Assembly: GCF_016745425.1 (NCBI RefSeq)
Contig: NZ_JAERVK010000003.1
Span: forward strand, 248,001-312,000
DNA: 64,000 nucleotides
Reading direction: 5' to 3'
DNA from: Candidatus Methylomicrobium oryzae
GTDB taxonomy: Bacteria; Pseudomonadota; Gammaproteobacteria; Methylococcales; Methylomonadaceae
Under the pieces are notes generated by a model. That model did no database searches and had not been told where the DNA came from. It worked only from the letters and a program-made list of their open reading frames with translations. Numbering within the stretch: the first letter of the stretch is position 1; each line of letters starts with the position of its first letter. Below, one piece after another: positions 1 to 64,000 of the stretch. Both the position numbers and the translations under genes were made by a program.

Positions 1-1831
1 CGTTGACCAGGATCTTCATGCCGCTGGTGCCGCAGGCTTCCCACGGCCGCCGCGGCGTATTGATCCAGAGATCGACGCCCTGCACCAGGTATTCCGCGGT
101 GATCATGTCGTAATCGCTCAGGAATACCGCACGCTCGCGGATCTCGGGGCGGCGCATGAACTGATGCCAGTCCTTGATCAGCTGTTGTCCCGGCACGTCG
201 GCCGGATGCGCCTTGCCGGATACGACCAACTGCACGGGCCTTGAAGGATTGCATAAAATGCGGGCCAGCCGCTCCGGATCGGTCAACAGCAGGTTCGGGC
301 GCTTGTAGGTCGCGAAGCGGCGCGCAAAGCCGATCGTCATCACGTTCGGATCGAACAGGCGCAGTACGCGTTTTTCCAGCTCGCCCTCGGTCAGATTGCT
401 GTGGATATTGATTTCGCGGCTGTATTCGTCGCGGACGAAATGGACCAGGCGGTCGCGGTTTTGAGCGCGCATGTTCCAGAGTTCCAGGTCTCCGACGCGG
501 TTGAAGTTTTTGCCGAGAATCTCGGGGTCGCACAACCAGCGGGTCTTGCCGCATTGGCGCGTCCATAATTCGTCCGCCTCTTTGGAGTCCCAGGCCGGCA
601 CATGCACGCCGTTGGTCACATGCGTCACCGGAATGTCATGGCGGGACCAGTCAGGAAACAAAGGGGTAAAAATATCTCGACTGACTTCCCCGTGCAGGCG
701 GCTGACGCCGTTGACGGCGGTGCTGCCGCGTATCGCCAGGTAAGCCATGTTGAACAGGGCCTGCGGGTCGTTGCAGCCCGGCACCCGGCCGAGGCTCAGC
801 AGCGTCGGCACGTCGATGCCGAGTTCTTGCGCGTACAGTCCCAACTGGTTGTTGATCAGTTCCGGGCTGAAGCGGTCGAAACCGGCCTCGACCGGCGTAT
901 GCGTGGTGAACAGGTTGCCGGCGCGGCCGATCGTCAAAGCGGTCGCGAAATCGAGATTTTTCTCGCGCATCAGGTCGCGCGCCCGCTCCAGCACCACGAA
1001 CGCGGCGTGCCCTTCGTTCAGGTGGCAGACGTCGGGCGTAATGCCCAAAGCCTGCAGGACGCGCCAGCCTCCGATGCCGAGCAGAATTTCCTGCGCCAGG
1101 CGGTGATTGGAGCCGCCGCCGTAAAGCTCCGTGGTAATGCAGCGGTCGACCGGATGGTTGATCGGGTCGTTCGTGTCGAGCAGGTACAGTTCAATTCGGC
1201 CGATTTGCGCCTTCCAGGCGCGCACCCAAAGCTGATATGGGGTCAGCAGTTTGATGCGCAGCCATTCGCCGTTGGCATTGCGCACCGGAGTGATCGGCAG
1301 ATCGCTGGTGTTGCTGGAAGGATAGAGCGCAATCTGGTTGCCGTGCGCATCGAAGTCCTGGCGGAAATAGCCGTTCTGGTAGAGAAGGCCCACGCCGACC
1401 AACGGCAGGCCCAAATCGCTGGCGGCTTTCAAATGATCGCCCGCCAGCAGGCCAAGGCCGCCGGAGTAGATCGGCAGCGCCTCGCTGAGCCCGAATTCCA
1501 TGCTGAAATAGGCGATCTTTTTCAGGGCGGCCTGCTGCCGGTAATGATGCTGGAACCAGCGGTTTTCGGATAAGGCCAGCCGGTGCGCCGACACGATTAT
1601 GCGAAGCTTTTGGCAGAAGTCCTGATTTTCGGACAGTTTTTCCAGGTGCGAATAGGACACCGATTGCAGCACCAGCCACGGGTTTCGGGTCAGCGTCCAT
1701 AATTGCTCGTCGAGTTCGCACCAGATTTCGTCCGCGCCGTGCGCCCAGGTGTAACTGCAATCGATGGCGAGCTCGGCGAGGCCGTCGAGCTTCGATGCCA
1801 TGTCCGGGCGAAAAAAGGCGGGGGTTTTCAT
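1..1831 (-). CDS. glgP: alpha-glucan phosphorylase (glycogen phosphorylase family), 3' end outside the window
   Basis: Phosphorolysis of alpha-1,4-glucan (glycogen) to glucose 1-phosphate in the cytosol. The frame is open from an ATG at 1831 to position 1 (610 codons) with no stop, so the C-terminus is missing. The N-terminus begins MKTPAFFRPD and continues with the long N-terminal region typical of the non-classical alpha-glucan phosphorylase family (TIGR02094-like). Later motifs include IAYFSMEFGL, YSGGLGLLAGDHLK, HLNEGHAAF, TNGVHVPAW and GFARRFATYKR. Near the edge is EACGTSGMK, whose lysine (about residue 606) corresponds to the pyridoxal-phosphate lysine, so most of the catalytic core is present. 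It lies 41 bp downstream of the Lon-like gene on the same strand and may be cotranscribed. The ribosome site is weak. Family assignment is secure; substrate detail is inferred. Confidence 0.93.
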   Translation of the reverse strand, partial: MKTPAFFRPDMASKLDGLAELAIDCSYTWAHGADEIWCELDEQLWTLTRNPWLVLQSVSYSHLEKLSENQDFCQKLRIIVSAHRLALSENRWFQHHYRQQAALKKIAYFSMEFGLSEALPIYSGGLGLLAGDHLKAASDLGLPLVGVGLLYQNGYFRQDFDAHGNQIALYPSSNTSDLPITPVRNANGEWLRIKLLTPYQLWVRAWKAQIGRIELYLLDTNDPINHPVDRCITTELYGGGSNHRLAQEILLGIGGWRVLQALGITPDVCHLNEGHAAFVVLERARDLMREKNLDFATALTIGRAGNLFTTHTPVEAGFDRFSPELINNQLGLYAQELGIDVPTLLSLGRVPGCNDPQALFNMAYLAIRGSTAVNGVSRLHGEVSRDIFTPLFPDWSRHDIPVTHVTNGVHVPAWDSKEADELWTRQCGKTRWLCDPEILGKNFNRVGDLELWNMRAQNRDRLVHFVRDEYSREINIHSNLTEGELEKRVLRLFDPNVMTIGFARRFATYKRPNLLLTDPERLARILCNPSRPVQLVVSGKAHPADVPGQQLIKDWHQFMRRPEIRERAVFLSDYDMITAEYLVQGVDLWINTPRRPWEACGTSGMKILVN

Positions 1832-1872
1832 CGCGCGCTACCTAAAGGAGAAGAGGAGGGAAAAGCATCCTT

Positions 1873-4272
1873 TCAGGCTTGATCCGCTTGGGATTTGACG
1901 TAATCCTTTCTTATCGTCGTAAACTGCTGCAACTGCGCATCGACCTTGGCATTGAACGATTCCGGCGGGTAGGTGCCTGCGGCGTCGGCTTCGCCCGGTT
2001 CGATGCCGGTCAGTATTTCCAGCGCTTCGTCGACGGTGGAAACCGCGAAGATCGAGAATTGTTTGGTTTGCGCCGCATGCACCACGTCCCAGCGCAGCAT
2101 CAGGTGTTTGATATTGCTGGCGGGAATGATCACGCCCTGGTTGCCGGTCAGTCCTTTGGCGGAGCAGATGTCGAAGAAACCCTCGATTTTTTCGTTCACG
2201 CCGCCGATCGGCTGCACCTGACCGAGCTGGTTGACCGAGCCGGTCATCGCGATATCCTGCCGGAGCGGCACCCGCGCCAGCGAGGAAAGAATTGCGCAGA
2301 GTTCGGCCAGGGAGGCGCTGTCGCCGTCCACATGGCCGTATGACTGTTCGAAAACCAGGCTGGCGGCCATCGAAAACGGGCTTTTCCGCGCATAGCGCGC
2401 GGCGATGAAGTTTGAGAGGATCAGCACGCCTTTGGAATGGTGGGCGCCGCCGAGCTCGGTTTCGCGCATGATGTCGACGATTTTGCCGTTGCCGAGGCGC
2501 GTCGTCGCGGTAATTCGCGACGGCTGTCCGAACATGAAGTCGCCGAGCTGCAGCACCGACAGGCCGTTGATTTGGCCGACGACCGCGCCTTCGGTATCGA
2601 TCATCAGCGTGCCGCGCAGGATGTTTTCGTAAAGTTTCTCGCGTACCTTGTCGAGCCGTTTGATCTTGTGGTCGATCGCCTGCTGCACGTCGCTGTTGGT
2701 GATCTCGGTATGGCCGTTGCTGCCCGCCCAATAGTCGGATTCGGTCAGCAGGTCGGTAATGCTGCGCAGGTGGGTCAACAGTTTTTCCGTATCGCCGGCC
2801 ATCCTCGCGCTGTGTTCGATGACGCGGGCTACTGCCGCACGGCTCAGCGGCCGCAGCTTTTCGCGCCGCGCCAGGGTTGCCAAGAGGCGCGCGTAGTCCC
2901 GGGTTTCGGTTTCGCGCGACACCGTATTGTCGAAATCGGCGGCGATTTTAAAGAGATCGTGAAATTCCGGATCGTAGGCGCTCAGCAAATAATAAAAAAT
3001 CGGTTCACCGATCAGGATCACTTTGACGTCCAGCGGGATCGGCTCGGGTTCGAGCGATACCGTGCTGATCAGGCTCAGTGCGCGTTCCAGCGATTCGATC
3101 CGGATTTCGCTTGTCTGCAGGGTTCTCTTTAAGCTTTCCCAGGCGTACGGCTGAAGCAGCAGTTTTTGCGTATCGAGGATCAGAAAGCCCCCGTTCGCCT
3201 TGTGCAGCGCGCCGGGCCGGATCATCGTGAAATCGGTCACCAATGAGCCCATGTAAGCCTGATGGTCGATTCGGCCGATCAGATTGCCGTAATTAGGATG
3301 CTGTTCGAACACGACCGGCGCGGATTTTTTCTGGCTGAAGTCGACCATCAGGTTGACTTGATAGCGTTTGAACGGACTCTGTTCCTGCGGCATTTCCATG
3401 AAAGGAAGCACTTTCTCGGCATGCGGAATGAAATCGCGAATATGCTCGATGATGTCTTGTTTGACATCTTTCAGGTAGGCCATGATCGCATTCTGCCGGC
3501 TGTATTTGGCGAGCAGGTCGTCGATCGAATGATTGACCGCCAGTTCGGCGATTTCGCGGTTCAGGGCCTGCAATTTGCGTTTGGTTTCCTTGCGCCAGGC
3601 CGGAAATTTCTTGAGCAGGTTCTGCAGGCGTTCCTGGAAAGCGAAAATCGCTTCCTGAATTTGATGCTGCTTGTCTTTATCGAATTTGTTGAACTCTTCG
3701 GCGCTGATCGGCTCTCCATTATCGTCGGCGGGAACAAATGCATAACCGGTCGGCGTTTCGGTCAGGATGACGTGCGCTTCGGCGGCCTCGTCGCGAAGCT
3801 GGCTGAGCTGGTCGACTTCATGCTGGCGCGATTTGCTTTCCAGTTCACCGACTCGGGAGCGGTATTCGTCGCCGTCGAACGCGGAGGGAATCGCAATGCT
3901 GAGTTCGTCGACCAATTTCTCCATATCGGTCTGAAAAATACGCCCTTCGCCGGGATCGAGCCTGATTGCTTTCGGTTTGCCCGGCTGGGCGAAATTGTTT
4001 ACATAACACCAATCGGCCGGGACTTCATGGCGACTGGCTTCGTGTTCGGCCAACTGCAAGACCGATGTCAGCTTGCCGGTGCCCGAGGGAGCCATTGCGA
4101 AGACGTTGTAGCCTTTTTTGGCGATCCGGATACCGATTTTGAGCGATTCGATCGCACGTTCCTGGCCGACCGTCAGGGCGATATCCTCCAGCTCCTGTGT
4201 GGAAGCGAAGTTCAGTTGTGAGGTATCGCAGGCTTTATAGAGTTGTGAAGATGGCAGCGGTGTCATTTTCAT
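1873..4272 (-). CDS. Lon-like ATP-dependent protease (LonB/YcbZ-type AAA protease)
   Basis: Cytosolic AAA+ serine protease of the Lon family with an unusual domain order (COG1067 type), 799 aa. A Walker A motif APSGTGK is near residues 61-67. A long alpha-helical and charged insertion follows (about 150-260). The proteolytic domain is C-terminal, with HVDGDSASLAE carrying the catalytic Ser (about 651) and GGVNEKIEG carrying the catalytic Lys (about 694). The 43-residue spacing matches the Lon Ser-Lys dyad. The N-terminal substrate-binding domain of classical LonA is not present. The gene is divergent from cbpA and upstream of glgP. ATG at 4272 is chosen because the conserved N-terminus (LYKACD...LNFAST) follows immediately. 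Role in protein quality control is inferred from the family and the chaperone neighbours. Confidence 0.93.
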   Translation of the reverse strand: MKMTPLPSSQLYKACDTSQLNFASTQELEDIALTVGQERAIESLKIGIRIAKKGYNVFAMAPSGTGKLTSVLQLAEHEASRHEVPADWCYVNNFAQPGKPKAIRLDPGEGRIFQTDMEKLVDELSIAIPSAFDGDEYRSRVGELESKSRQHEVDQLSQLRDEAAEAHVILTETPTGYAFVPADDNGEPISAEEFNKFDKDKQHQIQEAIFAFQERLQNLLKKFPAWRKETKRKLQALNREIAELAVNHSIDDLLAKYSRQNAIMAYLKDVKQDIIEHIRDFIPHAEKVLPFMEMPQEQSPFKRYQVNLMVDFSQKKSAPVVFEQHPNYGNLIGRIDHQAYMGSLVTDFTMIRPGALHKANGGFLILDTQKLLLQPYAWESLKRTLQTSEIRIESLERALSLISTVSLEPEPIPLDVKVILIGEPIFYYLLSAYDPEFHDLFKIAADFDNTVSRETETRDYARLLATLARREKLRPLSRAAVARVIEHSARMAGDTEKLLTHLRSITDLLTESDYWAGSNGHTEITNSDVQQAIDHKIKRLDKVREKLYENILRGTLMIDTEGAVVGQINGLSVLQLGDFMFGQPSRITATTRLGNGKIVDIMRETELGGAHHSKGVLILSNFIAARYARKSPFSMAASLVFEQSYGHVDGDSASLAELCAILSSLARVPLRQDIAMTGSVNQLGQVQPIGGVNEKIEGFFDICSAKGLTGNQGVIIPASNIKHLMLRWDVVHAAQTKQFSIFAVSTVDEALEILTGIEPGEADAAGTYPPESFNAKVDAQLQQFTTIRKDYVKSQADQA

Positions 4273-4365
4273 TCAATATTACTCATCCAATGAAGCGGGA
4301 GGGGCAAAAGCGGTCACGCAATTTCTATTTTAGCTGAGACTCATCGTGAATGTATGAGGCTATAT

Positions 4366-4409
4366 CCATTAAAACAAAAGACCCGAAGTTTTAGTTATAG
4401 TTTTAATGG
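4366..4409. promoter_or_regulatory. perfect 10-bp inverted repeat in the divergent lon-like/cbpA promoter region
   Basis: CCATTAAAAC (4366-4375) and GTTTTAATGG (4400-4409) are exact reverse complements separated by 24 bases. The site lies between the divergent starts at 4272 and 4459, so it could be an operator or an RNA hairpin in the cbpA leader. No function is known; this is a positional inference. Confidence 0.4.
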
Positions 4410-4458
4410 ATTAGGATTATCATGATTTTCAGCGTTTTCCAACTTTTTGTCGAAGCCA

Positions 4459-5415
4459 ATGGAATATAAAGATTATTACAAGATCATGGGTGTTGATCGT
4501 AAGGCAACGCCGGAGGAAATTAAAAGAGCTTACCGCAAGTTGGCACGCAAATACCATCCCGATGTGAGCAAGGAAAAGGATGCGGAAGCCAAATTCAAAG
4601 AACTGGGCGAGGCTTATGAGGTCCTGAAAGATTCGAAAAAACGCGAGGCTTACGACCGAATCGGCCAGAACTGGCAGGAAGGGCAGACCTTTACTCCACC
4701 CCCGGACTGGCAGCGCGAGTTCGGTTTCGGCACGGGTTTCGCGGGCGGCGGCCAGGCAACGGGCTTCAGCGATTTTTTCGAAGCGTTGTTTGGCGGGGGC
4801 TTTTCGCCGCATCGGGAAGGCGCATTCTATCGCGGGTTTCAGAGTCAGGGCGAAGACCAGCAGGTGCGTATCCTGATCGACCTGGAGGATGCGTACCATG
4901 GCGCGTCGCGGACGGTTGCCCTGAATACGCCGGAACTCGACGCCCAGGGCCGCATCGTATCGAACAGGAAAACGCTCAATATCAAAATTCCGCGCGGGAT
5001 TCAGGCCGGCCAGCGCATTCGCCTGACCGGGCAGGGCATGCCGGGCATGCAGGGCGGAAAAAACGGCGATTTGTACCTCGAAGTCGAATTCAACAAGCAC
5101 CGCTACTTCCAGGCGAAAGGCAAGGATGTTTCGATCGAGTTGCCGGTGACGCCCTGGGAAGCGGCATTGGGCGGCAGCGTGCCGGTTCCTACGCTGGGAG
5201 GAAAAGTCGAAGTCAAAATTCCTCGCGGTTCGCAATCGGGGACGCAGTTGCGTTTGAAGGGGCGCGGATTGCCGGGGGAGACGCCGGGCGATCAACTCGT
5301 CACCTTGAAAATCGTGACGCCGCCGGCGCCCAACGAGGCCGCCGCCGCGCTGTATAAACAGATGGCCGAGCTGATGCCGATGAATCCGCGCCAGAACATG
5401 GGAATCGACCGATGA
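4459..5415 (+). CDS. cbpA: curved DNA-binding protein / DnaJ-family co-chaperone CbpA
   Basis: DnaJ homologue that acts as a DnaK co-chaperone and nucleoid-associated protein. The 318-residue product has an N-terminal J domain (residues about 1-70) with the HPD motif at 33-35 (KYHPDVS). A Gly/Phe-rich linker (about 80-125) follows, then two C-terminal beta-sandwich domains. There is no cysteine-rich zinc finger, which is what separates CbpA from DnaJ. ATG at 4459 is preferred; a TTG in the same frame at 4447 would add only four residues before MEYKDYYKIMG. No strong ribosome site precedes either. The stop overlaps the start of cbpM by 4 bp (ATGA), the usual cbpA-cbpM arrangement. Confidence 0.95.
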   Translation: MEYKDYYKIMGVDRKATPEEIKRAYRKLARKYHPDVSKEKDAEAKFKELGEAYEVLKDSKKREAYDRIGQNWQEGQTFTPPPDWQREFGFGTGFAGGGQATGFSDFFEALFGGGFSPHREGAFYRGFQSQGEDQQVRILIDLEDAYHGASRTVALNTPELDAQGRIVSNRKTLNIKIPRGIQAGQRIRLTGQGMPGMQGGKNGDLYLEVEFNKHRYFQAKGKDVSIELPVTPWEAALGGSVPVPTLGGKVEVKIPRGSQSGTQLRLKGRGLPGETPGDQLVTLKIVTPPAPNEAAAALYKQMAELMPMNPRQNMGIDR

Positions 5416-5717
5416 AAAAAGAACTGTTGGTGGTCACCGGAACGGTCATGGACGAATCGGTCCAATTTTCGCTGGTGGAACTGTGCGAGTGCGCGAAAAC
5501 CACCCGGGAACAGGTATTCGAAATGGTCGAGGAAGGCATTCTGGAGCCGGAGGGCGCTTCGATCCATACCTGGCGCTTCGATACGCGGGCGCTGAAACGG
5601 GTCCAAATTGCGATCCGCTTGCAGCACGATCTGGGCGTGAATCTGCCGGGAAGCGCGCTGGTGCTGGATTTGCTCGAAGAAATGGAGACGCTGCGCCGGC
5701 AGATGCGCGATTTCTGA
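5412..5717 (+). CDS. cbpM: chaperone modulator CbpM
   Basis: Small protein (101 aa) that in E. coli binds the J domain of CbpA and inhibits its co-chaperone and DNA-binding activity. The sequence fits the MerR-like HTH fold of the family: an N-terminal segment (SLVELCECAKTTREQVFEMV), a central GILEPEG turn, and a C-terminal helical, Leu-rich tail (LDLLEEMETLRRQMRDF). The start overlaps the stop of cbpA by 4 bp, implying translational coupling. Length equals the family norm. The assignment rests on sequence pattern plus the diagnostic position after cbpA. Confidence 0.93.
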   Translation: MKKELLVVTGTVMDESVQFSLVELCECAKTTREQVFEMVEEGILEPEGASIHTWRFDTRALKRVQIAIRLQHDLGVNLPGSALVLDLLEEMETLRRQMRDF

Positions 5718-5769
5718 GTTTTAACGGTCAATCCGCTCGGCTGAGCCAGGGCGCCATTCGGAGTAAGCC

Positions 5770-7122
5770 TCAGCCCAGTTTGCGGTATAAAGTGCTGCGG
5801 TCCAGGCCAAGTATCCGCGCGGCCTGAATTTTATTGCCGCCGGTCGCTTCCAATACATGACGGATATAAGCCCGTTCGAGATTCGCCAGCGTCCATCCCT
5901 GCTGCATGGCCGACTCGAGAAAATCCCTTTCGCTCGGCGGCAGTTTCGATGCTTGCGCCAGATCTTCCAGCAGCAGGGTATCATGCTCGGCAAGTACGAT
6001 GGCCCTCTCCAGCGTATTGGCCAGTTCCCTGACATTGCCGGGCCAATGATAAGCTCGGAACCAGCGTAATACTTCCATCGAAATGTTGACGGATTCCTGT
6101 TTGCCGAGCCGCCGGCAAATCCTGTGAAGCAATACGTTGACCAACTCGTCGATATCCTCCTTGCGCTCCCTTAAAGAAGGCACTTCGAGATTGATTACGT
6201 TAAGCCGGTGATAGAGGTCGGCGCGAAACGTTTTATCGTTGACGCGCTGCGCCAAAGGTTGGTGGGTCGCGGCGATCAGGCGGACGTTCAGGCGGATTTC
6301 CCGGGTGTCGCCCAGCGCCCTTATTTTTCCGGTTTCCAATGCCTGCAGCAGTTTCGGTTGAATTTCCAAAGGCAGTTCGGCGATTTCATCCAGAAACAGC
6401 GTTCCCGAGTCGGCCTGTACAAATAGCCCCGGGCGATCTTTGCTGGCATCGGTAAAAGCGCCTTTGCGTACGCCGAACAGTTCGCTTTCCACCAGGCTGT
6501 GGGGCAGCGCAGCGCAATTCACCGCGATAAAAGGGCCCGAACGGTTCGGGCTGTTGTCGTGAATCCAGCGGGCCACCGCGCTTTTGCCGGTACCGCTTTC
6601 GCCGGTCAGCAGCACCGTTGAATTTACCCCCGCCGCCCGGGTGGCCAGATTGATCAGTTGAAGCATGCAAGGGCTGCGGGTGATGAAAGTGCTTTCGTCA
6701 GGGTTTTTTCCGCCGCTCTCGCCGATTTTTACTGCCGTGCGGCGCATTTGCCTATCTTCAAGCGCGCGCGTTACCGCGGCATAGAGCTCTTCGATGCGAA
6801 ACGGCTTGGTTAAAAAATCGCAGGCGCCGGCGCGCATGCTTTGTATCGCCAAATCGATGCTGCCGAAGGCGGTGATCAGCAATACCAACTGTTCGGGCCG
6901 TTTGCGGTGGATCGCGGCCATTAATTCGAGACCGCGCATGCCCGGCATGACCACATCGGAAACGACCAGGCCGAACGGTTCTTTTTCTATCGCTTCGAGC
7001 GCCTGTTCGGTTTGTGTGCAGCCGGTAACCGAATAACCCTGCTGCCTGAGCATTTCGAGCAGATAATCCACAACGCCGGGATCGTCATCGATTACCAGCA
7101 GGCGAGCGTTTTCTTCGGTCAT
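5770..7122 (-). CDS. sigma-54-dependent NtrC-family response regulator
   Basis: Transcription activator of 450 aa that works with sigma-54 RNA polymerase. The N-terminal receiver domain has the acidic pocket IDDD (11-14), phospho-acceptor Asp 56 (VVSDVVMP) and switch Lys 107 (LTKPF). The central AAA+ domain has Walker A GESGTGKS (174-181), a GAFTGA-loop variant GAFTDA (221-226) and Walker B TLFLDEI (about 241-247). The C-terminal Fis-type HTH is [21 protein letters not shown] (about 430-450). The open frame extends upstream into the kinase gene, but ATG at 7122, overlapping the kinase stop by 4 bp, gives the natural receiver start [14 protein letters not shown]. With the adjacent kinase and a sigma-54 promoter at 8711-8728, it probably activates the divergent efflux operon. 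Confidence 0.95.
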
Positions 7123-8597
7123 AACGGATTTTTCCAGGGCAGATGGACAATGAACCGGCTGCCTTTGCCGGCGGTGGTTTCGGCTGCGACAGTGCCGCCC
7201 ATTTCGGTTACCAGCGTCTTGACTACGGCCAGCCCGAGGCCGGTGCCGCCCTGTTTGCCGCGAGTGGTAAAGTAAGGCTCGAAGAGATGGGGGAGATGCT
7301 CCGGGGCGATGCCGGTTCCGGTATCGCAGACGGTCAGCCGGAGTGCGGTGACCGGCGTGTCGGCATAGGCGATCGACTCCTGCGCCAGATCGATGCCGAT
7401 CTCGCCCGGGCCGGCGATGGCCGCCAGCGCGTTGGACAGCAGGTTTAACACGATCTGTTGGACGCCGTCTTTGTTGATCATCCCCAAAGGCAGTGTTTCG
7501 GGACGGGTATAAGTCATGGTTACCCCTTGCCGGCGCGCTTCGAAACCCAGCATGTCGATCACCTCTGCCACAGTTTGGATGACGTCGCACGGCACGGGTT
7601 CGGAGGGATGGCGCGGGGCGAATTCCAGCAGGCGCTGGACGATACGGGTAATGCGGTCGGTCTGGTCGACCAGAATATCGGCGATTCGCCGCACTTCTCC
7701 CGGATCGTCGCCGCCGTTGGCAAGCGCTCTTGCCCGACCGTTGAGGATCTGCAGGGGCGACCCGATTTCATGGGCCAGGCCTGCCGAAAGCTGGCCGATC
7801 GTGATCATTTTATCGGCATTCTGCAATGCACGCTGGAGCTGCCTGCGTTGTTGGGTTTCGGTTTCGAGCCGGCAATGCGCCGAAAACAATTGGGCGGTCA
7901 TCCGGTTGAATTCCTGCCTTACCGACGCAAGCTCGTCGCTGCCGTCTATGGGCAAGGGCTTCGGCGGCTCCTTGCCGTTCCCGAAGGCGAGCATGGCTTG
8001 GCGCAGTTCCTGTAAAGGACGGGAGATGTAGATTTGGCCCAAAAAGAAACAAAGGAGAGTGACAAATAAGATGAAAGAAAAAAAGGAAACCGCGATATAG
8101 GTCTTCATGCTGCTCAAATCCGCCTTCATTTTCTGCAGCGAGCGCACCAGCGCCAGATTGCCCGGCGGAATTGCCCCGGAATTCTTGCCGAAAGGCAAAG
8201 ACACCACAAGAAAGTCGGGATCCTCATCGGGAAAATAAAATTCTTTTCTTTCACCCTCAAGAGTGGTCTGGAAGAGGGTATGCTCGACTTGTTCGGGCCA
8301 AGCCAGCCCTTCCGCCGCCGAACGGATGACGTTGCGGTTTCGAATATAGATGCGTACGTCGATGGAAGGCCTGAGCCGGTCTATTTGCTGCAACAGCGCC
8401 TGTACGTCTTCCGTTTGCTCATCCCGCAAGGCGTTTTCTACCGAAACGAGCAGGCTGTAGGCCAGCAAGCGTGTTTCCTGTTCAACTTCGTCCCGCAAAT
8501 TTTGCGATTCGGTTCGAAGCTGATACGTCCCGTAGATGCCGAACACCATGAGAGACAGGGCAAACAGGGAGAGGGTCAATTTATAAATCACCGACAT
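7119..8597 (-). CDS. membrane sensor histidine kinase
   Basis: Sensor partner of the adjacent NtrC-type regulator, 492 aa from ATG at 8597. It has TM1 (about 5-27), a periplasmic domain of about 135 residues, TM2 (about 166-190), a HAMP linker, and a dimerisation helix with phospho-acceptor His 276 in GLAHEIGSP. The ATP-binding domain has an N box (NLLSNALAA), a G1 box (DTGTGIAP), FEPYFTT and GTGLGL. An in-frame ATG at 8690 would add 31 residues (with FFICLPACC). I prefer 8597 because TM1 then starts at the normal distance and the putative activator sites at 8609-8634 stay intergenic. The periplasmic ligand is unknown; envelope stress or a pump substrate is plausible. Confidence 0.9.
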   Translation of the reverse strand: MSVIYKLTLSLFALSLMVFGIYGTYQLRTESQNLRDEVEQETRLLAYSLLVSVENALRDEQTEDVQALLQQIDRLRPSIDVRIYIRNRNVIRSAAEGLAWPEQVEHTLFQTTLEGERKEFYFPDEDPDFLVVSLPFGKNSGAIPPGNLALVRSLQKMKADLSSMKTYIAVSFFSFILFVTLLCFFLGQIYISRPLQELRQAMLAFGNGKEPPKPLPIDGSDELASVRQEFNRMTAQLFSAHCRLETETQQRRQLQRALQNADKMITIGQLSAGLAHEIGSPLQILNGRARALANGGDDPGEVRRIADILVDQTDRITRIVQRLLEFAPRHPSEPVPCDVIQTVAEVIDMLGFEARRQGVTMTYTRPETLPLGMINKDGVQQIVLNLLSNALAAIAGPGEIGIDLAQESIAYADTPVTALRLTVCDTGTGIAPEHLPHLFEPYFTTRGKQGGTGLGLAVVKTLVTEMGGTVAAETTAGKGSRFIVHLPWKNPL

Positions 8598-8608
8598 GGT
8601 GAGGTATT

Positions 8609-8634
8609 TTGCGCCGCTTTGTCGCAAGACGCAA
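8609..8634. promoter_or_regulatory. candidate activator-binding dyads upstream of the sigma-54 promoter
   Basis: TTGCG (8609-8613) and CGCAA (8623-8627) form an inverted repeat over 19 bp. A further overlapping half-site GACGCAA ends at 8634. They lie about 80-105 bp upstream of the -24 element at 8713, the usual distance for binding sites of NtrC-type activators. Identification as binding sites is inference. Confidence 0.4.
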
Positions 8635-8710
8635 CACGCCGGTAAGCAAATGAAAAAATTACTTCGAAGCAACCTCATGAAAAACGACATGAATTTATTT
8701 CCGACTTAAA

Positions 8711-8728
8711 GCGGCATGATCATTGCTG
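8711..8728 (+). promoter_or_regulatory. sigma-54 (-24/-12) promoter of the RND efflux operon
   Basis: The sequence GCGGCATGATCATTGCTG matches the sigma-54 consensus TGGCACG-N4-TTGCT closely. GG is at 8713-8714 and GC at 8725-8726, with exactly 10 bases between. Transcription would start near 8738, about 25 bases before the adaptor ATG at 8763. The divergent neighbour is a sigma-54 activator, which makes a chance match less likely. Confidence 0.72.
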
Positions 8729-8762
8729 TGATTTTAGGATTGCCAATGACATCCCTCTTTCA

Positions 8763-9869
8763 ATGAAAAACAGCCGAACCGCATTGCTCGCCCTGTGCCT
8801 GGCCTTGGCCTCCTGCACTTCGAAAACGGAGACCGAAACCGCCGAACTCCGCGAAGTGATCCACCCGATGGTAAAAGACATCACCCGGAGCAGCGACTAC
8901 GTCGCCGAAATTCAGTCGGTGAAATATGTCGAGGTCCGAAGCAAAGTGAAGGGATACATCGACAACATTCATGTGGACGAAGGTCAGGCCGTCAAGAAAG
9001 ATCAATTATTGTTCACGTTGAGCGCATTGGAGTTCGAAAAGGAGCTTCAAAAAGCGAATGCGGTCTATAAAAATACCCTGGCCGATTTGAAGGCAGCCAA
9101 AGTGGATTTAGCCAATGTCAAGCTGCTGGCGGCCAAAAACATCGTGTCCGGGACCGAGCTCGAAGTCGCTCAAGCCAAAACCGAGGCCTTGGCGGCCGAC
9201 GTGGAAGAGGCCAAGGCAAACAGCGAAAAAGCGGCTTTACACATTGCGTTTACACAAATCCGGGCGCCTTTCAACGGCACTATCAACCGCATACCGAACA
9301 AGGTCGGCAGCCTGATTCTGGAGGGCGATATGCTGACCTCCATTTCCGATAACCGGGAAGTGTTCGCTTATTTCAATCTTTCGGAGATCGATTACCTCAA
9401 TTACAGGACGAATGGGGAAAAGGAAATCGGCACAGTCGGCTTAAAGCTCGCGAATAGTAAGCACTACGGTTTTAAAGGCAAAATCGAAGCGATCGAAAGC
9501 GAATTCGACCGTTCGACGGGCAACATCGCTTTCAGGGCCCGTTTTCCGAATCCGGACGGCCTGTTAAAACACGGCGCCAACGGCAAGGTCATTGTCGACG
9601 AACGGCTGAAAAATGCATTGCTGGTGCCGCAGAAATCCACTTTCGAAATTCAGGACAAGGTTTATCTGTTCGTGGTCGACAGCGAAGGGCGCCTGAAACA
9701 AAGAAACATCGTTCCGAAAATGCGTTTCGAAGATTTTTACGTCGTGGAATCCGGCCTGTCGGAAAACGAGCGGATTCTCTTCGAAGGCGCCGGCAACGAA
9801 AGGGAGGGCAAGAAAATCCGGCCTGTTCCCGTCGATCCGGCGGCGATGCCGCAGGCCGGCCCATACTGA
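8763..9869 (+). CDS. RND efflux periplasmic adaptor lipoprotein (HlyD/AcrA family)
   Basis: Membrane-fusion subunit that links the inner-membrane pump to the outer-membrane channel, 368 aa. A lipoprotein signal peptide ends at LASC (Cys 18). After it come the barrel-sandwich half (VEVRSKVKGYIDNIHVDEG), a long coiled-coil hairpin (about 95-155, Ala/Lys/Glu-rich), the second lipoyl half (IRAPFNGTINRIPNKVGS) and beta-barrel domains. It is the first gene of a three-gene operon: pump 19 bp downstream, channel 3 bp after that. A sigma-54 promoter lies 35 bp upstream. Its Lys/Glu-rich, lower-GC composition and the segment YFNLSEIDYLNY resemble Bacteroidota adaptors more than typical proteobacterial AcrA, hinting at transfer (inference). 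Ribosome site weak. Confidence 0.92.
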   Translation: MKNSRTALLALCLALASCTSKTETETAELREVIHPMVKDITRSSDYVAEIQSVKYVEVRSKVKGYIDNIHVDEGQAVKKDQLLFTLSALEFEKELQKANAVYKNTLADLKAAKVDLANVKLLAAKNIVSGTELEVAQAKTEALAADVEEAKANSEKAALHIAFTQIRAPFNGTINRIPNKVGSLILEGDMLTSISDNREVFAYFNLSEIDYLNYRTNGEKEIGTVGLKLANSKHYGFKGKIEAIESEFDRSTGNIAFRARFPNPDGLLKHGANGKVIVDERLKNALLVPQKSTFEIQDKVYLFVVDSEGRLKQRNIVPKMRFEDFYVVESGLSENERILFEGAGNEREGKKIRPVPVDPAAMPQAGPY

Positions 9870-9888
9870 TCCAAGGGCAGGAATCCTC

Positions 9889-12800
9889 ATGACCAACAAA
9901 TTCATTCATCGCCCGGTCCTGTCGATCGTGATCTCGATTCTGATTACGTTGATCGGCCTGTTGTCCTTGATCCGGCTGCCGGTGACGCAGTTTCCCGATA
10001 TCGCGCCTCCCGAGGTGAACGTCACGACGAAATATACCGGCGCCAATGCGGAAGTCGTCGTCAAGGCGGTGATCACGCCGCTCGAGCGGGCGATTAACGG
10101 CGTGCCGGGCATGGCCTATATGTCGTCTGTTTCCGGTAACGACGGCGCCGGCGAAATCCAGATTATTTTCAAGGCCGGGACCGACCCCGAGGTGGCGGCG
10201 GTCAATGTCCAGAACCGGGTATCTTCCGTTTTGGACGAATTGCCTGCCGAAGCGATTAAAGCGGGGGTGATTGTCGAGAAAGTGCAAAACGCGATGCTTT
10301 TGTACATCAACATACTGAGCTCCGATCCGTCGCTGGACGAGAAATTCCTTTACAACTTTACCGACATCAACGTTTTAAAAGAGCTGAAAAGAATCGAAGG
10401 CGTAGGCTTCGCCGAAATATTGGGGTCCCGGGAATACGCGATGCGGGTTTGGCTCAAGCCCGACAAGATGCTGATGTACGGCATTTCGGCCGCTGAAATC
10501 ATTGATACGCTCAAGGCGCAGAACGTCGAGGCGGCACCCGGTAAAGTCGGCGAAAGCTCGGGCAAGAAAGCCCAGGCGCTGCAATATGTTTTAAAGTACA
10601 CGGGCAAGTTCAACACGAAAAAGGCCTACGAGAACATCGTCCTGAAAAGCCGGGAAGACGGCGAAATTTTGCGGCTGAAGGACGTGGCCGAGATCGAATT
10701 CGATTCGCAGGATTACAATGTTCTGTCGAAGGAAAACGGGCGGCCTTCCGCCGCGATCCTGCTGAAGCAGCGTCCGGGCAGCAACGCCAAGGAAGTGATC
10801 GAGCAGATCAAGACCACGATGGCGACGATCAAATCGGCTTCTTTCCCTCCGGGCATGGACTATACGCTGAGTTACGACGTTTCCGAGTTTCTGGATGCTT
10901 CCATCCATGAAGTGATCAAAACCCTGGCCGAAGCTTTTTTGCTGGTCGCGTTGGTGGTGTTCGTCTTTTTGCAGGATTTCCGTTCCACCGTCATTCCCAT
11001 CTTCGCGGTGCCGGTATCGCTGATCGGCACGTTTTTTTTCATGCAGATGATGGGGTTTTCTCTGAACCTGATCACCTTGTTCGCGCTGGTGCTTGCGATC
11101 GGCATCGTGGTGGACAATGCGATCGTGGTCATCGAGGCCGTGCACGCCAAACTGGAACATTCGCGAATAGGGCCGCGTAAAGCCACGGAGCAGGCGATGC
11201 GCGAAATCAGCGGAGCGATCATCGCGATCACGCTGGTAATGTCGGCGGTGTTCGTGCCGGTCGCCTTCATGGAGGGCCCGGAAGGCGTGTTTTTCCGGCA
11301 GTTTTCGCTGACGATGGCCTGTTCGATCGTGCTCTCCGGCATCACCGCATTGACCCTCACTCCCGCGCTGTGCGCGGTATTTCTTAAAAACGGCCATGAC
11401 CCCGATCATCCGAAAAAATCGGGGACCCAGCGATTTTTTACCCGCTTCAATGCCTGGTACGACGGGCTGTCCGAAAACTACCGGAAACTGGTGGGCGCGA
11501 TCGCCGGCAGAAGGCTTGTCACGTTCGGGATATTGCTCGGTTTTTCCGCGGGCGCCGGCCTGATCGGTGCCCTGGTGCCTTCCGGCTTCATTCCCGAGGA
11601 AGACCAGGGGACGATTTACGTCAATATCACGGCTCCGACCGGCGCGACGCTGGAACGCACCGAAAAAGCCTCGGACGCTGTGCAGCGGATCGCTTCGAGT
11701 CTACAGGACGTGAATTCGGTATCCAGCCTGGCGGGATTCAGCCTGCTGTCCGAAGGCACGGGCGCCGTTTACGGCATGAATCTGATCAGTTTGAAAAACT
11801 GGGAACAACGAAGCGCTTCCGATAAGGAGATCATCCGTCTGCTCGAAGAAAAAACCCGGCATATCCAGGATGCCGGTATCGAGTTTTTTACGCCGCCGCC
11901 CGTGCCGGGTTACGGCAATTCCAGCGGCTTCGAAATGCGCCTGCTGGACAAAACCGGCGAGGGCGACCTCCATCGCCTGCAGAAAACGGCCGACGCCTTC
12001 GTCGAGGAACTCAACAAGCGGCCCGAGATCGTGAATGCCTTTACGACGTTCAACGCCCGTTTTCCGCAATTCCTGCTGCATATCGACGGCGACAAGGCCG
12101 CGCAAAAAGGCATTACCGCCGAGAATGCGATGAGCACCCTGCAAACCCTGATCGGCAGCGAATACGCGACCAATTTCATCCGTTTCGGCCAGCTGTACAA
12201 AGTGATGGTGCAGGCGCTGCCCGAATACCGCGCCCAGCCCGACGACCTGATGAAGCTGTACATCAAAAACGATGCCGGGAACATGGTGCCTTTTTCGTCC
12301 TTTCTGCGCGTCGAAAAGGTCTACGGCCCGGAACAGGTGACGCGCTACAACATGTATACCTCGGCGATGGTCAACGGCCAGCCTGCGCCCGGGTACAGCA
12401 GCGGCCAGGCGATTGCCGCGATCAAGGAAGTCGCCGCCGCGAAACTTCCGAAAGGTTTCGGTTACGATTGGGCCGGCTCGTCGCGCGATCAGGCCCAGGC
12501 GGGCCATCAGGCGGTGTACATCTTTCTGATCTGCCTGTTGTTCGTGTACCTGCTGCTCGCGGCGCAATACGAAAGTTTCATCCTGCCGATGCCGGTGATC
12601 CTCTCCTTGCCGATCGGCGTGTTCGGCGCCTTGTTTTTTCTGTGGTTGATGGGGCTGGAGAACAATATCTACGCGCAGATCGCGATGGTCATGCTGATCG
12701 GCATCCTCGGCAAGAACGCCATTTTGATCATCGAATTCGCGGCCCTGAAGCACCGGCTCGGAAAAACGCCGTTCGAAGCGGCCATCGAGGCGGCGACGCT

Positions 12801-13047
12801 GCGTTTACGCCCCATCTTGATGACCTCCTTTGCCTTTATCGCCGGGCTCGTTCCGCTGATGTTCGCTTCCGGCGCGGGCAAGATCGGCAACAATACCATC
12901 GGCTCCGCGGCGGCGGGCGGCATGATTTTCGGAACGCTGTTCGGGGTGATCGTGATTCCCGGTTTGTATGTGGTGTTTGCAACCCTTGCTGAGAAGCGCA
13001 ATTCCGAAAAAAGAAAAGAAGAAATTGCCTATACCGAAACACTGTAA
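9889..13047 (+). CDS. RND multidrug efflux pump (HAE-1/AcrB-type inner-membrane permease)
   Basis: Proton-driven inner-membrane exporter of hydrophobic or amphiphilic compounds, 1052 aa, the normal length for AcrB-type pumps with 12 TM helices and two large periplasmic loops. TM1 begins at once (PVLSIVISILITLIGLLSL). TM4 reads AIGIVVDNAIVVIEA: the first proton-relay Asp (409) is kept, but the usual second Asp is Asn (410), and the usual EN after it is EA. The relay Lys in TM10 is present in GILGKNAILIIEF. The motif VVIEAVHAK is typical of Bacteroidota-type pumps. Middle gene of the operon; promoter as for the adaptor. The substrate cannot be predicted. Confidence 0.95.
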   Translation: MTNKFIHRPVLSIVISILITLIGLLSLIRLPVTQFPDIAPPEVNVTTKYTGANAEVVVKAVITPLERAINGVPGMAYMSSVSGNDGAGEIQIIFKAGTDPEVAAVNVQNRVSSVLDELPAEAIKAGVIVEKVQNAMLLYINILSSDPSLDEKFLYNFTDINVLKELKRIEGVGFAEILGSREYAMRVWLKPDKMLMYGISAAEIIDTLKAQNVEAAPGKVGESSGKKAQALQYVLKYTGKFNTKKAYENIVLKSREDGEILRLKDVAEIEFDSQDYNVLSKENGRPSAAILLKQRPGSNAKEVIEQIKTTMATIKSASFPPGMDYTLSYDVSEFLDASIHEVIKTLAEAFLLVALVVFVFLQDFRSTVIPIFAVPVSLIGTFFFMQMMGFSLNLITLFALVLAIGIVVDNAIVVIEAVHAKLEHSRIGPRKATEQAMREISGAIIAITLVMSAVFVPVAFMEGPEGVFFRQFSLTMACSIVLSGITALTLTPALCAVFLKNGHDPDHPKKSGTQRFFTRFNAWYDGLSENYRKLVGAIAGRRLVTFGILLGFSAGAGLIGALVPSGFIPEEDQGTIYVNITAPTGATLERTEKASDAVQRIASSLQDVNSVSSLAGFSLLSEGTGAVYGMNLISLKNWEQRSASDKEIIRLLEEKTRHIQDAGIEFFTPPPVPGYGNSSGFEMRLLDKTGEGDLHRLQKTADAFVEELNKRPEIVNAFTTFNARFPQFLLHIDGDKAAQKGITAENAMSTLQTLIGSEYATNFIRFGQLYKVMVQALPEYRAQPDDLMKLYIKNDAGNMVPFSSFLRVEKVYGPEQVTRYNMYTSAMVNGQPAPGYSSGQAIAAIKEVAAAKLPKGFGYDWAGSSRDQAQAGHQAVYIFLICLLFVYLLLAAQYESFILPMPVILSLPIGVFGALFFLWLMGLENNIYAQIAMVMLIGILGKNAILIIEFAALKHRLGKTPFEAAIEAATLRLRPILMTSFAFIAGLVPLMFASGAGKIGNNTIGSAAAGGMIFGTLFGVIVIPGLYVVFATLAEKRNSEKRKEEIAYTETL

Positions 13048-13049
13048 AA

Positions 13050-14486
13050 ATGAAATTGAAATGTCGAATTTTTTTCCGCACGGCCCTGTGTTTAGTGATT
13101 TCGGCGGCTACCGGTTGCGGAGCGCTCAACACCGACCTATCCGTTCCGGAAAAGGAAATACCCAAAACCTTCCCGAACCGGAAAGATGATGCCACGATCG
13201 CCGGCATCAGCTGGCGCCGATACTTCGCCGACCCGCTGCTGGTCGAGCTGATCGACACCGCGATCCGCAATAACCTCGATTTACAAATCGCCCTGCAGCG
13301 CATCGAGATGTCGCGTTCCAGCGTGAAACTGGCGAACGGCGCGCTGCTTCCGAAAGTGGGCTTGAACGTGGGCGGCGGGGTGCAGAAATTCGGGCTGTAC
13401 ACGATGGACGGGGCGGGAAACGCCTCTACCTATATCACGCCCGGCCAAATCGTTCCGGAAAATTTGACCGATATTTTTCTGGGGCTGCAGGCCTCCTGGG
13501 AAGTGGATGTTTGGGGCAAGTTGCGGAACCAGCGCAAGGCCGCCATTTCGCAATACTTGGCCAGCGTGGAAGGGAGCCGGTTCGTGATTTCGAACCTGGT
13601 CGCCGATGTGGCGATCCATTACAACGAATTGCTGGCGCTGGACAACGAACTGGACATTATTCGGCAAACGCTTCGGAAACAGCAGGAGGCGCTGGAGGTG
13701 ATCAAGCTTCAGAAAGAAACCGGCCGCGCCAACGAATTGGCTGTGCAGCAATTCAGCGCCCAACTGCTCAATTCCGAGGTGCTCGAAAAACAGACGCTGC
13801 AGCGCATCACCGAAACCGAAAACAGGATCAACTTCCTGCTCGGGCGCTATCCGCAGCCCATACCGCGAAAGAAAGACGTTTTGTTCCAGGCCGTTCCCCG
13901 GCAGATTTCGGCGGGCATTCCTTCGCAGTTGCTGGCCAACCGCCCCGACATCCGCGCGGCCGAATTCGAGATCGAGGCCGGCAAGTTTGATTTGAAGGCG
14001 GCAAAGGCGGCTTTCTATCCGAATTTCAACATCACCGCGACGCTGGGTTTTCAGGCCTTTAATCCGGAATTCCTGTTTCAGTCGCCGGCCTCGCTCGCCT
14101 ATTCGCTGATGGGGACCTTGGTGGCGCCGCTGATCAACATGAATGCGCTGAAAGCCCAGTTCAATACCGCCAAGGCCAATCAGTTGACCGCCATGTACAA
14201 CTACCAGAAAACCATTTTGAACGGCTATGTCGAAGTGGCGAATCAGCTCTCCAATCTCCGGAATCTGCAACGCATGCATGAGTTGAAAAAGCAGCAGAGC
14301 GAAACGCTGCAAAAGTCCGTCGATACCTCCAAGGAGCTTTATAGGTCCGCGCGGGCAACCTATCTGGAAGTACTGATCGCGCAACAGAACGCTTTGCAGG
14401 CCAATCTCGAATTGATCGACGTGATCAAACAGGAACGGCTGTCGACTGTCAATATTTACAGGGCATTGGGCGGCGGCTGGCGATAA
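13050..14486 (+). CDS. RND efflux outer-membrane factor (NodT/OprM-type lipoprotein)
   Basis: Outer-membrane channel of the tripartite pump, 478 aa. The signal peptide ends in a lipobox AATGC (Cys 23). Two outer-membrane-efflux repeats follow, each with long helices. The repeat signature LLANRPDIRAAEFEIEAGKFD starts near residue 293, and DVWGKLRNQRKA is the first-repeat equivalent. It starts 3 bp after the pump stop, so it is clearly in the same operon. The protein should trimerise into a TolC-like tunnel. No terminator is obvious behind it. Confidence 0.94.
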   Translation: MKLKCRIFFRTALCLVISAATGCGALNTDLSVPEKEIPKTFPNRKDDATIAGISWRRYFADPLLVELIDTAIRNNLDLQIALQRIEMSRSSVKLANGALLPKVGLNVGGGVQKFGLYTMDGAGNASTYITPGQIVPENLTDIFLGLQASWEVDVWGKLRNQRKAAISQYLASVEGSRFVISNLVADVAIHYNELLALDNELDIIRQTLRKQQEALEVIKLQKETGRANELAVQQFSAQLLNSEVLEKQTLQRITETENRINFLLGRYPQPIPRKKDVLFQAVPRQISAGIPSQLLANRPDIRAAEFEIEAGKFDLKAAKAAFYPNFNITATLGFQAFNPEFLFQSPASLAYSLMGTLVAPLINMNALKAQFNTAKANQLTAMYNYQKTILNGYVEVANQLSNLRNLQRMHELKKQQSETLQKSVDTSKELYRSARATYLEVLIAQQNALQANLELIDVIKQERLSTVNIYRALGGGWR

Positions 14487-15189
14487 TCGCGTCAAGTGCC
14501 GGCAGGATTTGGCGGGACTATTATTGTTGGCAAAAATTGTGGTCACGCCCTCTGCTGAGCTTCTTTCCCCAGAGCGGACGCTGAGTCCCAGTTGTTTTAA
14601 CGGTGGGCATCCTCCGGTCGATCGGGGCTGAGTTAATTATTACCGGAGGGGCGCTTAATTCATTCAGAGCTTTTTCCACGATATTGAACGACTCCTTAAT
14701 TATTAAAAACGGTGTTTTTTCAAATCCATGGTTTTTTCAAACCATCGCCCTTTGAGGGATATCGTCTAAGCTTTATGTAAATATTTGTTTTTTAAGTGGT
14801 ATCTTATGGTTCTGGTTTCTGGCATTAGAATTGCTTATCTTTTTAGATTTATACAGAGCTTCGCCCGGATCTTCGAATTTTAATCAACCTGTCATATGCA
14901 AATCTCATTTTATATCGACTGCTTCAAGGTGCCTGGCGGTCGAATTCAAGCTTTTGCAATCTTACCGGGGTCTTTTTATCAAAATTTCCGGGGTCGATGT
15001 TGGTAATCGAAGGTTGATCCGCGCCAAGTTTATGCGATACGTTATAATAGCGAATCGAAAAAATAATTGCGCCAAATTTTATTCGAACTGCCGAAACCCG
15101 GAATTATCTTCTATAGCTCTCTCTTGAGATTCATGGAGTTGCCGATGTTTGAGCCCTATCTGCTCCGTTGACAAAATAGAATTGACAAC
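14487..15189. other. 703-bp AT-rich intergenic region with one small hairpin
   Basis: No convincing gene is seen. A 98-codon frame at 14831-15127 has no ribosome site, no recognisable domain and a composition like the surrounding AT-rich DNA. An inverted repeat ATGGTTT (14728-14734) / AAACCAT (14739-14745) with a 4-base loop is visible, and a TATAAT hexamer sits near 15049 without a good -35. The region separates two RND operons and probably holds the terminator of one and the promoter of the other. Confidence 0.5.
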
Positions 15190-16626
15190 ATGCGTATAAG
15201 CACTGGCATGCATTTGAAGAGCGCGCGTTTTTCTTCTGCAATTTCTGTTTTGGTCCTGATGAACGGGTGTGTTGCGCCCGCGTATCAGCCACTTCTACCG
15301 CCGACCTACATGCAGGACTTCAAAAGGACTGCCGACGATTCGGTTTCCGTTCCTGAAGCCGAAGCGGTATCTCTCAAAGATGAAAAGCCCTCTTCGCCGC
15401 AAATTCAGGCGAAGGAATTCAATTTAAATCAGGTCATTCAAACCGCCTTAAAGGCCGATCCGGTCATTCTGTCGGCTTTTGAGAATATTCATCAGGCTGA
15501 AGCGGACCTGATCACCGCCGGACTTTTACCGAATCCCGATGTGTCGGTGAGCGGTTCCCTGATGCCTTTGGATCGAACGTTTACGGTGGACCGACAGGGT
15601 GGTCCGCCGCAATTCGATGCCGGAATTTCGATGCCGATCGACTGGTTTTTATTCGGCAAGCGTGCCGCCGCGATAGTCTCCGGTCAGCACGGTGTGGATA
15701 TTGCAGCGGCGGAATTCGCCAATACGGTCAGGCTTCGGATCGCTTCGGCGATTTCCGCCTTTTATACCGTGCTCGAAGCGCAGGCAATGTTGGAGTTGGC
15801 GCAGGAAAACAATGCCAATCTGACCCGGGTCGAGCAGATTATTCTAAATCGCGTGGCCTTGGGGGGCGTCGGCACGATAGAGGCGGATAGGATTCGTTTG
15901 TCCATCTTCAGCAGCCACCGTGATGTCCATGCGCGGGAGCTTGAGCTGAATGCGGCGCTGAATCAATTGCGTGCCTTGCTCGGCATTGCCGGAAACGTGC
16001 AGGTCGCGGTCAAAGGAAGTTTGGACGTGGCCGATCCCGCTACGCCGCTCGAAATCGAAAAGGCTTTCAAGCTGGCGGAGGAAAACCGGCCCGATCTTTT
16101 GTCCCTGCAACGCCAGCTCGACAAGGCGAATGCCGATATTGCCCTGGAGGAACGCAACGCCTATCCGCAAGTCGTGCCGAAAATCGGCTATACCCGCCAG
16201 TTTCAGCAGCAGGCCATCGGTTATCCGGATGCCAATTCCTGGGGAGCCGGTGTCGACATTGTCGTGCCGCTTTTCGACCGCAATCAGGGCAATATTGCCA
16301 AGGCGCGTTCGGTATTGATCCAGTCCAGAGCCAATCTGCAAGCGCAGTTGACTGCGCTGCGCAGCGAAATCGATCAGGCGGTCAAGGCGTTTGCCTCCGC
16401 TCACCAGGTTCTGGTCAATGATGACCCTGGCCAATTGGATGCGGCCAAAAACGTGCGCGACAAAATCAACCAGGCGTATGAATTGGGCGGTAAGACGCTG
16501 ATCGAGGTATTGGATGCCCAGCGAACCTACCTTGAGACCTACCGTTTGCATATCACCAGCCGTTCCAGTTACTGGCATTCACTTTCTCAACTCAATGCTG
16601 CCGTCGGCAAAGAAGTCTTGCGATGA
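15190..16626 (+). CDS. czcC: heavy-metal efflux outer-membrane channel (CzcC family lipoprotein)
   Basis: Outer-membrane factor of a metal-exporting RND system, 478 aa. A lipoprotein signal peptide ends at MNGC (Cys 27). Two outer-membrane-efflux domains follow; characteristic segments are ADLITAGLLPNPDVSVSG, SMPIDWFLFGKRAA, EENRPDLLSLQRQ and LIEVLDAQRTYLET. The first gene of a three-gene operon, it overlaps the adaptor by 4 bp. The identity of the pump at 17792-20902 (CzcA type) makes a role in Zn/Co/Cd export likely. The exact metal is inferred, not seen here. The start at 15190 gives a proper signal peptide; a second ATG six codons later is possible. Confidence 0.9.
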   Translation: MRISTGMHLKSARFSSAISVLVLMNGCVAPAYQPLLPPTYMQDFKRTADDSVSVPEAEAVSLKDEKPSSPQIQAKEFNLNQVIQTALKADPVILSAFENIHQAEADLITAGLLPNPDVSVSGSLMPLDRTFTVDRQGGPPQFDAGISMPIDWFLFGKRAAAIVSGQHGVDIAAAEFANTVRLRIASAISAFYTVLEAQAMLELAQENNANLTRVEQIILNRVALGGVGTIEADRIRLSIFSSHRDVHARELELNAALNQLRALLGIAGNVQVAVKGSLDVADPATPLEIEKAFKLAEENRPDLLSLQRQLDKANADIALEERNAYPQVVPKIGYTRQFQQQAIGYPDANSWGAGVDIVVPLFDRNQGNIAKARSVLIQSRANLQAQLTALRSEIDQAVKAFASAHQVLVNDDPGQLDAAKNVRDKINQAYELGGKTLIEVLDAQRTYLETYRLHITSRSSYWHSLSQLNAAVGKEVLR

Positions 16627-17795
16627 CCCATCCTTTTTTGCCCCGTTTCGGCAGGCGTGTGTTTTTTTACGGTGGCTGCATCATCGTCGCCGTGGCCTTT
16701 TTGTTGATGATGGCTTCCGGGCATCCCGGCCATGCCGGTCAGAACGCCCCCGACAACACGGCGGTAGTAAAACTGGCCGGTCCTAGGACCGTTGCGGTTA
16801 GGGCGGGCAGCCTGCTTGAACAAAAGCTGGATATTTCGACCGTTCCTAAGGACCAGATTACTACCCCCCTATTGCTGGCGACGGGTTCCGTCGTCGCCCA
16901 TTTGGCGCCGGGATCCAACCCGAGCGAAGATCGTTGGCAATTCAACAGCATCGAACTTTCGGGCGTCTATGCAGATTGGCAACGCGCGCGGGCGGAAAAA
17001 GAATTCAATATCAAACGGCTGGAAAAGATCCGCCAATTGACCGCTGCGCAGACCCATTCCCAAAAGCTGGTAGTGGACCGTTTACGCAAGCTGGTCGCGA
17101 CCGGCACCGAAGCGATTCGCGATCTGACTGCCGCGGAGGCGAATCTGTTGCAAGTGCAGCTGGAAGGCCAGAAGGCAGTCTACGAGGCCGAGACCGCGTT
17201 GACGGTCGCGACTCGCAACCGTGCGGCATTGGAAAGAACCTTGCTGCAAGACGGCGTCGATCCTTCGTTGCTGGAAAATGCCACCTCCGGCACGTCCTTG
17301 ATCAAGGCGGATGTTCCGGAATTGAAGATCAATCTGGTTTCGGTGGGGCAGGCCTGCGTGACCAAATTTTATGGCCTGCCGGGACAGTCCTTCATCGGTA
17401 AAGTCAAGAGTCTGGCTCCGGCCTTGTCGGCGGAACAGCATACTTTGCGGGTGTTCTTCGAGCTGCCGGATCCGGATAATAAATTCAAGCCGGGCATGTA
17501 CGCGGAAATCGGCCTCGGCACCGATCCCCGGATGGCGATTCTGGTGCCCTCGGATGCGATTTTGCACAGCCGGAACGCCGATTTTGTGTTCATAGGCGAT
17601 GGGCCGGAACGATGGAAAATCACTGAAGTACTGGTAGGGGAAAGCATCGGCGACCGGGTCGAAATTCTGCAAGGCCTGAAGGGCGGCGAAAAAATCATCG
17701 GCAATGGCGCGATCCTGTTGAAGCCGATGCTGGTGCAGGCGTTGCTGAATGAAGATATTGCCAGAGAAATGCAGCCCGAGGGTGTAAAGGAATGA
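16623..17795 (+). CDS. czcB: heavy-metal efflux periplasmic adaptor (CzcB family)
   Basis: Membrane-fusion protein of the metal efflux system, 390 aa. The N-terminus has one TM/signal anchor (about 13-30) followed by a short His-containing stretch (GHPGHAGQ). The body shows the alpha-hairpin (about 105-200; coil-forming Ala/Leu/Glu residues) and the beta-barrel/membrane-proximal part with KFKPGMYAEIGLG and LVPSDAILHS. The ATGA overlaps on both sides (4 bp with czcC and with czcA) imply translational coupling. There is no extended His-rich metal-binding head as in some CzcB proteins. Confidence 0.9.
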   Translation: MTHPFLPRFGRRVFFYGGCIIVAVAFLLMMASGHPGHAGQNAPDNTAVVKLAGPRTVAVRAGSLLEQKLDISTVPKDQITTPLLLATGSVVAHLAPGSNPSEDRWQFNSIELSGVYADWQRARAEKEFNIKRLEKIRQLTAAQTHSQKLVVDRLRKLVATGTEAIRDLTAAEANLLQVQLEGQKAVYEAETALTVATRNRAALERTLLQDGVDPSLLENATSGTSLIKADVPELKINLVSVGQACVTKFYGLPGQSFIGKVKSLAPALSAEQHTLRVFFELPDPDNKFKPGMYAEIGLGTDPRMAILVPSDAILHSRNADFVFIGDGPERWKITEVLVGESIGDRVEILQGLKGGEKIIGNGAILLKPMLVQALLNEDIAREMQPEGVKE

Positions 17796-20700
17796 TCCCA
17801 CGCCTGCTGAACAATGCGATGCACCATCGCCTGATCGTGCTGGGCATCGCGGTGATTATCACGCTGCTGGGGCTGTGGTCTTTTTCCAGGATGCAGATCG
17901 ATGCCTATCCCGATATCTCGGCACAAATGGTGCAAGTGATCACGACCTATCCGGGGAGGGCGCCCGAGGAGGTTGAGCGCCAAGTCACGGTACCGATCGA
18001 AATTCAGATGCGTAACGTGCCGCGCGTCGATACGATCCGTTCGCGCACCATCTTCGGTTTATCGGTCGTGCAGTTGATTTTCGAAGAGGGCGTCGAGGGG
18101 TACTGGGCCAGGCAGCGGGTCCAGGAAAAGCTCACCGGTCTCGATTTGCCGGACGGCGCCTCGGCCGAATTGGGGCCCTTGGCGACCGCCTACGGCGAAA
18201 TCCTGCGTTATGAGCTGGTTTCGGACGGGCGCTACGATCTGATCGAACTGCGTTCGATCAATGACTGGACCGTGATACCACATTTATTGCGCGCTTCCGG
18301 CGTCGCCGACGTGAGCAATTTCGGCGGTTACGAGAAACAGTACGCCGTACTGATGAATCCTGCGCAATTGCAGCGTTTCGGCCTATCTTTGAGCGATGTG
18401 GTCGACGCGATCCGGACCAACAACGAAAGCGCCGGCGGCAGCGTGTTGTCGCGCGGGAGCATGTCTTTCGTCATCAGGGGACGCGGTGCGCTGCAAAGCG
18501 TCGAGGAAATCGGCAATATCTTCATTAAATCGCATGGCGGCACGCCGATCTATGTGCGCGATGTGGCCGATGTCGAGATCGATTCGAAAGTACCTTCCGG
18601 GATTCTCAGCAAAAACCGCAACGATGCGACGATCGAAGGCATTGTGCTGATGCGGCGAGGCGAAAATCCTTCGACCGTGCTGAACCACGTCAAGGACGTC
18701 ATTACGGTGCTGAACCAGGTCGATCTGCCGCAGGGCGTGCAGGTGGTGCCATTCTATGACCGTTCAATGCTGGTCAACAGCACCCTGCATACGGTCAGCC
18801 ACAGCGTCTTGCTCGGTATTTCGCTGGTGACGGTGGTGCTGCTGTTCTTTCTGGGACGCCCCTCCCTGGCCTTGCTCGTCGCCTTGACGATTCCGTTTTC
18901 GCTGTTGTTCGCGTTGGTGCTGATGAACGCGATCGGCATTCCTATCGGCCTGCTCTCGATCGGGGCGATCGACTTCGGCATCATCGTCGACGGCGCAGTG
19001 ATCATGGCCGAAAACATCGCCCATCGTCTGCATGAGGCGAACCGGCAACAAAGTCGGATAGGCGCCGTCAAAACGGTGCTCGATGCGTCGCTGGAGGTCG
19101 AACGCCCGGTCTTTTTTTCGATCCTGATGATCGTCGGCGCCTTTTTGCCGTTGCTGACATTGACGCACATCGAAGGCTTGCTGTTCCGGCCGATGGCGTT
19201 GACGATATTATTCGCTCTGTTCGGCGCGATGCTGTTTGCGTTGTTCGTGGTGCCGGCCCTGGCCAGCTATCTGTTTCGGCACGGTTACCGGGATTGGGAG
19301 AACCCGCTGCTGAGGTGGCTTTATCCCCGCTACTCCAGGCTGCTCGAAACCTTGATGCGCCGCCGCTGGCCTACCGTGATGGCCGCTGCAACCGTGCTGG
19401 TGGTCAGTTTGGCGGCCATCGTGCCGCGTCTCGGCACCGAATTTCTGCCTTACATGGATGAGGGTGTCGCCTGGGTACGGGCGAATTTTCCGGAAGGCAC
19501 CGCCTTGCAGCAGACGTCCAAGTTCGGGCAGCGGCTGCGGCAGATTGCGCTCGAATTTCCCGACATCGATTTCATCGTCGTGCAGGCGGGACGGAGCGAC
19601 AGCGGCACCGATCCTTTTCCGCCCAGCCGGATAGAGATGCTGATCAGCCCCAAGCCGCGCGATCAGTGGGTACAGTTTTCAAGAAAGCAGGAACTCCTGG
19701 CCGCGCTGGGAAAGCGCTTTCGCGCCGAGTTTCCGACCACGCGCTTTAACTTTACCCAGCCCATCATCGACAGCGTGACCGAGGACGCGAACGGCACCTC
19801 GGCGAATCTGGCGGTGGAGTTTTCAGGCGCCGATTCGGACGTCTTGCTGCGCCTCGCACAAAAAACCAAGGAATTGCTGGCGAGGGTACCGGGGGCGGAG
19901 GATGTCAGCATCGAACAGGAAGGCCCTCAGCCGCAATTGGTGATCAAACCGGATCGTTTCCTGTGTGCGCGTTACAATGTGAGTATCGAAGATGTGAATC
20001 GGCTCATCGACGTTGCGGTCGGCGGTTCGCCGATCGGCCATTTATTCGAAGGAGAACGGCGCATCGACATTGTTGCCCGCTTTGCCAAGGAATACCTGAG
20101 CTCGCCTGCCGCGATAGGGCGGCTGCCGGTCTACAATACCGAGGGCATACCGATTCCTTTGGCGCAGGTCGCGCATATCGATATCATCGATGGGCAGACG
20201 ATCATTGCCCGCGGAGACGGCCGCCGCCGATTGACGGTGCGTACCGATATCGTGAACCGCGATCAGGGCGGTTTCGTAGCGGAAGCCAAAAATCTTTTCG
20301 CGAAAGAAATCACCGTTCCGAGCGGTTATCGGGCGGCTTGGCTGGGCATGTTTGAAAATCTGGAACGCGCCGCGCAACATTTCACCATTCTAGTGCCGAT
20401 GAGCATCGGCGTGATCTTCATGTTGCTGCTGGCGACTTTCGGTTCGCTGCGCGCGGCGCTCATCCTGCTGTTCGCGATTCCTTTTGCGTTTGTCGGCGGC
20501 GTAGTGGCGCTGTATCTGCGCGACATGCATTTGAACGTGTCTTCGGGGGTCGGATTCGCGGCGGTTTTCGGCGTGTCGATCATGAATGGGGTGCTGATCG
20601 TCCGTACGATCACCGAACTGCGTATGAACGGTGCCGCGCTCGAAGCGGCGATCATTCAGGGCTCGGTGCGTTGCGTCCGGCCGATTCTGATTGCCTCGTT

Positions 20701-20902
20701 GGTCGCGATTCTGGGATTGGTGCCGGCATCGCTGGCGACCGGCCTGGGGTCGGATGTCCAGCGACCTTTGGCGACTGTCATCGTGTGGGGACTGTTTAGC
20801 GCTACGGTGATGACCGTGCTGTTGGTGCCGGTGCTCTATCGCTTGTTCGAGCCGCCGATTGGTTTGCCGACAGAGGAAGAGCTCGAATTGGATAAGGATT
20901 AA
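17792..20902 (+). CDS. czcA: heavy-metal efflux RND pump (CzcA/HME family)
   Basis: Inner-membrane proton/metal antiporter, 1036 aa, with the 12-TM RND layout. TM4 reads AIDFGIIVDGAVIMAEN: the DFG...VDG...EN pattern (Asp near 393 and 398, Glu near 405) is that of CzcA-type pumps for Zn/Co/Cd rather than CusA-type Cu/Ag pumps. Other family marks are the start DAYPDISAQMVQVITTYPG, LFEGERRIDIVARF and the TM10-11 region GVSIMNGVLIV. Third gene of the czcCBA operon. The metal range is inferred from the TM4 motif. Confidence 0.94.
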   Translation: MIPRLLNNAMHHRLIVLGIAVIITLLGLWSFSRMQIDAYPDISAQMVQVITTYPGRAPEEVERQVTVPIEIQMRNVPRVDTIRSRTIFGLSVVQLIFEEGVEGYWARQRVQEKLTGLDLPDGASAELGPLATAYGEILRYELVSDGRYDLIELRSINDWTVIPHLLRASGVADVSNFGGYEKQYAVLMNPAQLQRFGLSLSDVVDAIRTNNESAGGSVLSRGSMSFVIRGRGALQSVEEIGNIFIKSHGGTPIYVRDVADVEIDSKVPSGILSKNRNDATIEGIVLMRRGENPSTVLNHVKDVITVLNQVDLPQGVQVVPFYDRSMLVNSTLHTVSHSVLLGISLVTVVLLFFLGRPSLALLVALTIPFSLLFALVLMNAIGIPIGLLSIGAIDFGIIVDGAVIMAENIAHRLHEANRQQSRIGAVKTVLDASLEVERPVFFSILMIVGAFLPLLTLTHIEGLLFRPMALTILFALFGAMLFALFVVPALASYLFRHGYRDWENPLLRWLYPRYSRLLETLMRRRWPTVMAAATVLVVSLAAIVPRLGTEFLPYMDEGVAWVRANFPEGTALQQTSKFGQRLRQIALEFPDIDFIVVQAGRSDSGTDPFPPSRIEMLISPKPRDQWVQFSRKQELLAALGKRFRAEFPTTRFNFTQPIIDSVTEDANGTSANLAVEFSGADSDVLLRLAQKTKELLARVPGAEDVSIEQEGPQPQLVIKPDRFLCARYNVSIEDVNRLIDVAVGGSPIGHLFEGERRIDIVARFAKEYLSSPAAIGRLPVYNTEGIPIPLAQVAHIDIIDGQTIIARGDGRRRLTVRTDIVNRDQGGFVAEAKNLFAKEITVPSGYRAAWLGMFENLERAAQHFTILVPMSIGVIFMLLLATFGSLRAALILLFAIPFAFVGGVVALYLRDMHLNVSSGVGFAAVFGVSIMNGVLIVRTITELRMNGAALEAAIIQGSVRCVRPILIASLVAILGLVPASLATGLGSDVQRPLATVIVWGLFSATVMTVLLVPVLYRLFEPPIGLPTEEELELDKD

Positions 20903-20990
20903 CGCCATTTTGAGCTGAATACGCGCCCGTTCGTGTAAAATCCGTTCTTTAAATACTTGAACCGTACCTGACGGGACTGGCGGCTGCATC

Positions 20991-22295
20991 ATGGACATTG
21001 CGCTTATTTTTATTTTGATTCTGATTAATGCCCTCTTCGCCATGTCGGAAATGGCATTGGTTTCATCCGGCAAAGTAAGGCTGCAGAAATTGGCGGACGA
21101 GCATCGGCCGGGCGCCCAAGCCGCCCTGAAACTTCATCAGGAACCTTCGCGCTTTTTATCCACCGTCCAGGTCGGGATCACTTCGGTAGGCATTCTGAAC
21201 GGCGCAGTAGGCGAGGGCGTACTGGCTGAGCCGTTGGCTGACCAGTTTCGGCAAGTAGCGTATCTTGCACCTTATGCTGAAAATCTGGCGCTAGCGGTAA
21301 CGGTCATCTCGATCACTTATTTTTCGGTCGTGGTGGGCGAACTGGTGCCCAAACGCTTGGCATTGCTGCGCCCGGAAAACATCGCCCGCGTGATGGCCGG
21401 GCCGATGAACGGCCTGGCCCTGATCGCCGCGCCTTTGGTGTGGCTTTTGTCCGCTTCCAGTAACGTGCTGCTGCGCATGATCGGCGCCCATAAGCTCCGG
21501 AAGGTGACGGTGACCAACGAAGAAATCAAAATCCTGATGGACATCGGTTCGGAAGCGGGCGTGTTCCATGACCAGGAAGGACTGCTGGTCTCGAATGTGT
21601 TGAAGCTCGACGAGCAGCGGGTCGGTGCCATTATGACGCCGCGCAAGGATATTTTTATCGTCGATCTGGAGAGCGGCGAGCAGGCGGTCAAACGCCTGAT
21701 TGCCGATTGCCCTTATGCGAAGGTCGCAGTCTGCCGCGGTGGTGTCGAAAATGTCCTGGGCATTCTACACCGCAGCGATTTGTTGAAAATCCTGATGGAC
21801 GGGGGAGAATTCGACATTGAGCCTGTGCTGCGCGCGCCGCTGTATGTGCCCGATTCGTTGATGCTGCCTGAGCTTCTGGCGTTTTTCAGGGAAATGCACG
21901 ACGAGTTTGCGCTGATCGTGAATGAATACGGCGAACTGGAAGGCCTGGTTACCTTGAGCGATGTATTGAAAGCGATCGTGGGCGATTTGCCGAGCCCGGA
22001 AGCCGAATTCGATCCCGACATCGTACAGCGCGACGACGGCTCCTGGCTGGTGGACGGCAGTGTCTCGATCGCCCGGCTGAAATCGGCGATCGGCATGACG
22101 GGGCCGTTTCCCGGCGAGGCGGTAACGGCGTTCAATACCGTCGGGGGATTCATCCTGTTCTATCTGGAAAGAATACCCCATGTGGCGGATCACTTCGTTT
22201 ACGACGGCTGGTATTTCGAAGTGGTCGATGTGGACGGCACGCGAATCGACAAGGTTCTGGTTGCAAATGAGAAGGCCCGTCCTAAAAGCGAATAG
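20991..22295 (+). CDS. CNNM/CorC-family transmembrane protein (DUF21, CBS pair, CorC/HlyC domain)
   Basis: Inner-membrane protein of 434 aa. The N-terminal DUF21 domain has about four TM segments (start DIALIFILILINALFAMSEMAL, then the segment before GELVPKRLALL). A CBS-domain pair (about 205-335; MTPRKDIFIVD, EYGELEGLVTLSDVL) follows, and a C-terminal CorC/HlyC transporter-associated domain (about 345-425). Homologues are linked to Mg2+/Co2+ efflux or tolerance; the older name 'haemolysin' is misleading. It lies 88 bp after czcA and may be read through from that operon, but a separate promoter is possible. A strong hairpin terminator follows. Confidence 0.92.
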   Translation: MDIALIFILILINALFAMSEMALVSSGKVRLQKLADEHRPGAQAALKLHQEPSRFLSTVQVGITSVGILNGAVGEGVLAEPLADQFRQVAYLAPYAENLALAVTVISITYFSVVVGELVPKRLALLRPENIARVMAGPMNGLALIAAPLVWLLSASSNVLLRMIGAHKLRKVTVTNEEIKILMDIGSEAGVFHDQEGLLVSNVLKLDEQRVGAIMTPRKDIFIVDLESGEQAVKRLIADCPYAKVAVCRGGVENVLGILHRSDLLKILMDGGEFDIEPVLRAPLYVPDSLMLPELLAFFREMHDEFALIVNEYGELEGLVTLSDVLKAIVGDLPSPEAEFDPDIVQRDDGSWLVDGSVSIARLKSAIGMTGPFPGEAVTAFNTVGGFILFYLERIPHVADHFVYDGWYFEVVDVDGTRIDKVLVANEKARPKSE

Positions 22296-22324
22296 GCTGC
22301 CGCTTTGGGGCGTGGCGATTCCGC

Positions 22325-22355
22325 CGGACGGGTTTTTTAACCCGTCCGCACGTTT
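22325..22355 (+). terminator. Rho-independent terminator after the CNNM/CorC gene
   Basis: CGGACGGGTT (22325-22334), loop TTTT and AACCCGTCCG (22339-22348) form a perfect 10-bp stem. A short T-run at 22352-22355 follows. It lies 30 bp after the stop at 22295. Confidence 0.75.
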
Positions 22356-22410
22356 TAATGCGAATTAAGCGCTGTATCGGTATTGCTCCATCCACCTACT
22401 ATTTGCAGAG

Positions 22411-22631
22411 CAAATCCCCCCTGCCCCCCTTTTTCAAAGGGGGGATATTGCCGGCAGACTCGCTCTCTTTTCAAAAGGGATATCGCCAGTCTATAGTCTG
22501 TAGGATGGGTAGAGGCGACAGCCGAAACCCATCATGGATAGCTATAGTACTTCGTATTGATGGGTTTCGCTTCGCTCTACCCCATCCTACCTTGCTTTCC
22601 CCCTTTGAAAAAGGGGGGCAGGGGGGATTTG
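22411..22631. repeat. 221-bp element bounded by perfect 33-bp inverted repeats
   Basis: Bases 22411-22443 are the exact reverse complement of 22599-22631. Each arm has the core TGCCCCCCTTTTTCAAAGGG. Inside is a second, unrelated inverted repeat (22500-22590). The stretch 22296-22847 holds no gene; besides this element and the terminator it has GC-rich hairpins near 22760-22810 and a sequence at 22824-22842 that recurs at 61539-61557. It looks like a MITE or REP-type element. Confidence 0.75.
22500..22590. repeat. nested hairpin repeat of the GTAGG...CCTAC family
   Basis: GTAGGATGGGTAGAG at 22500 pairs with CTCTACCCCATCCTAC ending at 22590 (one extra base). GAAACCCATCA (22524-22534) pairs with TGATGGGTTTC (22558-22568). 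The same GTAGG/CCTAC-ended hairpin design occurs at 27615, 44953, 45980 and 51058. Confidence 0.7.
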
Positions 22632-22847
22632 TTAAGCAGCTTTCACAGCGTAACGGCCTTTAACTCTTACTACGTATTTTAGCGAAGCGGTGCAGTCGGT
22701 TTGAACTGTTCGAAAACACAGGCAAACCGGCCTTTGGGGACATCTCCGAACGGTACGAACGGGATAAATATCCCGTCCGGCGTTTGGACCGCGGTCCCGC
22801 AACGCGGGACTTCGGAAAACAAGACATAGCGCAATTGTCCTGCCAAC

Positions 22848-24026
22848 TCAATAAAAATTGCCGTGCAGGCCCGGTATGCCGATATTCTGGATGTGAACCG
22901 CATTGCGGCCTTCTTCGTAGGCCAGCAGTCTGCCTTCCTCGCGCCAGAGCCTGAAAGCCAGCGCATACGATAATACCCGCACCGGATAGCCGCGCGGCAT
23001 TTCCTGCAGATAGGGCTGGATGGTCGTGAAGTCGGACGCATGGTATTGGTCCATGATGAAACGTAAACCGCCGTTGGCCGGGCCGATATTGTAGGCCAGA
23101 AGGCCCAGGAACAGGTCGCCGTTCATTTCGTTCAGGTAGTGTTTGAACGTTGCGGCGGCAATGAAGGCGTTGTGCTTCGGGTTTTGCAGATCCAGTTTAT
23201 CGACCTCCAATTGCTCGGCGGCTTCGCGGGTGATCGTTTTCGGCACTTGCGTGATCTGGAACAAGCCCCGGCCGCCGTCCGCGCTGTCCCTCGGCATGAA
23301 CGAAGACTCGGCCGCCGCGATTCCGTGCAGGATATTCGCGTCGACGTCGAAAGCTTCGGCCGCCGCTTCGATCGCGGGCGTGAAGGGCGCGGCCCGGTCC
23401 AGTATTTTTTGCAGGTCCCGGGTGCCGTAGCGCCGGTATGCCGCATAGACTTGATGCGCCAGCGTCACGCGCCCGGCTTCTACTTTGCCGCCGACCAGCG
23501 TTCTGAAATGTCCGTAAGCCAGCGCGAAATTATCCTGCACGCTGATCCAACCGATCACGACGGCAAGGCCCGCGGCAACCGCCGGCGCCAAGATCTCGGC
23601 TTTCTGATGCAGCCGTTGGCGCAGCCGCCACCAGCCGAGCAGGAAAAATGCCGCCAGCAGGACCAGCAGCAATATACCGAACGCGAACGGCAGCAGGTTG
23701 GCGAAAAAACGGGTGCCGGTGAAGTGCTCGGCGGAATAGCCGAGCAGCACGATGATGGCCGAAATCGCGGCCCCGATGAGGCTGATCGCTTCGACCGCCA
23801 GCAGGGCCAGCTTGCGCTGCAGATAGCCGGGAGGCGGCGTTTTTTTCTTTTTCTTTTGAGTGGTTGATTTTGAGGCGGCGGGCGATTTCGAGGTGCTTTT
23901 TTTGCGCGGTGCCGAGGGCGATGGATTGCGTTTCCGGGCGGGTTTCGGCGGCTTTGCCCCGGCCGTGTCGGCCGTTTCCGTTTCGGGGAGGCTGTCCTGC
24001 TTTTCCATCGCGCGGCTGCCGGTCAT
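22848..24026 (-). CDS. membrane-anchored lytic transglycosylase (SLT domain)
   Basis: Predicted murein lytic transglycosylase of 392 aa. The N-terminus (about 1-70) is Lys/Pro/Ser/Ala-rich and probably cytosolic. Two to three TM helices (about 73-165) follow. The C-terminal SLT catalytic domain has the Glu in IAAAESSFMPRDS (about 250-262), GGRGLFQIT and the substrate-cleft motif LLAYNIGP. Most SLT proteins are lipoproteins or secreted; a basic cytosolic tail plus several TM helices is unusual. The ATG at 24026 overlaps the stop of the HAD gene by 4 bp (ATGA), so the two are one transcription unit. Confidence 0.85.
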   Translation of the reverse strand: MTGSRAMEKQDSLPETETADTAGAKPPKPARKRNPSPSAPRKKSTSKSPAASKSTTQKKKKKTPPPGYLQRKLALLAVEAISLIGAAISAIIVLLGYSAEHFTGTRFFANLLPFAFGILLLVLLAAFFLLGWWRLRQRLHQKAEILAPAVAAGLAVVIGWISVQDNFALAYGHFRTLVGGKVEAGRVTLAHQVYAAYRRYGTRDLQKILDRAAPFTPAIEAAAEAFDVDANILHGIAAAESSFMPRDSADGGRGLFQITQVPKTITREAAEQLEVDKLDLQNPKHNAFIAAATFKHYLNEMNGDLFLGLLAYNIGPANGGLRFIMDQYHASDFTTIQPYLQEMPRGYPVRVLSYALAFRLWREEGRLLAYEEGRNAVHIQNIGIPGLHGNFY

Positions 24027-24709
24027 TTATGCAGGTGATCGTCCGGACAGACGCCGTTGCGCAGGCTGATGATCGGCCATTTCGCCGATTCGGCGTGCTG
24101 CTTCAATATCGCGTCGGGATCGACAGCGACCGGATTTTCAACCTTGCTTAAGAGCGGCAGGTCGTTGTGCGAATCGCTGTAAAACCAGCTGTTTTCTAAT
24201 GTCTCGTTCGAGTCTTGCAGCCAGTTTTCGAGATAGGCGACCTTCCCCTCCCGGAAGCAGGGCAGGCCGATGAAACCGCCGGTGTAGCGTCCTTCCTTAA
24301 ATTCTGGCGTAGTCGCGAGCAGGTTTTCGATCCCGAACAGATTGACGATCGGTTCGGTTACGAAGCGGTTGGTGGCGGTAATCACCAGCAGCGTATCGCC
24401 GCGCTTTTTATGTTTGCCGACCAGTTCCAGAGCAGGCTGCAGCAGCAGCGGACGGATGACGTCCTCGACGAACTCGGCCCGCCATCGATGAAGTTGATCG
24501 GCGCTGTGCAGGGAGAGGGGGCGCAGCGAAAATTGCAAAAATTCGACGATATTCAAGGTGCCGCGTTTGTAGTCGTCGTAAAACTTCGCGTTCGCCAACT
24601 CGTACTCGTCCTTGTCGACGATGCCGCGGTCCACCAGAAACTGCCCCCATAGGTAGTCGCTGTCGTCGGCTATCAGGGTATTGTCCAAATCGAAAATGGC
24701 TAAACTCAC
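24023..24709 (-). CDS. HAD-superfamily phosphatase (HAD-IB, SerB-like)
   Basis: Cytosolic phosphohydrolase of 228 aa. Motif I is FDLDNTLIADDSD (nucleophile Asp 7). Motif II is ITATN. Motif IV is SDSHNDLPLL with the metal-binding acidic residues. A helical cap lies between motifs I and II. Homologues next to rppH in pseudomonads are annotated as phosphoserine- or histidinol-phosphatase-like, but the substrate cannot be told from sequence. It is divergent from rppH and translationally coupled to the downstream lytic transglycosylase. Confidence 0.87.
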   Translation of the reverse strand: MSLAIFDLDNTLIADDSDYLWGQFLVDRGIVDKDEYELANAKFYDDYKRGTLNIVEFLQFSLRPLSLHSADQLHRWRAEFVEDVIRPLLLQPALELVGKHKKRGDTLLVITATNRFVTEPIVNLFGIENLLATTPEFKEGRYTGGFIGLPCFREGKVAYLENWLQDSNETLENSWFYSDSHNDLPLLSKVENPVAVDPDAILKQHAESAKWPIISLRNGVCPDDHLHK

Positions 24710-24861
24710 GGGTATCCTGTCCAGATTAAAAGGCTAGCTGCCTATGGAAACTCGGTTGATTTTATGGTTCAATGAGGTATTCATTATAACTGCCTTACCT
24801 ACCTCGTCATTTTATCATACGCGCGCCGAGGAAAAGGTGAGGTAAACAACAAGGTTTTAAC

Positions 24862-25443
24862 ATGATAGACTCGAAAGGATACCGGCCCAATGTCGGGATC
24901 ATCCTTTGCAATGACGAGGGTCGCGTGTTTTGGGCAAAACGGATGGGGATGAATGCCTGGCAATTTCCTCAGGGCGGTATCAATCAAGACGAAGACCCCG
25001 AAACGGCGATGTATCGTGAATTGTGGGAAGAGACCGGGCTGCAGCAGCAGCATGTTCAGGTGCTTGGGCGGACGCGCTACTGGCTCCGGTATAAGTTGCC
25101 CGAACGTTATATCCGCAAAAATACCGCGCCGATCTGCATCGGGCAAAAGCAGATCTGGTTTATTTTGCGGCTGCTCACGCATGAATCGAACGTGCGCTTC
25201 GACCATTGCCCGAAACCGGAATTCGACAGCTGGCGCTGGGTGGATTACTGGGAACCGTTGAAAGATGTCGTTTATTTCAAGCGCAAGGTTTATCTGCGCG
25301 CGATGACCGAATTGAGCGAGATTCTGGCCATCGAAGGCTTGCCCGTCGATATGGCCGGCAAAACGGTTAAGGATCAGATGCCGCCTGCCAGGCTGAAAGG
25401 CAGCCGCCGGCCGAGACATAGAAAGGCTGCCGCCAAGGCATAA
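24862..25443 (+). CDS. rppH: RNA pyrophosphohydrolase RppH (Nudix)
   Basis: Removes pyrophosphate from the 5' triphosphate end of mRNA, triggering RNase E-dependent decay. The product has 193 aa (E. coli 176); the extra length is a basic C-terminal tail ([15 protein letters not shown]). The N-terminus is diagnostic ([17 protein letters not shown]). The Nudix box GG-x5-E-x7-REVQEEVG-type signature is at [20 protein letters not shown] (residues about 38-57). WQFPQGG and FKRKVY are also conserved. It is divergent from the HAD phosphatase gene, as in pseudomonads. Convergent with cpdA downstream. Confidence 0.96.
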
Positions 25444-25486
25444 CGGCTTTCAGGCAGGGGCAGTCAATAAAGGTCTATTGAGGTCT

Positions 25487-26254
25487 TTAAACCGCCGGGT
25501 TTTCGGGCAGGCGGTAAACGGCGGTTTCCAGGCTGCCGTCGGGGTAAAGACGAACAATCCGATAACCGGGCCCTGCGTCGTCAAGGCTGAAAGCGAGGCT
25601 ATCGGGTTCGAACTGAAAGCAGGTCGAAGGCGCGCTGAATATGCGTACCGCATCGGTCTGCTGGTCCATCACCTGATGGATATGGCCGCAGGCGACCGCC
25701 CTGACTTTCGGGTACCGTCCCAGCACGGCAAGAAATTCCCCGCTGTTATCGATGATCATCGTATCCATCCAAAGGCTGCCGGTTTTCAGGCAGTGATGGT
25801 GCGCCGCAATCAGCGCATACCGGTCCGGGTAAGCGCGCAAGCCATCTTCCAGAAACCGCAATTCCTGTGCATCGATCCGTCCGCCCGGCTTACCCGGAAT
25901 CAGGCTGCTCAAGGCAATGATCTGCCAATTGCCGAGAAACGTTTGTTTATTGCAGCTGACCCGCCCCCTGTTCAAAGCGCTTTGCATCAGCGCCGGATCA
26001 TCATGGTTTCCCGGCAGGCAGATGCAGGGAATTTCCGCGCTCTGCAGCTTTTCGGCGATGCGCCGGTAACTGTCGAGGTAGGGTTCCTGGGTCAGATCGC
26101 CGGTGACCAGGATCAGATCGATGTCAGGATGCGCCGCCAGCGCGTATTCGAGCACCCGGTGAAAATAATACTCGGTGTCGATGCCGTACATCGTATCTCC
26201 CGGATGCGGAAGAAGATGCAGATCGGAAATTTGCAGGAGAGTATACGCCGGCAT
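25487..26254 (-). CDS. cpdA: 3',5'-cyclic-AMP phosphodiesterase CpdA
   Basis: Class III metallophosphoesterase that hydrolyses cAMP to AMP, 255 aa. All the metal-binding motifs are seen: SDLHL (about 10-14), VTGDLTQ, PGNHDD, AAHHH and CGHIHQ. Length and the sequence around DTEYYFHRVLEYALA match CpdA rather than general phosphoesterases. It lies 9 bp downstream of argA on the same strand. This suggests cotranscription, although no functional link is known. Confidence 0.92.
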   Translation of the reverse strand: MPAYTLLQISDLHLLPHPGDTMYGIDTEYYFHRVLEYALAAHPDIDLILVTGDLTQEPYLDSYRRIAEKLQSAEIPCICLPGNHDDPALMQSALNRGRVSCNKQTFLGNWQIIALSSLIPGKPGGRIDAQELRFLEDGLRAYPDRYALIAAHHHCLKTGSLWMDTMIIDNSGEFLAVLGRYPKVRAVACGHIHQVMDQQTDAVRIFSAPSTCFQFEPDSLAFSLDDAGPGYRIVRLYPDGSLETAVYRLPENPAV

Positions 26255-26263
26255 GGCTGGATT

Positions 26264-27580
26264 TCAGTCGATCTTTTTATTCAGTATCTTGGAGTTCCGC
26301 TGCGGATTATAAAGGCTCTTCAGCGAATCCGGCAGGCTTGTCAGGTCCGACTGGCTGAATCCGCGCTCGATGAACCAGTGCATCGTTTGCGTCGACAAGG
26401 CGTAGATCTTTTTCAGGCCTGACTGCCTGGCTTTGGCATAGGCATGATCCAGCAGCCGGCTGCCTCGCGAACCGCCCCGGTAGTCCGGGTGGACCGCGAG
26501 GCAGGCGATCACGCCGCTTCGGCTCGGTTCATCGTGATGCAGCGCGGTGCAGCCGATGACCAGCCCGTCGCGTTCGACGACGATATAATCGGCGATTTCC
26601 ATTTCGATTTTTTCGCGCGAACGTTTGGCCAGGATGCCCTGCTGTTCGAGCGGCTTGATCAGTTCCAGAATGCCGCCGATGTCGTTCAGCGTCGCGGGCC
26701 GCAATTCTTCGAATGGGGTCGCGCTGATCAGCGTGCCGACGCCGTTGCGGGTAAACAGTTCGAGCAGTAGGGCGCCGTCGGTTCTCCGATCAACCAGATG
26801 GACGCGGCCGACGCCCGCGTTCGAACACTGGATCGCGGCTTTCAGCGGCAGGGAGACAATATTCGGCAGGTCCGGATGCCGATCGAGGAAATCGCCCGCT
26901 TCGGCGGTGGTCATTTGGAGGATCTGTTGGCCGCTGCGGGGATCGCAGAAACTCTGCTCGGTCAGCAGGATCAGCTTTTCGGCTCTCAAGGCGATTGCGA
27001 CCTGGGTGGCGACCTGCTCGGCGGACAGGTTGAACACCTCGCCGCTCGGCGAATAACCGATCGGCGAGATCAGCACGACCGCATCCTGGTCGAGCTGCCG
27101 TTCGATCGCCGAGCCGTCGATCCGCCGGACTTCGCCGGTGTGGCCGTAATCGACGCCGCCGATTACGCCGATCGGCTTGGCGGTTACGAAATTGCCCGAG
27201 GCGACCCGGAGACCGTAGCCTGCCATCGGCGTGTTCGCGAGGCCTAAGGACAACAGCGCCTCGACCTCGACCCGCGCCGTGCCGGCCGCTTCCTTCACGC
27301 ATTGCAGCGCCAGTTCGCTGGTAATCCGGAGATTGTTATGAAACAGGGCAGGGGCGTCCAGCTTTTTCAGACGCTCGTCGATCTGCGGACGAATCCCGTG
27401 CACCAGCACCAGGCGAATGCCGAGGCTCTTCAGCAGCGCGAAATCGTGGACCAGATGGTCGAAATCGGGGTCGAGCAGGGCCTCGCCGCCGAAATTGATT
27501 ACAAAGGTTTTGTTCCGGTGCGAGTGGATATAGGGCGAGGAATCTCTGAACCAGTTAACGAAGGATTGGGCGGGTAGCAT
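26264..27580 (-). CDS. argA: N-acetylglutamate synthase ArgA (amino-acid N-acetyltransferase)
   Basis: First step of arginine synthesis: acetyl-CoA + L-glutamate to N-acetylglutamate. The classical two-domain ArgA (438 aa) has an N-terminal amino-acid-kinase-like domain (about 1-290; FVINFGGEAL, LVLVHGIRPQID, arginine-binding allosteric domain) and a C-terminal GNAT acetyltransferase domain (about 295-438; ACLAVHPDYRGGSRGSRLLDHA, the acetyl-CoA loop). Feedback inhibition by arginine is expected from the family. argF and argD lie 3-5 kb away on the same strand, separated by ilvD. Upstream DNA (27581-27865) holds a hairpin repeat and an ilvD remnant instead of an obvious promoter. Confidence 0.95.
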   Translation of the reverse strand: MLPAQSFVNWFRDSSPYIHSHRNKTFVINFGGEALLDPDFDHLVHDFALLKSLGIRLVLVHGIRPQIDERLKKLDAPALFHNNLRITSELALQCVKEAAGTARVEVEALLSLGLANTPMAGYGLRVASGNFVTAKPIGVIGGVDYGHTGEVRRIDGSAIERQLDQDAVVLISPIGYSPSGEVFNLSAEQVATQVAIALRAEKLILLTEQSFCDPRSGQQILQMTTAEAGDFLDRHPDLPNIVSLPLKAAIQCSNAGVGRVHLVDRRTDGALLLELFTRNGVGTLISATPFEELRPATLNDIGGILELIKPLEQQGILAKRSREKIEMEIADYIVVERDGLVIGCTALHHDEPSRSGVIACLAVHPDYRGGSRGSRLLDHAYAKARQSGLKKIYALSTQTMHWFIERGFSQSDLTSLPDSLKSLYNPQRNSKILNKKID

Positions 27581-27614
27581 TAAAGGAAAGGATTGGGCAA
27601 AAATGTGATTTTTG

Positions 27615-27691
27615 TAGGTTGGGTTAGCGAAGCGTAACCCAACATTTACGGCTTCGATGTGTTGGGTTACGCTTCGCTAACCCAACCTACA
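27615..27691. repeat. perfect 31-bp inverted repeat (GTAGG...CCTAC hairpin)
   Basis: Bases 27615-27645 and 27661-27691 are exact reverse complements with a 15-base loop. Ends are GTAGGTTGGGTT and AACCCAACCTAC. It is the cleanest member of the dispersed hairpin family in this window and lies just upstream of argA. Transcribed, it would form a very stable hairpin. Confidence 0.8.
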
Positions 27692-27697
27692 TTCTAT

Positions 27698-27746
27698 CAA
27701 TCCAGATTGTCGGTAACTGCACCTTTCGAAGCGGAGCTGACCAGTG
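27698..27746 (-). pseudogene. remnant of an ilvD 3' end (49 bp)
   Basis: These 49 bases repeat 27866-27914, the last 16 codons and stop of ilvD, with three differences. All three are third-base synonymous changes (Gly GGC/GGT, Ala GCG/GCA, Val GTC/GTT), so both copies encode [15 protein letters not shown] and a stop. The 119 bases between copies include an imperfect hairpin of the GTAGG family. Confidence 0.75.
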
Positions 27747-27865
27747 CGTAGATTGGGCTGAGGTACGAAGCCCAACGGAACGAAGGCGATATCCTCGAAA
27801 TGTTGGGCAATGTAAAGCTATTGCCCGACCTACCTCTGCTGAAGGTACGCAATGCGTACTCTACT

Positions 27866-29563
27866 TCAATCCAGATTGTCGGTGACCGCGCCTTTCGAAG
27901 CGGAGCTGACCAGTTTCGCATACTTCGCCAATACGCCGCGGGTGTAACGCGGAGCCGGCTGTTTCCATTTTTCGAAACGGCGGGCGATTTCGTGTTCGTT
28001 CACATGCAGCGTCAACTGATTGTTTTCGGCGTCGATCGTGATCTCGTCGCCGTTCTGCACGATCGCCAGCGCGCCGCCGGTATAGGCTTCCGGGGTGATG
28101 TGGCCGACCACGAAGCCGTGCGTGCCGCCGGAGAAGCGTCCGTCGGTGATCAATGCCACATCCTTGCCGAGGCCTTTGCCCATCACCGCCGAAGTCGGGG
28201 ACAGCATTTCGCGCATGCCGGGGCCGCCTTTCGGGCCCTCGTAGCGGATTACGATCACATCGCCCTTGACGATGTCGCCGTTCAGGATAGCGTGCAGGGC
28301 CTGTTCCTCGGCGTCGAAGACTTTCGCCTTGCCGGTGAAGACCAGACCTTCCTTGCCGGTGATCTTGGCGACCGCGCCTTCGGCGGCCAGGTTGCCGTAC
28401 AGGACGACCAGGTGGCTGTCTTTTTTGATCGGCTGATCCAGGGGCTTGATCATGTCCTGATCTTCCGGATACGGCTTAACCTCGGCCAGATTTTCGGCCA
28501 GTGTTTTGCCGGTTACGGTCAGGCAGTCGCCGTGCAGCAGGCCGCGGTCGAGCAACTCTTTCATTAGCGGCTGGATGCCGCCGATTTCGATCAGTTCGGC
28601 CATCGAGTAGCGGCCGCTCGGTTTCAGGTCGGCGACCATCGGCACGTGCTTGCCGATGCGGGTAAAATCGTCCAGGGTGAGATCGACGCCGGCCGCGTTC
28701 GCCATCGCGAGCAGATGCAGCACCGCATTGGTCGAGCCGCCGAGCGCGATGACGACCGTGATCGCGTTTTCGAACGCTTCTTTGGTCATGATGTCGTGCG
28801 GCTTGATGCCTTTCTTCAACAATTCGAGCACTGCGGCGCCGGCGCGTTCGCAATCCAGGCGCTTGTCTTCGGAGACAGCCGCCTGCGCGGAACTGTTCGG
28901 CAGGCTCATGCCCAAGGCTTCGATCGCGGAAGCCATCGTGTTTGCGGTATACATGCCGCCGCAAGAACCGGCGCCCGGGATCGCTTTCGCTTCGATTGCG
29001 GCCAGTTCCGCATCGTCGATCTTGTCGTTCGCGCGCGCGCCGACCGCTTCGAACACCGACACGACGTCGAGCTTTTTGTCTTTGTGGCAGCCCGGCAGAA
29101 TCGTGCCGCCGTAAACGAAAATGGCCGGACGGTTCAGGCGCGACAGCGCAATCATGCAGCCGGGCATGTTCTTGTCGCAGCCGCCGATTGCGACGATGCC
29201 GTCGAAACCCTGGCAGCCGACAACGGTTTCGATCGAGTCGGCGATCACCTCGCGCGACACCAGCGAATATTTCATCCCTTCGGTGCCCATCGAGATGCCG
29301 TCCGAGATCGTGATCGTGTTGAAGATCACCGCTTTGCCGTTGGCCTGGTTGACGCCGCGCGCCGCATCGTCGGCCAGCTTGTTGATGTGCATGTTGCAGG
29401 GCGTGACCATGCTCCAGGTAGAAGCGATGCCGATCTGCGGTTTTTTGAAGTCTTCGTTCGTAAAGCCGACCGCGTGCAGCATCGCGCGGCTCGGCGCACG
29501 CTCCATGCCGTCGACGACCAGGGATGAAAAATGGCGGGTTTTATCGCTGCCGGAATTGGCCAT
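27866..29563 (-). CDS. ilvD: dihydroxy-acid dehydratase IlvD
   Basis: Dehydrates 2,3-dihydroxy-isovalerate and -methylvalerate in valine, leucine and isoleucine synthesis; an Fe-S enzyme of 565 aa. The conserved cluster-ligand segments [11 protein letters not shown] and [12 protein letters not shown] are present, as are PSRAML near the N-terminus and [11 protein letters not shown] near the C-terminus. The open frame continues upstream to 29662, but ATG at 29563 ([14 protein letters not shown]) is the family start and has a GGA ribosome-like element. A duplicate of its last 49 bases lies 120 bp downstream. Upstream, the SH3-domain gene ends 80 bp away on the same strand. Confidence 0.96.
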
Positions 29564-29643
29564 GTATCTGTTCCAGGATAAGTTGAAAAAGCAAAGAAAA
29601 AAGCGGGCGCCGTTCTTTAAAGTCCAAGCGCCGGTATTAACGG

Positions 29644-30321
29644 TTAATAAAAAGTATCCCAATTGCTCGACTTGCGCCGCCAGCTCAGTTTCGGCAGGAT
29701 GAAGCCCAGGAGCATCCCGATCGAGGCGACCATGCCGCCATAGAGAAACCAGTCCTGTTCCGAGCGGTCCTTCAGCGCCGCGTTTTCGCGCTCCAGCTGC
29801 TTGGCTTCCTTTTCGATCTGTACATAGCGTTCCTGGTAATTGTCGCGCTCGGTCTTGATCCGGATCGCGTCGGCCGACGTTCTTTTCAGCTCGCTGAGCT
29901 CATGGGTCAATTTATCGCGCTCTTTGGCCAGGGATTGTTCGAGCGTCGTGCCGGGCGTCAGGAACTGTTTCAGCTTGATCAGTTCGAGTTTCAGAGCCGC
30001 ATTTTCGGATTTCAATGCGGCACTTTCACGGGTTGCCGATTCCAGCTGCGTTCGGCTGGGCGGTTCTTTCATTGTGTTACGGGTCAGGATATAACCCTCG
30101 GTGCCGTCTTCCAGCCGGACGCGGGAATAGCCGCTTTTCCTGCTGACTTCCAGCACGGTCAGGGGGGTGCCGGTTTCAAGCGAACGCACCAGGGCGCCTT
30201 TGTTGCTTTCCTCGCTGCGCAAGGCGATGATATGGGTGTCGGTCACATAGACCGTCTTATTCGGCTCTGCCGCCTGGACGGCGCCGACGATCAGCAGGGA
30301 AGCAATGAATAGGCGTTTCAC
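29644..30321 (-). CDS. SH3-domain membrane protein (TIGR04211/YgiM family)
   Basis: Periplasmic SH3-domain protein with a C-terminal membrane anchor, 225 aa from a GTG at 30321. The signal peptide is about 1-18 ([16 protein letters not shown]), then a bacterial SH3 domain (about 20-85; [11 protein letters not shown]...GYILTRNT). A long coiled coil (about 90-190, rich in Glu/Lys/Leu heptads) and one TM helix near 200-218 ([19 protein letters not shown]) follow. An ATG at 30405 in the same frame would put 28 extra residues before the signal peptide and overlap argF by 44 bp, so I prefer the GTG. The function of YgiM-type proteins is not settled. Confidence 0.83.
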
Positions 30322-30361
30322 GAATGGAATCTCTAGGGTCTGAGGAAATCCGATTTTAACG

Positions 30362-31264
30362 TTATTTACCCGGGATGAGAAATTCGAGCAGCGCTTTTTG
30401 GGCATGCAGGCGGTTTTCGGCTTCTTCGAAAACGACGCTCTGCGGCCCGTCGATTACCTCGGCGGCAACTTCCTCCCCACGGTGCGCGGGCAGACAGTGC
30501 ATGAACAGCGCATCGGGCTTGGCGGCGCGCATCACTTCAGCGGTGATCTGGTAATCCTTGAACGCCAGTTCGCGCAATTTCTGTTCCTCTTCCTGCCCCA
30601 TGCTGGCCCAGACGTCCGTGACCAGCAGGTCGGCATCTCTCGCCGCTTCGCTCGGAGCCGCAAAGAATTTTACGTGATCGCCTGCCGCTTCGACGATCGC
30701 CTGATTCGGACGATAGCCGTCCGGGCAGGCGATATGCAAATGAAAATCGAGCAGCATCGCGGCATGGATGTAGGAATGGCACATGTTGTTGCCGTCGCCG
30801 ATCCAGGCGACCGTCTTGCCCTTGATGTCGCCGCGTTTTTCGAAATAGGTCTGCATGTCGGCCAGCAGTTGGCAGGGATGCTGTTCATCGGTCAGGCCGT
30901 TGATTACCGGCACGCGGGAGTTCAGCGCGAACGTGGCCACCATCTCATGGCTATGGGTGCGCAGCATCACGCAATCGACCATGCTCGAGATCACTTTCGC
31001 GCTGTCTTCGATCGGTTCGCCGCGGCCCAACTGGGTATCCCTGGGCGAAAGAAACATCGAGCTGCCTCCGAACTGCGCCATGCCGGCTTCGAACGAGACG
31101 CGCGTGCGGGTCGAAGACTTTTCGAAAATCATCGCCAGTACCTTGCCTTTGAACGGATAATAATTCCGGTCGCGATGTTTTTTCAGTTCGATGGCCCGGC
31201 TGATCAGTTTCCGGAACTCGTAGCCGGTAATGTCGAGGAGGCTGATGAAATGTCTGACTTTCAT
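30362..31264 (-). CDS. argF: ornithine carbamoyltransferase ArgF
   Basis: Converts ornithine and carbamoyl phosphate to citrulline in arginine synthesis, 300 aa. The carbamoyl-phosphate loop is [12 protein letters not shown] (about 48-59). HPCQLLAD is present. The ornithine-binding loop region is WASMGQEEE, and [11 protein letters not shown] contains the catalytic Cys. The start overlaps the end of argD by 4 bp on the same strand, so argD-argF form one operon. Confidence 0.96.
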
Positions 31265-32454
31265 AGGGTTACATCTTGTGCTGTATAGTCTTTGACAAGA
31301 CCGGATAAAGTGGCGACGAGCAATTCGATTTGGGCCTCATCGAAGATCAACGGCGGCAGCAGGCGGATCGTTTTTTCATTCGTTACGTTGATCAGCAGGC
31401 CTCTTTCCAGGGCGGCGGAAACCAGATCGCCGCACGGGCGATCCAGCTCGATGCCGATCATCATGCCTTTGTGGCGAATGTCGACGACGCCCGGAATGCC
31501 GTCCAGGCTTTCGCTGAACGCTGCGTGGATCGCCCGGCCGTGGCGTTCCGCCTGGTCGGCCAGCTTTTCCTGTTCCAGCGTGTCGAGAACGGCCAAGGCC
31601 GCGCTGCAGGCGAGCAGATTGCCGCCGAAAGTCGAGCCGTGGTTGCCTGCGGTCAGGACCTCCGCCGCTTTGCCGTGCGCCAGGCAGGCGCCGATCGGCA
31701 CGCCGTTGCCGAGCGCTTTCGCAAGCGTGACTACATCGGGAAGTATCCCGTTGTGCTGGAAGGCGAGGAATTTGCCGGTGCGGCCGATGCCGGTCTGGAT
31801 CTCATCCAGCATCATCAACAGATGATGGCGGTCGCAAAGGGCGCGAACCCGGTTCAGATAGTCCGCCGACGGCACATTCACGCCGCCTTCGCCCTGCACC
31901 GGTTCGACCAGTACCGCGACCACGCCGCTGTGTTCGGCCAGCGCCCGTTCGATCGCGGGCACGTCGTTATAAGGGACGCGGATAAAGCCTTCGACCAGCG
32001 GTTCGAAGCCCTGCTGGACCTTCGGATTGCCGGTCGCGCTCAAGGTGGCCAGCGTGCGCCCGTGGAAACTTTTTTCCATTACGATGATCCGAGGAATATC
32101 GATGCCCAGGCTATGGCCGTATTTGCGCGCGATTTTGATCGCGGCTTCGTTCGCTTCCGCGCCGGAATTGCAGAAAAAGACATTGTCCATTCCGCTCAGT
32201 GCGGCAAGCTTGGCCGCGAGGTTTTCCTGAACGGCGATTTGATAGACGTTCGATGTGTGCAGCAGGGTTTCGCTCTGTTTACAGATCGCGCGATGAACGG
32301 CCGGGTGCGCATGCCCCAAGCTGCAAACCGCGATGCCGGACAAGGCGTCCAGATAGCGCTTGCCGTCGGTATCCCATAACCACGCGCCGGACCCGCGCAC
32401 GAAGGTCACCGGCAGGCGCCCGTAAGTCGGCATGATGTGACTGTTCATTTTCAT
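31261..32454 (-). CDS. argD: acetylornithine aminotransferase ArgD
   Basis: PLP enzyme that makes N-acetylornithine from N-acetylglutamate semialdehyde; it may also serve lysine synthesis. The product has 397 aa. Class III aminotransferase motifs are [48 protein letters not shown] and the PLP-lysine segment [14 protein letters not shown]. Start ATG at 32454, or the ATG two codons later ([11 protein letters not shown]); both are compatible with the family. First gene of the argD-argF operon, divergent from grxD. Confidence 0.95.
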
Positions 32455-32621
32455 TGACCTGTAAATGAAAAAACCGGCAGTAAACCCTAGCCGGCAGAAA
32501 AAAGGGCCGATTATAAATTTCTATTGTGTATCAGGCAAGTAGCGGCTTAAAGATTTGCTTTTTTAATGCGTTTAAACTTGCTAGAATCAGTTAATTTTCA
32601 TTATCGAGTGTTAAAAAAATC

Positions 32622-32945
32622 ATGAGTGTTATCGAAAGAATCCAATCCCAGCTGGAATCCAATCCTGTAGTTCTGTATATGAAAGGCTCTCCCGATTTTC
32701 CGCAGTGCGGATTTTCAGGGCAGGCGGTGCACATTCTGGATGCCTGCGGCGCAAAATACGCTTATGTCAATATCTTCGAAGATCCCGAATTGCGCGAAGC
32801 GTTGAAAAGCTACTCCAACTGGCCGACTTATCCGCAGCTTTACATTGCGGGCGAACTGGTCGGCGGCTGCGACATCATGACCGATCTCTACCAGAAAGGC
32901 GAACTGGCTAAAATGTTGAGCGCGGTCAATTCGGTCGCCGAATAA
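32622..32945 (+). CDS. grxD: monothiol glutaredoxin Grx4/GrxD
   Basis: CGFS-type monothiol glutaredoxin of 107 aa that carries and transfers [2Fe-2S] clusters rather than acting mainly as a reductase. The active site PQCGFSGQ (Cys 29) is present, as are WPTYPQLYI and the glutathione-binding end GGCDIMTDLYQKGEL. Length fits the family. It is divergent from argD. Fe-S enzymes nearby (IlvD, complex I) are potential clients, though this is only suggestive. Confidence 0.96.
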   Translation: MSVIERIQSQLESNPVVLYMKGSPDFPQCGFSGQAVHILDACGAKYAYVNIFEDPELREALKSYSNWPTYPQLYIAGELVGGCDIMTDLYQKGELAKMLSAVNSVAE

Positions 32946-33178
32946 CCCGCAACCCATTGTTTCTTTCCGAGCCTCGTCCCGCCGCGTCCGCGGAATCCGG
33001 GACGGTGCCGCCGTTTCTCTCTACGGCAATTGGGCCGGCCCATTCAAATCCGAAAGCGATAAGGCATCCGCAGCGACTGGATGCGTCCGTGATTTTGCCG
33101 CTGGTAATTCCGGTTAGACAGTATCAAAAATGCTTGTTAAGCTACAGCGCTTACACTTACACGACGGGGCGCAGGCGA

Positions 33179-34744
33179 ATGCAAGGGCAGACAACTTTAT
33201 GGCTGGGCGGTTTGACCGCGCTGTATCTGCTCTGGTTGACATTCTGGATTGTGTTGGGCGATCAGTCCTTCGGTCTGAACTTTTATAACTGGGATCAGGC
33301 TTCGGCAGCGATAGCGGCGGCGCTGGCCGCATTCCTAACTGCCCGTAAAACCGCGAGGCCTTACAGATTTTTTCTGATACTCCAGGGCCTGAGTCTGATC
33401 ATGATGAGTTTGTCCTGGATTACCTACGATCCGGAGGATACTCATCAGGCTTTCCATTTCAGCGGCGGTCTGCCATCCTATTCGAGCATCAGCTACGGTG
33501 GATTCGCCTTTTTTGGCGTGTGCGCGTGGAGTTATCTGGTGCTCGAACAATGGCGGAGCTATCCGCCGACGGCGCTGACCCAAGGCGTCTTTGCGCTGTT
33601 GTTCGCCGGCCTGTTTTTGATTCTGGCCAATTTCTACTATCCCCAATATTTGCCGTTGCTCGGCGAGGCGGCGGGCCGCCTGGATGCGGTGGTGTCGGGT
33701 TTCGAGTTCCTGATGCTGGTTTCCGGACTGATTTCGGTTCTGCTGAAACAATCGCCGTCCGTCAGTATGACGCTGGTGGCGACCGCCTTGCTGCTGGCGA
33801 GCGACCTGGCCTACAGCGATAACGATGTGCCGTACGGCATCGAGGCGGTCTGGATGTTCGGACAATTATTGATGTTGGCCGCCCTGACGCAGTTCTCCGG
33901 CCTGCCGCAGAAAACCGAGAGCGGCCAGGAGCCGGGCAAGGGTCGGTCCGGTCTTTCGGCGCTGCTGATCTTGCTGTCGCTGGGCGGGCTGCTGCTGGCG
34001 GTCGCGGTGGGGTTTTTGCCGATTCACCGGGTATGGAAGTCATTTTATGGAGTATTGTTCGTGGTTGGGCTGGTCGTAATCGAGGTCTGGCTGACCGACC
34101 GCTTCGATGAGACGGTCAAATACCTGAAATCCCATGCGAAACACCTCTTGCGAAACCGCCTGGTCGGAGTAGACTGGCGCGCGGCCGATACGCGCATCTA
34201 TACTGCGCTGCAATCGACCGGCCTCGGGGCTTATCTCGACTTTCTGGACGCCTCCGCGCGCCGGCTGAAGAAGGATGTGATTTTTTTGGGGCCGGAAAAA
34301 CTGTTTCCTGCGTCCGCAACGGATGATGCCGGTTCGAAAACAAGAGCGTGCTTCCTGGTGATGCCTTTCAGTTACGCCTGGTCGAACGACGTCCACAAGA
34401 TTCTGGCAGATGCCTGTAAAGCGCTGTCGGTGCAGGCGGTGCGCGGCGATGACGTGTTCACGCCCACCGATATCCTGGTCGATATCTGGAGGAGCCTCAA
34501 TACGGCCGATTTCGTGATCGCCGACATCACCGGCCGCAATCCGAACGTGCTCTATGAGCTCGGCATCGCGCACACGCTCGCCAAGCCTGTGCTGATCATC
34601 TCCCGGAACGCCGGCGACATTCCGATCGATTTGAGCACCCGGCGCGTGATCCTCTACGGCCAGAACGAAGAAAACTGGCATGCGGACCTGGAACTAAAAG
34701 TCACCCAGGCGATCTCCGAAATCATCCGCGTTTACGGTTTGTAA
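33179..34744 (+). CDS. polytopic membrane protein with C-terminal TIR/nucleoside-deoxyribosyltransferase-like domain
   Basis: 521 aa from ATG at 33179; a longer frame from a TTG at 32957 would add a non-conserved N-terminus before TM1 and is unlikely. About ten TM helices fill residues 5-310 (for example LWLGGLTALYLLWLTFWIVL, LSALLILLSLGGLLLAVAV). A linker leads to a soluble domain (about 391-521) that begins CFLVMPFSYAWSNDV. It contains TADFVIADITGRNPNVLYELG with Glu near 460, then IAHTLAKPVLIIS. This core is that of TIR-like NAD-cleaving and nucleoside-deoxyribosyltransferase-like domains, where the Glu is catalytic. I do not recognise the membrane part. It ends 11 bp before the SCO-peroxidase gene, so the two are probably one operon. 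Function unknown; a membrane-anchored nucleotide sensor or effector is a hypothesis. Confidence 0.75.
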   Translation: MQGQTTLWLGGLTALYLLWLTFWIVLGDQSFGLNFYNWDQASAAIAAALAAFLTARKTARPYRFFLILQGLSLIMMSLSWITYDPEDTHQAFHFSGGLPSYSSISYGGFAFFGVCAWSYLVLEQWRSYPPTALTQGVFALLFAGLFLILANFYYPQYLPLLGEAAGRLDAVVSGFEFLMLVSGLISVLLKQSPSVSMTLVATALLLASDLAYSDNDVPYGIEAVWMFGQLLMLAALTQFSGLPQKTESGQEPGKGRSGLSALLILLSLGGLLLAVAVGFLPIHRVWKSFYGVLFVVGLVVIEVWLTDRFDETVKYLKSHAKHLLRNRLVGVDWRAADTRIYTALQSTGLGAYLDFLDASARRLKKDVIFLGPEKLFPASATDDAGSKTRACFLVMPFSYAWSNDVHKILADACKALSVQAVRGDDVFTPTDILVDIWRSLNTADFVIADITGRNPNVLYELGIAHTLAKPVLIISRNAGDIPIDLSTRRVILYGQNEENWHADLELKVTQAISEIIRVYGL

Positions 34745-34755
34745 AAAGAACATCC

Positions 34756-36657
34756 ATGAAATCGTGCATTATCTCTCGGCAAACATTTCTTGCCGTCCTG
34801 CTGATCAATCTTTCAGGAATTGCCTGTCTCGGGGCGGCGGAGCCGCCGCTCGCGCCCGGTTACGGCAATCTGCAGTTCGCGTTGCCGGCACCGGGCACTT
34901 ACGCGTTGCCGCCTTTGGGGGAGGCTGCAAACGGCAAGGTGCTGGACAGCGACGGCAAGACGATCGATCTCTACGATTTGATGGGCGACAAGATCGTGCT
35001 GCTCAGTTTCGTCTATTCGACCTGCAGCGACGTGAACGGCTGTCCCTTGGCGACCGCGGTGCTGCATAAAATCAAACGGCGCCTTGCCGATGAGAAAGAT
35101 ATCGCCGCCAAATTAAGGCTGATTACGCTCAGCTTCAATCCGGAGCACGATACGCCCGACACAATGGCGATATACGGCAAGGAGTTTCAGGCGCCGGGCA
35201 TCGAATGGCATTTTCTGACGACGCGTTCCGAGGCCGACCTGCAGCCGATTCTCGAAGGCTACAAGCATACGGTGCAGAAGGTTTACGACGCGGAAGGCAA
35301 GAGCACCGGTACGTTTTCGCATGTGCTGCGGGTATATCTGATCGATACGGACAAACGCATCCGGAACATTTACAGCGTCTCGTTTCTGCATGCGGATACG
35401 CTGATCAACGACATCAAGACCTTGTTGAGCGGCCGACCCAATACCGCCGCGCCCAAGGCGGCTGCGGCCGGCAAGCCGTCTGTGTATCAGGCCGGGGATG
35501 ACAAGTCCGATTATCAGAGCGCCGAATATCAAACCCATTCGCTGGCAATGAAGGAGCGGCGGGGCAAAGCGATCGACCTTTTGGAGGCGGCTCGAAAGCC
35601 GATGCTGGGCTTGCCGCCCGTGCCGGTGCCGAAGGACAATCCTTTAACCCCGGCGAAAATCAGTCTGGGCCGCAAACTGTTTTACGACCGTCGCCTGTCG
35701 CTGAACAAGACCTTTTCCTGCGCGATGTGCCATATTCCGGAGCAGGGCTTTACCAGCAACGAAATGGCGACCGCGGTCGGCGTCGAAGGGCGGACGGTCC
35801 GCCGCAACTCCCCGACGTTATATAATGTGGCTTATCTCGATCGCCTGTTTCACGACGGTCGCGAAACGACATTGGAGCAACAGGCATGGGGGCCGCTACT
35901 CGCGCACGATGAGATGGCGAATCCGTCGATCGGTTATGTGCTGGATACGGTCGCCAACAGCGAGGATTACCGGGGACTGTTTCAAAAAGCCTTCGGCAAA
36001 GGGCCGAGCATGGAAACCCTCGGGATGGCGATCGCCAGCTACGAGCGCACCTTGAACTCGGCCGATTCGCCGTTCGACCGCTGGTTCTACGGTAAGGACA
36101 AGAAAGCGCTGAGCGACCAGGCGCAGCAGGGTTTCAAATTGTTTACCGGCAAAGCCCGGTGTTCCGGGTGCCACACGGTCGATTCGAAATTTGCGCTGTT
36201 TACCGACAACGGCTTCCACAATACCGGGATCGGTTTTGCCGCGGCGATGGACGGCTCGAACGCAAAGCGCCGCGTGCAGATTGCGCCGGGCACCTTCGTC
36301 GAAGTCGACCGCGAGGTGATCGATTCGGTATCCGGCGACAAGGGCAACGATCTCGGCCGTTATGAAGTCACCCAAAAACCCGAGGACCGCTGGAAATACC
36401 GCACGCCTTCTCTGCGCAATATCGGTTTGACTGCGCCGTACATGCATGACGGCAGCCTGGGGACGTTAGAGGCAGTCGTGCAATTTTACCGGCAAGGCGG
36501 GCGTCCCAACGAAAACCAGGATTCTTTGATCCGGCCTTTGCCGCTGAACGATCGGGAAGCGGCGGCGCTGGTCGCGTTCCTGAAGAGCCTGACCGGTTCG
36601 AACGTCGGTGAGTTGGTAGGCGATGCGTTTGCGGCACCGATCGGCGATGCGAAATGA
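34756..36657 (+). CDS. SCO1/SenC-like domain fused to a di-haem cytochrome c peroxidase (MauG/CcpA class)
   Basis: Exported fusion protein of 633 aa. The N-terminus has a signal peptide (about 1-27). Residues about 50-225 form an SCO/thioredoxin-fold domain with Cys 90 and Cys 96 (CSDVNGC, a CX5C spacing rather than the usual CX3C) and a His at 189 (FSHVLRVYLID), the pattern of an SCO copper site. A linker rich in Ala/Pro follows. Residues about 285-625 form a di-haem peroxidase with CAMCH (322-326) and CSGCH (469-473), plus LGRKLFYDRRLS, RNSPTLYN and TPSLRNIGLTAPYMHDGS. It should act in the periplasm in peroxide reduction or protein oxidation linked to copper handling. The two domains are usually separate proteins; activity is inferred. 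Confidence 0.9.
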   Translation: MKSCIISRQTFLAVLLINLSGIACLGAAEPPLAPGYGNLQFALPAPGTYALPPLGEAANGKVLDSDGKTIDLYDLMGDKIVLLSFVYSTCSDVNGCPLATAVLHKIKRRLADEKDIAAKLRLITLSFNPEHDTPDTMAIYGKEFQAPGIEWHFLTTRSEADLQPILEGYKHTVQKVYDAEGKSTGTFSHVLRVYLIDTDKRIRNIYSVSFLHADTLINDIKTLLSGRPNTAAPKAAAAGKPSVYQAGDDKSDYQSAEYQTHSLAMKERRGKAIDLLEAARKPMLGLPPVPVPKDNPLTPAKISLGRKLFYDRRLSLNKTFSCAMCHIPEQGFTSNEMATAVGVEGRTVRRNSPTLYNVAYLDRLFHDGRETTLEQQAWGPLLAHDEMANPSIGYVLDTVANSEDYRGLFQKAFGKGPSMETLGMAIASYERTLNSADSPFDRWFYGKDKKALSDQAQQGFKLFTGKARCSGCHTVDSKFALFTDNGFHNTGIGFAAAMDGSNAKRRVQIAPGTFVEVDREVIDSVSGDKGNDLGRYEVTQKPEDRWKYRTPSLRNIGLTAPYMHDGSLGTLEAVVQFYRQGGRPNENQDSLIRPLPLNDREAAALVAFLKSLTGSNVGELVGDAFAAPIGDAK

Positions 36658-36764
36658 CAGATTAGGTTTCTCCGGCTACGACGGATTTTGGTGCTGGAGA
36701 AGCTCAGCCGTTTGATGATAACATGGGGTTTTAAAATCGACGGAATCCGCGCTTAAGAGCGATC

Positions 36765-37463
36765 ATGAACCCCAATCACCGAATCCTGTTTGCCGGCGAT
36801 CCGCACGGAAATTTTCGGCCGCTGATCGAGGCGGTCCGGAAATGCCGTCCCGAAGCGGTCGTGTTGCTCGGCGATTACGATTTGGAACGCCCTTTGGAGC
36901 ACTATCTGGCCGAGATCATGGGCCTGACCGAAATCTGGTGGATTGCGGGCAACCATGACTTCCAGTCGCCCTGCAAATACCACAGCCTGTTCAATTCCTC
37001 GCTTGCCGGCTACAGCCTGCACCTTCGCGTGAAGGAAATCGCCGGGCTGCGAATCGCGGGACTCGGCGGCATTTTTTTGGGTAGGGTCTGGTATCCGCCT
37101 GCCCCGCCGAAGTGGATCAACAAATGTCATTTCTTGAACAACCAGAAAACTGCGCAGCGTTATCCCGAGCTGTCGTTAAAATACCGTTCTGCAATTTGGC
37201 ATGACGAGTTCGAAGCGATGAAAGCCCTGCAGGCCGATATCCTGGTCACGCACGAAGCCCCGTCCTCGCACCGGTTCGGATTTGCGGCAATCGGCGAGCT
37301 GGCCTCCGCGATGGGAGTGAAACACGTGTTTCATGGCCATCTGCACGAAAACTACTCCGCCACGATCCGGCGCAATATCCGCGTGGTGGGCGTCGCCGAT
37401 CAGATGGTGGCCGATTTGGCCGGCAATCTGGTTAACGCCGGAGCATTGGCCGTTTCGGATTAG
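36765..37463 (+). CDS. metallophosphoesterase
   Basis: Calcineurin-like phosphoesterase of 232 aa. The two-metal motifs are GDPHGN (about 11-16), GDYD, GNHD (about 64-67), THEAPSS and GHLHEN (about 191-196). No signal peptide, so cytosolic. The class covers phosphatases, cyclic-nucleotide phosphodiesterases and nucleases, and nothing here narrows the substrate. A 107-bp gap separates it from the SCO-peroxidase gene; it converges with the hydroxylase gene. Confidence 0.85.
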   Translation: MNPNHRILFAGDPHGNFRPLIEAVRKCRPEAVVLLGDYDLERPLEHYLAEIMGLTEIWWIAGNHDFQSPCKYHSLFNSSLAGYSLHLRVKEIAGLRIAGLGGIFLGRVWYPPAPPKWINKCHFLNNQKTAQRYPELSLKYRSAIWHDEFEAMKALQADILVTHEAPSSHRFGFAAIGELASAMGVKHVFHGHLHENYSATIRRNIRVVGVADQMVADLAGNLVNAGALAVSD

Positions 37464-37512
37464 GTCTGCTTTTTCAAGCCGGCGGATCCGGGAAATTCGT
37501 AGCTGGCCGGTT

Positions 37513-38298
37513 TCAGCGTAAGGTTTTCAAAGGCAGCCGCAGCAGCCGGAGAAAACCCAATTCTTCGGGCTTTCGGTAAGGAGCCAAGCCGAGCGTCATC
37601 GTCATCTGCGGCTCTTTCGGATCGGCGGTATAGGTGCCGCACAGCCTGTCCCAGAGCGAAATCGAAAATCCGTAATTGCTGTCCGTTTCCACGCGCCGGG
37701 CCGAGTGGTGAATCCGGTGCATGTCCGGCGTGATGATCAGCCAACGCAGTTTCCGGTCGAGCGCGGGCCGGATATCGACATTGCTGTGATTGAAGGTCGC
37801 CGCGCCGTTCAGGACGATCTCGAAGAAGATCACCGAAGCCGGGTCGGCGCCGACCAGGAGGATACAGAGGACTTTATAAAGCATCGACAGCACGATTTCG
37901 AGCGGATGAAATCGGACCGCCGTGGTGACGTCGAATTCGAGATCGGTGTGGTGCACCTGATGCAGGCGCCAGAGCAGGGGCCATTTATGCATCAGGATGT
38001 GCTGGGCGTAGAGGGCGAAGTCGAGTAAGATCAGTGTAACGGCAACCGCCAGCCAATGAGGCGTCAGCACGAGGTTCAACATGCCCCAGCCGTGCGTTTG
38101 CGCGAATACCGCGCTCAAATAGGCGAAGCTGCCGATGGTGACTCCCATCAGGATCATGTTGAAAGCGGCCAGGCCCAGATTGATCGGCCAGCGCTGCCTG
38201 GGTCCAAGCTGCAGCATCCGTTTCGGACGCCAGCGTTCCCAGCCGGCCATGATCACGAAAATGCCCAGTGCGGCGGATAGGCGGATTACCGTTTCCAA
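37513..38298 (-). CDS. sterol desaturase / fatty-acid hydroxylase family membrane protein
   Basis: Integral membrane di-iron oxygenase of 261 aa. The eight-histidine pattern is seen in HILMHKWPLLWRLHQVHH, then HSN and HRIHHS. Four or so TM segments surround it (start VIRLSAALGIFVIMAGWERW). The start is set at a TTG (38298) because an AGAGGGGG ribosome site lies 5-6 bases upstream. This start overlaps the end of the glycosyltransferase gene by 13 bp. An ATG at 38394 would overlap it by over 100 bp and add a non-family N-terminus. Methanotrophs make hopanoids and sterols, but the substrate here is not known. Confidence 0.85.
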   Translation of the reverse strand: METVIRLSAALGIFVIMAGWERWRPKRMLQLGPRQRWPINLGLAAFNMILMGVTIGSFAYLSAVFAQTHGWGMLNLVLTPHWLAVAVTLILLDFALYAQHILMHKWPLLWRLHQVHHTDLEFDVTTAVRFHPLEIVLSMLYKVLCILLVGADPASVIFFEIVLNGAATFNHSNVDIRPALDRKLRWLIITPDMHRIHHSARRVETDSNYGFSISLWDRLCGTYTADPKEPQMTMTLGLAPYRKPEELGFLRLLRLPLKTLR

Positions 38299-38975
38299 AA
38301 GCGCCCCCTCTGATAAAGTACTGCCAACTTGGCCGGTTCGGCGCCGAAAAAATAGCGAAGGCGCAACGACCACATCAGCAAGACCGTCTTCCATACCCCA
38401 AATGATTCCCAGCGGCGGCCGGAACTAGTGGCTTTTGCGGTGAGACAAATCGGCGGGCCGATAGTTTTCAACAATTTTGACAAGGCAATGTCTTCCATCA
38501 ACGCGATTTCAGGGTAGCCTCCTACGCCGAAAAAAGCCTGCCGGGTCGCGAAAATCACCTGGTCGCCGGTCGCGATCCCGGTCAGCCGGGAGCGCCAGTT
38601 CATCATCCGGGCGATTACCTTCAGCATCACGGGCCGGCCTCGCAGGCGGATATCGAAACGCCCCCATTGTCCGCCCTCCGCCAGATGCTGCTCGATCAGC
38701 CCCAGTGCCGCATCCGGTAACGCCGTATCGGCGTGCAAAAAGAGCAGCACATCGCCTTTCGCCTGCTGGGCGCCTGCGTTCATTTGCAGGGCTCGGCCTT
38801 TGCGGGCGGAAATCACCCGGTCGGCCAATCCGGAGGCGATTCTTACCGTAGCGTCGGTACTGCCGCCGTCGGCGACGATAATTTCGGCCCGGTTACGCAG
38901 CGGCTGCAGGGCGGCCAGGCAGTGGGGCAGGGACTGAGACTCATTCAGTACCGGAATGATGATCGAAAAATGCAT
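38286..38975 (-). CDS. family 2 glycosyltransferase (TIGR04283-like)
   Basis: GT-A glycosyltransferase of 229 aa. The nucleotide-sugar domain begins FSIIIPVLNESQSLPHC, followed by IIVADGGSTDATV, the metal-binding FLHADT and an acceptor-side ALMEDIALSKLL. The C-terminus is hydrophobic-aromatic (WKTVLLMWSLRLRYFFG) and may touch the membrane. It matches the TIGR04283 subfamily, sometimes named for arsenosugar synthesis. No arsenic gene is nearby, so that role is doubtful here. It is coupled to the downstream hydroxylase gene (13-bp overlap). Confidence 0.87.
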   Translation of the reverse strand: MHFSIIIPVLNESQSLPHCLAALQPLRNRAEIIVADGGSTDATVRIASGLADRVISARKGRALQMNAGAQQAKGDVLLFLHADTALPDAALGLIEQHLAEGGQWGRFDIRLRGRPVMLKVIARMMNWRSRLTGIATGDQVIFATRQAFFGVGGYPEIALMEDIALSKLLKTIGPPICLTAKATSSGRRWESFGVWKTVLLMWSLRLRYFFGAEPAKLAVLYQRGRFWKR

Positions 38976-39113
38976 AAAGGGCTCAATATAAAAAAACGTC
39001 GATTGTCCGCTATTCCTGATAGGGATACAGGCATGAGTCGATTTTTATTCTGGCGTAAAGATTCAAGCGTTTATCCCCGCCTCTTTATCCGGATGTTATT
39101 AACTGGAAAGAAA

Positions 39114-39142
39114 TTGACAGTTTCCCGAAGCCTGTCTATATT
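39114..39142 (+). promoter_or_regulatory. sigma-70 promoter far upstream of aqpZ
   Basis: TTGACA (39114-39119) and TATATT (39137-39142) are separated by exactly 17 bases, an almost perfect housekeeping promoter. Transcription would start near 39149, leaving a leader of about 240 bases before the aqpZ ATG at 39389. The rest of 38976-39388 holds no gene: one inverted repeat over the start site and a small hairpin CTTGA-N5-TCAAG near 39222. Confidence 0.6.
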
Positions 39143-39173
39143 GCCTCGTCGTTTTTAAAAATAATGAGGCAAT
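39140..39173. promoter_or_regulatory. inverted repeat overlapping the putative aqpZ-leader start site
   Basis: ATTGCCTC (39140-39147) and GAGGCAAT (39166-39173) are exact reverse complements with an 18-base AT-rich centre. They cover the -10 end and the predicted +1 to +25, a place where a repressor would act. Operator function is inference. Confidence 0.4.
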
Positions 39174-39388
39174 TGATTTTATTGTTTGACCGTTCCCCTA
39201 AGCAAACGGAAAAAGTAAAGGCTTGATATCCTCAAGGCGGCTGTTATTCGTTTGTTTATTAATTTAAGTTTGTGATTGATGGGCCGTTATGGACTTTGGG
39301 TTCAGGACGGTGAGGAAGTATTCCGCAAGGGACGCGCATCCGCGCAGGATTATCCGAGTTATTTATCATGAATTGCAGGAGAATAAAC

Positions 39389-40078
39389 ATGAAGCAAATA
39401 GGCGCCGAATTTTTGGGAACTTTCTGGTTGGTTTTGGGCGGATGCGGCAGCGCAGTATTGGCGGCCGCGTTTCCGAATGTGGGCATCGGATTGCTGGGGG
39501 TTGCGTTTGCTTTCGGGCTTACGGTTTTGACAATGGCGTATGCGATCGGCCATGTTTCCGGTTGCCATCTGAATCCCGCCGTCTCTATCGGTTTATGGGC
39601 CGGCGGGCGTTTTCCGGCGAATAAACTGTTACCTTATATTCTGGCTCAGGTGGCCGGAGGACTGGTCGGCGGCGGCATCCTCTATCTGATCGCCAGCGGC
39701 AAAGCGGGTTTCGATGCCGCGGCCGGTTTCGCGGCTAACGGCTATGGCGAGCATTCGCCCGGCGGTTATTCTCTGGGCGCCGCGTTAGTGACCGAAGTCG
39801 TGATGACCATGATGTTTATACTGATCATTCTCGGCGCCACCGATCGCCGCGCGCCGCAAGGTTTTGCCCCTGTCGCGATAGGTTTGGGCCTGACTCTGAT
39901 ACATCTGATCAGCATACCGGTCACCAACACCTCGGTCAATCCCGCCAGAAGCCTTGGCGTCGCGGTTTATGCCGGCGATTGGGCACTCGGACAGGTTTGG
40001 CTGTTCTGGGTCGCTCCGATTGCGGGCGCGCTTTTCGGGGCCTACATTTATAAGTTCCTAGCCGAAGCGACGGATTAA
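39389..40078 (+). CDS. aqpZ: aquaporin Z (water channel)
   Basis: Inner-membrane water channel of 229 aa with six TM helices and the two NPA loops HLNPAVS and SVNPARS. The selectivity-filter residues of water-specific channels are visible in [17 protein letters not shown] (His, Thr, Arg). Glycerol channels have Gly/Phe there. ATG at 39389 is chosen because the ribosome site GCAGGAG lies 7 bases upstream; an ATG at 39368 is less likely. A sigma-70 promoter 240 bp upstream may drive it through a long leader. Confidence 0.95.
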
Positions 40079-40142
40079 AAAACCAACGACGCCGGGTTTC
40101 TAAAAAAATTATAAAAATCGTTCATTTGAATCGGCATCCGAG

Positions 40143-40179
40143 CTTCTCGACCTTTGTTAGAAGGAAAGGCTTCGAGAAG
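40143..40179. promoter_or_regulatory. long hairpin upstream of the patatin gene
   Basis: CTTCTCGACCTTT (40143-40155) pairs with AAAGG (40165-40169) and TCGAGAAG (40172-40179), with a two-base bulge and a 9-base loop. It lies 64 bp after aqpZ and 44 bp before the patatin ATG. It could end aqpZ transcription, although there is no T-run, or sit in the patatin leader. Confidence 0.35.
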
Positions 40180-40223
40180 TTCCGGCACGCAGATAACAGG
40201 GCCATCACACACAGGGGGACGGC

Positions 40224-42425
40224 ATGGCAGAAGCACAATCCGCAACCAGTTTTGCGCAAGTTCAGCAGGAAGAACTGGAAGTCATCAAAAACCAGCGGCT
40301 GAACCGGGGCGATATTCGGGAAGCCCATGAAGCCAGGCGCCTTACCGGGCTGGCGATCAGCGGCGGCGGTATCCGTTCCGCTTCGTTCGCGTTGGGTGTT
40401 TTGCAGGGTTTGAACAAATACAATATCTTGCGTCGGGTGGATTATTTATCGACCGTTTCGGGCGGCGGCTATATCGGCTCCTCGCTGACCTGGTTCAATT
40501 ACCAGAATAAAAAGAAAGGCGCGTCCTGGACTTTTCCGTTTGCTTCCGATGCGCTCCATTCGCCGCTGAATTTCCTGAGGCAGAACGGCAATTATCTGCT
40601 GCCGAGCGGCCTCTCGGCCTTGTCGCTGCTGGGCGTCCTGCTGCGTAATATCACGCTGGCGTCTTCGGTTTATCTCGCGGTGATCGTCAGCCTCTTTTAT
40701 CTTTTCGTCAACCTCCGTCTGTTCGTGCCGCAACCCTGGATGCTGCCGTTTACAAACGGCTGGCAGCCGGCCTCCTTTTTCACCCAAGCCGCGCTGGCCA
40801 TGGTGCTGGTCTTCGGGATCACCAGTTTTTTGTATGCCTGGATGACTTGGCGGAAGTTAGGGACGGAGCAGCGCGGGTATCGCGGGCGTTTCTGGTTTCA
40901 GCGCGTGCAGGGCAAGATCATTTTGCTGGCGCTTGCATTCTGGGTATTGGCGTTGCTGCCGGAAATCAACCAATTCGTCAGCGATAAACTGCGCGGAATG
41001 GAATATATGACCACTTCCTTTCCGGCGCTGCTCGGCATGATCGGATCGGTTTACGAATTTTTCCAGCAGCAAAAGGGCAATCAGGCCGGCAAAGGCGCAA
41101 TGACGGAGATTCGTATTCTGCTGACCTCGGCATTGTTGATCTTCGGCATTATGGCGGTCGGTTATAAATTCGCGCTGGATTGGGATCAATCGGACATGCA
41201 GTGGCTTTACGGATTGGTGATCGCCGGCGTCGTCCTGACCGGATGGTTTGTCAACCTGAATCTGTTCGGCATCGGACGGATGGATCGCGACCGCCTGATG
41301 GAAGCCTTTCTGCCGAATCCGCAAGCGGTGAACAATACGCGTTGGGAACTGGCGACCGAAGCCGATGTGGCTTTTTTTACCCAAGTTTCCGGACCCGATC
41401 AATGGGGGCCTTACCACATCATCAATACCAATGCCGTTCTGGTCGATTCTCCCAATGCCAAATACCGGGGCCGCGCCGGGGACAATTTCATCATGTCCCA
41501 TCTGTATTGCGGCGGCGACGCGGTCGGTTTTTATCCGATGGAAGCGCTGTCCGACGGCGAAATGACCCTCGCGACGGCAGTGTCGATTTCGGGCGCCGCG
41601 TTGAATCCGAACGCCGCCAACTCCGGACAGGGCACCACCCGCAACCGCCTGGTTTCGTTTCTGCTGACGTTTTTCAATATCCGGCTGGGCTTCTGGATAC
41701 AGAATCCGGCGGTGACCGGTTGGCGGAAAATCCTGTCGGATATGAACAGGCGCCCCAACTTTTTCTATCCGGGCTTTTTTCAGGGCTTATTGGGACAGGA
41801 CCTCAGGGAAAACGTGGGCTATCTGGAGCTGACCGACGGCGGCCATTTCGACAATACCGGGCTGTATGAATTGATCAGAAGGCGCGTCGACACCCTCTAT
41901 TTTTCTTCGGCCGGCGCGGACCCGAATTTCACTCTGGACGATATCGGCAGTTTGCTGGTGCGGATCCAGGTCGACTTCGACGTCACGGTTACTTTCAATG
42001 ACGAGCTGGAAAGCCTGATGCCGGGGTCGGACGGGGAAAGCGTGTACGCGAAGCGCTTCGGCTTTTCGAGAATGGGCTTCGACCGGGGAACGATCCATTA
42101 CCCGGCCAGCGCCACGGAGCCCGCCAAAAAGGGCACCCTGTATATCGTCAGGGCGACGCTGGCCAAGGATTTGCCGGCGGAAATCTACAGTTACCGCGCC
42201 CAGCATGAGGAGTTTCCGAATCAGTCCACGAACGACCAGTTCTTTGACGAGGTTCAGGTCGAGGCTTATCGGGAGTTGGGGCTCCGGCTGACCGCGCAGA
42301 TGTGCAGCGCGCTGTCGCTTTCCAGCGAAGAAATTACGCAGGTTTCGGAGATCTTCGCGGAAACGGCGCAAGAAGAAACCGTCGAAGGGGTACAGGAAGA
42401 CGTCGAAGGCGTGCCGGAAGTGTAA
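40224..42425 (+). CDS. patatin-like phospholipase with internal transmembrane region
   Basis: Predicted serine lipid hydrolase of 733 aa. The N-terminal part has the oxyanion loop ISGGGIRSA (45-53) and the nucleophile elbow STVSGGGY (Ser 79), where the first Gly of GxSxG is Thr. About six TM helices (roughly 135-360) are inserted next. The catalytic Asp comes only after them, in TDGGHFDNTGLYELI (Asp about 537). The C-terminus is acidic (ETVEGVQEDVEGVPEV). Membrane patatins of this layout are poorly characterised. No partner gene is obvious: it stands alone between aqpZ and the convergent PepSY gene. Substrate unknown. Confidence 0.86.
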   Translation: MAEAQSATSFAQVQQEELEVIKNQRLNRGDIREAHEARRLTGLAISGGGIRSASFALGVLQGLNKYNILRRVDYLSTVSGGGYIGSSLTWFNYQNKKKGASWTFPFASDALHSPLNFLRQNGNYLLPSGLSALSLLGVLLRNITLASSVYLAVIVSLFYLFVNLRLFVPQPWMLPFTNGWQPASFFTQAALAMVLVFGITSFLYAWMTWRKLGTEQRGYRGRFWFQRVQGKIILLALAFWVLALLPEINQFVSDKLRGMEYMTTSFPALLGMIGSVYEFFQQQKGNQAGKGAMTEIRILLTSALLIFGIMAVGYKFALDWDQSDMQWLYGLVIAGVVLTGWFVNLNLFGIGRMDRDRLMEAFLPNPQAVNNTRWELATEADVAFFTQVSGPDQWGPYHIINTNAVLVDSPNAKYRGRAGDNFIMSHLYCGGDAVGFYPMEALSDGEMTLATAVSISGAALNPNAANSGQGTTRNRLVSFLLTFFNIRLGFWIQNPAVTGWRKILSDMNRRPNFFYPGFFQGLLGQDLRENVGYLELTDGGHFDNTGLYELIRRRVDTLYFSSAGADPNFTLDDIGSLLVRIQVDFDVTVTFNDELESLMPGSDGESVYAKRFGFSRMGFDRGTIHYPASATEPAKKGTLYIVRATLAKDLPAEIYSYRAQHEEFPNQSTNDQFFDEVQVEAYRELGLRLTAQMCSALSLSSEEITQVSEIFAETAQEETVEGVQEDVEGVPEV

Positions 42426-42489
42426 CGCATCTGCGTTGCGCTTTCATGCCGTAATGTCTTCCGAGAGCCGATTTCCCGGCCGCCGACGG

Positions 42490-43779
42490 TTACCGGCTCA
42501 GTTTTTGCCACCACGCAACGGCTTGCGGCAGGGCTTTTCGCCCGGATTCAGCGGTCAGCCGCCCGAGCGCAAGGCCCAAGCGCCAAGCCAGGGCGAGGAT
42601 CCGGTAACCGGCTTTTTTCAGAGGCGTAAAATCGACCGCGCGATCCCGAAGCACGCCGCGCCGGCACAGCCATCGGAACAGACCGCTCAGGTACAGAAAA
42701 AACAGTGCCTGTCCGGCCAAAAACCAGAGCAACCGTCCCGAGGCGCCCACGGCCTCGCCCGAATGCAGCGGCCATAGCCAAGCCGCCGCGATTTGTCCGG
42801 CCGTAAATCGGGCCGGATCGCGCACCTCCAGAATGTGGCCGCTCCAGCGGTCTACCCACACGGTGGTGAAAGGATGGCGCTGATTGATTTCGCCGTCCTG
42901 GCGAAAATGGATTTCAAACACCCCGCTGTCGCCGATCGGCGTGCTGATCTGCCGCAATTCGGCATTCGGGAACGGCGCACGGGCAATGAACTCGGCGCCT
43001 TCCAGGCCGAGTGGATGATCGTTCGGCACGGCGGTGCTGACGATCGCGCCGTTCGTTTCGCCGTGCCCCATTCCGGCCTCGCCGGTCAGCGTCTCCACCA
43101 GCTTTGGGTAAGAGAGCAAAAAGCCGGTGCCGGCCAGCATGATGATTGCTACGGCGCTCAGAAAACCGGTGATCCGGTGTAAATCGGTCGCGAAACGCAG
43201 CAGGCCAGCTTGCCTCCGTATCGTCAGCGCTTTGCGTAGCCCCTTTAGGCCGGGCCACCACAAATACAGCCCGCTGCATGCCGAAAGCATCAACAGCAGC
43301 CCCAAACTTCCCACCGTTTTCCGCCCGGTCAGGCCGAGCAGCAGATGACTGTGCAAATCCAGGAACCAAGTCGTAAAGGTCGAGCCCCAGAAGCGGCTCG
43401 CGACGACCTCAGCGGTGTAGGGATTGACCGACACCATCAAGGGAGCGTACCACTCGAAATACGTTTCGCGCGGTTTTTCGAACCAGGCGGTAATCATCCC
43501 GTGCGGGGATCTCGGCATTTCGAGCGTCCAAGCGCCGTGACGGTCCGGATGCACTGCGCGCACCGCCGCCAAGATCTTGTCCAGCGATTGGTAACCGCCT
43601 TCGGGACGGTCGACCACCAGGCGTGGATTCAGCAGTTCGTCGATATCTTCCCGGTAAATGTTGAAACTGCCGGTCAGGCCCAGCAGGGCAAACAAAAAAC
43701 CGGCGCCGAGCGCCAGCAGCAGATGCAGTTTGAGCCAGGCGGCCCGCCCGCGCCGGGCCTTGATGATCGCATGGGTCAT
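42490..43779 (-). CDS. PepSY-associated transmembrane protein
   Basis: Inner-membrane protein of 429 aa with four or more TM helices: first at 15-40 (LKLHLLLALGAGFLFALLGLTGSF), a pair around 140-180 (HSHLLLGLTGRKT...LLLMLSACSGLYLWWPGL), one near 200-225, and a C-terminal one (LLWFLAGQALFFLYLSGLF). Conserved His residues (HLLL, DLHSHLLLG, DLHRITGF, LWPLHSGEA) are typical of the PepSY_TM (PiuB) family, often linked to iron or siderophore reduction. It lies 69 bp downstream of fae on the same strand. Role not proven. Confidence 0.85.
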   Translation of the reverse strand: MTHAIIKARRGRAAWLKLHLLLALGAGFLFALLGLTGSFNIYREDIDELLNPRLVVDRPEGGYQSLDKILAAVRAVHPDRHGAWTLEMPRSPHGMITAWFEKPRETYFEWYAPLMVSVNPYTAEVVASRFWGSTFTTWFLDLHSHLLLGLTGRKTVGSLGLLLMLSACSGLYLWWPGLKGLRKALTIRRQAGLLRFATDLHRITGFLSAVAIIMLAGTGFLLSYPKLVETLTGEAGMGHGETNGAIVSTAVPNDHPLGLEGAEFIARAPFPNAELRQISTPIGDSGVFEIHFRQDGEINQRHPFTTVWVDRWSGHILEVRDPARFTAGQIAAAWLWPLHSGEAVGASGRLLWFLAGQALFFLYLSGLFRWLCRRGVLRDRAVDFTPLKKAGYRILALAWRLGLALGRLTAESGRKALPQAVAWWQKLSR

Positions 43780-43848
43780 TCGAGAACGGAAGATTCGAAA
43801 AAACTCGAATTATCCCACGGATCGGCATTTCCTGTCAGGCACGCCGCA

Positions 43849-44382
43849 TCAATTGTGTGCAGCCAGCGGGTGGGGCTGGGCATGCTCTTGGGAGATCACT
43901 TCTTCAGGCGACGGCCGACCTTCGAGGGCGCGCTTTATAGCCAGTTTGACGGCTTCGTAATTCCAGTCCTGAATTTTGGTGTTATCGGTAGCGTCCCAGT
44001 GAATGAAAACGCCTACGCAGATAAATACATGCGTCGCCTCGGCCAACGGAATGATCCCTTCTTTGACGCAGTCGGCGACCGCCATTGCGACCCCTCTTTG
44101 CGCCGGACCGAACATCTGCTCCGCCTGCCGCCCGTTGGTGATTTCCACCTTGTTGAACATGACTGTCGGGGGCTTGGTCATCAAGTTGGGCGCTATTAGC
44201 GCCAGCAGTGCGTTGTCGCCACGCTTCTGGTTGGTCAGTGCGTTGCAAAAAGCAAATTCCGCAGCGCTACCGCGTGGCCCCATGATCAGATCGATATGTG
44301 CCACTTCGTTGCCTTCTCCAACCAGCGCTTCACCGACCAGTACATGATCTATTTTGGGTTTGGGGATATTCATATTCGGCAT
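43849..44382 (-). CDS. fae: formaldehyde-activating enzyme Fae
   Basis: Condenses formaldehyde with tetrahydromethanopterin to methylene-H4MPT, the entry to the C1 oxidation pathway in methylotrophs. The product has 177 aa. The N-terminal [19 protein letters not shown] holds the catalytic His (here His 29, equivalent to His 17 of Methylorubrum extorquens Fae). [35 protein letters not shown] and [19 protein letters not shown] are highly conserved. ATG at 44382 follows GGGAGA. The tail after [11 protein letters not shown] is longer than in the shortest Fae proteins. It is 14 bp downstream of the rhodanese gene, so the two form an operon. This is the best lineage marker in the window. Confidence 0.96.
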
Positions 44383-44396
44383 GATATTTCTCCCGA

Positions 44397-44744
44397 TTAG
44401 GTGTAACTATGGGATTCAATGGGATAGCCGGCATTCGCCCAGTCTTCCATGCCGCCTTCGAACGCGGAGACTTGCGAATAACCGGCCGCGGTCAGCCGAT
44501 TGGCCGCCTCTTTCGAGGCATTGCAATGGAAGCCGGCGCAATAGGTGACGATCGGGCGATCCTTGCCTTGCGGTCCGGCCAGCGTGGCCACTTTTTGTAG
44601 AAACTCGCTTCCGGATACCGGCGCATTTTGCGAGTCCGGAATATGGGCTTTCCGGAAAGCATCTTCCGAGAGAACGTTCAGCAGCAGAAAATCTTCCCGA
44701 TTATCCTGCATATTTTTCAATTCGTTTCGTGTCAGGATGTTCAT
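44397..44744 (-). CDS. single-domain rhodanese-like protein
   Basis: Predicted sulfurtransferase or sulfur-sensing protein of 115 aa. The rhodanese core is [21 protein letters not shown], then the active loop [11 protein letters not shown] (catalytic Cys in CAGFHC) and [15 protein letters not shown]. The ATG at 44744 has GGAGG eight bases upstream; a GTG three codons earlier is possible but overlaps the ribosome site. No signal peptide, so cytosolic. It precedes fae by 14 bp in one operon. A link to formaldehyde or thiol metabolism is possible, but no activity can be read from sequence. Confidence 0.88.
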
Positions 44745-44929
44745 GTTATTCACCTCCTAACGGATTAAACTCAATAGGTAATAATTTGCCGCCTGATACT
44801 GCGAGGCAAATCTGGCGGCGACTTTTGCCGGATTTTTTCCAGCTCTATTCGATTAGAGGCCATGTGCCGGAAATATATCCCGGCGGCGTGCTGGACCGGT
44901 CCACAGGCTGGTGAGGGAAATACGGGGGG

Positions 44930-45059
44930 CAATGCCTAAGTTAAGGTATTACGTAGGCCGGATAAGCGCAGTGCACTTGTGCCCTCTGGGAAATACGGCG
45001 ATTGCGTGGTGGATGCGCTGCGCTTATCCACCCTACTGCCCATTCACTTAACGGCATTG
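44930..45059. repeat. composite inverted-repeat element upstream of the fae operon
   Basis: Inner arms are GTAGG-CC-GGATAAGCGCAG (44953-44971) and CTGCGCTTATCC-AC-CCTAC (45018-45036), with two mismatches. Outer arms are CAATGCC/GTTAA (44930-44944, 3-base insert) and TTAACGGCATTG (45048-45059). It belongs to the GTAGG hairpin family. The interval 44745-45273 also holds a candidate 25-codon gene (45118-45195); no other gene is seen. Confidence 0.65.
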
Positions 45060-45117
45060 AGGTGGCAGGGTGGACAACGCCAAGCTGTTCACCCTTTTGA
45101 TTTACCGGAGGAGGCTA

Positions 45118-45195
45118 ATGATGACGGAATCGGATGAGATGGTTTTTTCGGCAAGCGAATATCCCAAACCGAACCGCCTGCAAGTTTATCTATAG
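45118..45195 (+). CDS. candidate small ORF (25 aa), unrecognised
   Basis: ATG at 45118 is preceded by an excellent ribosome site (GGAGGAGG at 45107-45114, spacer CTA) and encodes MMTESDEMVFSASEYPKPNR then LQVYL and a stop. The peptide is acidic at its start and basic later, with no Cys or signal peptide. A second short frame with another strong site (AGGAGGG, TTG at 45227, 16 residues ending AYL) follows 31 bp later. Could be a leader peptide, a small protein or chance. Weakly supported. Confidence 0.25.
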   Translation: MMTESDEMVFSASEYPKPNRLQVYL

Positions 45196-45273
45196 TCCGG
45201 TTTTTTAAGTTCTTAGGAGGGAATCTTTGAAAGCCGGCGGAGTTCAGAATGCCTTCTCTTTCAGGGCCTATCT

Positions 45274-45753
45274 TTAAAGCCCGAGTTCGCTGAGCCCCGG
45301 ATGATCGTCCGGGCGGCGGCCCTGCGGCCAATGGAACTTGCGTTCCGATGCCTGTATCGGCAAGTCGTTGATGCTGGCATAACGGCGGCGCATCAGGCCG
45401 TTCTCGTCGAATTCCCAGTTCTCGTTGCCGTAGGAACGGAACCATTCGTTCTGCCGGTTATGCCACTCGTAGGCAAAACGGACCGCGATCCGGTTGCCTT
45501 CGAAAGCCCATAATTCCTTGATCAGCCGGTACTCCAGTTCGGTCTGCCATTTACGGGTCAGGAACTCGATGATCTGCTCGCGGCCGACCGGGAATTCGGC
45601 GCGGTTGCGCCAGCGGCTGTCGGCGGTGTAGGCCAACGCGACCCGTTCGGGATCGCGGTTGTTCCAGGCGTCTTCCGCCATCCGGACTTTCTGCGTGGCG
45701 GTTTCACGGGTAAACGGGGGAAAGGGCGGTCGCGGTTCGTGAATAATGGTCAT
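45274..45753 (-). CDS. NTF2-like protein, DUF1348 family
   Basis: 159-aa protein with the DUF1348 pattern. The N-terminus is [20 protein letters not shown], followed by [16 protein letters not shown], the conserved [11 protein letters not shown] and [18 protein letters not shown], and a Trp/Pro-rich end ([15 protein letters not shown]). The fold should be a small NTF2/SnoaL-type cone. Members are widespread and uncharacterised. It stands alone between two repeat-rich intervals. Confidence 0.87.
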
Positions 45754-45871
45754 GGAAAAAAACTCCTGAATGAGGGATTAAGGCTGAAGACCTGCCAGGT
45801 TTTAAAAATCCGGCAGGTCTATGATATTGGAAAAGTCCGTAGATGGGTACGACTACAAAGGCGCAGGCGTT

Positions 45872-45920
45872 ACGACACCCATGGATGGGGGAGGTAGATC
45901 GCGTCGGGAACAAGCGATCG
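45872..45920 (-). repeat. single inverted copy of the 48-bp unit found upstream of cas1
   Basis: On the minus strand these 49 bases match the tandem unit at 61334-61477, including CGATCGC-TGTTCCCGACGCG. Homology continues about 30 bases further (AGCAGTT, GGAGG-type segments) to about 45953. The interval 45754-46155 has no gene: it contains this copy and the hairpin at 45980-46041. Confidence 0.65.
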
Positions 45921-45979
45921 AGGGCAACGCAGGGAGCAGTTGCCGGGAGGCGCCAGCCGAAACCCATCGCAACAGAATT

Positions 45980-46041
45980 GTAGGATGCGCTTCAAGGTAT
46001 CGTTCGCGATCGATGCGCCTCCTTACGTCGGCACATCCTAC
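45980..46041. repeat. hairpin repeat of the GTAGG...CCTAC family
   Basis: GTAGGATGCGC at 45980 and GGCACATCCTAC ending at 46041 are the family ends. The right half is nearly identical (one mismatch in about 31 bases) to the right half of the repeat at 51058-51147, inside the nuo operon. Confidence 0.6.
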
Positions 46042-46155
46042 ACGTTTCGACGAAAAACGTGAATGGCTGAAATGAGCTGATTTCCCTCCGGATAATTTCG
46101 AATCGATTCCAGAGATTCGGGTATTTTCAATATCTTCGTCAAACCGGTATTCAGG

Positions 46156-47610
46156 CTATTTGCCGAACGAACCCGCTAGGGCGTGAATGTATGGGATCAA
46201 GTCGCCGGGGAAAACCCCGAACCATACCAGCAGCAGGCTCAGCACGACAAGCGTTACGGCGGACTGCAGACCGACGAATTTTTCTTCGGATTCGGGTTCG
46301 ATTTTCTCGACCTCCATCGCCATCGCCAGAATGATCCTCAGATAATAAAAAATCCCCAGTCCGCTGCCGACGATTATTGCAGTCAGCAGCCCCCAAAAAC
46401 CGCCGTCCGCACCGCTGGTAAAAACATAGAATTTACCGATGAAACCGGCGGTCAGCGGAATGCCGGCCAGCGACAGCAGCATCAGTGTGAACGTACCGGC
46501 CAGATAAGGGCGGCGCCAGAACAAACCGCGAAACAGGGCCATATCGGCGGCCTCCAACTGCGCCGAAGAAAGCATCGACACGACGCCGAAAGCGCCGAGA
46601 GTCGTAATGAAATAGGCGGCCAGATAAAAAGTCACCGATTCCGCGACCAGCGGTTTCGCAATCGCGGCGCCGGCGATAAACGCGACCAGGAGATAGCCCA
46701 TGTGGGCGATCGAAGAATAGGCCAGTAGCCGTTTGACATTCGTTTGCAGCAGCGCCAAAAGATTGCCTGCCAGGATCGAAAGAACCGCGATCAGGCTTAA
46801 CACCGGCCGGAGCGGCGCGAAACCGTAACCGCCGGTTTCGACGAACAGGCGCAGCAGCAGCGCGAAGACGGCGCCCTTCGAAACGGTCGCGATAAAGGCG
46901 GTGACCGGCGCCGGCGCACCTTCGTAAACGTCGGGCGTCCATAAATGAAAAGGCGCCAGCGACAGTTTGAAGCCGAGCCCGGCCACGATCAGCACGACCC
47001 CGCTGACCATGACGGCATTCATCGCGGGTTCAGACGCGATAAATCGGCCTAGGCCACCGAAGCTCAGTTCCCCGCTCTCGGCATAGAGAAAGGCGATTCC
47101 CATCAGCATAAAGGCGGAGGATGTGCCGGACAATATCAGATATTTGACCGCCGCTTCGAGCGAGCGCCTTTGCTCGACCGGATAGCCGATCAGCGTGAAC
47201 AGGGAAATGCTGAGCGTTTCCAGCCCCAGGAAAAGAGAGGCGAAATGGCTGCTGGCGGCCAGCACCGAGCCGCCGAGCAGTGCGGTGCCGAGCAGAATCG
47301 GAAGTTCTTCGTTCTGGCCTTCGCGTTCCTTGAAATAGTCATGGCACAAGCCCAGCACCGCGAGACCCGCCAACAGCAGCAGTGCAATAAAGAACAGCGC
47401 ATAATCGTCCATGCGCAGTAATTCTGTCACTTGAACCGGCGCCCGATGACTGGCAGGAGCAAGCGACAGCAGCGATAGGACGATGCCGCCGCCGACGAGT
47501 CCGTTGACCAGTGCAAAATTCCGCCGAATCGCGATCGCGAGCATCGCGGCGACGGCCGTGGCGGTCATCATCAGGAAAGGCAGCAGGGCGATCAGCGCGT
47601 CGGAATGCAT
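46156..47610 (-). CDS. nuoN: NADH-quinone oxidoreductase subunit N
   Basis: Antiporter-like proton-pumping subunit of complex I, 484 aa with about 14 TM helices. Family motifs: YFKEREGQNEELPILLG, ASSHFASLFLGLETLS, VEAAVKYLI-type segment (LEAAVKYLILS, with the TM5 Glu in GLETLS), FKLSLAPFHLWTPDVYEGAP and LLAYSSIAHMGY. The frame opens earlier, but ATG at 47610 (MHSDALIALL) overlaps the nuoM stop as TAATG. Last gene of the nuo operon. The repeat region 45754-46155 lies behind it. Confidence 0.95.
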   Translation of the reverse strand: MHSDALIALLPFLMMTATAVAAMLAIAIRRNFALVNGLVGGGIVLSLLSLAPASHRAPVQVTELLRMDDYALFFIALLLLAGLAVLGLCHDYFKEREGQNEELPILLGTALLGGSVLAASSHFASLFLGLETLSISLFTLIGYPVEQRRSLEAAVKYLILSGTSSAFMLMGIAFLYAESGELSFGGLGRFIASEPAMNAVMVSGVVLIVAGLGFKLSLAPFHLWTPDVYEGAPAPVTAFIATVSKGAVFALLLRLFVETGGYGFAPLRPVLSLIAVLSILAGNLLALLQTNVKRLLAYSSIAHMGYLLVAFIAGAAIAKPLVAESVTFYLAAYFITTLGAFGVVSMLSSAQLEAADMALFRGLFWRRPYLAGTFTLMLLSLAGIPLTAGFIGKFYVFTSGADGGFWGLLTAIIVGSGLGIFYYLRIILAMAMEVEKIEPESEEKFVGLQSAVTLVVLSLLLVWFGVFPGDLIPYIHALAGSFGK

Positions 47611-49106
47611 TAGGTTTCTCTTGCGTTGAGGGTGTGCCGGACCGACTGCAGCGCCGGTTTCGATACGTCCAGGACGGTTTGGGGGCGAAGGCCGAGCCAA
47701 ACTAGAGCTGCCGCCAATAAGCCCAGCGCGGCCAGTTCGCGGAAACTGCCATCGCTCAACACCGGCCGGTTTTGCAAGGGCCCGTGGTAAGCTTTCTGGA
47801 TGACGATCAGCGCATAGACCGGCGACAGAATCAGCACGAGCGCGGCGATGGCCGTGGCGATCGGACTCGCCTCAAACAGTCCCGCGAGCACCAGAAACTC
47901 GCCGACAAAATTTCCAAGTCCCGGAAGCCCCAGCGTCGCCATCACAAAAAACAGCGTCAACGCGGACAATTGCGGCATGGCCGTCCACAAACCGCCCATC
48001 TCTCCGAATTCCCGGCTATGCAGGCGGTTTTGCAGAAAGCCCGCGATCATGAACAGCGCGCCGGCGCTCAGGCCGTGCGCGATCATCGTGACGACGGCGC
48101 CCTGCATCGCGAGCAGGTTTCCGGAGAATGCCCCCGGCAGAATGAAGCCCATATGGCTGATACTGGTATAAGCGACCAGCCGTTTGAAATCGGACTGCGC
48201 GAAGGCCGTCGCCGCCGTATAGAGCATGCTCGCCGCGCCCAGCGCGATCGCGATCGGCGCAAACCGGTGCGCGGCTTCGGGAAATAAAGGGATCACGAAC
48301 CGAAGCAATCCATAGGCGCCGGTTTTCAGCAGGATGCCGGCCAGGATCACACTGCCGCCAGTCGGCGCCTGCGTATGGGCGTCCGGCAGCCAGGTGTGGA
48401 AAGGCACGGCCGGCAGCTTGACCGCAAAGGCGATGAAAAAGCCCAGCATCAGCCAGTAGCCCAGATTGGAATCGAGCTTGGTATGCAGTAAAGCGACATA
48501 ATCGAACGTCAAGGCGCCGCCCGAACGGTAATGGGCGAGCGCCAGCACGATGATCGCAACCAGCATCACAAGGCTGCTGACCTGGGTGAAAACCGCGAAT
48601 TTGATGGCCGCATAGGTCCGGTTTTCATGCCCCCAGATCGCGATCAGAAAATACATCGGGACGATCATCGCTTCCCAGCACAGGAAGAACAGGAACAAGT
48701 CGGCTGACAGGAACACGCCGACCGTGCCGGCCAGGCAGGTGAGCAGATTGAAATAAAAGAATCCGGTTCGCTTGTCGATTTCGGTCCAGGAACTCGCGAC
48801 CGCCATCAGGCCCAACAGGACAGTCAGCGCGATCAACAGCAGGCTGAGACCATCCGCCGCCAGATGGAAACCGATCCCGAAGCGCGAAATCCAAAGTAGA
48901 TTCACTTCGGCGAGCCAACTGGAGGCCGTGGCCGGGACGGCCATTTCCGCGGCAGGGATTCCGGCAAACAGCCAGCCGGCCAGCAGCGCTTCCAGAGCGA
49001 GCGTTGCCAGGGCAAACCAGCGCGGAGCGTTCGGGTTCCGTTGCTCCGACATCCAGGCGGCGATGCCGCCGAAAAACAGTACGGCGATCAAGGCGGATAA
49101 CATCAT
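47610..49106 (-). CDS. nuoM: NADH-quinone oxidoreductase subunit M
   Basis: Second antiporter-like proton-pumping subunit of complex I, 498 aa. Characteristic segments are FHLAADGLSLLLIALTVLL, FFLCWEAMIVPMYFLI (TM5 Glu), FAVKLPAVPFHTWLPDAHTQ (TM7 Lys region), YTSISHMGFILPG and LPGLGNFVGEFLVL. The frame is open upstream within nuoL, but ATG at 49106 overlaps the nuoL stop by 4 bp and gives MMLSALIAVLFFGG. The stop shares one base with the nuoN start. Confidence 0.95.
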   Translation of the reverse strand: MMLSALIAVLFFGGIAAWMSEQRNPNAPRWFALATLALEALLAGWLFAGIPAAEMAVPATASSWLAEVNLLWISRFGIGFHLAADGLSLLLIALTVLLGLMAVASSWTEIDKRTGFFYFNLLTCLAGTVGVFLSADLFLFFLCWEAMIVPMYFLIAIWGHENRTYAAIKFAVFTQVSSLVMLVAIIVLALAHYRSGGALTFDYVALLHTKLDSNLGYWLMLGFFIAFAVKLPAVPFHTWLPDAHTQAPTGGSVILAGILLKTGAYGLLRFVIPLFPEAAHRFAPIAIALGAASMLYTAATAFAQSDFKRLVAYTSISHMGFILPGAFSGNLLAMQGAVVTMIAHGLSAGALFMIAGFLQNRLHSREFGEMGGLWTAMPQLSALTLFFVMATLGLPGLGNFVGEFLVLAGLFEASPIATAIAALVLILSPVYALIVIQKAYHGPLQNRPVLSDGSFRELAALGLLAAALVWLGLRPQTVLDVSKPALQSVRHTLNARET

Positions 49107-50923
49107 GACAGCAGCCCTATCGCAATCACGACGACTGCGCCCCAGGCCATCGACGCCGCGTACCAGCGGATCCGCCCGGTCTGGGCTGCACGGGTCAAAT
49201 CGTGCAGTTTTCGGCTCAGCCAGGCCGTCCTGAGATACGGGCTGTCCAGCACGTCTTTTTTGTTCCATCGAGTCAGCGCGACAAAGGGATGGATGAACAG
49301 TGTCCGGTAAAGCGCATCGAAGCCCCAGCCTGATAATAACAGCCGTTTGATCGGCTCGTTCGTGAAAGCGGTCGAAGACAACGTGCCGGTCAGATAGAAA
49401 AGCGCCGCGATCAGCAAGCCGAGGATCGGCATCATCAGCGTAACGATCGAAACCCACGGGGACGGAGAAGGCAGAGTTGTCTCGATTGAGGCAGGAAAGA
49501 CCGTGTCCAGCGGGATTTGCAGCAGGCCGCCGAACAGCGCCAGAACGCTGAGCAGAACGAGCGGGATGCGCATCCGGTTGCCGATCGCCGCTTCGACCTC
49601 TCGCGTTTGATGGCCGAAAAAGACCACGAACAGCAGGCGGAAACTGTAGATGCCGGTGATCAAAGCACCGAGACAGCCCATGCCCCAAAGTATCGGCGAG
49701 GTTTCGAAAGCCGCCAGCAGGATTTCGTGCTTGCTGTAATAGCCGGAGGTAAAGGGCAGCGCGGCCAAGGCCGCGCTGCCGATCAGAAAGCTCCAGAAAG
49801 CGAGCGGCATTGCCTTGCGCAGGCCGCCCATTTTGAAAATGTCGTGTTCGTGGTGGAAGCAGAAGATTACCGCGCCGGCGGCCAGGAACAGCAGGGCCTT
49901 GAAGAAGGCGTGCGTCAGCAGGTGGAAAATCGCCGCCGACCAGGCGCCGACGCCGAGCGCCAGAAACATGTAGCCGATCTGGCTGATCGTCGAATAGGCC
50001 AGGATCCGCTTGATGTCGGTCTGTACGAGCCCCGAAAAGCCCGCGATCAGCAAGGTGACGCCGCCGACGACGGCAACCGCGGTTTGTGCCGATGGCGCGA
50101 GCATGAACAGCACATGGGTGCGGGCGATCAGGTAAACCCCGGCGGTGACCATCGTGGCCGCATGGATCAGCGCGCTGACCGGCGTCGGGCCGGCCATCGC
50201 GTCCGGCAGCCAGGTTTGCAGCGGCAATTGCGCGGATTTGCCGGCCGCGCCGCCGAGCAGGAGTGCAGCCGCCGTGACAGGCAGAACCGCTCCGACTTTC
50301 CATTCGCTCTGGGCCCGCTCCATCACCGTTTGAATATCGAGCGAATGCAGTTCGGTAAACAGCAAAAACAGACTCAGCGCCAGCGCCATATCGCCGACGC
50401 GGGTCATCACGAACGCCTTGCGCGCCGCGTAGCCGTTATCCGGATTCACGTACCAGAAGCCGATCAACAGATAGCTGCCTAGCCCCACGCCTTCCCAGCC
50501 GAGATAAAGCAGCAGCAGATTATCCGCCAGCACCAGCGTCAGCATTGCCGCGACGAACAGATTCATATAGGCGAAAAATCGCGCGTAACCGGCATCGGCT
50601 TCCATGAATTCGGCCGCGTACAGATGGATCAGCAGCCCGACGCCGGTCACCACGAACAGCATCGTCATCGATAACGAATCGAGATAAAAACCGAACGGAA
50701 TCGTAAGATCGCCGGTAGTGATCCAGGAGCCCAGCGCCAGCCGGTAGGGCGCCATCGAACCGCGCAGGAGTTCGAATCCGACCAGGAAGGCCAGCAAGGC
50801 CGAAATGCCCACGCTGCCGACGCCGATCAGGGCGACCATCGGCTTGGACAGACTCCGGCCGAAAAACACCAGGGCCAGGAAGCCGAGCAACGGAAAGAAC
50901 GGTATCCAGCCTAACAATTCCAC
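49103..50923 (-). CDS. nuoL: NADH-quinone oxidoreductase subunit L
   Basis: Largest antiporter-like subunit of complex I, 606 aa, with the long lateral helix at the C-terminus. Motifs: FGFYLDSLSMTMLFVVTGVG, YLGWEGVGLGSYLLIGF (TM5 Glu), GKSAQLPLQTWLPDAMAGPT, STISQIGYMFLALGVG and YYSKHEIL. A GTG at 50923 is chosen as start: AGGAGG lies 8 bases upstream and VELLGWIPFFPLLGF is the family start. An ATG at 50953 would lie upstream of that ribosome site. The gene is separated from nuoK by 229 bp containing a hairpin repeat, a break in an otherwise tight operon. Confidence 0.95.
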   Translation of the reverse strand: MELLGWIPFFPLLGFLALVFFGRSLSKPMVALIGVGSVGISALLAFLVGFELLRGSMAPYRLALGSWITTGDLTIPFGFYLDSLSMTMLFVVTGVGLLIHLYAAEFMEADAGYARFFAYMNLFVAAMLTLVLADNLLLLYLGWEGVGLGSYLLIGFWYVNPDNGYAARKAFVMTRVGDMALALSLFLLFTELHSLDIQTVMERAQSEWKVGAVLPVTAAALLLGGAAGKSAQLPLQTWLPDAMAGPTPVSALIHAATMVTAGVYLIARTHVLFMLAPSAQTAVAVVGGVTLLIAGFSGLVQTDIKRILAYSTISQIGYMFLALGVGAWSAAIFHLLTHAFFKALLFLAAGAVIFCFHHEHDIFKMGGLRKAMPLAFWSFLIGSAALAALPFTSGYYSKHEILLAAFETSPILWGMGCLGALITGIYSFRLLFVVFFGHQTREVEAAIGNRMRIPLVLLSVLALFGGLLQIPLDTVFPASIETTLPSPSPWVSIVTLMMPILGLLIAALFYLTGTLSSTAFTNEPIKRLLLSGWGFDALYRTLFIHPFVALTRWNKKDVLDSPYLRTAWLSRKLHDLTRAAQTGRIRWYAASMAWGAVVVIAIGLLS

Positions 50924-51057
50924 GGTCGAATCCTCCTGTACGGCTGAGTCCAAAGAACGATTCCTTCTCCCTTGGGGAGAGGGAGGATGAGGGCAAAATA
51001 AAGTTTTTATTTAACAACCATGAGGCTACTATCCACATCCCGGCAGATGAAAAATGC

Positions 51058-51147
51058 GTAGGATGTGCTGAACGAAGTGAAGCGCATCGAGTGCCCTTCA
51101 GGGTGTCGCTCGCGAACGATGCGCCTCCTTACATCGGCACATCCTAC
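51058..51147. repeat. hairpin repeat inside the nuo operon, between nuoK and nuoL
   Basis: GTAGGATGTGC (51058) pairs with GCACATCCTAC (ending 51147), and GCGCATCG (51082-51089) with CGATGCGC (51117-51124). It is the same family as 45980-46041. In the nuo transcript it would be a stable stem-loop 134 bases upstream of the nuoL start. Confidence 0.7.
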
Positions 51148-51152
51148 TTGTA

Positions 51153-51461
51153 TTAACCTTGCATCTCGCTGACCGCATCGGCGTCCAGCGTTTTGAAACG
51201 GTGAAAAATCTGCAGCGCCAGTCCCAGTCCGACCCCAACTTCCGCGGCCGCCAGCGTCAGCACCAGCAGGAACATGATCTGTCCGTCGGCCTGTCCCCAG
51301 CGCGAGCCCGCCACGATAAACGCCAGCCCGGCGGCATTCAGCATCACCTCCAGGGACATCAGGATCATGATCAGATTGCGGCGCGCCACTACGCCGATCA
51401 AGCCGAGCACGAACAGCGCCGCCGACAGCATCAGCCCGAATTCCGAAGGAATCGTGTTCAT
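51153..51461 (-). CDS. nuoK: NADH-quinone oxidoreductase subunit K
   Basis: Small three-TM subunit of the complex I membrane arm, 102 aa, the usual length. It carries the two membrane Glu residues in [18 protein letters not shown] and [19 protein letters not shown], which join the proton path. The start overlaps the nuoJ stop by 4 bp. Followed by a 229-bp gap with a hairpin repeat before nuoL. Confidence 0.96.
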
Positions 51462-51976
51462 GGCCTGCTCTCCGGCGGTAATGTTTTCGGTATCGGCCTG
51501 CCGAGGTGGTAAGCGCCGACCAGTCCGGCCAGCAGCAGGATCGAGGCCAGTTCGACCGCGATCAGATAGGGGCCGAATAAGGCGATGCCGACCTGTTTCG
51601 CGCTTACGACCTGGCCGGTTTCGATATGACCGCCGTGAGCGATAATCACGACCAGTTCGACGAGCAGGATCAGGGCCAGGAACGACGGGCCGAGCCAGAT
51701 GCCGGGCTCAAGCCAAACGCGTTCCTGGGCGGTTGTCGTTTGACCCTGGTTGAGCATCATGATCACGAATACGAACAGCACCATGATCGCGCCCGCGTAG
51801 ATGATCACTTCCAGCACCGCAGCGAAATAGGCGCCCATCAGGAAGAAGATCACGCCGACCGCCAGCAGCGACAAGATCAGGTACAGTAGCCCATGGACCG
51901 CATTCAGCCGGGTCAGCATCATCACCGTCGCGAACACCGCAACCGCAGAGGTCAGGTAAAACAGGATCAGCGCCAT
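51458..51976 (-). CDS. nuoJ: NADH-quinone oxidoreductase subunit J
   Basis: Five-TM subunit of the complex I membrane arm, 172 aa. The conserved helix [23 protein letters not shown] is present, as are the N-terminal [20 protein letters not shown] and the C-terminal [13 protein letters not shown]. It lies 10 bp after nuoI and overlaps nuoK by 4 bp. Confidence 0.95.
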
Positions 51977-51986
51977 GGGTTCACCT

Positions 51987-52502
51987 TTAGGGCAACAAGG
52001 TTTTCAAATCGACCGGCGGAGCTTCGTTTTCGGCCTGTCCCTTCGCTTTTCCGCCGATCGCCATCCCGGCAACCCGGTAAAAGTTGTAATCGTGATATTT
52101 GCCGGTGCCGTCGATCAACAGATGCTCCTTTTCATAGACCATGTTCTGCCGGTCGTATTCGCACATCTCGAAGTCGGGCGTCAGCTGGATCGCGCAGGTC
52201 GGGCAGGCTTCCTCGCAAAATCCGCACATGATGCAGCGCGAAAAATTGATCCGGAAAAACTCGGGATACCAGCGGCCGTTTTCGTCCTCGGTTTTCTGCA
52301 ACGCGATGCAATCGACCGGGCACACCACCGCGCAAAGATTGCAGGCCACGCAGCGCTCTTCGCCGTCCGGATCGCGGGTTAGCACAATGCGTCCCCGGTA
52401 GCGGGGCGAGAGCGCCGGTTTCTGTTCCGGGTATTCGACCGTGTCCGCTTTGACGAACGTGTGCTTCAACACTTCCCATAACGATCGCAGTTGGCTCAGC
52501 AT
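51987..52502 (-). CDS. nuoI: NADH-quinone oxidoreductase subunit I
   Basis: Peripheral-arm ferredoxin-like subunit of 171 aa carrying clusters N6a and N6b. The two 4Fe-4S motifs are [15 protein letters not shown] and [16 protein letters not shown]. The start is [19 protein letters not shown] after a short helical leader. Lies between nuoH (22 bp upstream) and nuoJ (10 bp downstream). Clusters pass electrons from the NuoG chain towards N2 in NuoB. Confidence 0.96.
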
Positions 52503-52524
52503 CGCAAGCTCCTCGTCTCGATTG

Positions 52525-53478
52525 TCAGCCCGGCGGGAGCGCCAGCGCGCCGGTAATCACCAGATTCAACAGACCCGCAGGCAGCAGAATCTTCCAGCCG
52601 AAGGCCATCAACTGATCATAGCGCGGGCGCGGCAAGGCGCCGCGGATCAGGATGAAAAACAGCACCCCGATGCCCGTTTTCAGGCAAAACCAGGCCAGGG
52701 GCGGCAGCCAAGGGCCGAGCCAGCCGCCGAAAAACAGCGTCACGATGATCGCCGAGCTCAAGATAATCGCGACGTATTCCCCAACGAAAAACATCCCGAA
52801 TTTCATCCCGGAATACTCGGTATGGAAACCGGCTACCAATTCCTGTTCGGCTTCGGGCAGGTCGAGAGGGCCGCGGCGGCTTTCCGCGACGATCGCGATC
52901 AGAAAGATCACGAAGCCTACAAACTGCGGCACGATGAACCAGCCGCCGCGCTGGGCCTCGACGATTTCCCTTAAATCGAACGTACCGGCCAGCATCACGA
53001 CGCCCATGATCGAAATTCCCATGAAGACCTCGTAGCTGACCGTCTGCGCGGCTGCGCGTAGGCCGCCGAGCAGCGAATATTTGTTGTTGGACGCATAGCC
53101 GGCCAGCACGATGCTGTAGACCGACAGCGAGGACAGCGCCAGAAAATAAAGCAGCCCGAAATTGAAATCGATGATCCCGACGCCCGGGGCGAAAGGGATC
53201 ACCGCGAAGGCGGCGAGCGCGGTGATGAAGACGATCGTCGGCGCGATCACAAAGATCGGTTTGTCGGCAAAAGGCGGTATCCAGTCCTCCTTGAAAAACA
53301 TTTTGATCATGTCCGCGACCACCTGCATCAGCCCGAGAGGGCCGACACGATTCGGTCCGAGCCGGTCTTGCCAGAAAGCCAAAAGGCGCCGCTCGACCCA
53401 GATCAGCAGCGCGGCGACGGCGATCACCGCGATCAGGATGCCGGCAATGTCGGGGGCTTCGCCGAGTTCGTCGTTCAT
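52525..53478 (-). CDS. nuoH: NADH-quinone oxidoreductase subunit H
   Basis: Eight-TM membrane subunit at the quinone-binding junction, 317 aa. Conserved segments: [79 protein letters not shown] and [13 protein letters not shown]. The first helix is short but acceptable. The start overlaps the nuoG stop by 4 bp. Confidence 0.95.
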
Positions 53479-56171
53479 TGGTTTTCTCCCGTCTTTGCCG
53501 GCGCTTCGGGTCCGGCTTTTATCAGGGCGACCCGTGCGCCGTTCGGCAGATGGCGAAACGGCGGCAGGCCGGCCGTAATGCCGAGCAAACCGGCCGGCAT
53601 TGTGCTGTCGATGCGGACCGGAATCCGGAGCGAAGAGAGCTCCAGTTCATAACGGATTTCGACCGAATCGCCGTTTGAAACGGCCAGCGTTTCGGCATCT
53701 TCGGGATTGACGAATACACAGGCGTCGGGGAACCGTTCGGCGACCGGCGCCGAATGCGCGCTGAGTTCCTCGCCGGCGAAAATATTCGGCAGCCTGACGA
53801 TCCGCCAGAAACCCCGTTCCGGTACGAAAGCCGGCGGAATTCGATCGAACCAGGGCAGCATGCCCGAAGCTTGGATCAGGCGGATGCCGGGGTTGCCGCT
53901 GCGCAGGGGGCCGGCGACTTCGTCTTGGAATTTATTGATTGCTTGGTTGGAGTTCCATCCCGGCGCCCACACGACCGGCAATAAAGCCGGCGGTACATGC
54001 ACGGTATCGCCTTCCATCGAGAATGCGAACGGGGTTTCGCAGTCCTGCGGCGGCGGAGGTTCGATTACCGAGACGTCGGCATGCATTGCGGTGCGGCCGC
54101 TGTAACGGTGCGGCTGGCGCGGGATTTTGGGAAGATGCTCTTCTGCCGGGAAGCGCTCGATTCCGGCAAGCGCCGGAATTGCCGCCGCGCAGGCCGATGT
54201 CAGATCCCTGAAATGGTGCCATCGTGGATTATCCATCACACGGATCAGCCACTCCCAACCGGCCAGGATGGGTTCCTGCGCCGGATAAACCGGAAAATAG
54301 CACTGGGCACGGCCTTCGTTATTGACCAGGGTCCCTTCGGATTCGGCGAACGTCGCGGCCGGCAGCAGCAGGCCGGCTTTCGCTGTGGTCGGGTTTTCCA
54401 GGTGGTCGATCACGGCGACATGCCGAGCGGCATCGAGAAAAGCGTCGATTTGCGGAGCCGGCGCGCGCCGGTAGAGGTCGTTTTCGAGAATCACCATGGT
54501 ATCGGCCGAACCGTCCTGAACGCGGGCGAAAGCGTCCTTCAGGCGCCTGCCGCCGATCATCGTCAAGCCCAGGCTGTTCGCTTCGGGGAGAGCATACAGC
54601 AAGCCTTTGTTCTGAGCCGGCAGCGCTCTTGCGATATTGTAGGCTGCCTGAACGACTGCCAGGCTCGCGCAGCTCGTGCCCGAGACGATCAGCGGACGTT
54701 TCGCCTCCCGCAAGCGGCCGGCGATCAGGGCTGCCAGAGCCTCCTCCGCCTCATCCAGACCCGAGGGCAGGGGCGATTCCGGATTCAGCGAGTGCGCGAT
54801 CGCGAAACCAAGGCGGGCGATCGCTTCCGGGCTGCCGTGAAACGTTTCGGCCGCGCTATCGTGGAGGCGCGTGGCATGAACAGAGGCAATGAACAGCGGG
54901 CTTTGCACCTGGCCTTCAAGCTGTCGGACTGCGGCATCCAGCCAGCGCGGGATTTTCAGTTGCCGGGCCAGATCGAATGTCGCGTTGCGTACTGACTGCC
55001 GCAGCGACAGGGCCAGGCGCGGCGCACTGTGGGTGACATCCTCGCCCAGAATCAAGACCGCGTCGGCCTGTTCGGTTTCGCGAAGCGTCGGTGTATGGAT
55101 GCCGCCGTTCGCCAGGATGCCGAGGATGGATTCGAGCAAGTCGTGTTCGGTCTCATCGAGCCCGAGAAAGAAATTGGTCTCACCCACGAGTTCGCGCAAC
55201 GTGAAATTCGCTTCCAGCGAGGCGCGCGGCGAGCCGATGCCAATGATGCCTTTCGCGCTCCGAATCTGCGTTCTGAAATGCTCGATCGCGGTTCCGGCCA
55301 CGGCAACAGGTTGTCTTTCGATCCGCGGAAAGCGGCCCCGAAGATCGCTGTTTACGAAGCCGTAGCCGAAGCGGCCCCGGTCGCACAGGAAATAGCCGTT
55401 CACGTCGCCGTGGTACCGGTTCACGATCCGGCGCAATTCGCCGTAGCGTTCGCCCGGCGTGGTGTTGCAGCCGAGGCTGCAATGCACGCAGACCGATGGC
55501 GCGGTCTGCAAGTCCCATTTCCGGGTATAACGGTCGCTGAAAGGCTTGTCGGTAAAGACGCCGGTAGGGCAGACTTCGACCAGATTACCGCTGAATTCGC
55601 TCTCCAGCGTGCCGTCCTCATGGCGGCCGAAATACACGTTGTTGTGGATGCCTAGTACTTCGAGGTCAGCGCCCCCCGCGTAGTCGTTGTAGAAACGGAC
55701 GCAGCGGTAGCAGGCGATGCAGCGGTTCATTTCATGATTCACGAAAGGGCCGAGATATTGATTCCGGTGGGTCCGCTTGCGGCCGCGGTAGCGGCGCGAG
55801 GTGTGGCCGGTCATCAGCGTCATGTCCTGCAGATGGCATTCTCCGCCTTCTTCGCAAACCGGACAGTCATGCGGATGATTGATCATCAACAGCTCGATGT
55901 TGTCTGCGCGGAATTGCCGGGCCACGTCGGCATTTAGCGAAATGCGCAGGTTATCCGCGACCGGCGTGATGCAGGCCATCACCAGGCGGCCGCGAGTGTC
56001 TTCCGCATCCTTGTACTGGATCACTGCGCATTGACGGCAGGCGCCGACCGATCCCATCGCCGGATGCCAGCAAAAATAGGGCAGGTCCAACCCCAACGAC
56101 AAACACTCGGCGAGAAGGTTGCTGCCGTCCTGCACTTCGTAAGTACGGCCGTCGACTTCGATGGTCGCCAT
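53475..56171 (-). CDS. nuoG: NADH-quinone oxidoreductase subunit G
   Basis: Largest peripheral-arm subunit of complex I, 898 aa from ATG at 56171. N-terminal 2Fe-2S ligands sit in YFCWHPAMGSVGACRQCAV. The His-Cys3 cluster is in HPHDCPVCEEGGEC. Two-cluster region: MNRCIACYRCVRFY and CPTGVF. The additional N7-type cluster motif is CVHCSLGCNTTPGE. The molybdopterin-oxidoreductase-like domain follows. The open frame extends 225 codons upstream within nuoF, but the ATG shares one base with the nuoF stop and begins MATIEVDGRTYEVQDG, the family start. Confidence 0.95.
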   Translation of the reverse strand: MATIEVDGRTYEVQDGSNLLAECLSLGLDLPYFCWHPAMGSVGACRQCAVIQYKDAEDTRGRLVMACITPVADNLRISLNADVARQFRADNIELLMINHPHDCPVCEEGGECHLQDMTLMTGHTSRRYRGRKRTHRNQYLGPFVNHEMNRCIACYRCVRFYNDYAGGADLEVLGIHNNVYFGRHEDGTLESEFSGNLVEVCPTGVFTDKPFSDRYTRKWDLQTAPSVCVHCSLGCNTTPGERYGELRRIVNRYHGDVNGYFLCDRGRFGYGFVNSDLRGRFPRIERQPVAVAGTAIEHFRTQIRSAKGIIGIGSPRASLEANFTLRELVGETNFFLGLDETEHDLLESILGILANGGIHTPTLRETEQADAVLILGEDVTHSAPRLALSLRQSVRNATFDLARQLKIPRWLDAAVRQLEGQVQSPLFIASVHATRLHDSAAETFHGSPEAIARLGFAIAHSLNPESPLPSGLDEAEEALAALIAGRLREAKRPLIVSGTSCASLAVVQAAYNIARALPAQNKGLLYALPEANSLGLTMIGGRRLKDAFARVQDGSADTMVILENDLYRRAPAPQIDAFLDAARHVAVIDHLENPTTAKAGLLLPAATFAESEGTLVNNEGRAQCYFPVYPAQEPILAGWEWLIRVMDNPRWHHFRDLTSACAAAIPALAGIERFPAEEHLPKIPRQPHRYSGRTAMHADVSVIEPPPPQDCETPFAFSMEGDTVHVPPALLPVVWAPGWNSNQAINKFQDEVAGPLRSGNPGIRLIQASGMLPWFDRIPPAFVPERGFWRIVRLPNIFAGEELSAHSAPVAERFPDACVFVNPEDAETLAVSNGDSVEIRYELELSSLRIPVRIDSTMPAGLLGITAGLPPFRHLPNGARVALIKAGPEAPAKTGENQ

Positions 56172-57460
56172 CAGACGGCCTCCTTGAGCGTGCGGTTTTG
56201 AAAAATGTAGCGCTCGAAGTCTTCGCGAAAATATTTCAGCGCGCTCTGCAGCGGTTCCATCGCGCCCGGTGCGAGTGCGCAGAACGTATTGCCGGGGCCG
56301 AGCATTCGGGTCAATCGGGATAAGGTATCGAGATCTTCGGGGCGGCCCCTGCCTTCGACGATGTCCTGCAACAGCGTCACTGTCCACGGCAGGCCGTCCC
56401 GGCACGGGGTGCACCAGCCGCACGATTCCTGGGCGAAAAATCGCTCCAGGTTCAGCACCATTTGCACCGGACAGGTCTTGTCGTCGAGCACGATGATGGT
56501 GCCGGTGCCCATCCGGCTGCCGGCCTTGGCGACCGTATCGAACTCCATCGGCACGTCCAGATGCTCGGGCAGCAGAAAATCGGTCGAGGCGCCGCCGGGC
56601 AGGAAGCCGCGCAGTCTGTAGCCGTCTTTCATCCCGTCGGCATGGTCTTCCAGGATTTCGCGAATCGGCGTGCCCATCGGCAGTTCCCACAGGCCTGGCT
56701 TTTTGACCCGGCCGCTGGCGCCGAACAGCTTCGTGCCCGCATCGGCGCCGCGCCCAAGCCCTTTGTACCAGTCTGCGCCGTGGCGCAGAATATGGGGCAC
56801 GTTGCATAGCGTCTCGACATTGTTCACGACCGTCGGCCGGCCCCACAGGCCGCTGACTACCGCAAAAGGGGGTTTCGGGCGGGGCGTGGCCCGTTTGCCT
56901 TCCAAAGCATTCAATAAGGCCGACTCTTCGCCGCAGATATAGCGGCCGGCGCTGGTATGGAGATGAATCTCGAGCGAGAAATCCGAATCGAGGATATGTG
57001 CGCCAATATAATGCGCCGCGCGGGCTTCCTGCATGGCCCGCGTCAAGCGCTCTGCAGCCAGGCGGTACTCCGCGCGCAAAAAGATGTAAGCGGTTTGCGC
57101 CTGGATGGCGTAAGCTGCAATGACGATGCCTTCGAGTAACTGATGCGGATCTTTTTCGAGCAGCAGCCGGTCCTTGAAGGTACCGGGCTCCATCTCGTCC
57201 GCGTTAATCACCAGATAGCGGGGTTGGGCCGGAGCCTGGTCGATCGGCACCAGGCTCCATTTGAGCCCGGTACTGAAGCCTGCGCCGCCCCGGCCTCTAA
57301 GTCCCGCATCCTTGACCCATTGCTGGACGTCTTTCGGTTTGAGGTCGGCGAGCGTCTTCTTCAGCCCTTCATAACCGCCGGTTTTACGGTAATCCTCCAG
57401 GGTCGCGAAAGCGCGGCCCGTGCGGATGTTCTGGGTTAACGGTCTGTCCATCGTCGCCAT
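56171..57460 (-). CDS. nuoF: NADH-quinone oxidoreductase subunit F
   Basis: FMN- and NADH-binding subunit of 429 aa where electrons enter complex I. The nucleotide loop is GLRGRGGAGFSTGLKWS. The SLBB domain follows. Cluster N3 ligands are in ESCGWCTPCRDG and later GNTFCALAPGA. The start lies 6 bp after the nuoE stop; an ATG three codons later (MDRPLTQ) is an alternative. Same operon as nuoE and nuoG. Confidence 0.96.
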   Translation of the reverse strand: MATMDRPLTQNIRTGRAFATLEDYRKTGGYEGLKKTLADLKPKDVQQWVKDAGLRGRGGAGFSTGLKWSLVPIDQAPAQPRYLVINADEMEPGTFKDRLLLEKDPHQLLEGIVIAAYAIQAQTAYIFLRAEYRLAAERLTRAMQEARAAHYIGAHILDSDFSLEIHLHTSAGRYICGEESALLNALEGKRATPRPKPPFAVVSGLWGRPTVVNNVETLCNVPHILRHGADWYKGLGRGADAGTKLFGASGRVKKPGLWELPMGTPIREILEDHADGMKDGYRLRGFLPGGASTDFLLPEHLDVPMEFDTVAKAGSRMGTGTIIVLDDKTCPVQMVLNLERFFAQESCGWCTPCRDGLPWTVTLLQDIVEGRGRPEDLDTLSRLTRMLGPGNTFCALAPGAMEPLQSALKYFREDFERYIFQNRTLKEAV

Positions 57461-57466
57461 CTCGCA

Positions 57467-57949
57467 TTATTCTCCGAGGAGTTCCTTTACGATATTGTCG
57501 GTCAGGTCCGGCCTGAGCTCGCCGTTCACCATCGCGACCGGGGCACGGTCGCAGGCGCCCAGGCAAACGATCGGCAAAACGGTGTATTCGCCATCCTGTG
57601 ACATTTCGCCGGGCTTCACGTTCAAATGCCGGCACAACTTCTCGCTCAACCGGTCGCTGCCGAGCATCCAGCAACTGACGCTGTCACAGACGTGAATCAC
57701 GTTTTTGCCGACCGGCCGGCGGTAAATCAGATTGTAAAAGGTTGCGACCCCTTCCAGCTGAGCGGGCGATATTTTCAGGTATTCGGCAATCGCGACCAAG
57801 CTGTCGTCGGAAATCCAGCCGCGGTGTTTCTGGACGATCTTCAATGCTTCGATCGAGACGGCCGACTTGTCTTCATAGTGCGGCAGTTCGGCATTGATCT
57901 CGTCGATTTCGGCGGCGCTCAAAGAGCGTGTATTCGTTTCTGCCTTCAT
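57467..57949 (-). CDS. nuoE: NADH-quinone oxidoreductase subunit E
   Basis: Thioredoxin-fold [2Fe-2S] subunit (cluster N1a), 160 aa. The N-terminal helix bundle has IVQKHRGWISDDSLVAIAEYL. Two Cys pairs bind the cluster: CDSVSCWMLG and CLGACDRAP. The start shares one base with the stop of nuoCD (TAATG). Partner of NuoF in the NADH module. Confidence 0.96.
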   Translation of the reverse strand: MKAETNTRSLSAAEIDEINAELPHYEDKSAVSIEALKIVQKHRGWISDDSLVAIAEYLKISPAQLEGVATFYNLIYRRPVGKNVIHVCDSVSCWMLGSDRLSEKLCRHLNVKPGEMSQDGEYTVLPIVCLGACDRAPVAMVNGELRPDLTDNIVKELLGE

Positions 57950-59727
57950 TAGCGGTCCACGTCAGCCATTACAAAATCGATGCTGGCAAGAATTGCGATC
58001 AGGTCGGCGACCATCATGCCCCGGCACATCATCGGTATCATTTGCAAATGCGGAAAAGAGGGGGTGCGGATGCGGGTGCGGTAGGACATGCCGCTGCCGT
58101 CGCTGGTCAGATAGTACGCGTTCAGACCTTTCGTGGCCTCGACGGTGAAGGAGGCTTCGCCGGCCGGAATCACCGGCCCCCAACTCACGTTCAGGAAATG
58201 CTGGATCAGCGTTTCGATATCGTGCAGCGTTCGGGCCCGCGGCGGCGGTGTGGTCAACGGGTGTTCGGCTTTATGGGGCCCCTCGGGCATGTTGTCCAGG
58301 CATTGCCCGATGATCCGGACGCTTTGGCGCATTTCCTCGACCCGCACCGCGCAGCGGTCGTAGCAGTCGCCGTTCTGCGCGATCGGGATCTCGAATTCGA
58401 AGTTCTGATAACCGGAGTAGGGCCGTGCCTTCCGGTAGTCCCAGCCGAAGCCGGTCGCCCGAAGCCCCGGCCCGGTCGCGCCCCAGTCGATCGCTTCCCG
58501 GGTGTTGTAAGCGCCTACCCCCTGGGTACGGCGTTTGATCGTGCCGTTCTGCATCACCAGTTTGTCGTAGTCGTCGAGCCGTCCCGGAAAATGGTCGAGA
58601 AATTCCCGAATCCGCTTGTCCCAGCCCTTCGGCAGGTCCATCGCCACGCCGCCGATCCTGAAATAGCTCGAATGCATCCGGGCGCCGCTGATCGACTCGA
58701 CAATATCGAAGACCTGTTCGCGGTCGATGAACATGTAAAAAATCGGCGACAACTGGCCGATGTCCTGGGCATAGGTGCCGTAGAACAACAGATGGCTGGC
58801 GATCCGGTAGAGTTCGGCGACCATCACCCGGATCACTTCCGCGCGCGGCGGGACCTTGATCCCGGCCAGTTTCTCGACGGCCAGCACGTAGGGGAGGTTG
58901 TTCATCGAGCCGCCCAGGTAATCGACCCGATCCGTGTAGGGAATATAGGTATGCCAGGATTGCCGCTCGCCCATTTTTTCCGCGCCGCGGTGGTGGTAGC
59001 CGATGTCGGGCAGCGCGTTGACGATCTCTTCGCCGTCCAATTGCAGGGCGACCCGGAACACGCCGTGAACGCTCGGATGGTTCGGCCCCATGTTCAGAAA
59101 CATGAAATCGCTCTCTTCGCTGCGCCGGCTCATGCCCCAGTCTTCCGGCACGAAACGCAGCGCATTTTGTTCGATGTCCTGCCGTTCGTCGGGGAGGGTA
59201 AAGGGCTCCTTTTCGGTGGCGCGGGCATAGTGATCCTTGCGCAGCGGATGGCCCTGCCAGGTCGGCGGCATCAGAATTCGGCGAAGATGCGGATGGCCCT
59301 CGAAGACGATCCCGAACATGTCCCAGGCCTCGCGTTCGTACCAGTTTGCCGACGGCCAAAGGTCCGAAACCGTCGGAAGCGTCAAGGCGTTCTCATGCAA
59401 GGCCACTTTCAGCCGGATATCGGCGTTTCGGCCAAAGGAAAGCAGATGATAGACGACCGTGAAATCACTTTCCGGCTGCCCCTGGCGGTGAATGCGCCGG
59501 CGCTCGTCGATCGCGGTCAAGTCGAACAGCATCACATGGGGGGGAAGGAGTTCGCGTTTTAAACAACCCAGGATCGCGTGCAGCTTTTCGCGGGGAACCC
59601 ACAAGGTGGTGATCCCGTCGGCGGTGGGTTGGGAGATAAGGCCGGCAATCCCGAGCCGCTCGGCAAGCGCCTCGGCGATTTCGGAAGCGGCGGGGGAATA
59701 AACGGTGTTGCCTGCCTCAGCGTTCAT
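57949..59727 (-). CDS. nuoCD: NADH-quinone oxidoreductase subunits C and D (fused)
   Basis: Fusion of the 30-kDa (NuoC) and 49-kDa (NuoD) subunits, 592 aa, the arrangement of E. coli and other Gammaproteobacteria. NuoC part: about 1-185 with [27 protein letters not shown]. NuoD part: about 205-592 with [47 protein letters not shown] and the C-terminal quinone-site region. It forms the quinone pocket with NuoB and NuoH. It lies 38 bp after nuoB. Confidence 0.96.
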
Positions 59728-59765
59728 CGATGTTTATCCTCCCAAGCTTTCATGTCGCCTCCGGG

Positions 59766-60407
59766 TTAGAGTTCGTCCGGGCTTCTCAACTCGCGAGTGC
59801 GCATCCTCGCATCGTTGAGCAGATCGCGGTAGCTGGGTTTTTCGGCCGGCTTGACGACCGTTTGCTCGCCGACGGTCCAGCTTAAAGGCCGCCTTTCCCG
59901 GCCGATCGCCTGCTGCAGCAGCATCAGCCCCTGCAGCAGCGCTTCGGGCCGGGGAGGGCAGCCCGGCACATACACGTCGACCGGCAAAAACTTGTCCACG
60001 CCCTGCACCACGCTGTAAATGTCGTACATGCCGCCGGAGTTGGCGCAGGAGCCCATCGAGATCACCCAGCGCGGCTCCAACATCTGGTCGTAGAGCCGCT
60101 TGATCACCGGCGCCATTTTGCGGAACACCGTGCCCGAAATCACGATCAGATCGGCCTGGCGGGGCGACGCCCGGATCACTTCGGAGCCGAAGCGGGCCAT
60201 GTCGTGCCGGCTGGTGAAGGCGGTCGCCATTTCCACATAGCAGCAGGAAAGCCCGAAATTGAAAGGCCAGACCGAATTGGCCTGTCCCCAGGCGACCATG
60301 TCTTCGAGCCTGGCAAGCAAAAAGCTTCGGCGCAGGACGTCTTCGTTGGGATGGGCTCCCGGTTGCGGGGCGGGATCATCCTCGGCGCGGGTCAGGGTCC
60401 AGTGCAT
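59766..60407 (-). CDS. nuoB: NADH-quinone oxidoreductase subunit B
   Basis: Subunit with the terminal 4Fe-4S cluster N2 that reduces quinone, 213 aa. Cluster ligands: [14 protein letters not shown] (tandem Cys), [11 protein letters not shown] and [13 protein letters not shown] variable tail follows. The start ATG at 60407 lies inside the end of nuoA (16-bp overlap) and the first 25 residues are not conserved, but there is no later Met before [12 protein letters not shown]. Confidence 0.95.
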
Positions 60408-60829
60408 GCATCACTCCCATGTTGGCGACGGTCAGCTTCACGGCGCTGCCGCCGGGTCCGCCAGTCGAGCGCGCCGATCGCCTCGAGATAGATCAGCGTC
60501 GCAATCAGAATGCCGATAAAAATCAACGCTTCGATAAAGCCCGTCCAGCCGGCCTCCCTCACGGCGATCGCCCAGGCGAACAGAAACACGGTTTCCATAT
60601 CGAAAATCACGAAAAAGATGGCGATCAGATAGAAATGCACGGAAAAGCGGAGATGCACGTCGCCGGTCGGAACGATGCCGGATTCGAAGGGCTCTTCGGC
60701 GCGCGGGGTGCGGTGCCGTTGCCCCAGAAAATAAGCACCGCCGAGCATCACGGCGGTAAGGGCGAAGATAGCGCCGAAAAAAACGAGCAGCGGCAAGATA
60801 TGCGAAACAGGAGAGGCTTCGGCTATCAT
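60392..60829 (-). CDS. nuoA: NADH-quinone oxidoreductase subunit A
   Basis: First gene of the complex I operon: a three-TM membrane-arm subunit of 145 aa. Conserved: [39 protein letters not shown] region (about 46-86), with the loop acidic residues next to the quinone channel. ATG at 60829 has a strong ribosome site GGAGGA six bases upstream. The C-terminal tail ([14 protein letters not shown]) is longer and more basic than usual and overlaps nuoB. Confidence 0.95.
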
Positions 60830-60886
60830 CGATAAATCCTCCGCTTACCGTGAATGACAAGTGGAATGGTCCGGCTGACGGTTCCG

Positions 60887-60905
60887 CAATCCATTGAATG
60901 GATTG
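60887..60905. promoter_or_regulatory. 19-bp perfect palindrome upstream of nuoA
   Basis: CAATCCATT-G-AATGGATTG: two 9-bp arms around one base, 58 bp upstream of the nuoA start on its 5' side. The size and position suit a dimeric regulator binding site in the nuo promoter region. No regulator is identified. Confidence 0.45.
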
Positions 60906-61161
60906 GGAGAAGATTAAGGCGCTAATCTTTTTTCGTTAGCAAGGCGTTACGGCGATAAAGATCGATACAGCCGATTTCCACAATAATTTAGGTATATGCA
61001 AAAATTGGGACAATGCTGCCGAATCAGAGTTCGAAAATTCCAGGTATTTTTCGACAAAGGTACATTGCCTTAACCGAGCCCTATCGAGTCTTCAGATCCG
61101 CCCCTCGCTAATCGGTTCAGATTGCGGTGCGAATCTCCAAAGATTTGAAAGCGGCCCCCCA

Positions 61162-61557
61162 CAGGGCAATCGCGCTATGAATAAAAAGCCGTCATTCCGG
61201 CAGGGATTGCCGGAATCCAGTTTACAGGGATGTAAAACCCGCGAAAAAAATATCATGCAGGTTTTTCCGAAACCTCCTAAATCCCTACGGTACGCCATCC
61301 ATGGCCTCTCGGTAACTGCTCCTGCGGTACTCTCGATCGCGTGTTCCCGACGCGCTCTCCCTTCCCCCTCCCTGGGGGCGTCGATCGCGTGTTCCCGACG
61401 CGATCTATCTCGCCCCTCCGTGGGGTCGTCGATCGCGTGTTCCGACGCGATCTATCTCGCCCTTCCTTGGGCTTGTACCTCCTGCATCCTTGCAGTCGTG
61501 GATTCCGGCAATCCCTGCCGGAATGACGAGCATTAAGCACATAGCGCAATTGCCCTG
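61162..61557. repeat. roughly 400-bp composite element with nested inverted repeats upstream of cas1
   Basis: Outer arms: CAGGGCAATCGCGCTATG (61162-61179) and CATAGCGCAATTGCCCTG (61540-61557), one mismatch. Inner arms: 61190-61219 and 61499-61528, perfect 30-bp reverse complements starting CGTCATTCCGGCAGGG. The centre holds three tandem 48-bp units. There is no transposase frame. The whole gap 60830-61772 contains this element, the nuoA palindrome and no gene. Looks like a non-autonomous mobile or REP-type composite. Confidence 0.7.
61334..61477 (+). repeat. three tandem 48-bp units with internal hairpins
   Basis: Units start at 61334, 61382 and 61430, each beginning CGATCGCGTGTTCC. Each contains ATCGCGT and ACGCGAT (or a variant) around a 6-7 base loop, then a second stem of the CCCC...GGGG type, weaker in unit 3. 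Unit 3 lacks one base in the C-run. A fourth copy lies in reverse orientation at 45872-45920. Confidence 0.75.
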
Positions 61558-61772
61558 AAAGCGGCCCGCCGCTCATTGCCGATAGGTAGTTGGTTTGTTA
61601 GACTGCCGGCGCCGGTTAAAAAGGCCGAGCGATTAAATATCCCGATGATTTATCTGTCATCGAAGGAGAGGCCGACTTCGGCGGAGACTCCGTAAGGTAC
61701 CCGTTACAGCGGCGAAGGCTGTTTTGTGGACATCGGGGGGACAAACTCAAATTGTGAAACAAGTGCAAAGCC

Positions 61773-62720
61773 ATGGATCAACTCACCGATTTAAAAGCCA
61801 TCCTGCATTCCAAACGCGCCAACATCTATTACCTGGAAAAATGCCGCGTCATGCAGAAAGACGGGCGGGTGCTTTACCTGACCGAGAACAAAGACGAAAA
61901 CCTGTACTGGAACATCCCGATTGCCAATACCACCGTGATGCTGCTCGGCACCGGTACGTCAATTACCCAAGCGGCGATGCGGATGCTGGCCAGCGCTGGC
62001 GTACTGGTCGGGTTTTGCGGAGGCGGGGGAACGCCTTTGTTCAGCGGCTGCGAAATCGAATGGCTGAATCCGCAAAGCGAATACCGGCCCACCGAGTATA
62101 TCCAGGGCTGGCTGAAATTCTGGTTCGACGACACTCAGCGCCTGGCCGTCGCCAAGGTGTTCCAAAAAGCCCGCGTCGATTACCTGCGCCGGGTTTGGGA
62201 CAAGGACCGGGACCTCAAGGCCGAAAACTTTTATCCCGACGACAGCGGGCTCGCCGCCGCCCTGGACAACTACGCGGCGCAAATCGACAGCGCCGAAAAA
62301 ACCGGCGATCTTCTGCAACGCGAAGCGCTGTTGACCAAACAGCTCTATCGCTACGCGGCCAGAGCCACTCAACAAAGCGACTTCACCCGCGACCATCAGG
62401 CGACGGACCTGGCCAACGGTTTTTTGAACCACGGCAATTATCTGGCCTATGGCCTGGCCGCGACCACGCTGTGGGTGCTGGGCATTCCGCACGGCTTTGC
62501 GGTACTGCACGGCAAGACCCGGCGCGGCGCGCTGGTGTTCGACGTGGCCGATCTGGTCAAGGACGCGATTGTGTTGCCCTGGGCATTCGTGAGCGCCAAG
62601 GAAAAGATGAGCGAACAGGAATTCCGTCAGCAAATCCTGCAAAAGTTTACCGAACACAAGGCGCTGGACTTCATGTTCGACCACGTCAAGCAACAAGCCT
62701 TGCGGGAAATTCAGCCATGA
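61773..62720 (+). CDS. cas1: CRISPR-associated endonuclease Cas1, subtype I-F
   Basis: Integrase that, with Cas2, inserts new spacers into the CRISPR array; 315 aa. The I-F type is shown by the N-terminus LKAILHSKRANIYYLEKCRVM, by the active-site Glu in LQREALLTKQLYRYAA, and by the His/Asp region GIPHGFAVLHGKTRRGALVFDVADLVKD. The last motif is highly conserved in Cas1f. The stop overlaps the start of cas2-3 by 4 bp (ATGA), the standard I-F gene order. The csy genes and the array are expected beyond the window. Confidence 0.96.
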   Translation: MDQLTDLKAILHSKRANIYYLEKCRVMQKDGRVLYLTENKDENLYWNIPIANTTVMLLGTGTSITQAAMRMLASAGVLVGFCGGGGTPLFSGCEIEWLNPQSEYRPTEYIQGWLKFWFDDTQRLAVAKVFQKARVDYLRRVWDKDRDLKAENFYPDDSGLAAALDNYAAQIDSAEKTGDLLQREALLTKQLYRYAARATQQSDFTRDHQATDLANGFLNHGNYLAYGLAATTLWVLGIPHGFAVLHGKTRRGALVFDVADLVKDAIVLPWAFVSAKEKMSEQEFRQQILQKFTEHKALDFMFDHVKQQALREIQP

Positions 62721-64000
62721 TGGTCACTTTCGTCAGCCAATGCCGGAAAAAAGCCCTGAACCGCACCCGCCGCGTGCTCGACGCCTTCGCCAACCGCATC
62801 GGCGACAATACCTGGCAAACGGTGATCACCGAAGAAGGCCTGATCGCCGTCAAAACCCTGTTGCGCAAGACCGCCACTAAAAACACCGCCGTGGCCTGCC
62901 ATTGGATCAGGTCGCGAAGCCGGAGCGAGTTGGTTTGGATAGTCGGTAACCGTGACCAATTCAACGCACAAGGTATTGTGCCAGTTAATTCCACCAGCAA
63001 GGAACTCATCATGGATATTCCAAGCATTGCCCCCAACCCAAATTTCTTGTACGCGAATACCCACCTGCAATCATTGGCAGAACATTTATTTGCCGTGGGT
63101 TTTATTGCCGAGCAACTGCTTAAACGCCTAATACCCGATTCGACCATAAGCGCAGAAGCAATATTTGTCGCAGGATGTCTGCACGATTTGGGCAAAATTG
63201 ACCCTGCATTTCAGGAATGGGTCAGAAACCCCAAGAAAAAAGACTATCAGGCCGAAGATGGACAACATATTGATGACAACAAATTCAGCTTCGACAAACA
63301 CCCGCGCCATAACGAAATTTCAGTATTGCTGTACCAATTGCTTGATCCTCTCTCATTTAAAGGCATCAGCACAGGCCATAAGATAGCGATAAAACATGTG
63401 ATTTACTGGCATCACGCCAAGCCGTATCGCAAAGAAAAAGACCCTGAATTCTCAAACTTCGGCGGGATTTACAAGAAATTCAACGGCAGTTTAACGTCCG
63501 CAACTTTCGAAGAAATTATCGAAAAAGCTCAACGATTGTTGAAGCAGGTCAGCGAAATAGATTGCCAGTACCGTTCAATTGATGTCTCGCTAATTACCAA
63601 GATTTATAGCGAAACTGTTGATTTGGATATATTGGACACCATTAAAATCACGCCTCTACCCAGTTATAAGTCTTACGAACCCGAAGAACGCATAGATAAA
63701 TACTGTCAGCATGTTACTGATAACGCGTTGAATAATGTAATGCGTGCATGTGTGATTTCCGCCGACCGCCTGATTTCAGCGTTGCCCGCCGAAGATTTGC
63801 ATGACCATGTCAAGCACAACAGTCTGCATATTTTGGTTGATGAAACCTTGCTGGTGGAAAGCAACCTTTGTTCGCATATTACAACCTGCTTGGGCCAATT
63901 CCCATCCAGCGAACGCAGCCACAAGCAAGGGGAAATTGCCCAACGACTCAATAAAGCGTCGGATGTAGCGGTGCTGGCCGGACCTGCCGGATGCGGTAAA
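62717..64000 (+). CDS. cas3: fused Cas2-Cas3 helicase-nuclease, subtype I-F (3' end outside the window)
   Basis: Adaptation and interference protein unique to I-F systems. The frame is open from ATG at 62717 through position 64000 (428 codons) without a stop. Residues about 1-95 form the Cas2-like domain (MMVTFVSQCRKKALNRTRRV). The HD nuclease domain follows with CLHDLGKID (His 156, Asp 157) and further metal ligands (KHPRHNE, YWHHAKP). The sequence ends just at the helicase Walker A, AGPAGCGK (about 421-428), so helicase and C-terminal domains are missing here. The visible part shows no frameshift or lost motif. Confidence 0.95.
   Translation, partial: MMVTFVSQCRKKALNRTRRVLDAFANRIGDNTWQTVITEEGLIAVKTLLRKTATKNTAVACHWIRSRSRSELVWIVGNRDQFNAQGIVPVNSTSKELIMDIPSIAPNPNFLYANTHLQSLAEHLFAVGFIAEQLLKRLIPDSTISAEAIFVAGCLHDLGKIDPAFQEWVRNPKKKDYQAEDGQHIDDNKFSFDKHPRHNEISVLLYQLLDPLSFKGISTGHKIAIKHVIYWHHAKPYRKEKDPEFSNFGGIYKKFNGSLTSATFEEIIEKAQRLLKQVSEIDCQYRSIDVSLITKIYSETVDLDILDTIKITPLPSYKSYEPEERIDKYCQHVTDNALNNVMRACVISADRLISALPAEDLHDHVKHNSLHILVDETLLVESNLCSHITTCLGQFPSSERSHKQGEIAQRLNKASDVAVLAGPAGCGK

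Follow-up and report, generated by a model that had tools for sequence, protein, structure and literature searches.

We found that a gene of Candidatus Methylomicrobium oryzae, in which an SCO domain and a MauG-type di-haem domain are joined in one frame, probably encodes a protein that matures MtoX, the periplasmic methanethiol oxidase of the SBP56 family, a reading to which we give a probability of about 0.65. The link to MtoX comes from the domain make-up of the protein, its co-occurrence with mtoX, the gene order, the MauG-type residues, and a joint loss in one family. The genomes strongly support this link, and we infer both chemical steps from what is known of the two families. The gene lies in a window of 64,000 nucleotides (contig NZ_JAERVK010000003.1, positions 248,001 to 312,000), which is the whole stretch of DNA analysed, and its features are the following (positions of the window):

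34756..36657, + strand: SCO-MauG fusion gene, ATG start, open frame, 633 aa
34756..34845, + strand: probable Sec signal peptide, about residues 1-30 (by eye from the sequence)
34942..35358, + strand: SCO1/SenC domain, residues 63-201 (Pfam)
35023..35043, + strand: CX5C motif Cys90-SDVNG-Cys96, two residues longer than the canonical SCO CX3C (motif alignment)
35320..35322, + strand: His189, third putative copper ligand of the SCO domain (alignment)
35434..35565, + strand: low-confidence linker, residues 227-270 (pLDDT below 50 in a model that is poor overall)
35650..36099, + strand: CCP_MauG domain, residues 299-448 (Pfam)
35719..35733, + strand: haem site 1, CAMCH, residues 322-326; His326 aligns with MauG His35
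35851..35853, + strand: His366, at the position of the MauG inter-haem Trp93 (alignment)
35911..35913, + strand: Glu386, aligned with MauG Glu113
36160..36174, + strand: haem site 2, CSGCH, residues 469-473; His473 aligns with MauG His205
36487..36489, + strand: Tyr578, aligned with the MauG haem ligand Tyr294 (alignment only)

Both domains were detected by Pfam: SCO1-SenC (PF02630) with an E-value of 3.9e-16 and 59.7 bits against a cut-off of 22.8, and CCP_MauG with an E-value of 5.7e-52 and 176.7 bits against a cut-off of 25.6. The N-terminus is hydrophobic and is followed by GAAEP, which by eye gives it the look of a Sec signal peptide. Structure prediction of the fusion (10 sequences) returned a mean pLDDT of 54.6 and a pTM of 0.43, with much of the MauG half below 50; this low-quality model was used for the linker remark only, and no other claim is built on it.

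Within the window's genus and in genome G143, the fusion is placed in an argF-argD-glutaredoxin-fusion-phosphoesterase neighbourhood. Directly upstream (32957-34744, + strand, with 11 bases from its stop to the fusion ATG) is the gene of a 595-aa protein with a hydrophobic N-terminal part (by eye) and a C-terminal TIR/nucleoside-deoxyribosyltransferase-like part (PADLOC TIR effector, E-value 7e-9; Pfam Nuc_deoxyrib_tr below cut-off), possibly a defence protein. It is present in the same-genus genome, and no match was obtained at the same place in G143. Another gene of the window (40224-42425, + strand) encodes a 733-aa patatin-like phospholipase with several hydrophobic stretches, for which PADLOC gave no match.

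The search with the fusion among 201 genomes of the order gave a match in 191, and in 125 of the 201 a single frame holds both the SCO and the MauG part; the fused form is the usual state in the order. Thirteen of these 125, for which the rows used held the MauG part only or two pieces, were counted by a frame length of at least 584 aa, and a frame spanning both parts was seen directly in five of the 13 (G011, G044, G142, G175, and G178). Both listed pieces share the same frame length in G078 and G139, and the matches of the G077 and G111 fusions start only at residue 128-129. In a wider scan of relatives, the best 80 of 591 loci included 26 fused and 16 split copies and 38 MauG genes without a detected SCO, the fused copies being found also in Chromatiales, Acidiferrobacterales, Xanthomonadales, Thiogranum, and other records. 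The MauG-domain tree (71 rows, 16 near-copies left out, short search) needs five changes between the fused and split states, two of them forced by well-supported branches, and suggests that fusion or fission occurred more than once; 28 of its 68 inner branches are left open, two mtoX-linked loci in which an SCO was not found (L119 and L132) were entered as split, and its outgroup is unclean, with one of the five rows (L134) placed beside Ruegeria pomeroyi.

The association with mtoX is already in print. Eyice et al. (PMC5739008; this and the other PMC-numbered papers are cited from excerpts) described mtoX clustered with SCO1/senC and mauG, or with both domains fused as in Methylophaga thiooxydans, reported MtoX to be a copper enzyme, and suggested copper loading and the making of tryptophan tryptophylquinone as roles of the partners. 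The fusion is present in both mto clusters of M. thiooxydans (PMC6548844), where MtoX and the fusion are reported to be induced on dimethylsulfide (DMS) (PMC5739008, PMC6548844). The earlier note, made from the window alone, was right in reading one frame with an SCO and a MauG/CcpA-type domain: the Pfam domains, Cys90, Cys96, His189, CAMCH, and CSGCH are all present. Sequencing that shows two separate genes, one of the findings it said would refute it, is contradicted by the same-genus genome, which has the fusion at 91% identity, and by the 125 one-frame genomes of the order. Conversely, the same count and the papers of 2017 and 2019 (PMC5739008, PMC6548844) show that the fusion is neither rare nor new; fusion and proposed role are both published, and the claim of novelty fails. 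Of the other refuting finding named in the note, a fusion that is common and already characterised, the first half holds and the second holds as far as description goes, but the excerpts of the literature on SCO-MauG fusions contained no biochemistry of the fused protein itself. The details added here to the known fusion are the conserved CX5C, the putative Tyr ligand combined with His for Trp93, and an MtoX without partner in one family (f6). The excerpts, obtained by open-access searches worded for other subjects, mention neither the CX5C nor the His for Trp93 nor the f6 case.

The genome of the window has its own MtoX, with 782 bits against a cut-off of 650 for the NCBIfam MtoX equivalog. 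Its gene is on contig C13 (L067, 6658-8034, - strand; a 458-aa frame with a signal-peptide-like start) and the fusion on contig C32, so the window hid the link to MtoX. Fusion and mtoX are 846 kb apart in the same-genus genome. When the same 201 genomes were searched for SBP56, it was found in 150, and the listed place was used for 146. Fusion and SBP56 are both present in 123 genomes, the fusion only in 2, SBP56 only in 23, and neither in 53; the Fisher value of 1e-27 for this table comes from related genomes and is not an independent-sample probability. Indeed, neighbouring genomes are related in all tallies given here, and family f6 stands for one event.

The exceptions were inspected one by one. 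Neither fusion-only case is strong: SBP56 matches in part in G077 (E-value 4.3e-26), and the fusion of G090 starts 335 bases from a contig end. The 23 genomes with SBP56 only are 10 of family f6, seven of family f7, and G009, G109, G021, G058, G097, and G158. The f7 genomes carry a separate MauG-type gene less than 1 kb from mtoX, with an SCO match in between, a layout seen in sequence for two fetched loci (L074 and L075). A contig end lies near mtoX in G009 and G109, on the side where the partner is expected, and the SBP56 match of G021 ends at position 290 of 453 and contains a stop. The MtoX-like match of G058 (L073), a distant SBP56 homologue with 33% identity to MtoX, adjoins a CX3C SCO gene, and this genome also has a high-scoring SBP56 (630.8 bits) about 10 kb from L073. 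For G097 and G158, MtoX is above the cut-off and a partner was not found in draft assemblies of 510 and 380 contigs; both MtoX proteins retain Cys37 and Trp231, consistent with gaps in the assemblies or with a partner that MtoX can do without. Finally, the SCO and MauG matches beside mtoX in G035 hold in-frame stops (one and two, respectively), and its SBP56 match holds none.

Where the genes are together on one strand, the order mtoX, SCO, MauG is conserved, whether the last two are fused or split. Among the 123 genomes with both, fusion and mtoX are less than 1 kb apart in 66, all with mtoX upstream on the same strand; they are 1-10 kb apart in 13, farther on one contig in 15, and on different contigs in 29, which leaves 44 of 123 genomes, this one included, with the two more than 10 kb apart or on different contigs. 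Considering the best 80 of the 591 loci, mtoX was in the fetched flanks of 18/26 fused, 16/16 split, and 2/38 MauG-alone loci; the eight fused loci without it are some on short contigs and others with full flanks. Furthermore, four other genomes among 398 of the phylum (the present one included) have an MtoX of at least 60% identity, and all four have SCO and then MauG directly downstream. The R. pomeroyi genes for MtoX, SCO, and a cytochrome c peroxidase are neighbours and unfused, with a 4-base overlap between the SCO and peroxidase genes. At L118, L128, and L131 the module has another arrangement, with mtoX and SCO on one strand and the MauG gene on the opposite strand. The fusion of the window is not adjacent to mtoX, and we treated this neighbourhood as usual, not as defining, for mto-cluster proteins; its membership in the MtoX-linked SCO-MauG proteins is based on its similarity to mtoX-adjacent copies (e.g., that of G185, 67%). 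The usual clue of adjacency may be absent even though the pair is retained.

Family f6 is the case in which MtoX is found without its partner. MtoX is present in 10/10 genomes (68-74% identity), with a signal-peptide-like start, by eye, in the nine read. In the same 10 genomes, the fusion used as query matched no SCO part; its only matches were to other MauG homologues elsewhere in the genome, at most 49% identical where the match was long. We compared them with 79 other MtoX sequences, a mutually related set from which L067, two partner-less sequences, L072, and L073 were left out. Of 157 positions conserved in at least 95% of this set, f6 alters six: Cys37, Asn221, Trp231, Met236, Ser297, and Asn393. 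Position 231 is Trp in 79/79 of the others, and in f6 it is His in eight sequences, Arg in one, and Tyr in one; Cys37 is kept in 77/79 and lost in f6. Each of the eleven remaining conserved tryptophans is present in at least 9/10 f6 sequences, and the four copper histidines are present in 10/10; outside f6, the L208 MtoX has a Pro aligned at one copper histidine. If residues are counted from the histidines reported for RpMTO, the MtoX of R. pomeroyi, Trp231 and Trp394 would be the equivalents of Trp223 and Trp386, the pair proposed to form the cofactor, and Cys37 (TCQSPYM) the equivalent of Cys28, reported as essential (PMC10936201).

The joint loss of the partner, Trp231, and Cys37 in f6 ties SCO-MauG to a working MtoX. 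As one evolutionary event, f6 does not give the order of the losses, and the loss of the tryptophan may have followed the loss of MTO function. The three f6 proteins scanned (L198, L201, and L204) reach 734-754 bits and all pass the NCBI methanethiol oxidase cut-off of 650; such proteins, with neither the catalytic Cys nor the proposed cofactor Trp, would therefore be annotated as MTO.

The residues of the di-haem domain were read against Paracoccus denitrificans MauG (PDB 3l4m, sequence checked). All 82 fused, split, or mtoX-linked rows, many of them close relatives of one another, retain the MauG residues at His35, His205, and Tyr294, and 79/82 retain Glu113. The Trp93 position is His in 73/82 rows (58/61 fused, 13/19 split, and 2/2 others). 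Among 36 unlinked MauG homologues the Tyr is present and the Trp mostly retained (30/36), so the Tyr separates the fusion from an ordinary peroxidase and not from other MauG-like enzymes. Bacterial cytochrome c peroxidases are marked by an inter-haem Trp and by the lack of Tyr at the Tyr294 position; the fusion has His366 and Tyr578 at these places, and the genome's own ordinary di-haem peroxidase (L002) has the inter-haem Trp and a gap at the Tyr294 position. These marks are partly those of PMC6405878, which also reports Tyr ligation in BthA, with Ser where MauG has Trp93; the absence of the Trp does not, therefore, exclude MauG-like chemistry.

The same residues bear on the alternative that survives best, namely that the di-haem domain reduces H2O2 released by MtoX, while the SCO domain supplies MtoX with copper or holds it in the reduced state. 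Release of H2O2 by MTO is stated in several papers (including PMC6548844 and PMC10362175), real peroxidases exist among CCP_MauG domains, and most high scorers among the solved chains matching the MauG half are cytochrome c peroxidases, the best single one being a di-heme enzyme. However, bacterial MTOs have also been reported to make no H2O2 (PMC10936201), L002 provides the genome with a separate di-haem peroxidase, and the position of Tyr578 is a MauG-type Tyr in all 82 rows and not in that peroxidase. We consider a scavenging role rather unlikely.

The SCO domains of the MtoX type carry the motif C-x-[DE]-x-x-G-C-P (CX5C) in 38/38 rows (35 fused, 3 split), with one further aligned row, the G058 SCO, being CX3C, and in 42/42 domains of a second set, which overlaps the first in at least one genome (L011 and L093). 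Conversely, the spacing is CX3C in all 20 SCO loci fetched as the order's top scorers for the Pfam model, and in the three distinct solved SCO proteins compared. This fixed longer spacing would suit a domain that acts mainly as a thiol-disulfide partner of MtoX Cys37, or of a persulfide product, and not as a copper carrier; coherently, Cys37, the counterpart of a cysteine reported as essential in RpMTO, is lost in f6 along with the partner. Against it, none of the 38 rows lacks the copper-ligand His, and MtoX has been described as a copper enzyme, which makes a mainly thiol-based role quite unlikely.

Another possibility is that the SCO part loads CuA in the assembly of cytochrome c oxidase, with the fused peroxidase part sensing or removing peroxide. 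The fusion is the only PF02630 match in this genome, and COX2 genes are present; but nine members of the same family without a PF02630 match all have COX2 genes (9/9) and in none of them was an SBP56 match obtained, and canonical CX3C SCO genes are separate in other families of the order. Since the family members without PF02630 retain COX2, we rejected this role as very improbable. Least probable of all is the earlier note's idea of a stand-alone device by which a copper-dependent methanotroph would link peroxide reduction to the redox state of copper or thiols: both domain types do share one frame, and its guess of a copper link gained from the reported copper in MtoX, but the fusion tracks methanethiol oxidase, its haem-ligand residues are of the MauG type and not of the ordinary-peroxidase type, and fused or split copies accompany mtoX in R. 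pomeroyi, Chromatiales, Cycloclasticus, Methylobacillus, and other groups that are not known to us to be methanotrophic.

If the fusion is a maturation factor of MtoX, its SCO domain would pass copper to MtoX, or set its thiol state, via Cys90, Cys96, and His189, and its di-haem domain would, in the periplasm, use peroxide to oxidise MtoX tryptophan, the likeliest site being Trp231 together with Trp394. The product would be a tryptophan-derived cofactor beside the MtoX copper site, comparable to what MauG makes on methylamine dehydrogenase, and the fusion would keep the copper/thiol and the oxidation steps on one protein. The excerpts of the literature on MtoX contained no demonstration of a tryptophan-derived cofactor in this enzyme. 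Some facts speak against a maturation factor: the separate contigs, G097 and G158 without a partner, the stops in G035, and the loss of the Cys in f6. Moreover, RpMTO is reported to be active on methanethiol when produced alone in E. coli BL21 (PMC10936201), and recombinant human SELENBP1 from E. coli is reported to regain activity on addition of copper (PMC10362175); some activity is thus possible without SCO or MauG. These facts would agree with the link to MtoX if the fusion improved efficiency without being essential. More speculatively, one protein could install both the copper and the Trp231/Trp394 cofactor, with the CX5C SCO domain contacting Cys37 and a relay passing via His366 in place of Trp; f6 could then be a natural knock-out, its MtoX doing something else.

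Methanethiol oxidase takes part in the sulfur cycle, and its proposed role in methanotrophs is to remove an inhibitor of methane oxidation (PMC9003020). Methylococcus capsulatus Bath is reported to have mtoX and to degrade methanethiol (PMC5739008), and the transcript of its MauG-family gene MCA0318 was 3.2-fold lower in sMMO-producing (copper-limited) cells (PMC4831470). MCA0318 may be the SCO-MauG fusion of this strain; the tag was found in no further paper of the open-access collection searched. The fusion, its fixed CX5C, the frequent His, and family f6 make the question of a protein-derived cofactor testable.

Lastly, we compared the fusion with known systems. Canonical SCO1/SenC proteins (PDB 1on4 and 4hde) share with it the SCO domain with two Cys and a His; the fusion exceeds the PF02630 cut-off and has the distal His, whereas it has CX5C instead of CX3C and matches them weakly in sequence (best E-value about 1e-10). 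It shares with MauG (PDB 3l4m) the two CXXCH haem sites and the Glu113 and Tyr294 positions, the latter by alignment only, and differs in having His366 in place of the inter-haem Trp93 and in scoring 204.1 against the cut-off of 443.85 for the MauG TTQ equivalog TIGR03791. The best NCBIfam profile for the fusion (residues 291-616) is that of the MbnH family, TIGR04039; at 256.4 bits the fusion stays below the family's cut-off (362.85) and is not a member. We rejected modification of a copper-binding protein of the MbnH/CorB type on this score and on the link to MtoX. The R. pomeroyi pair SPO_RS21185 (SCO) and SPO_RS21190 (cytochrome c peroxidase) has the CX5C SCO and the MauG-type domain, with 48.3% identity over 85% of the fusion, but in two overlapping genes instead of one. 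The fusions of M. thiooxydans and other mto clusters, set beside ours by their description in the excerpts, have the same two domains in one gene and the same association with MtoX, with a signal peptide reported there and a probable one here; they adjoin mtoX, whereas in this genome, in its same-genus relative, and in others the gene lies away from it.
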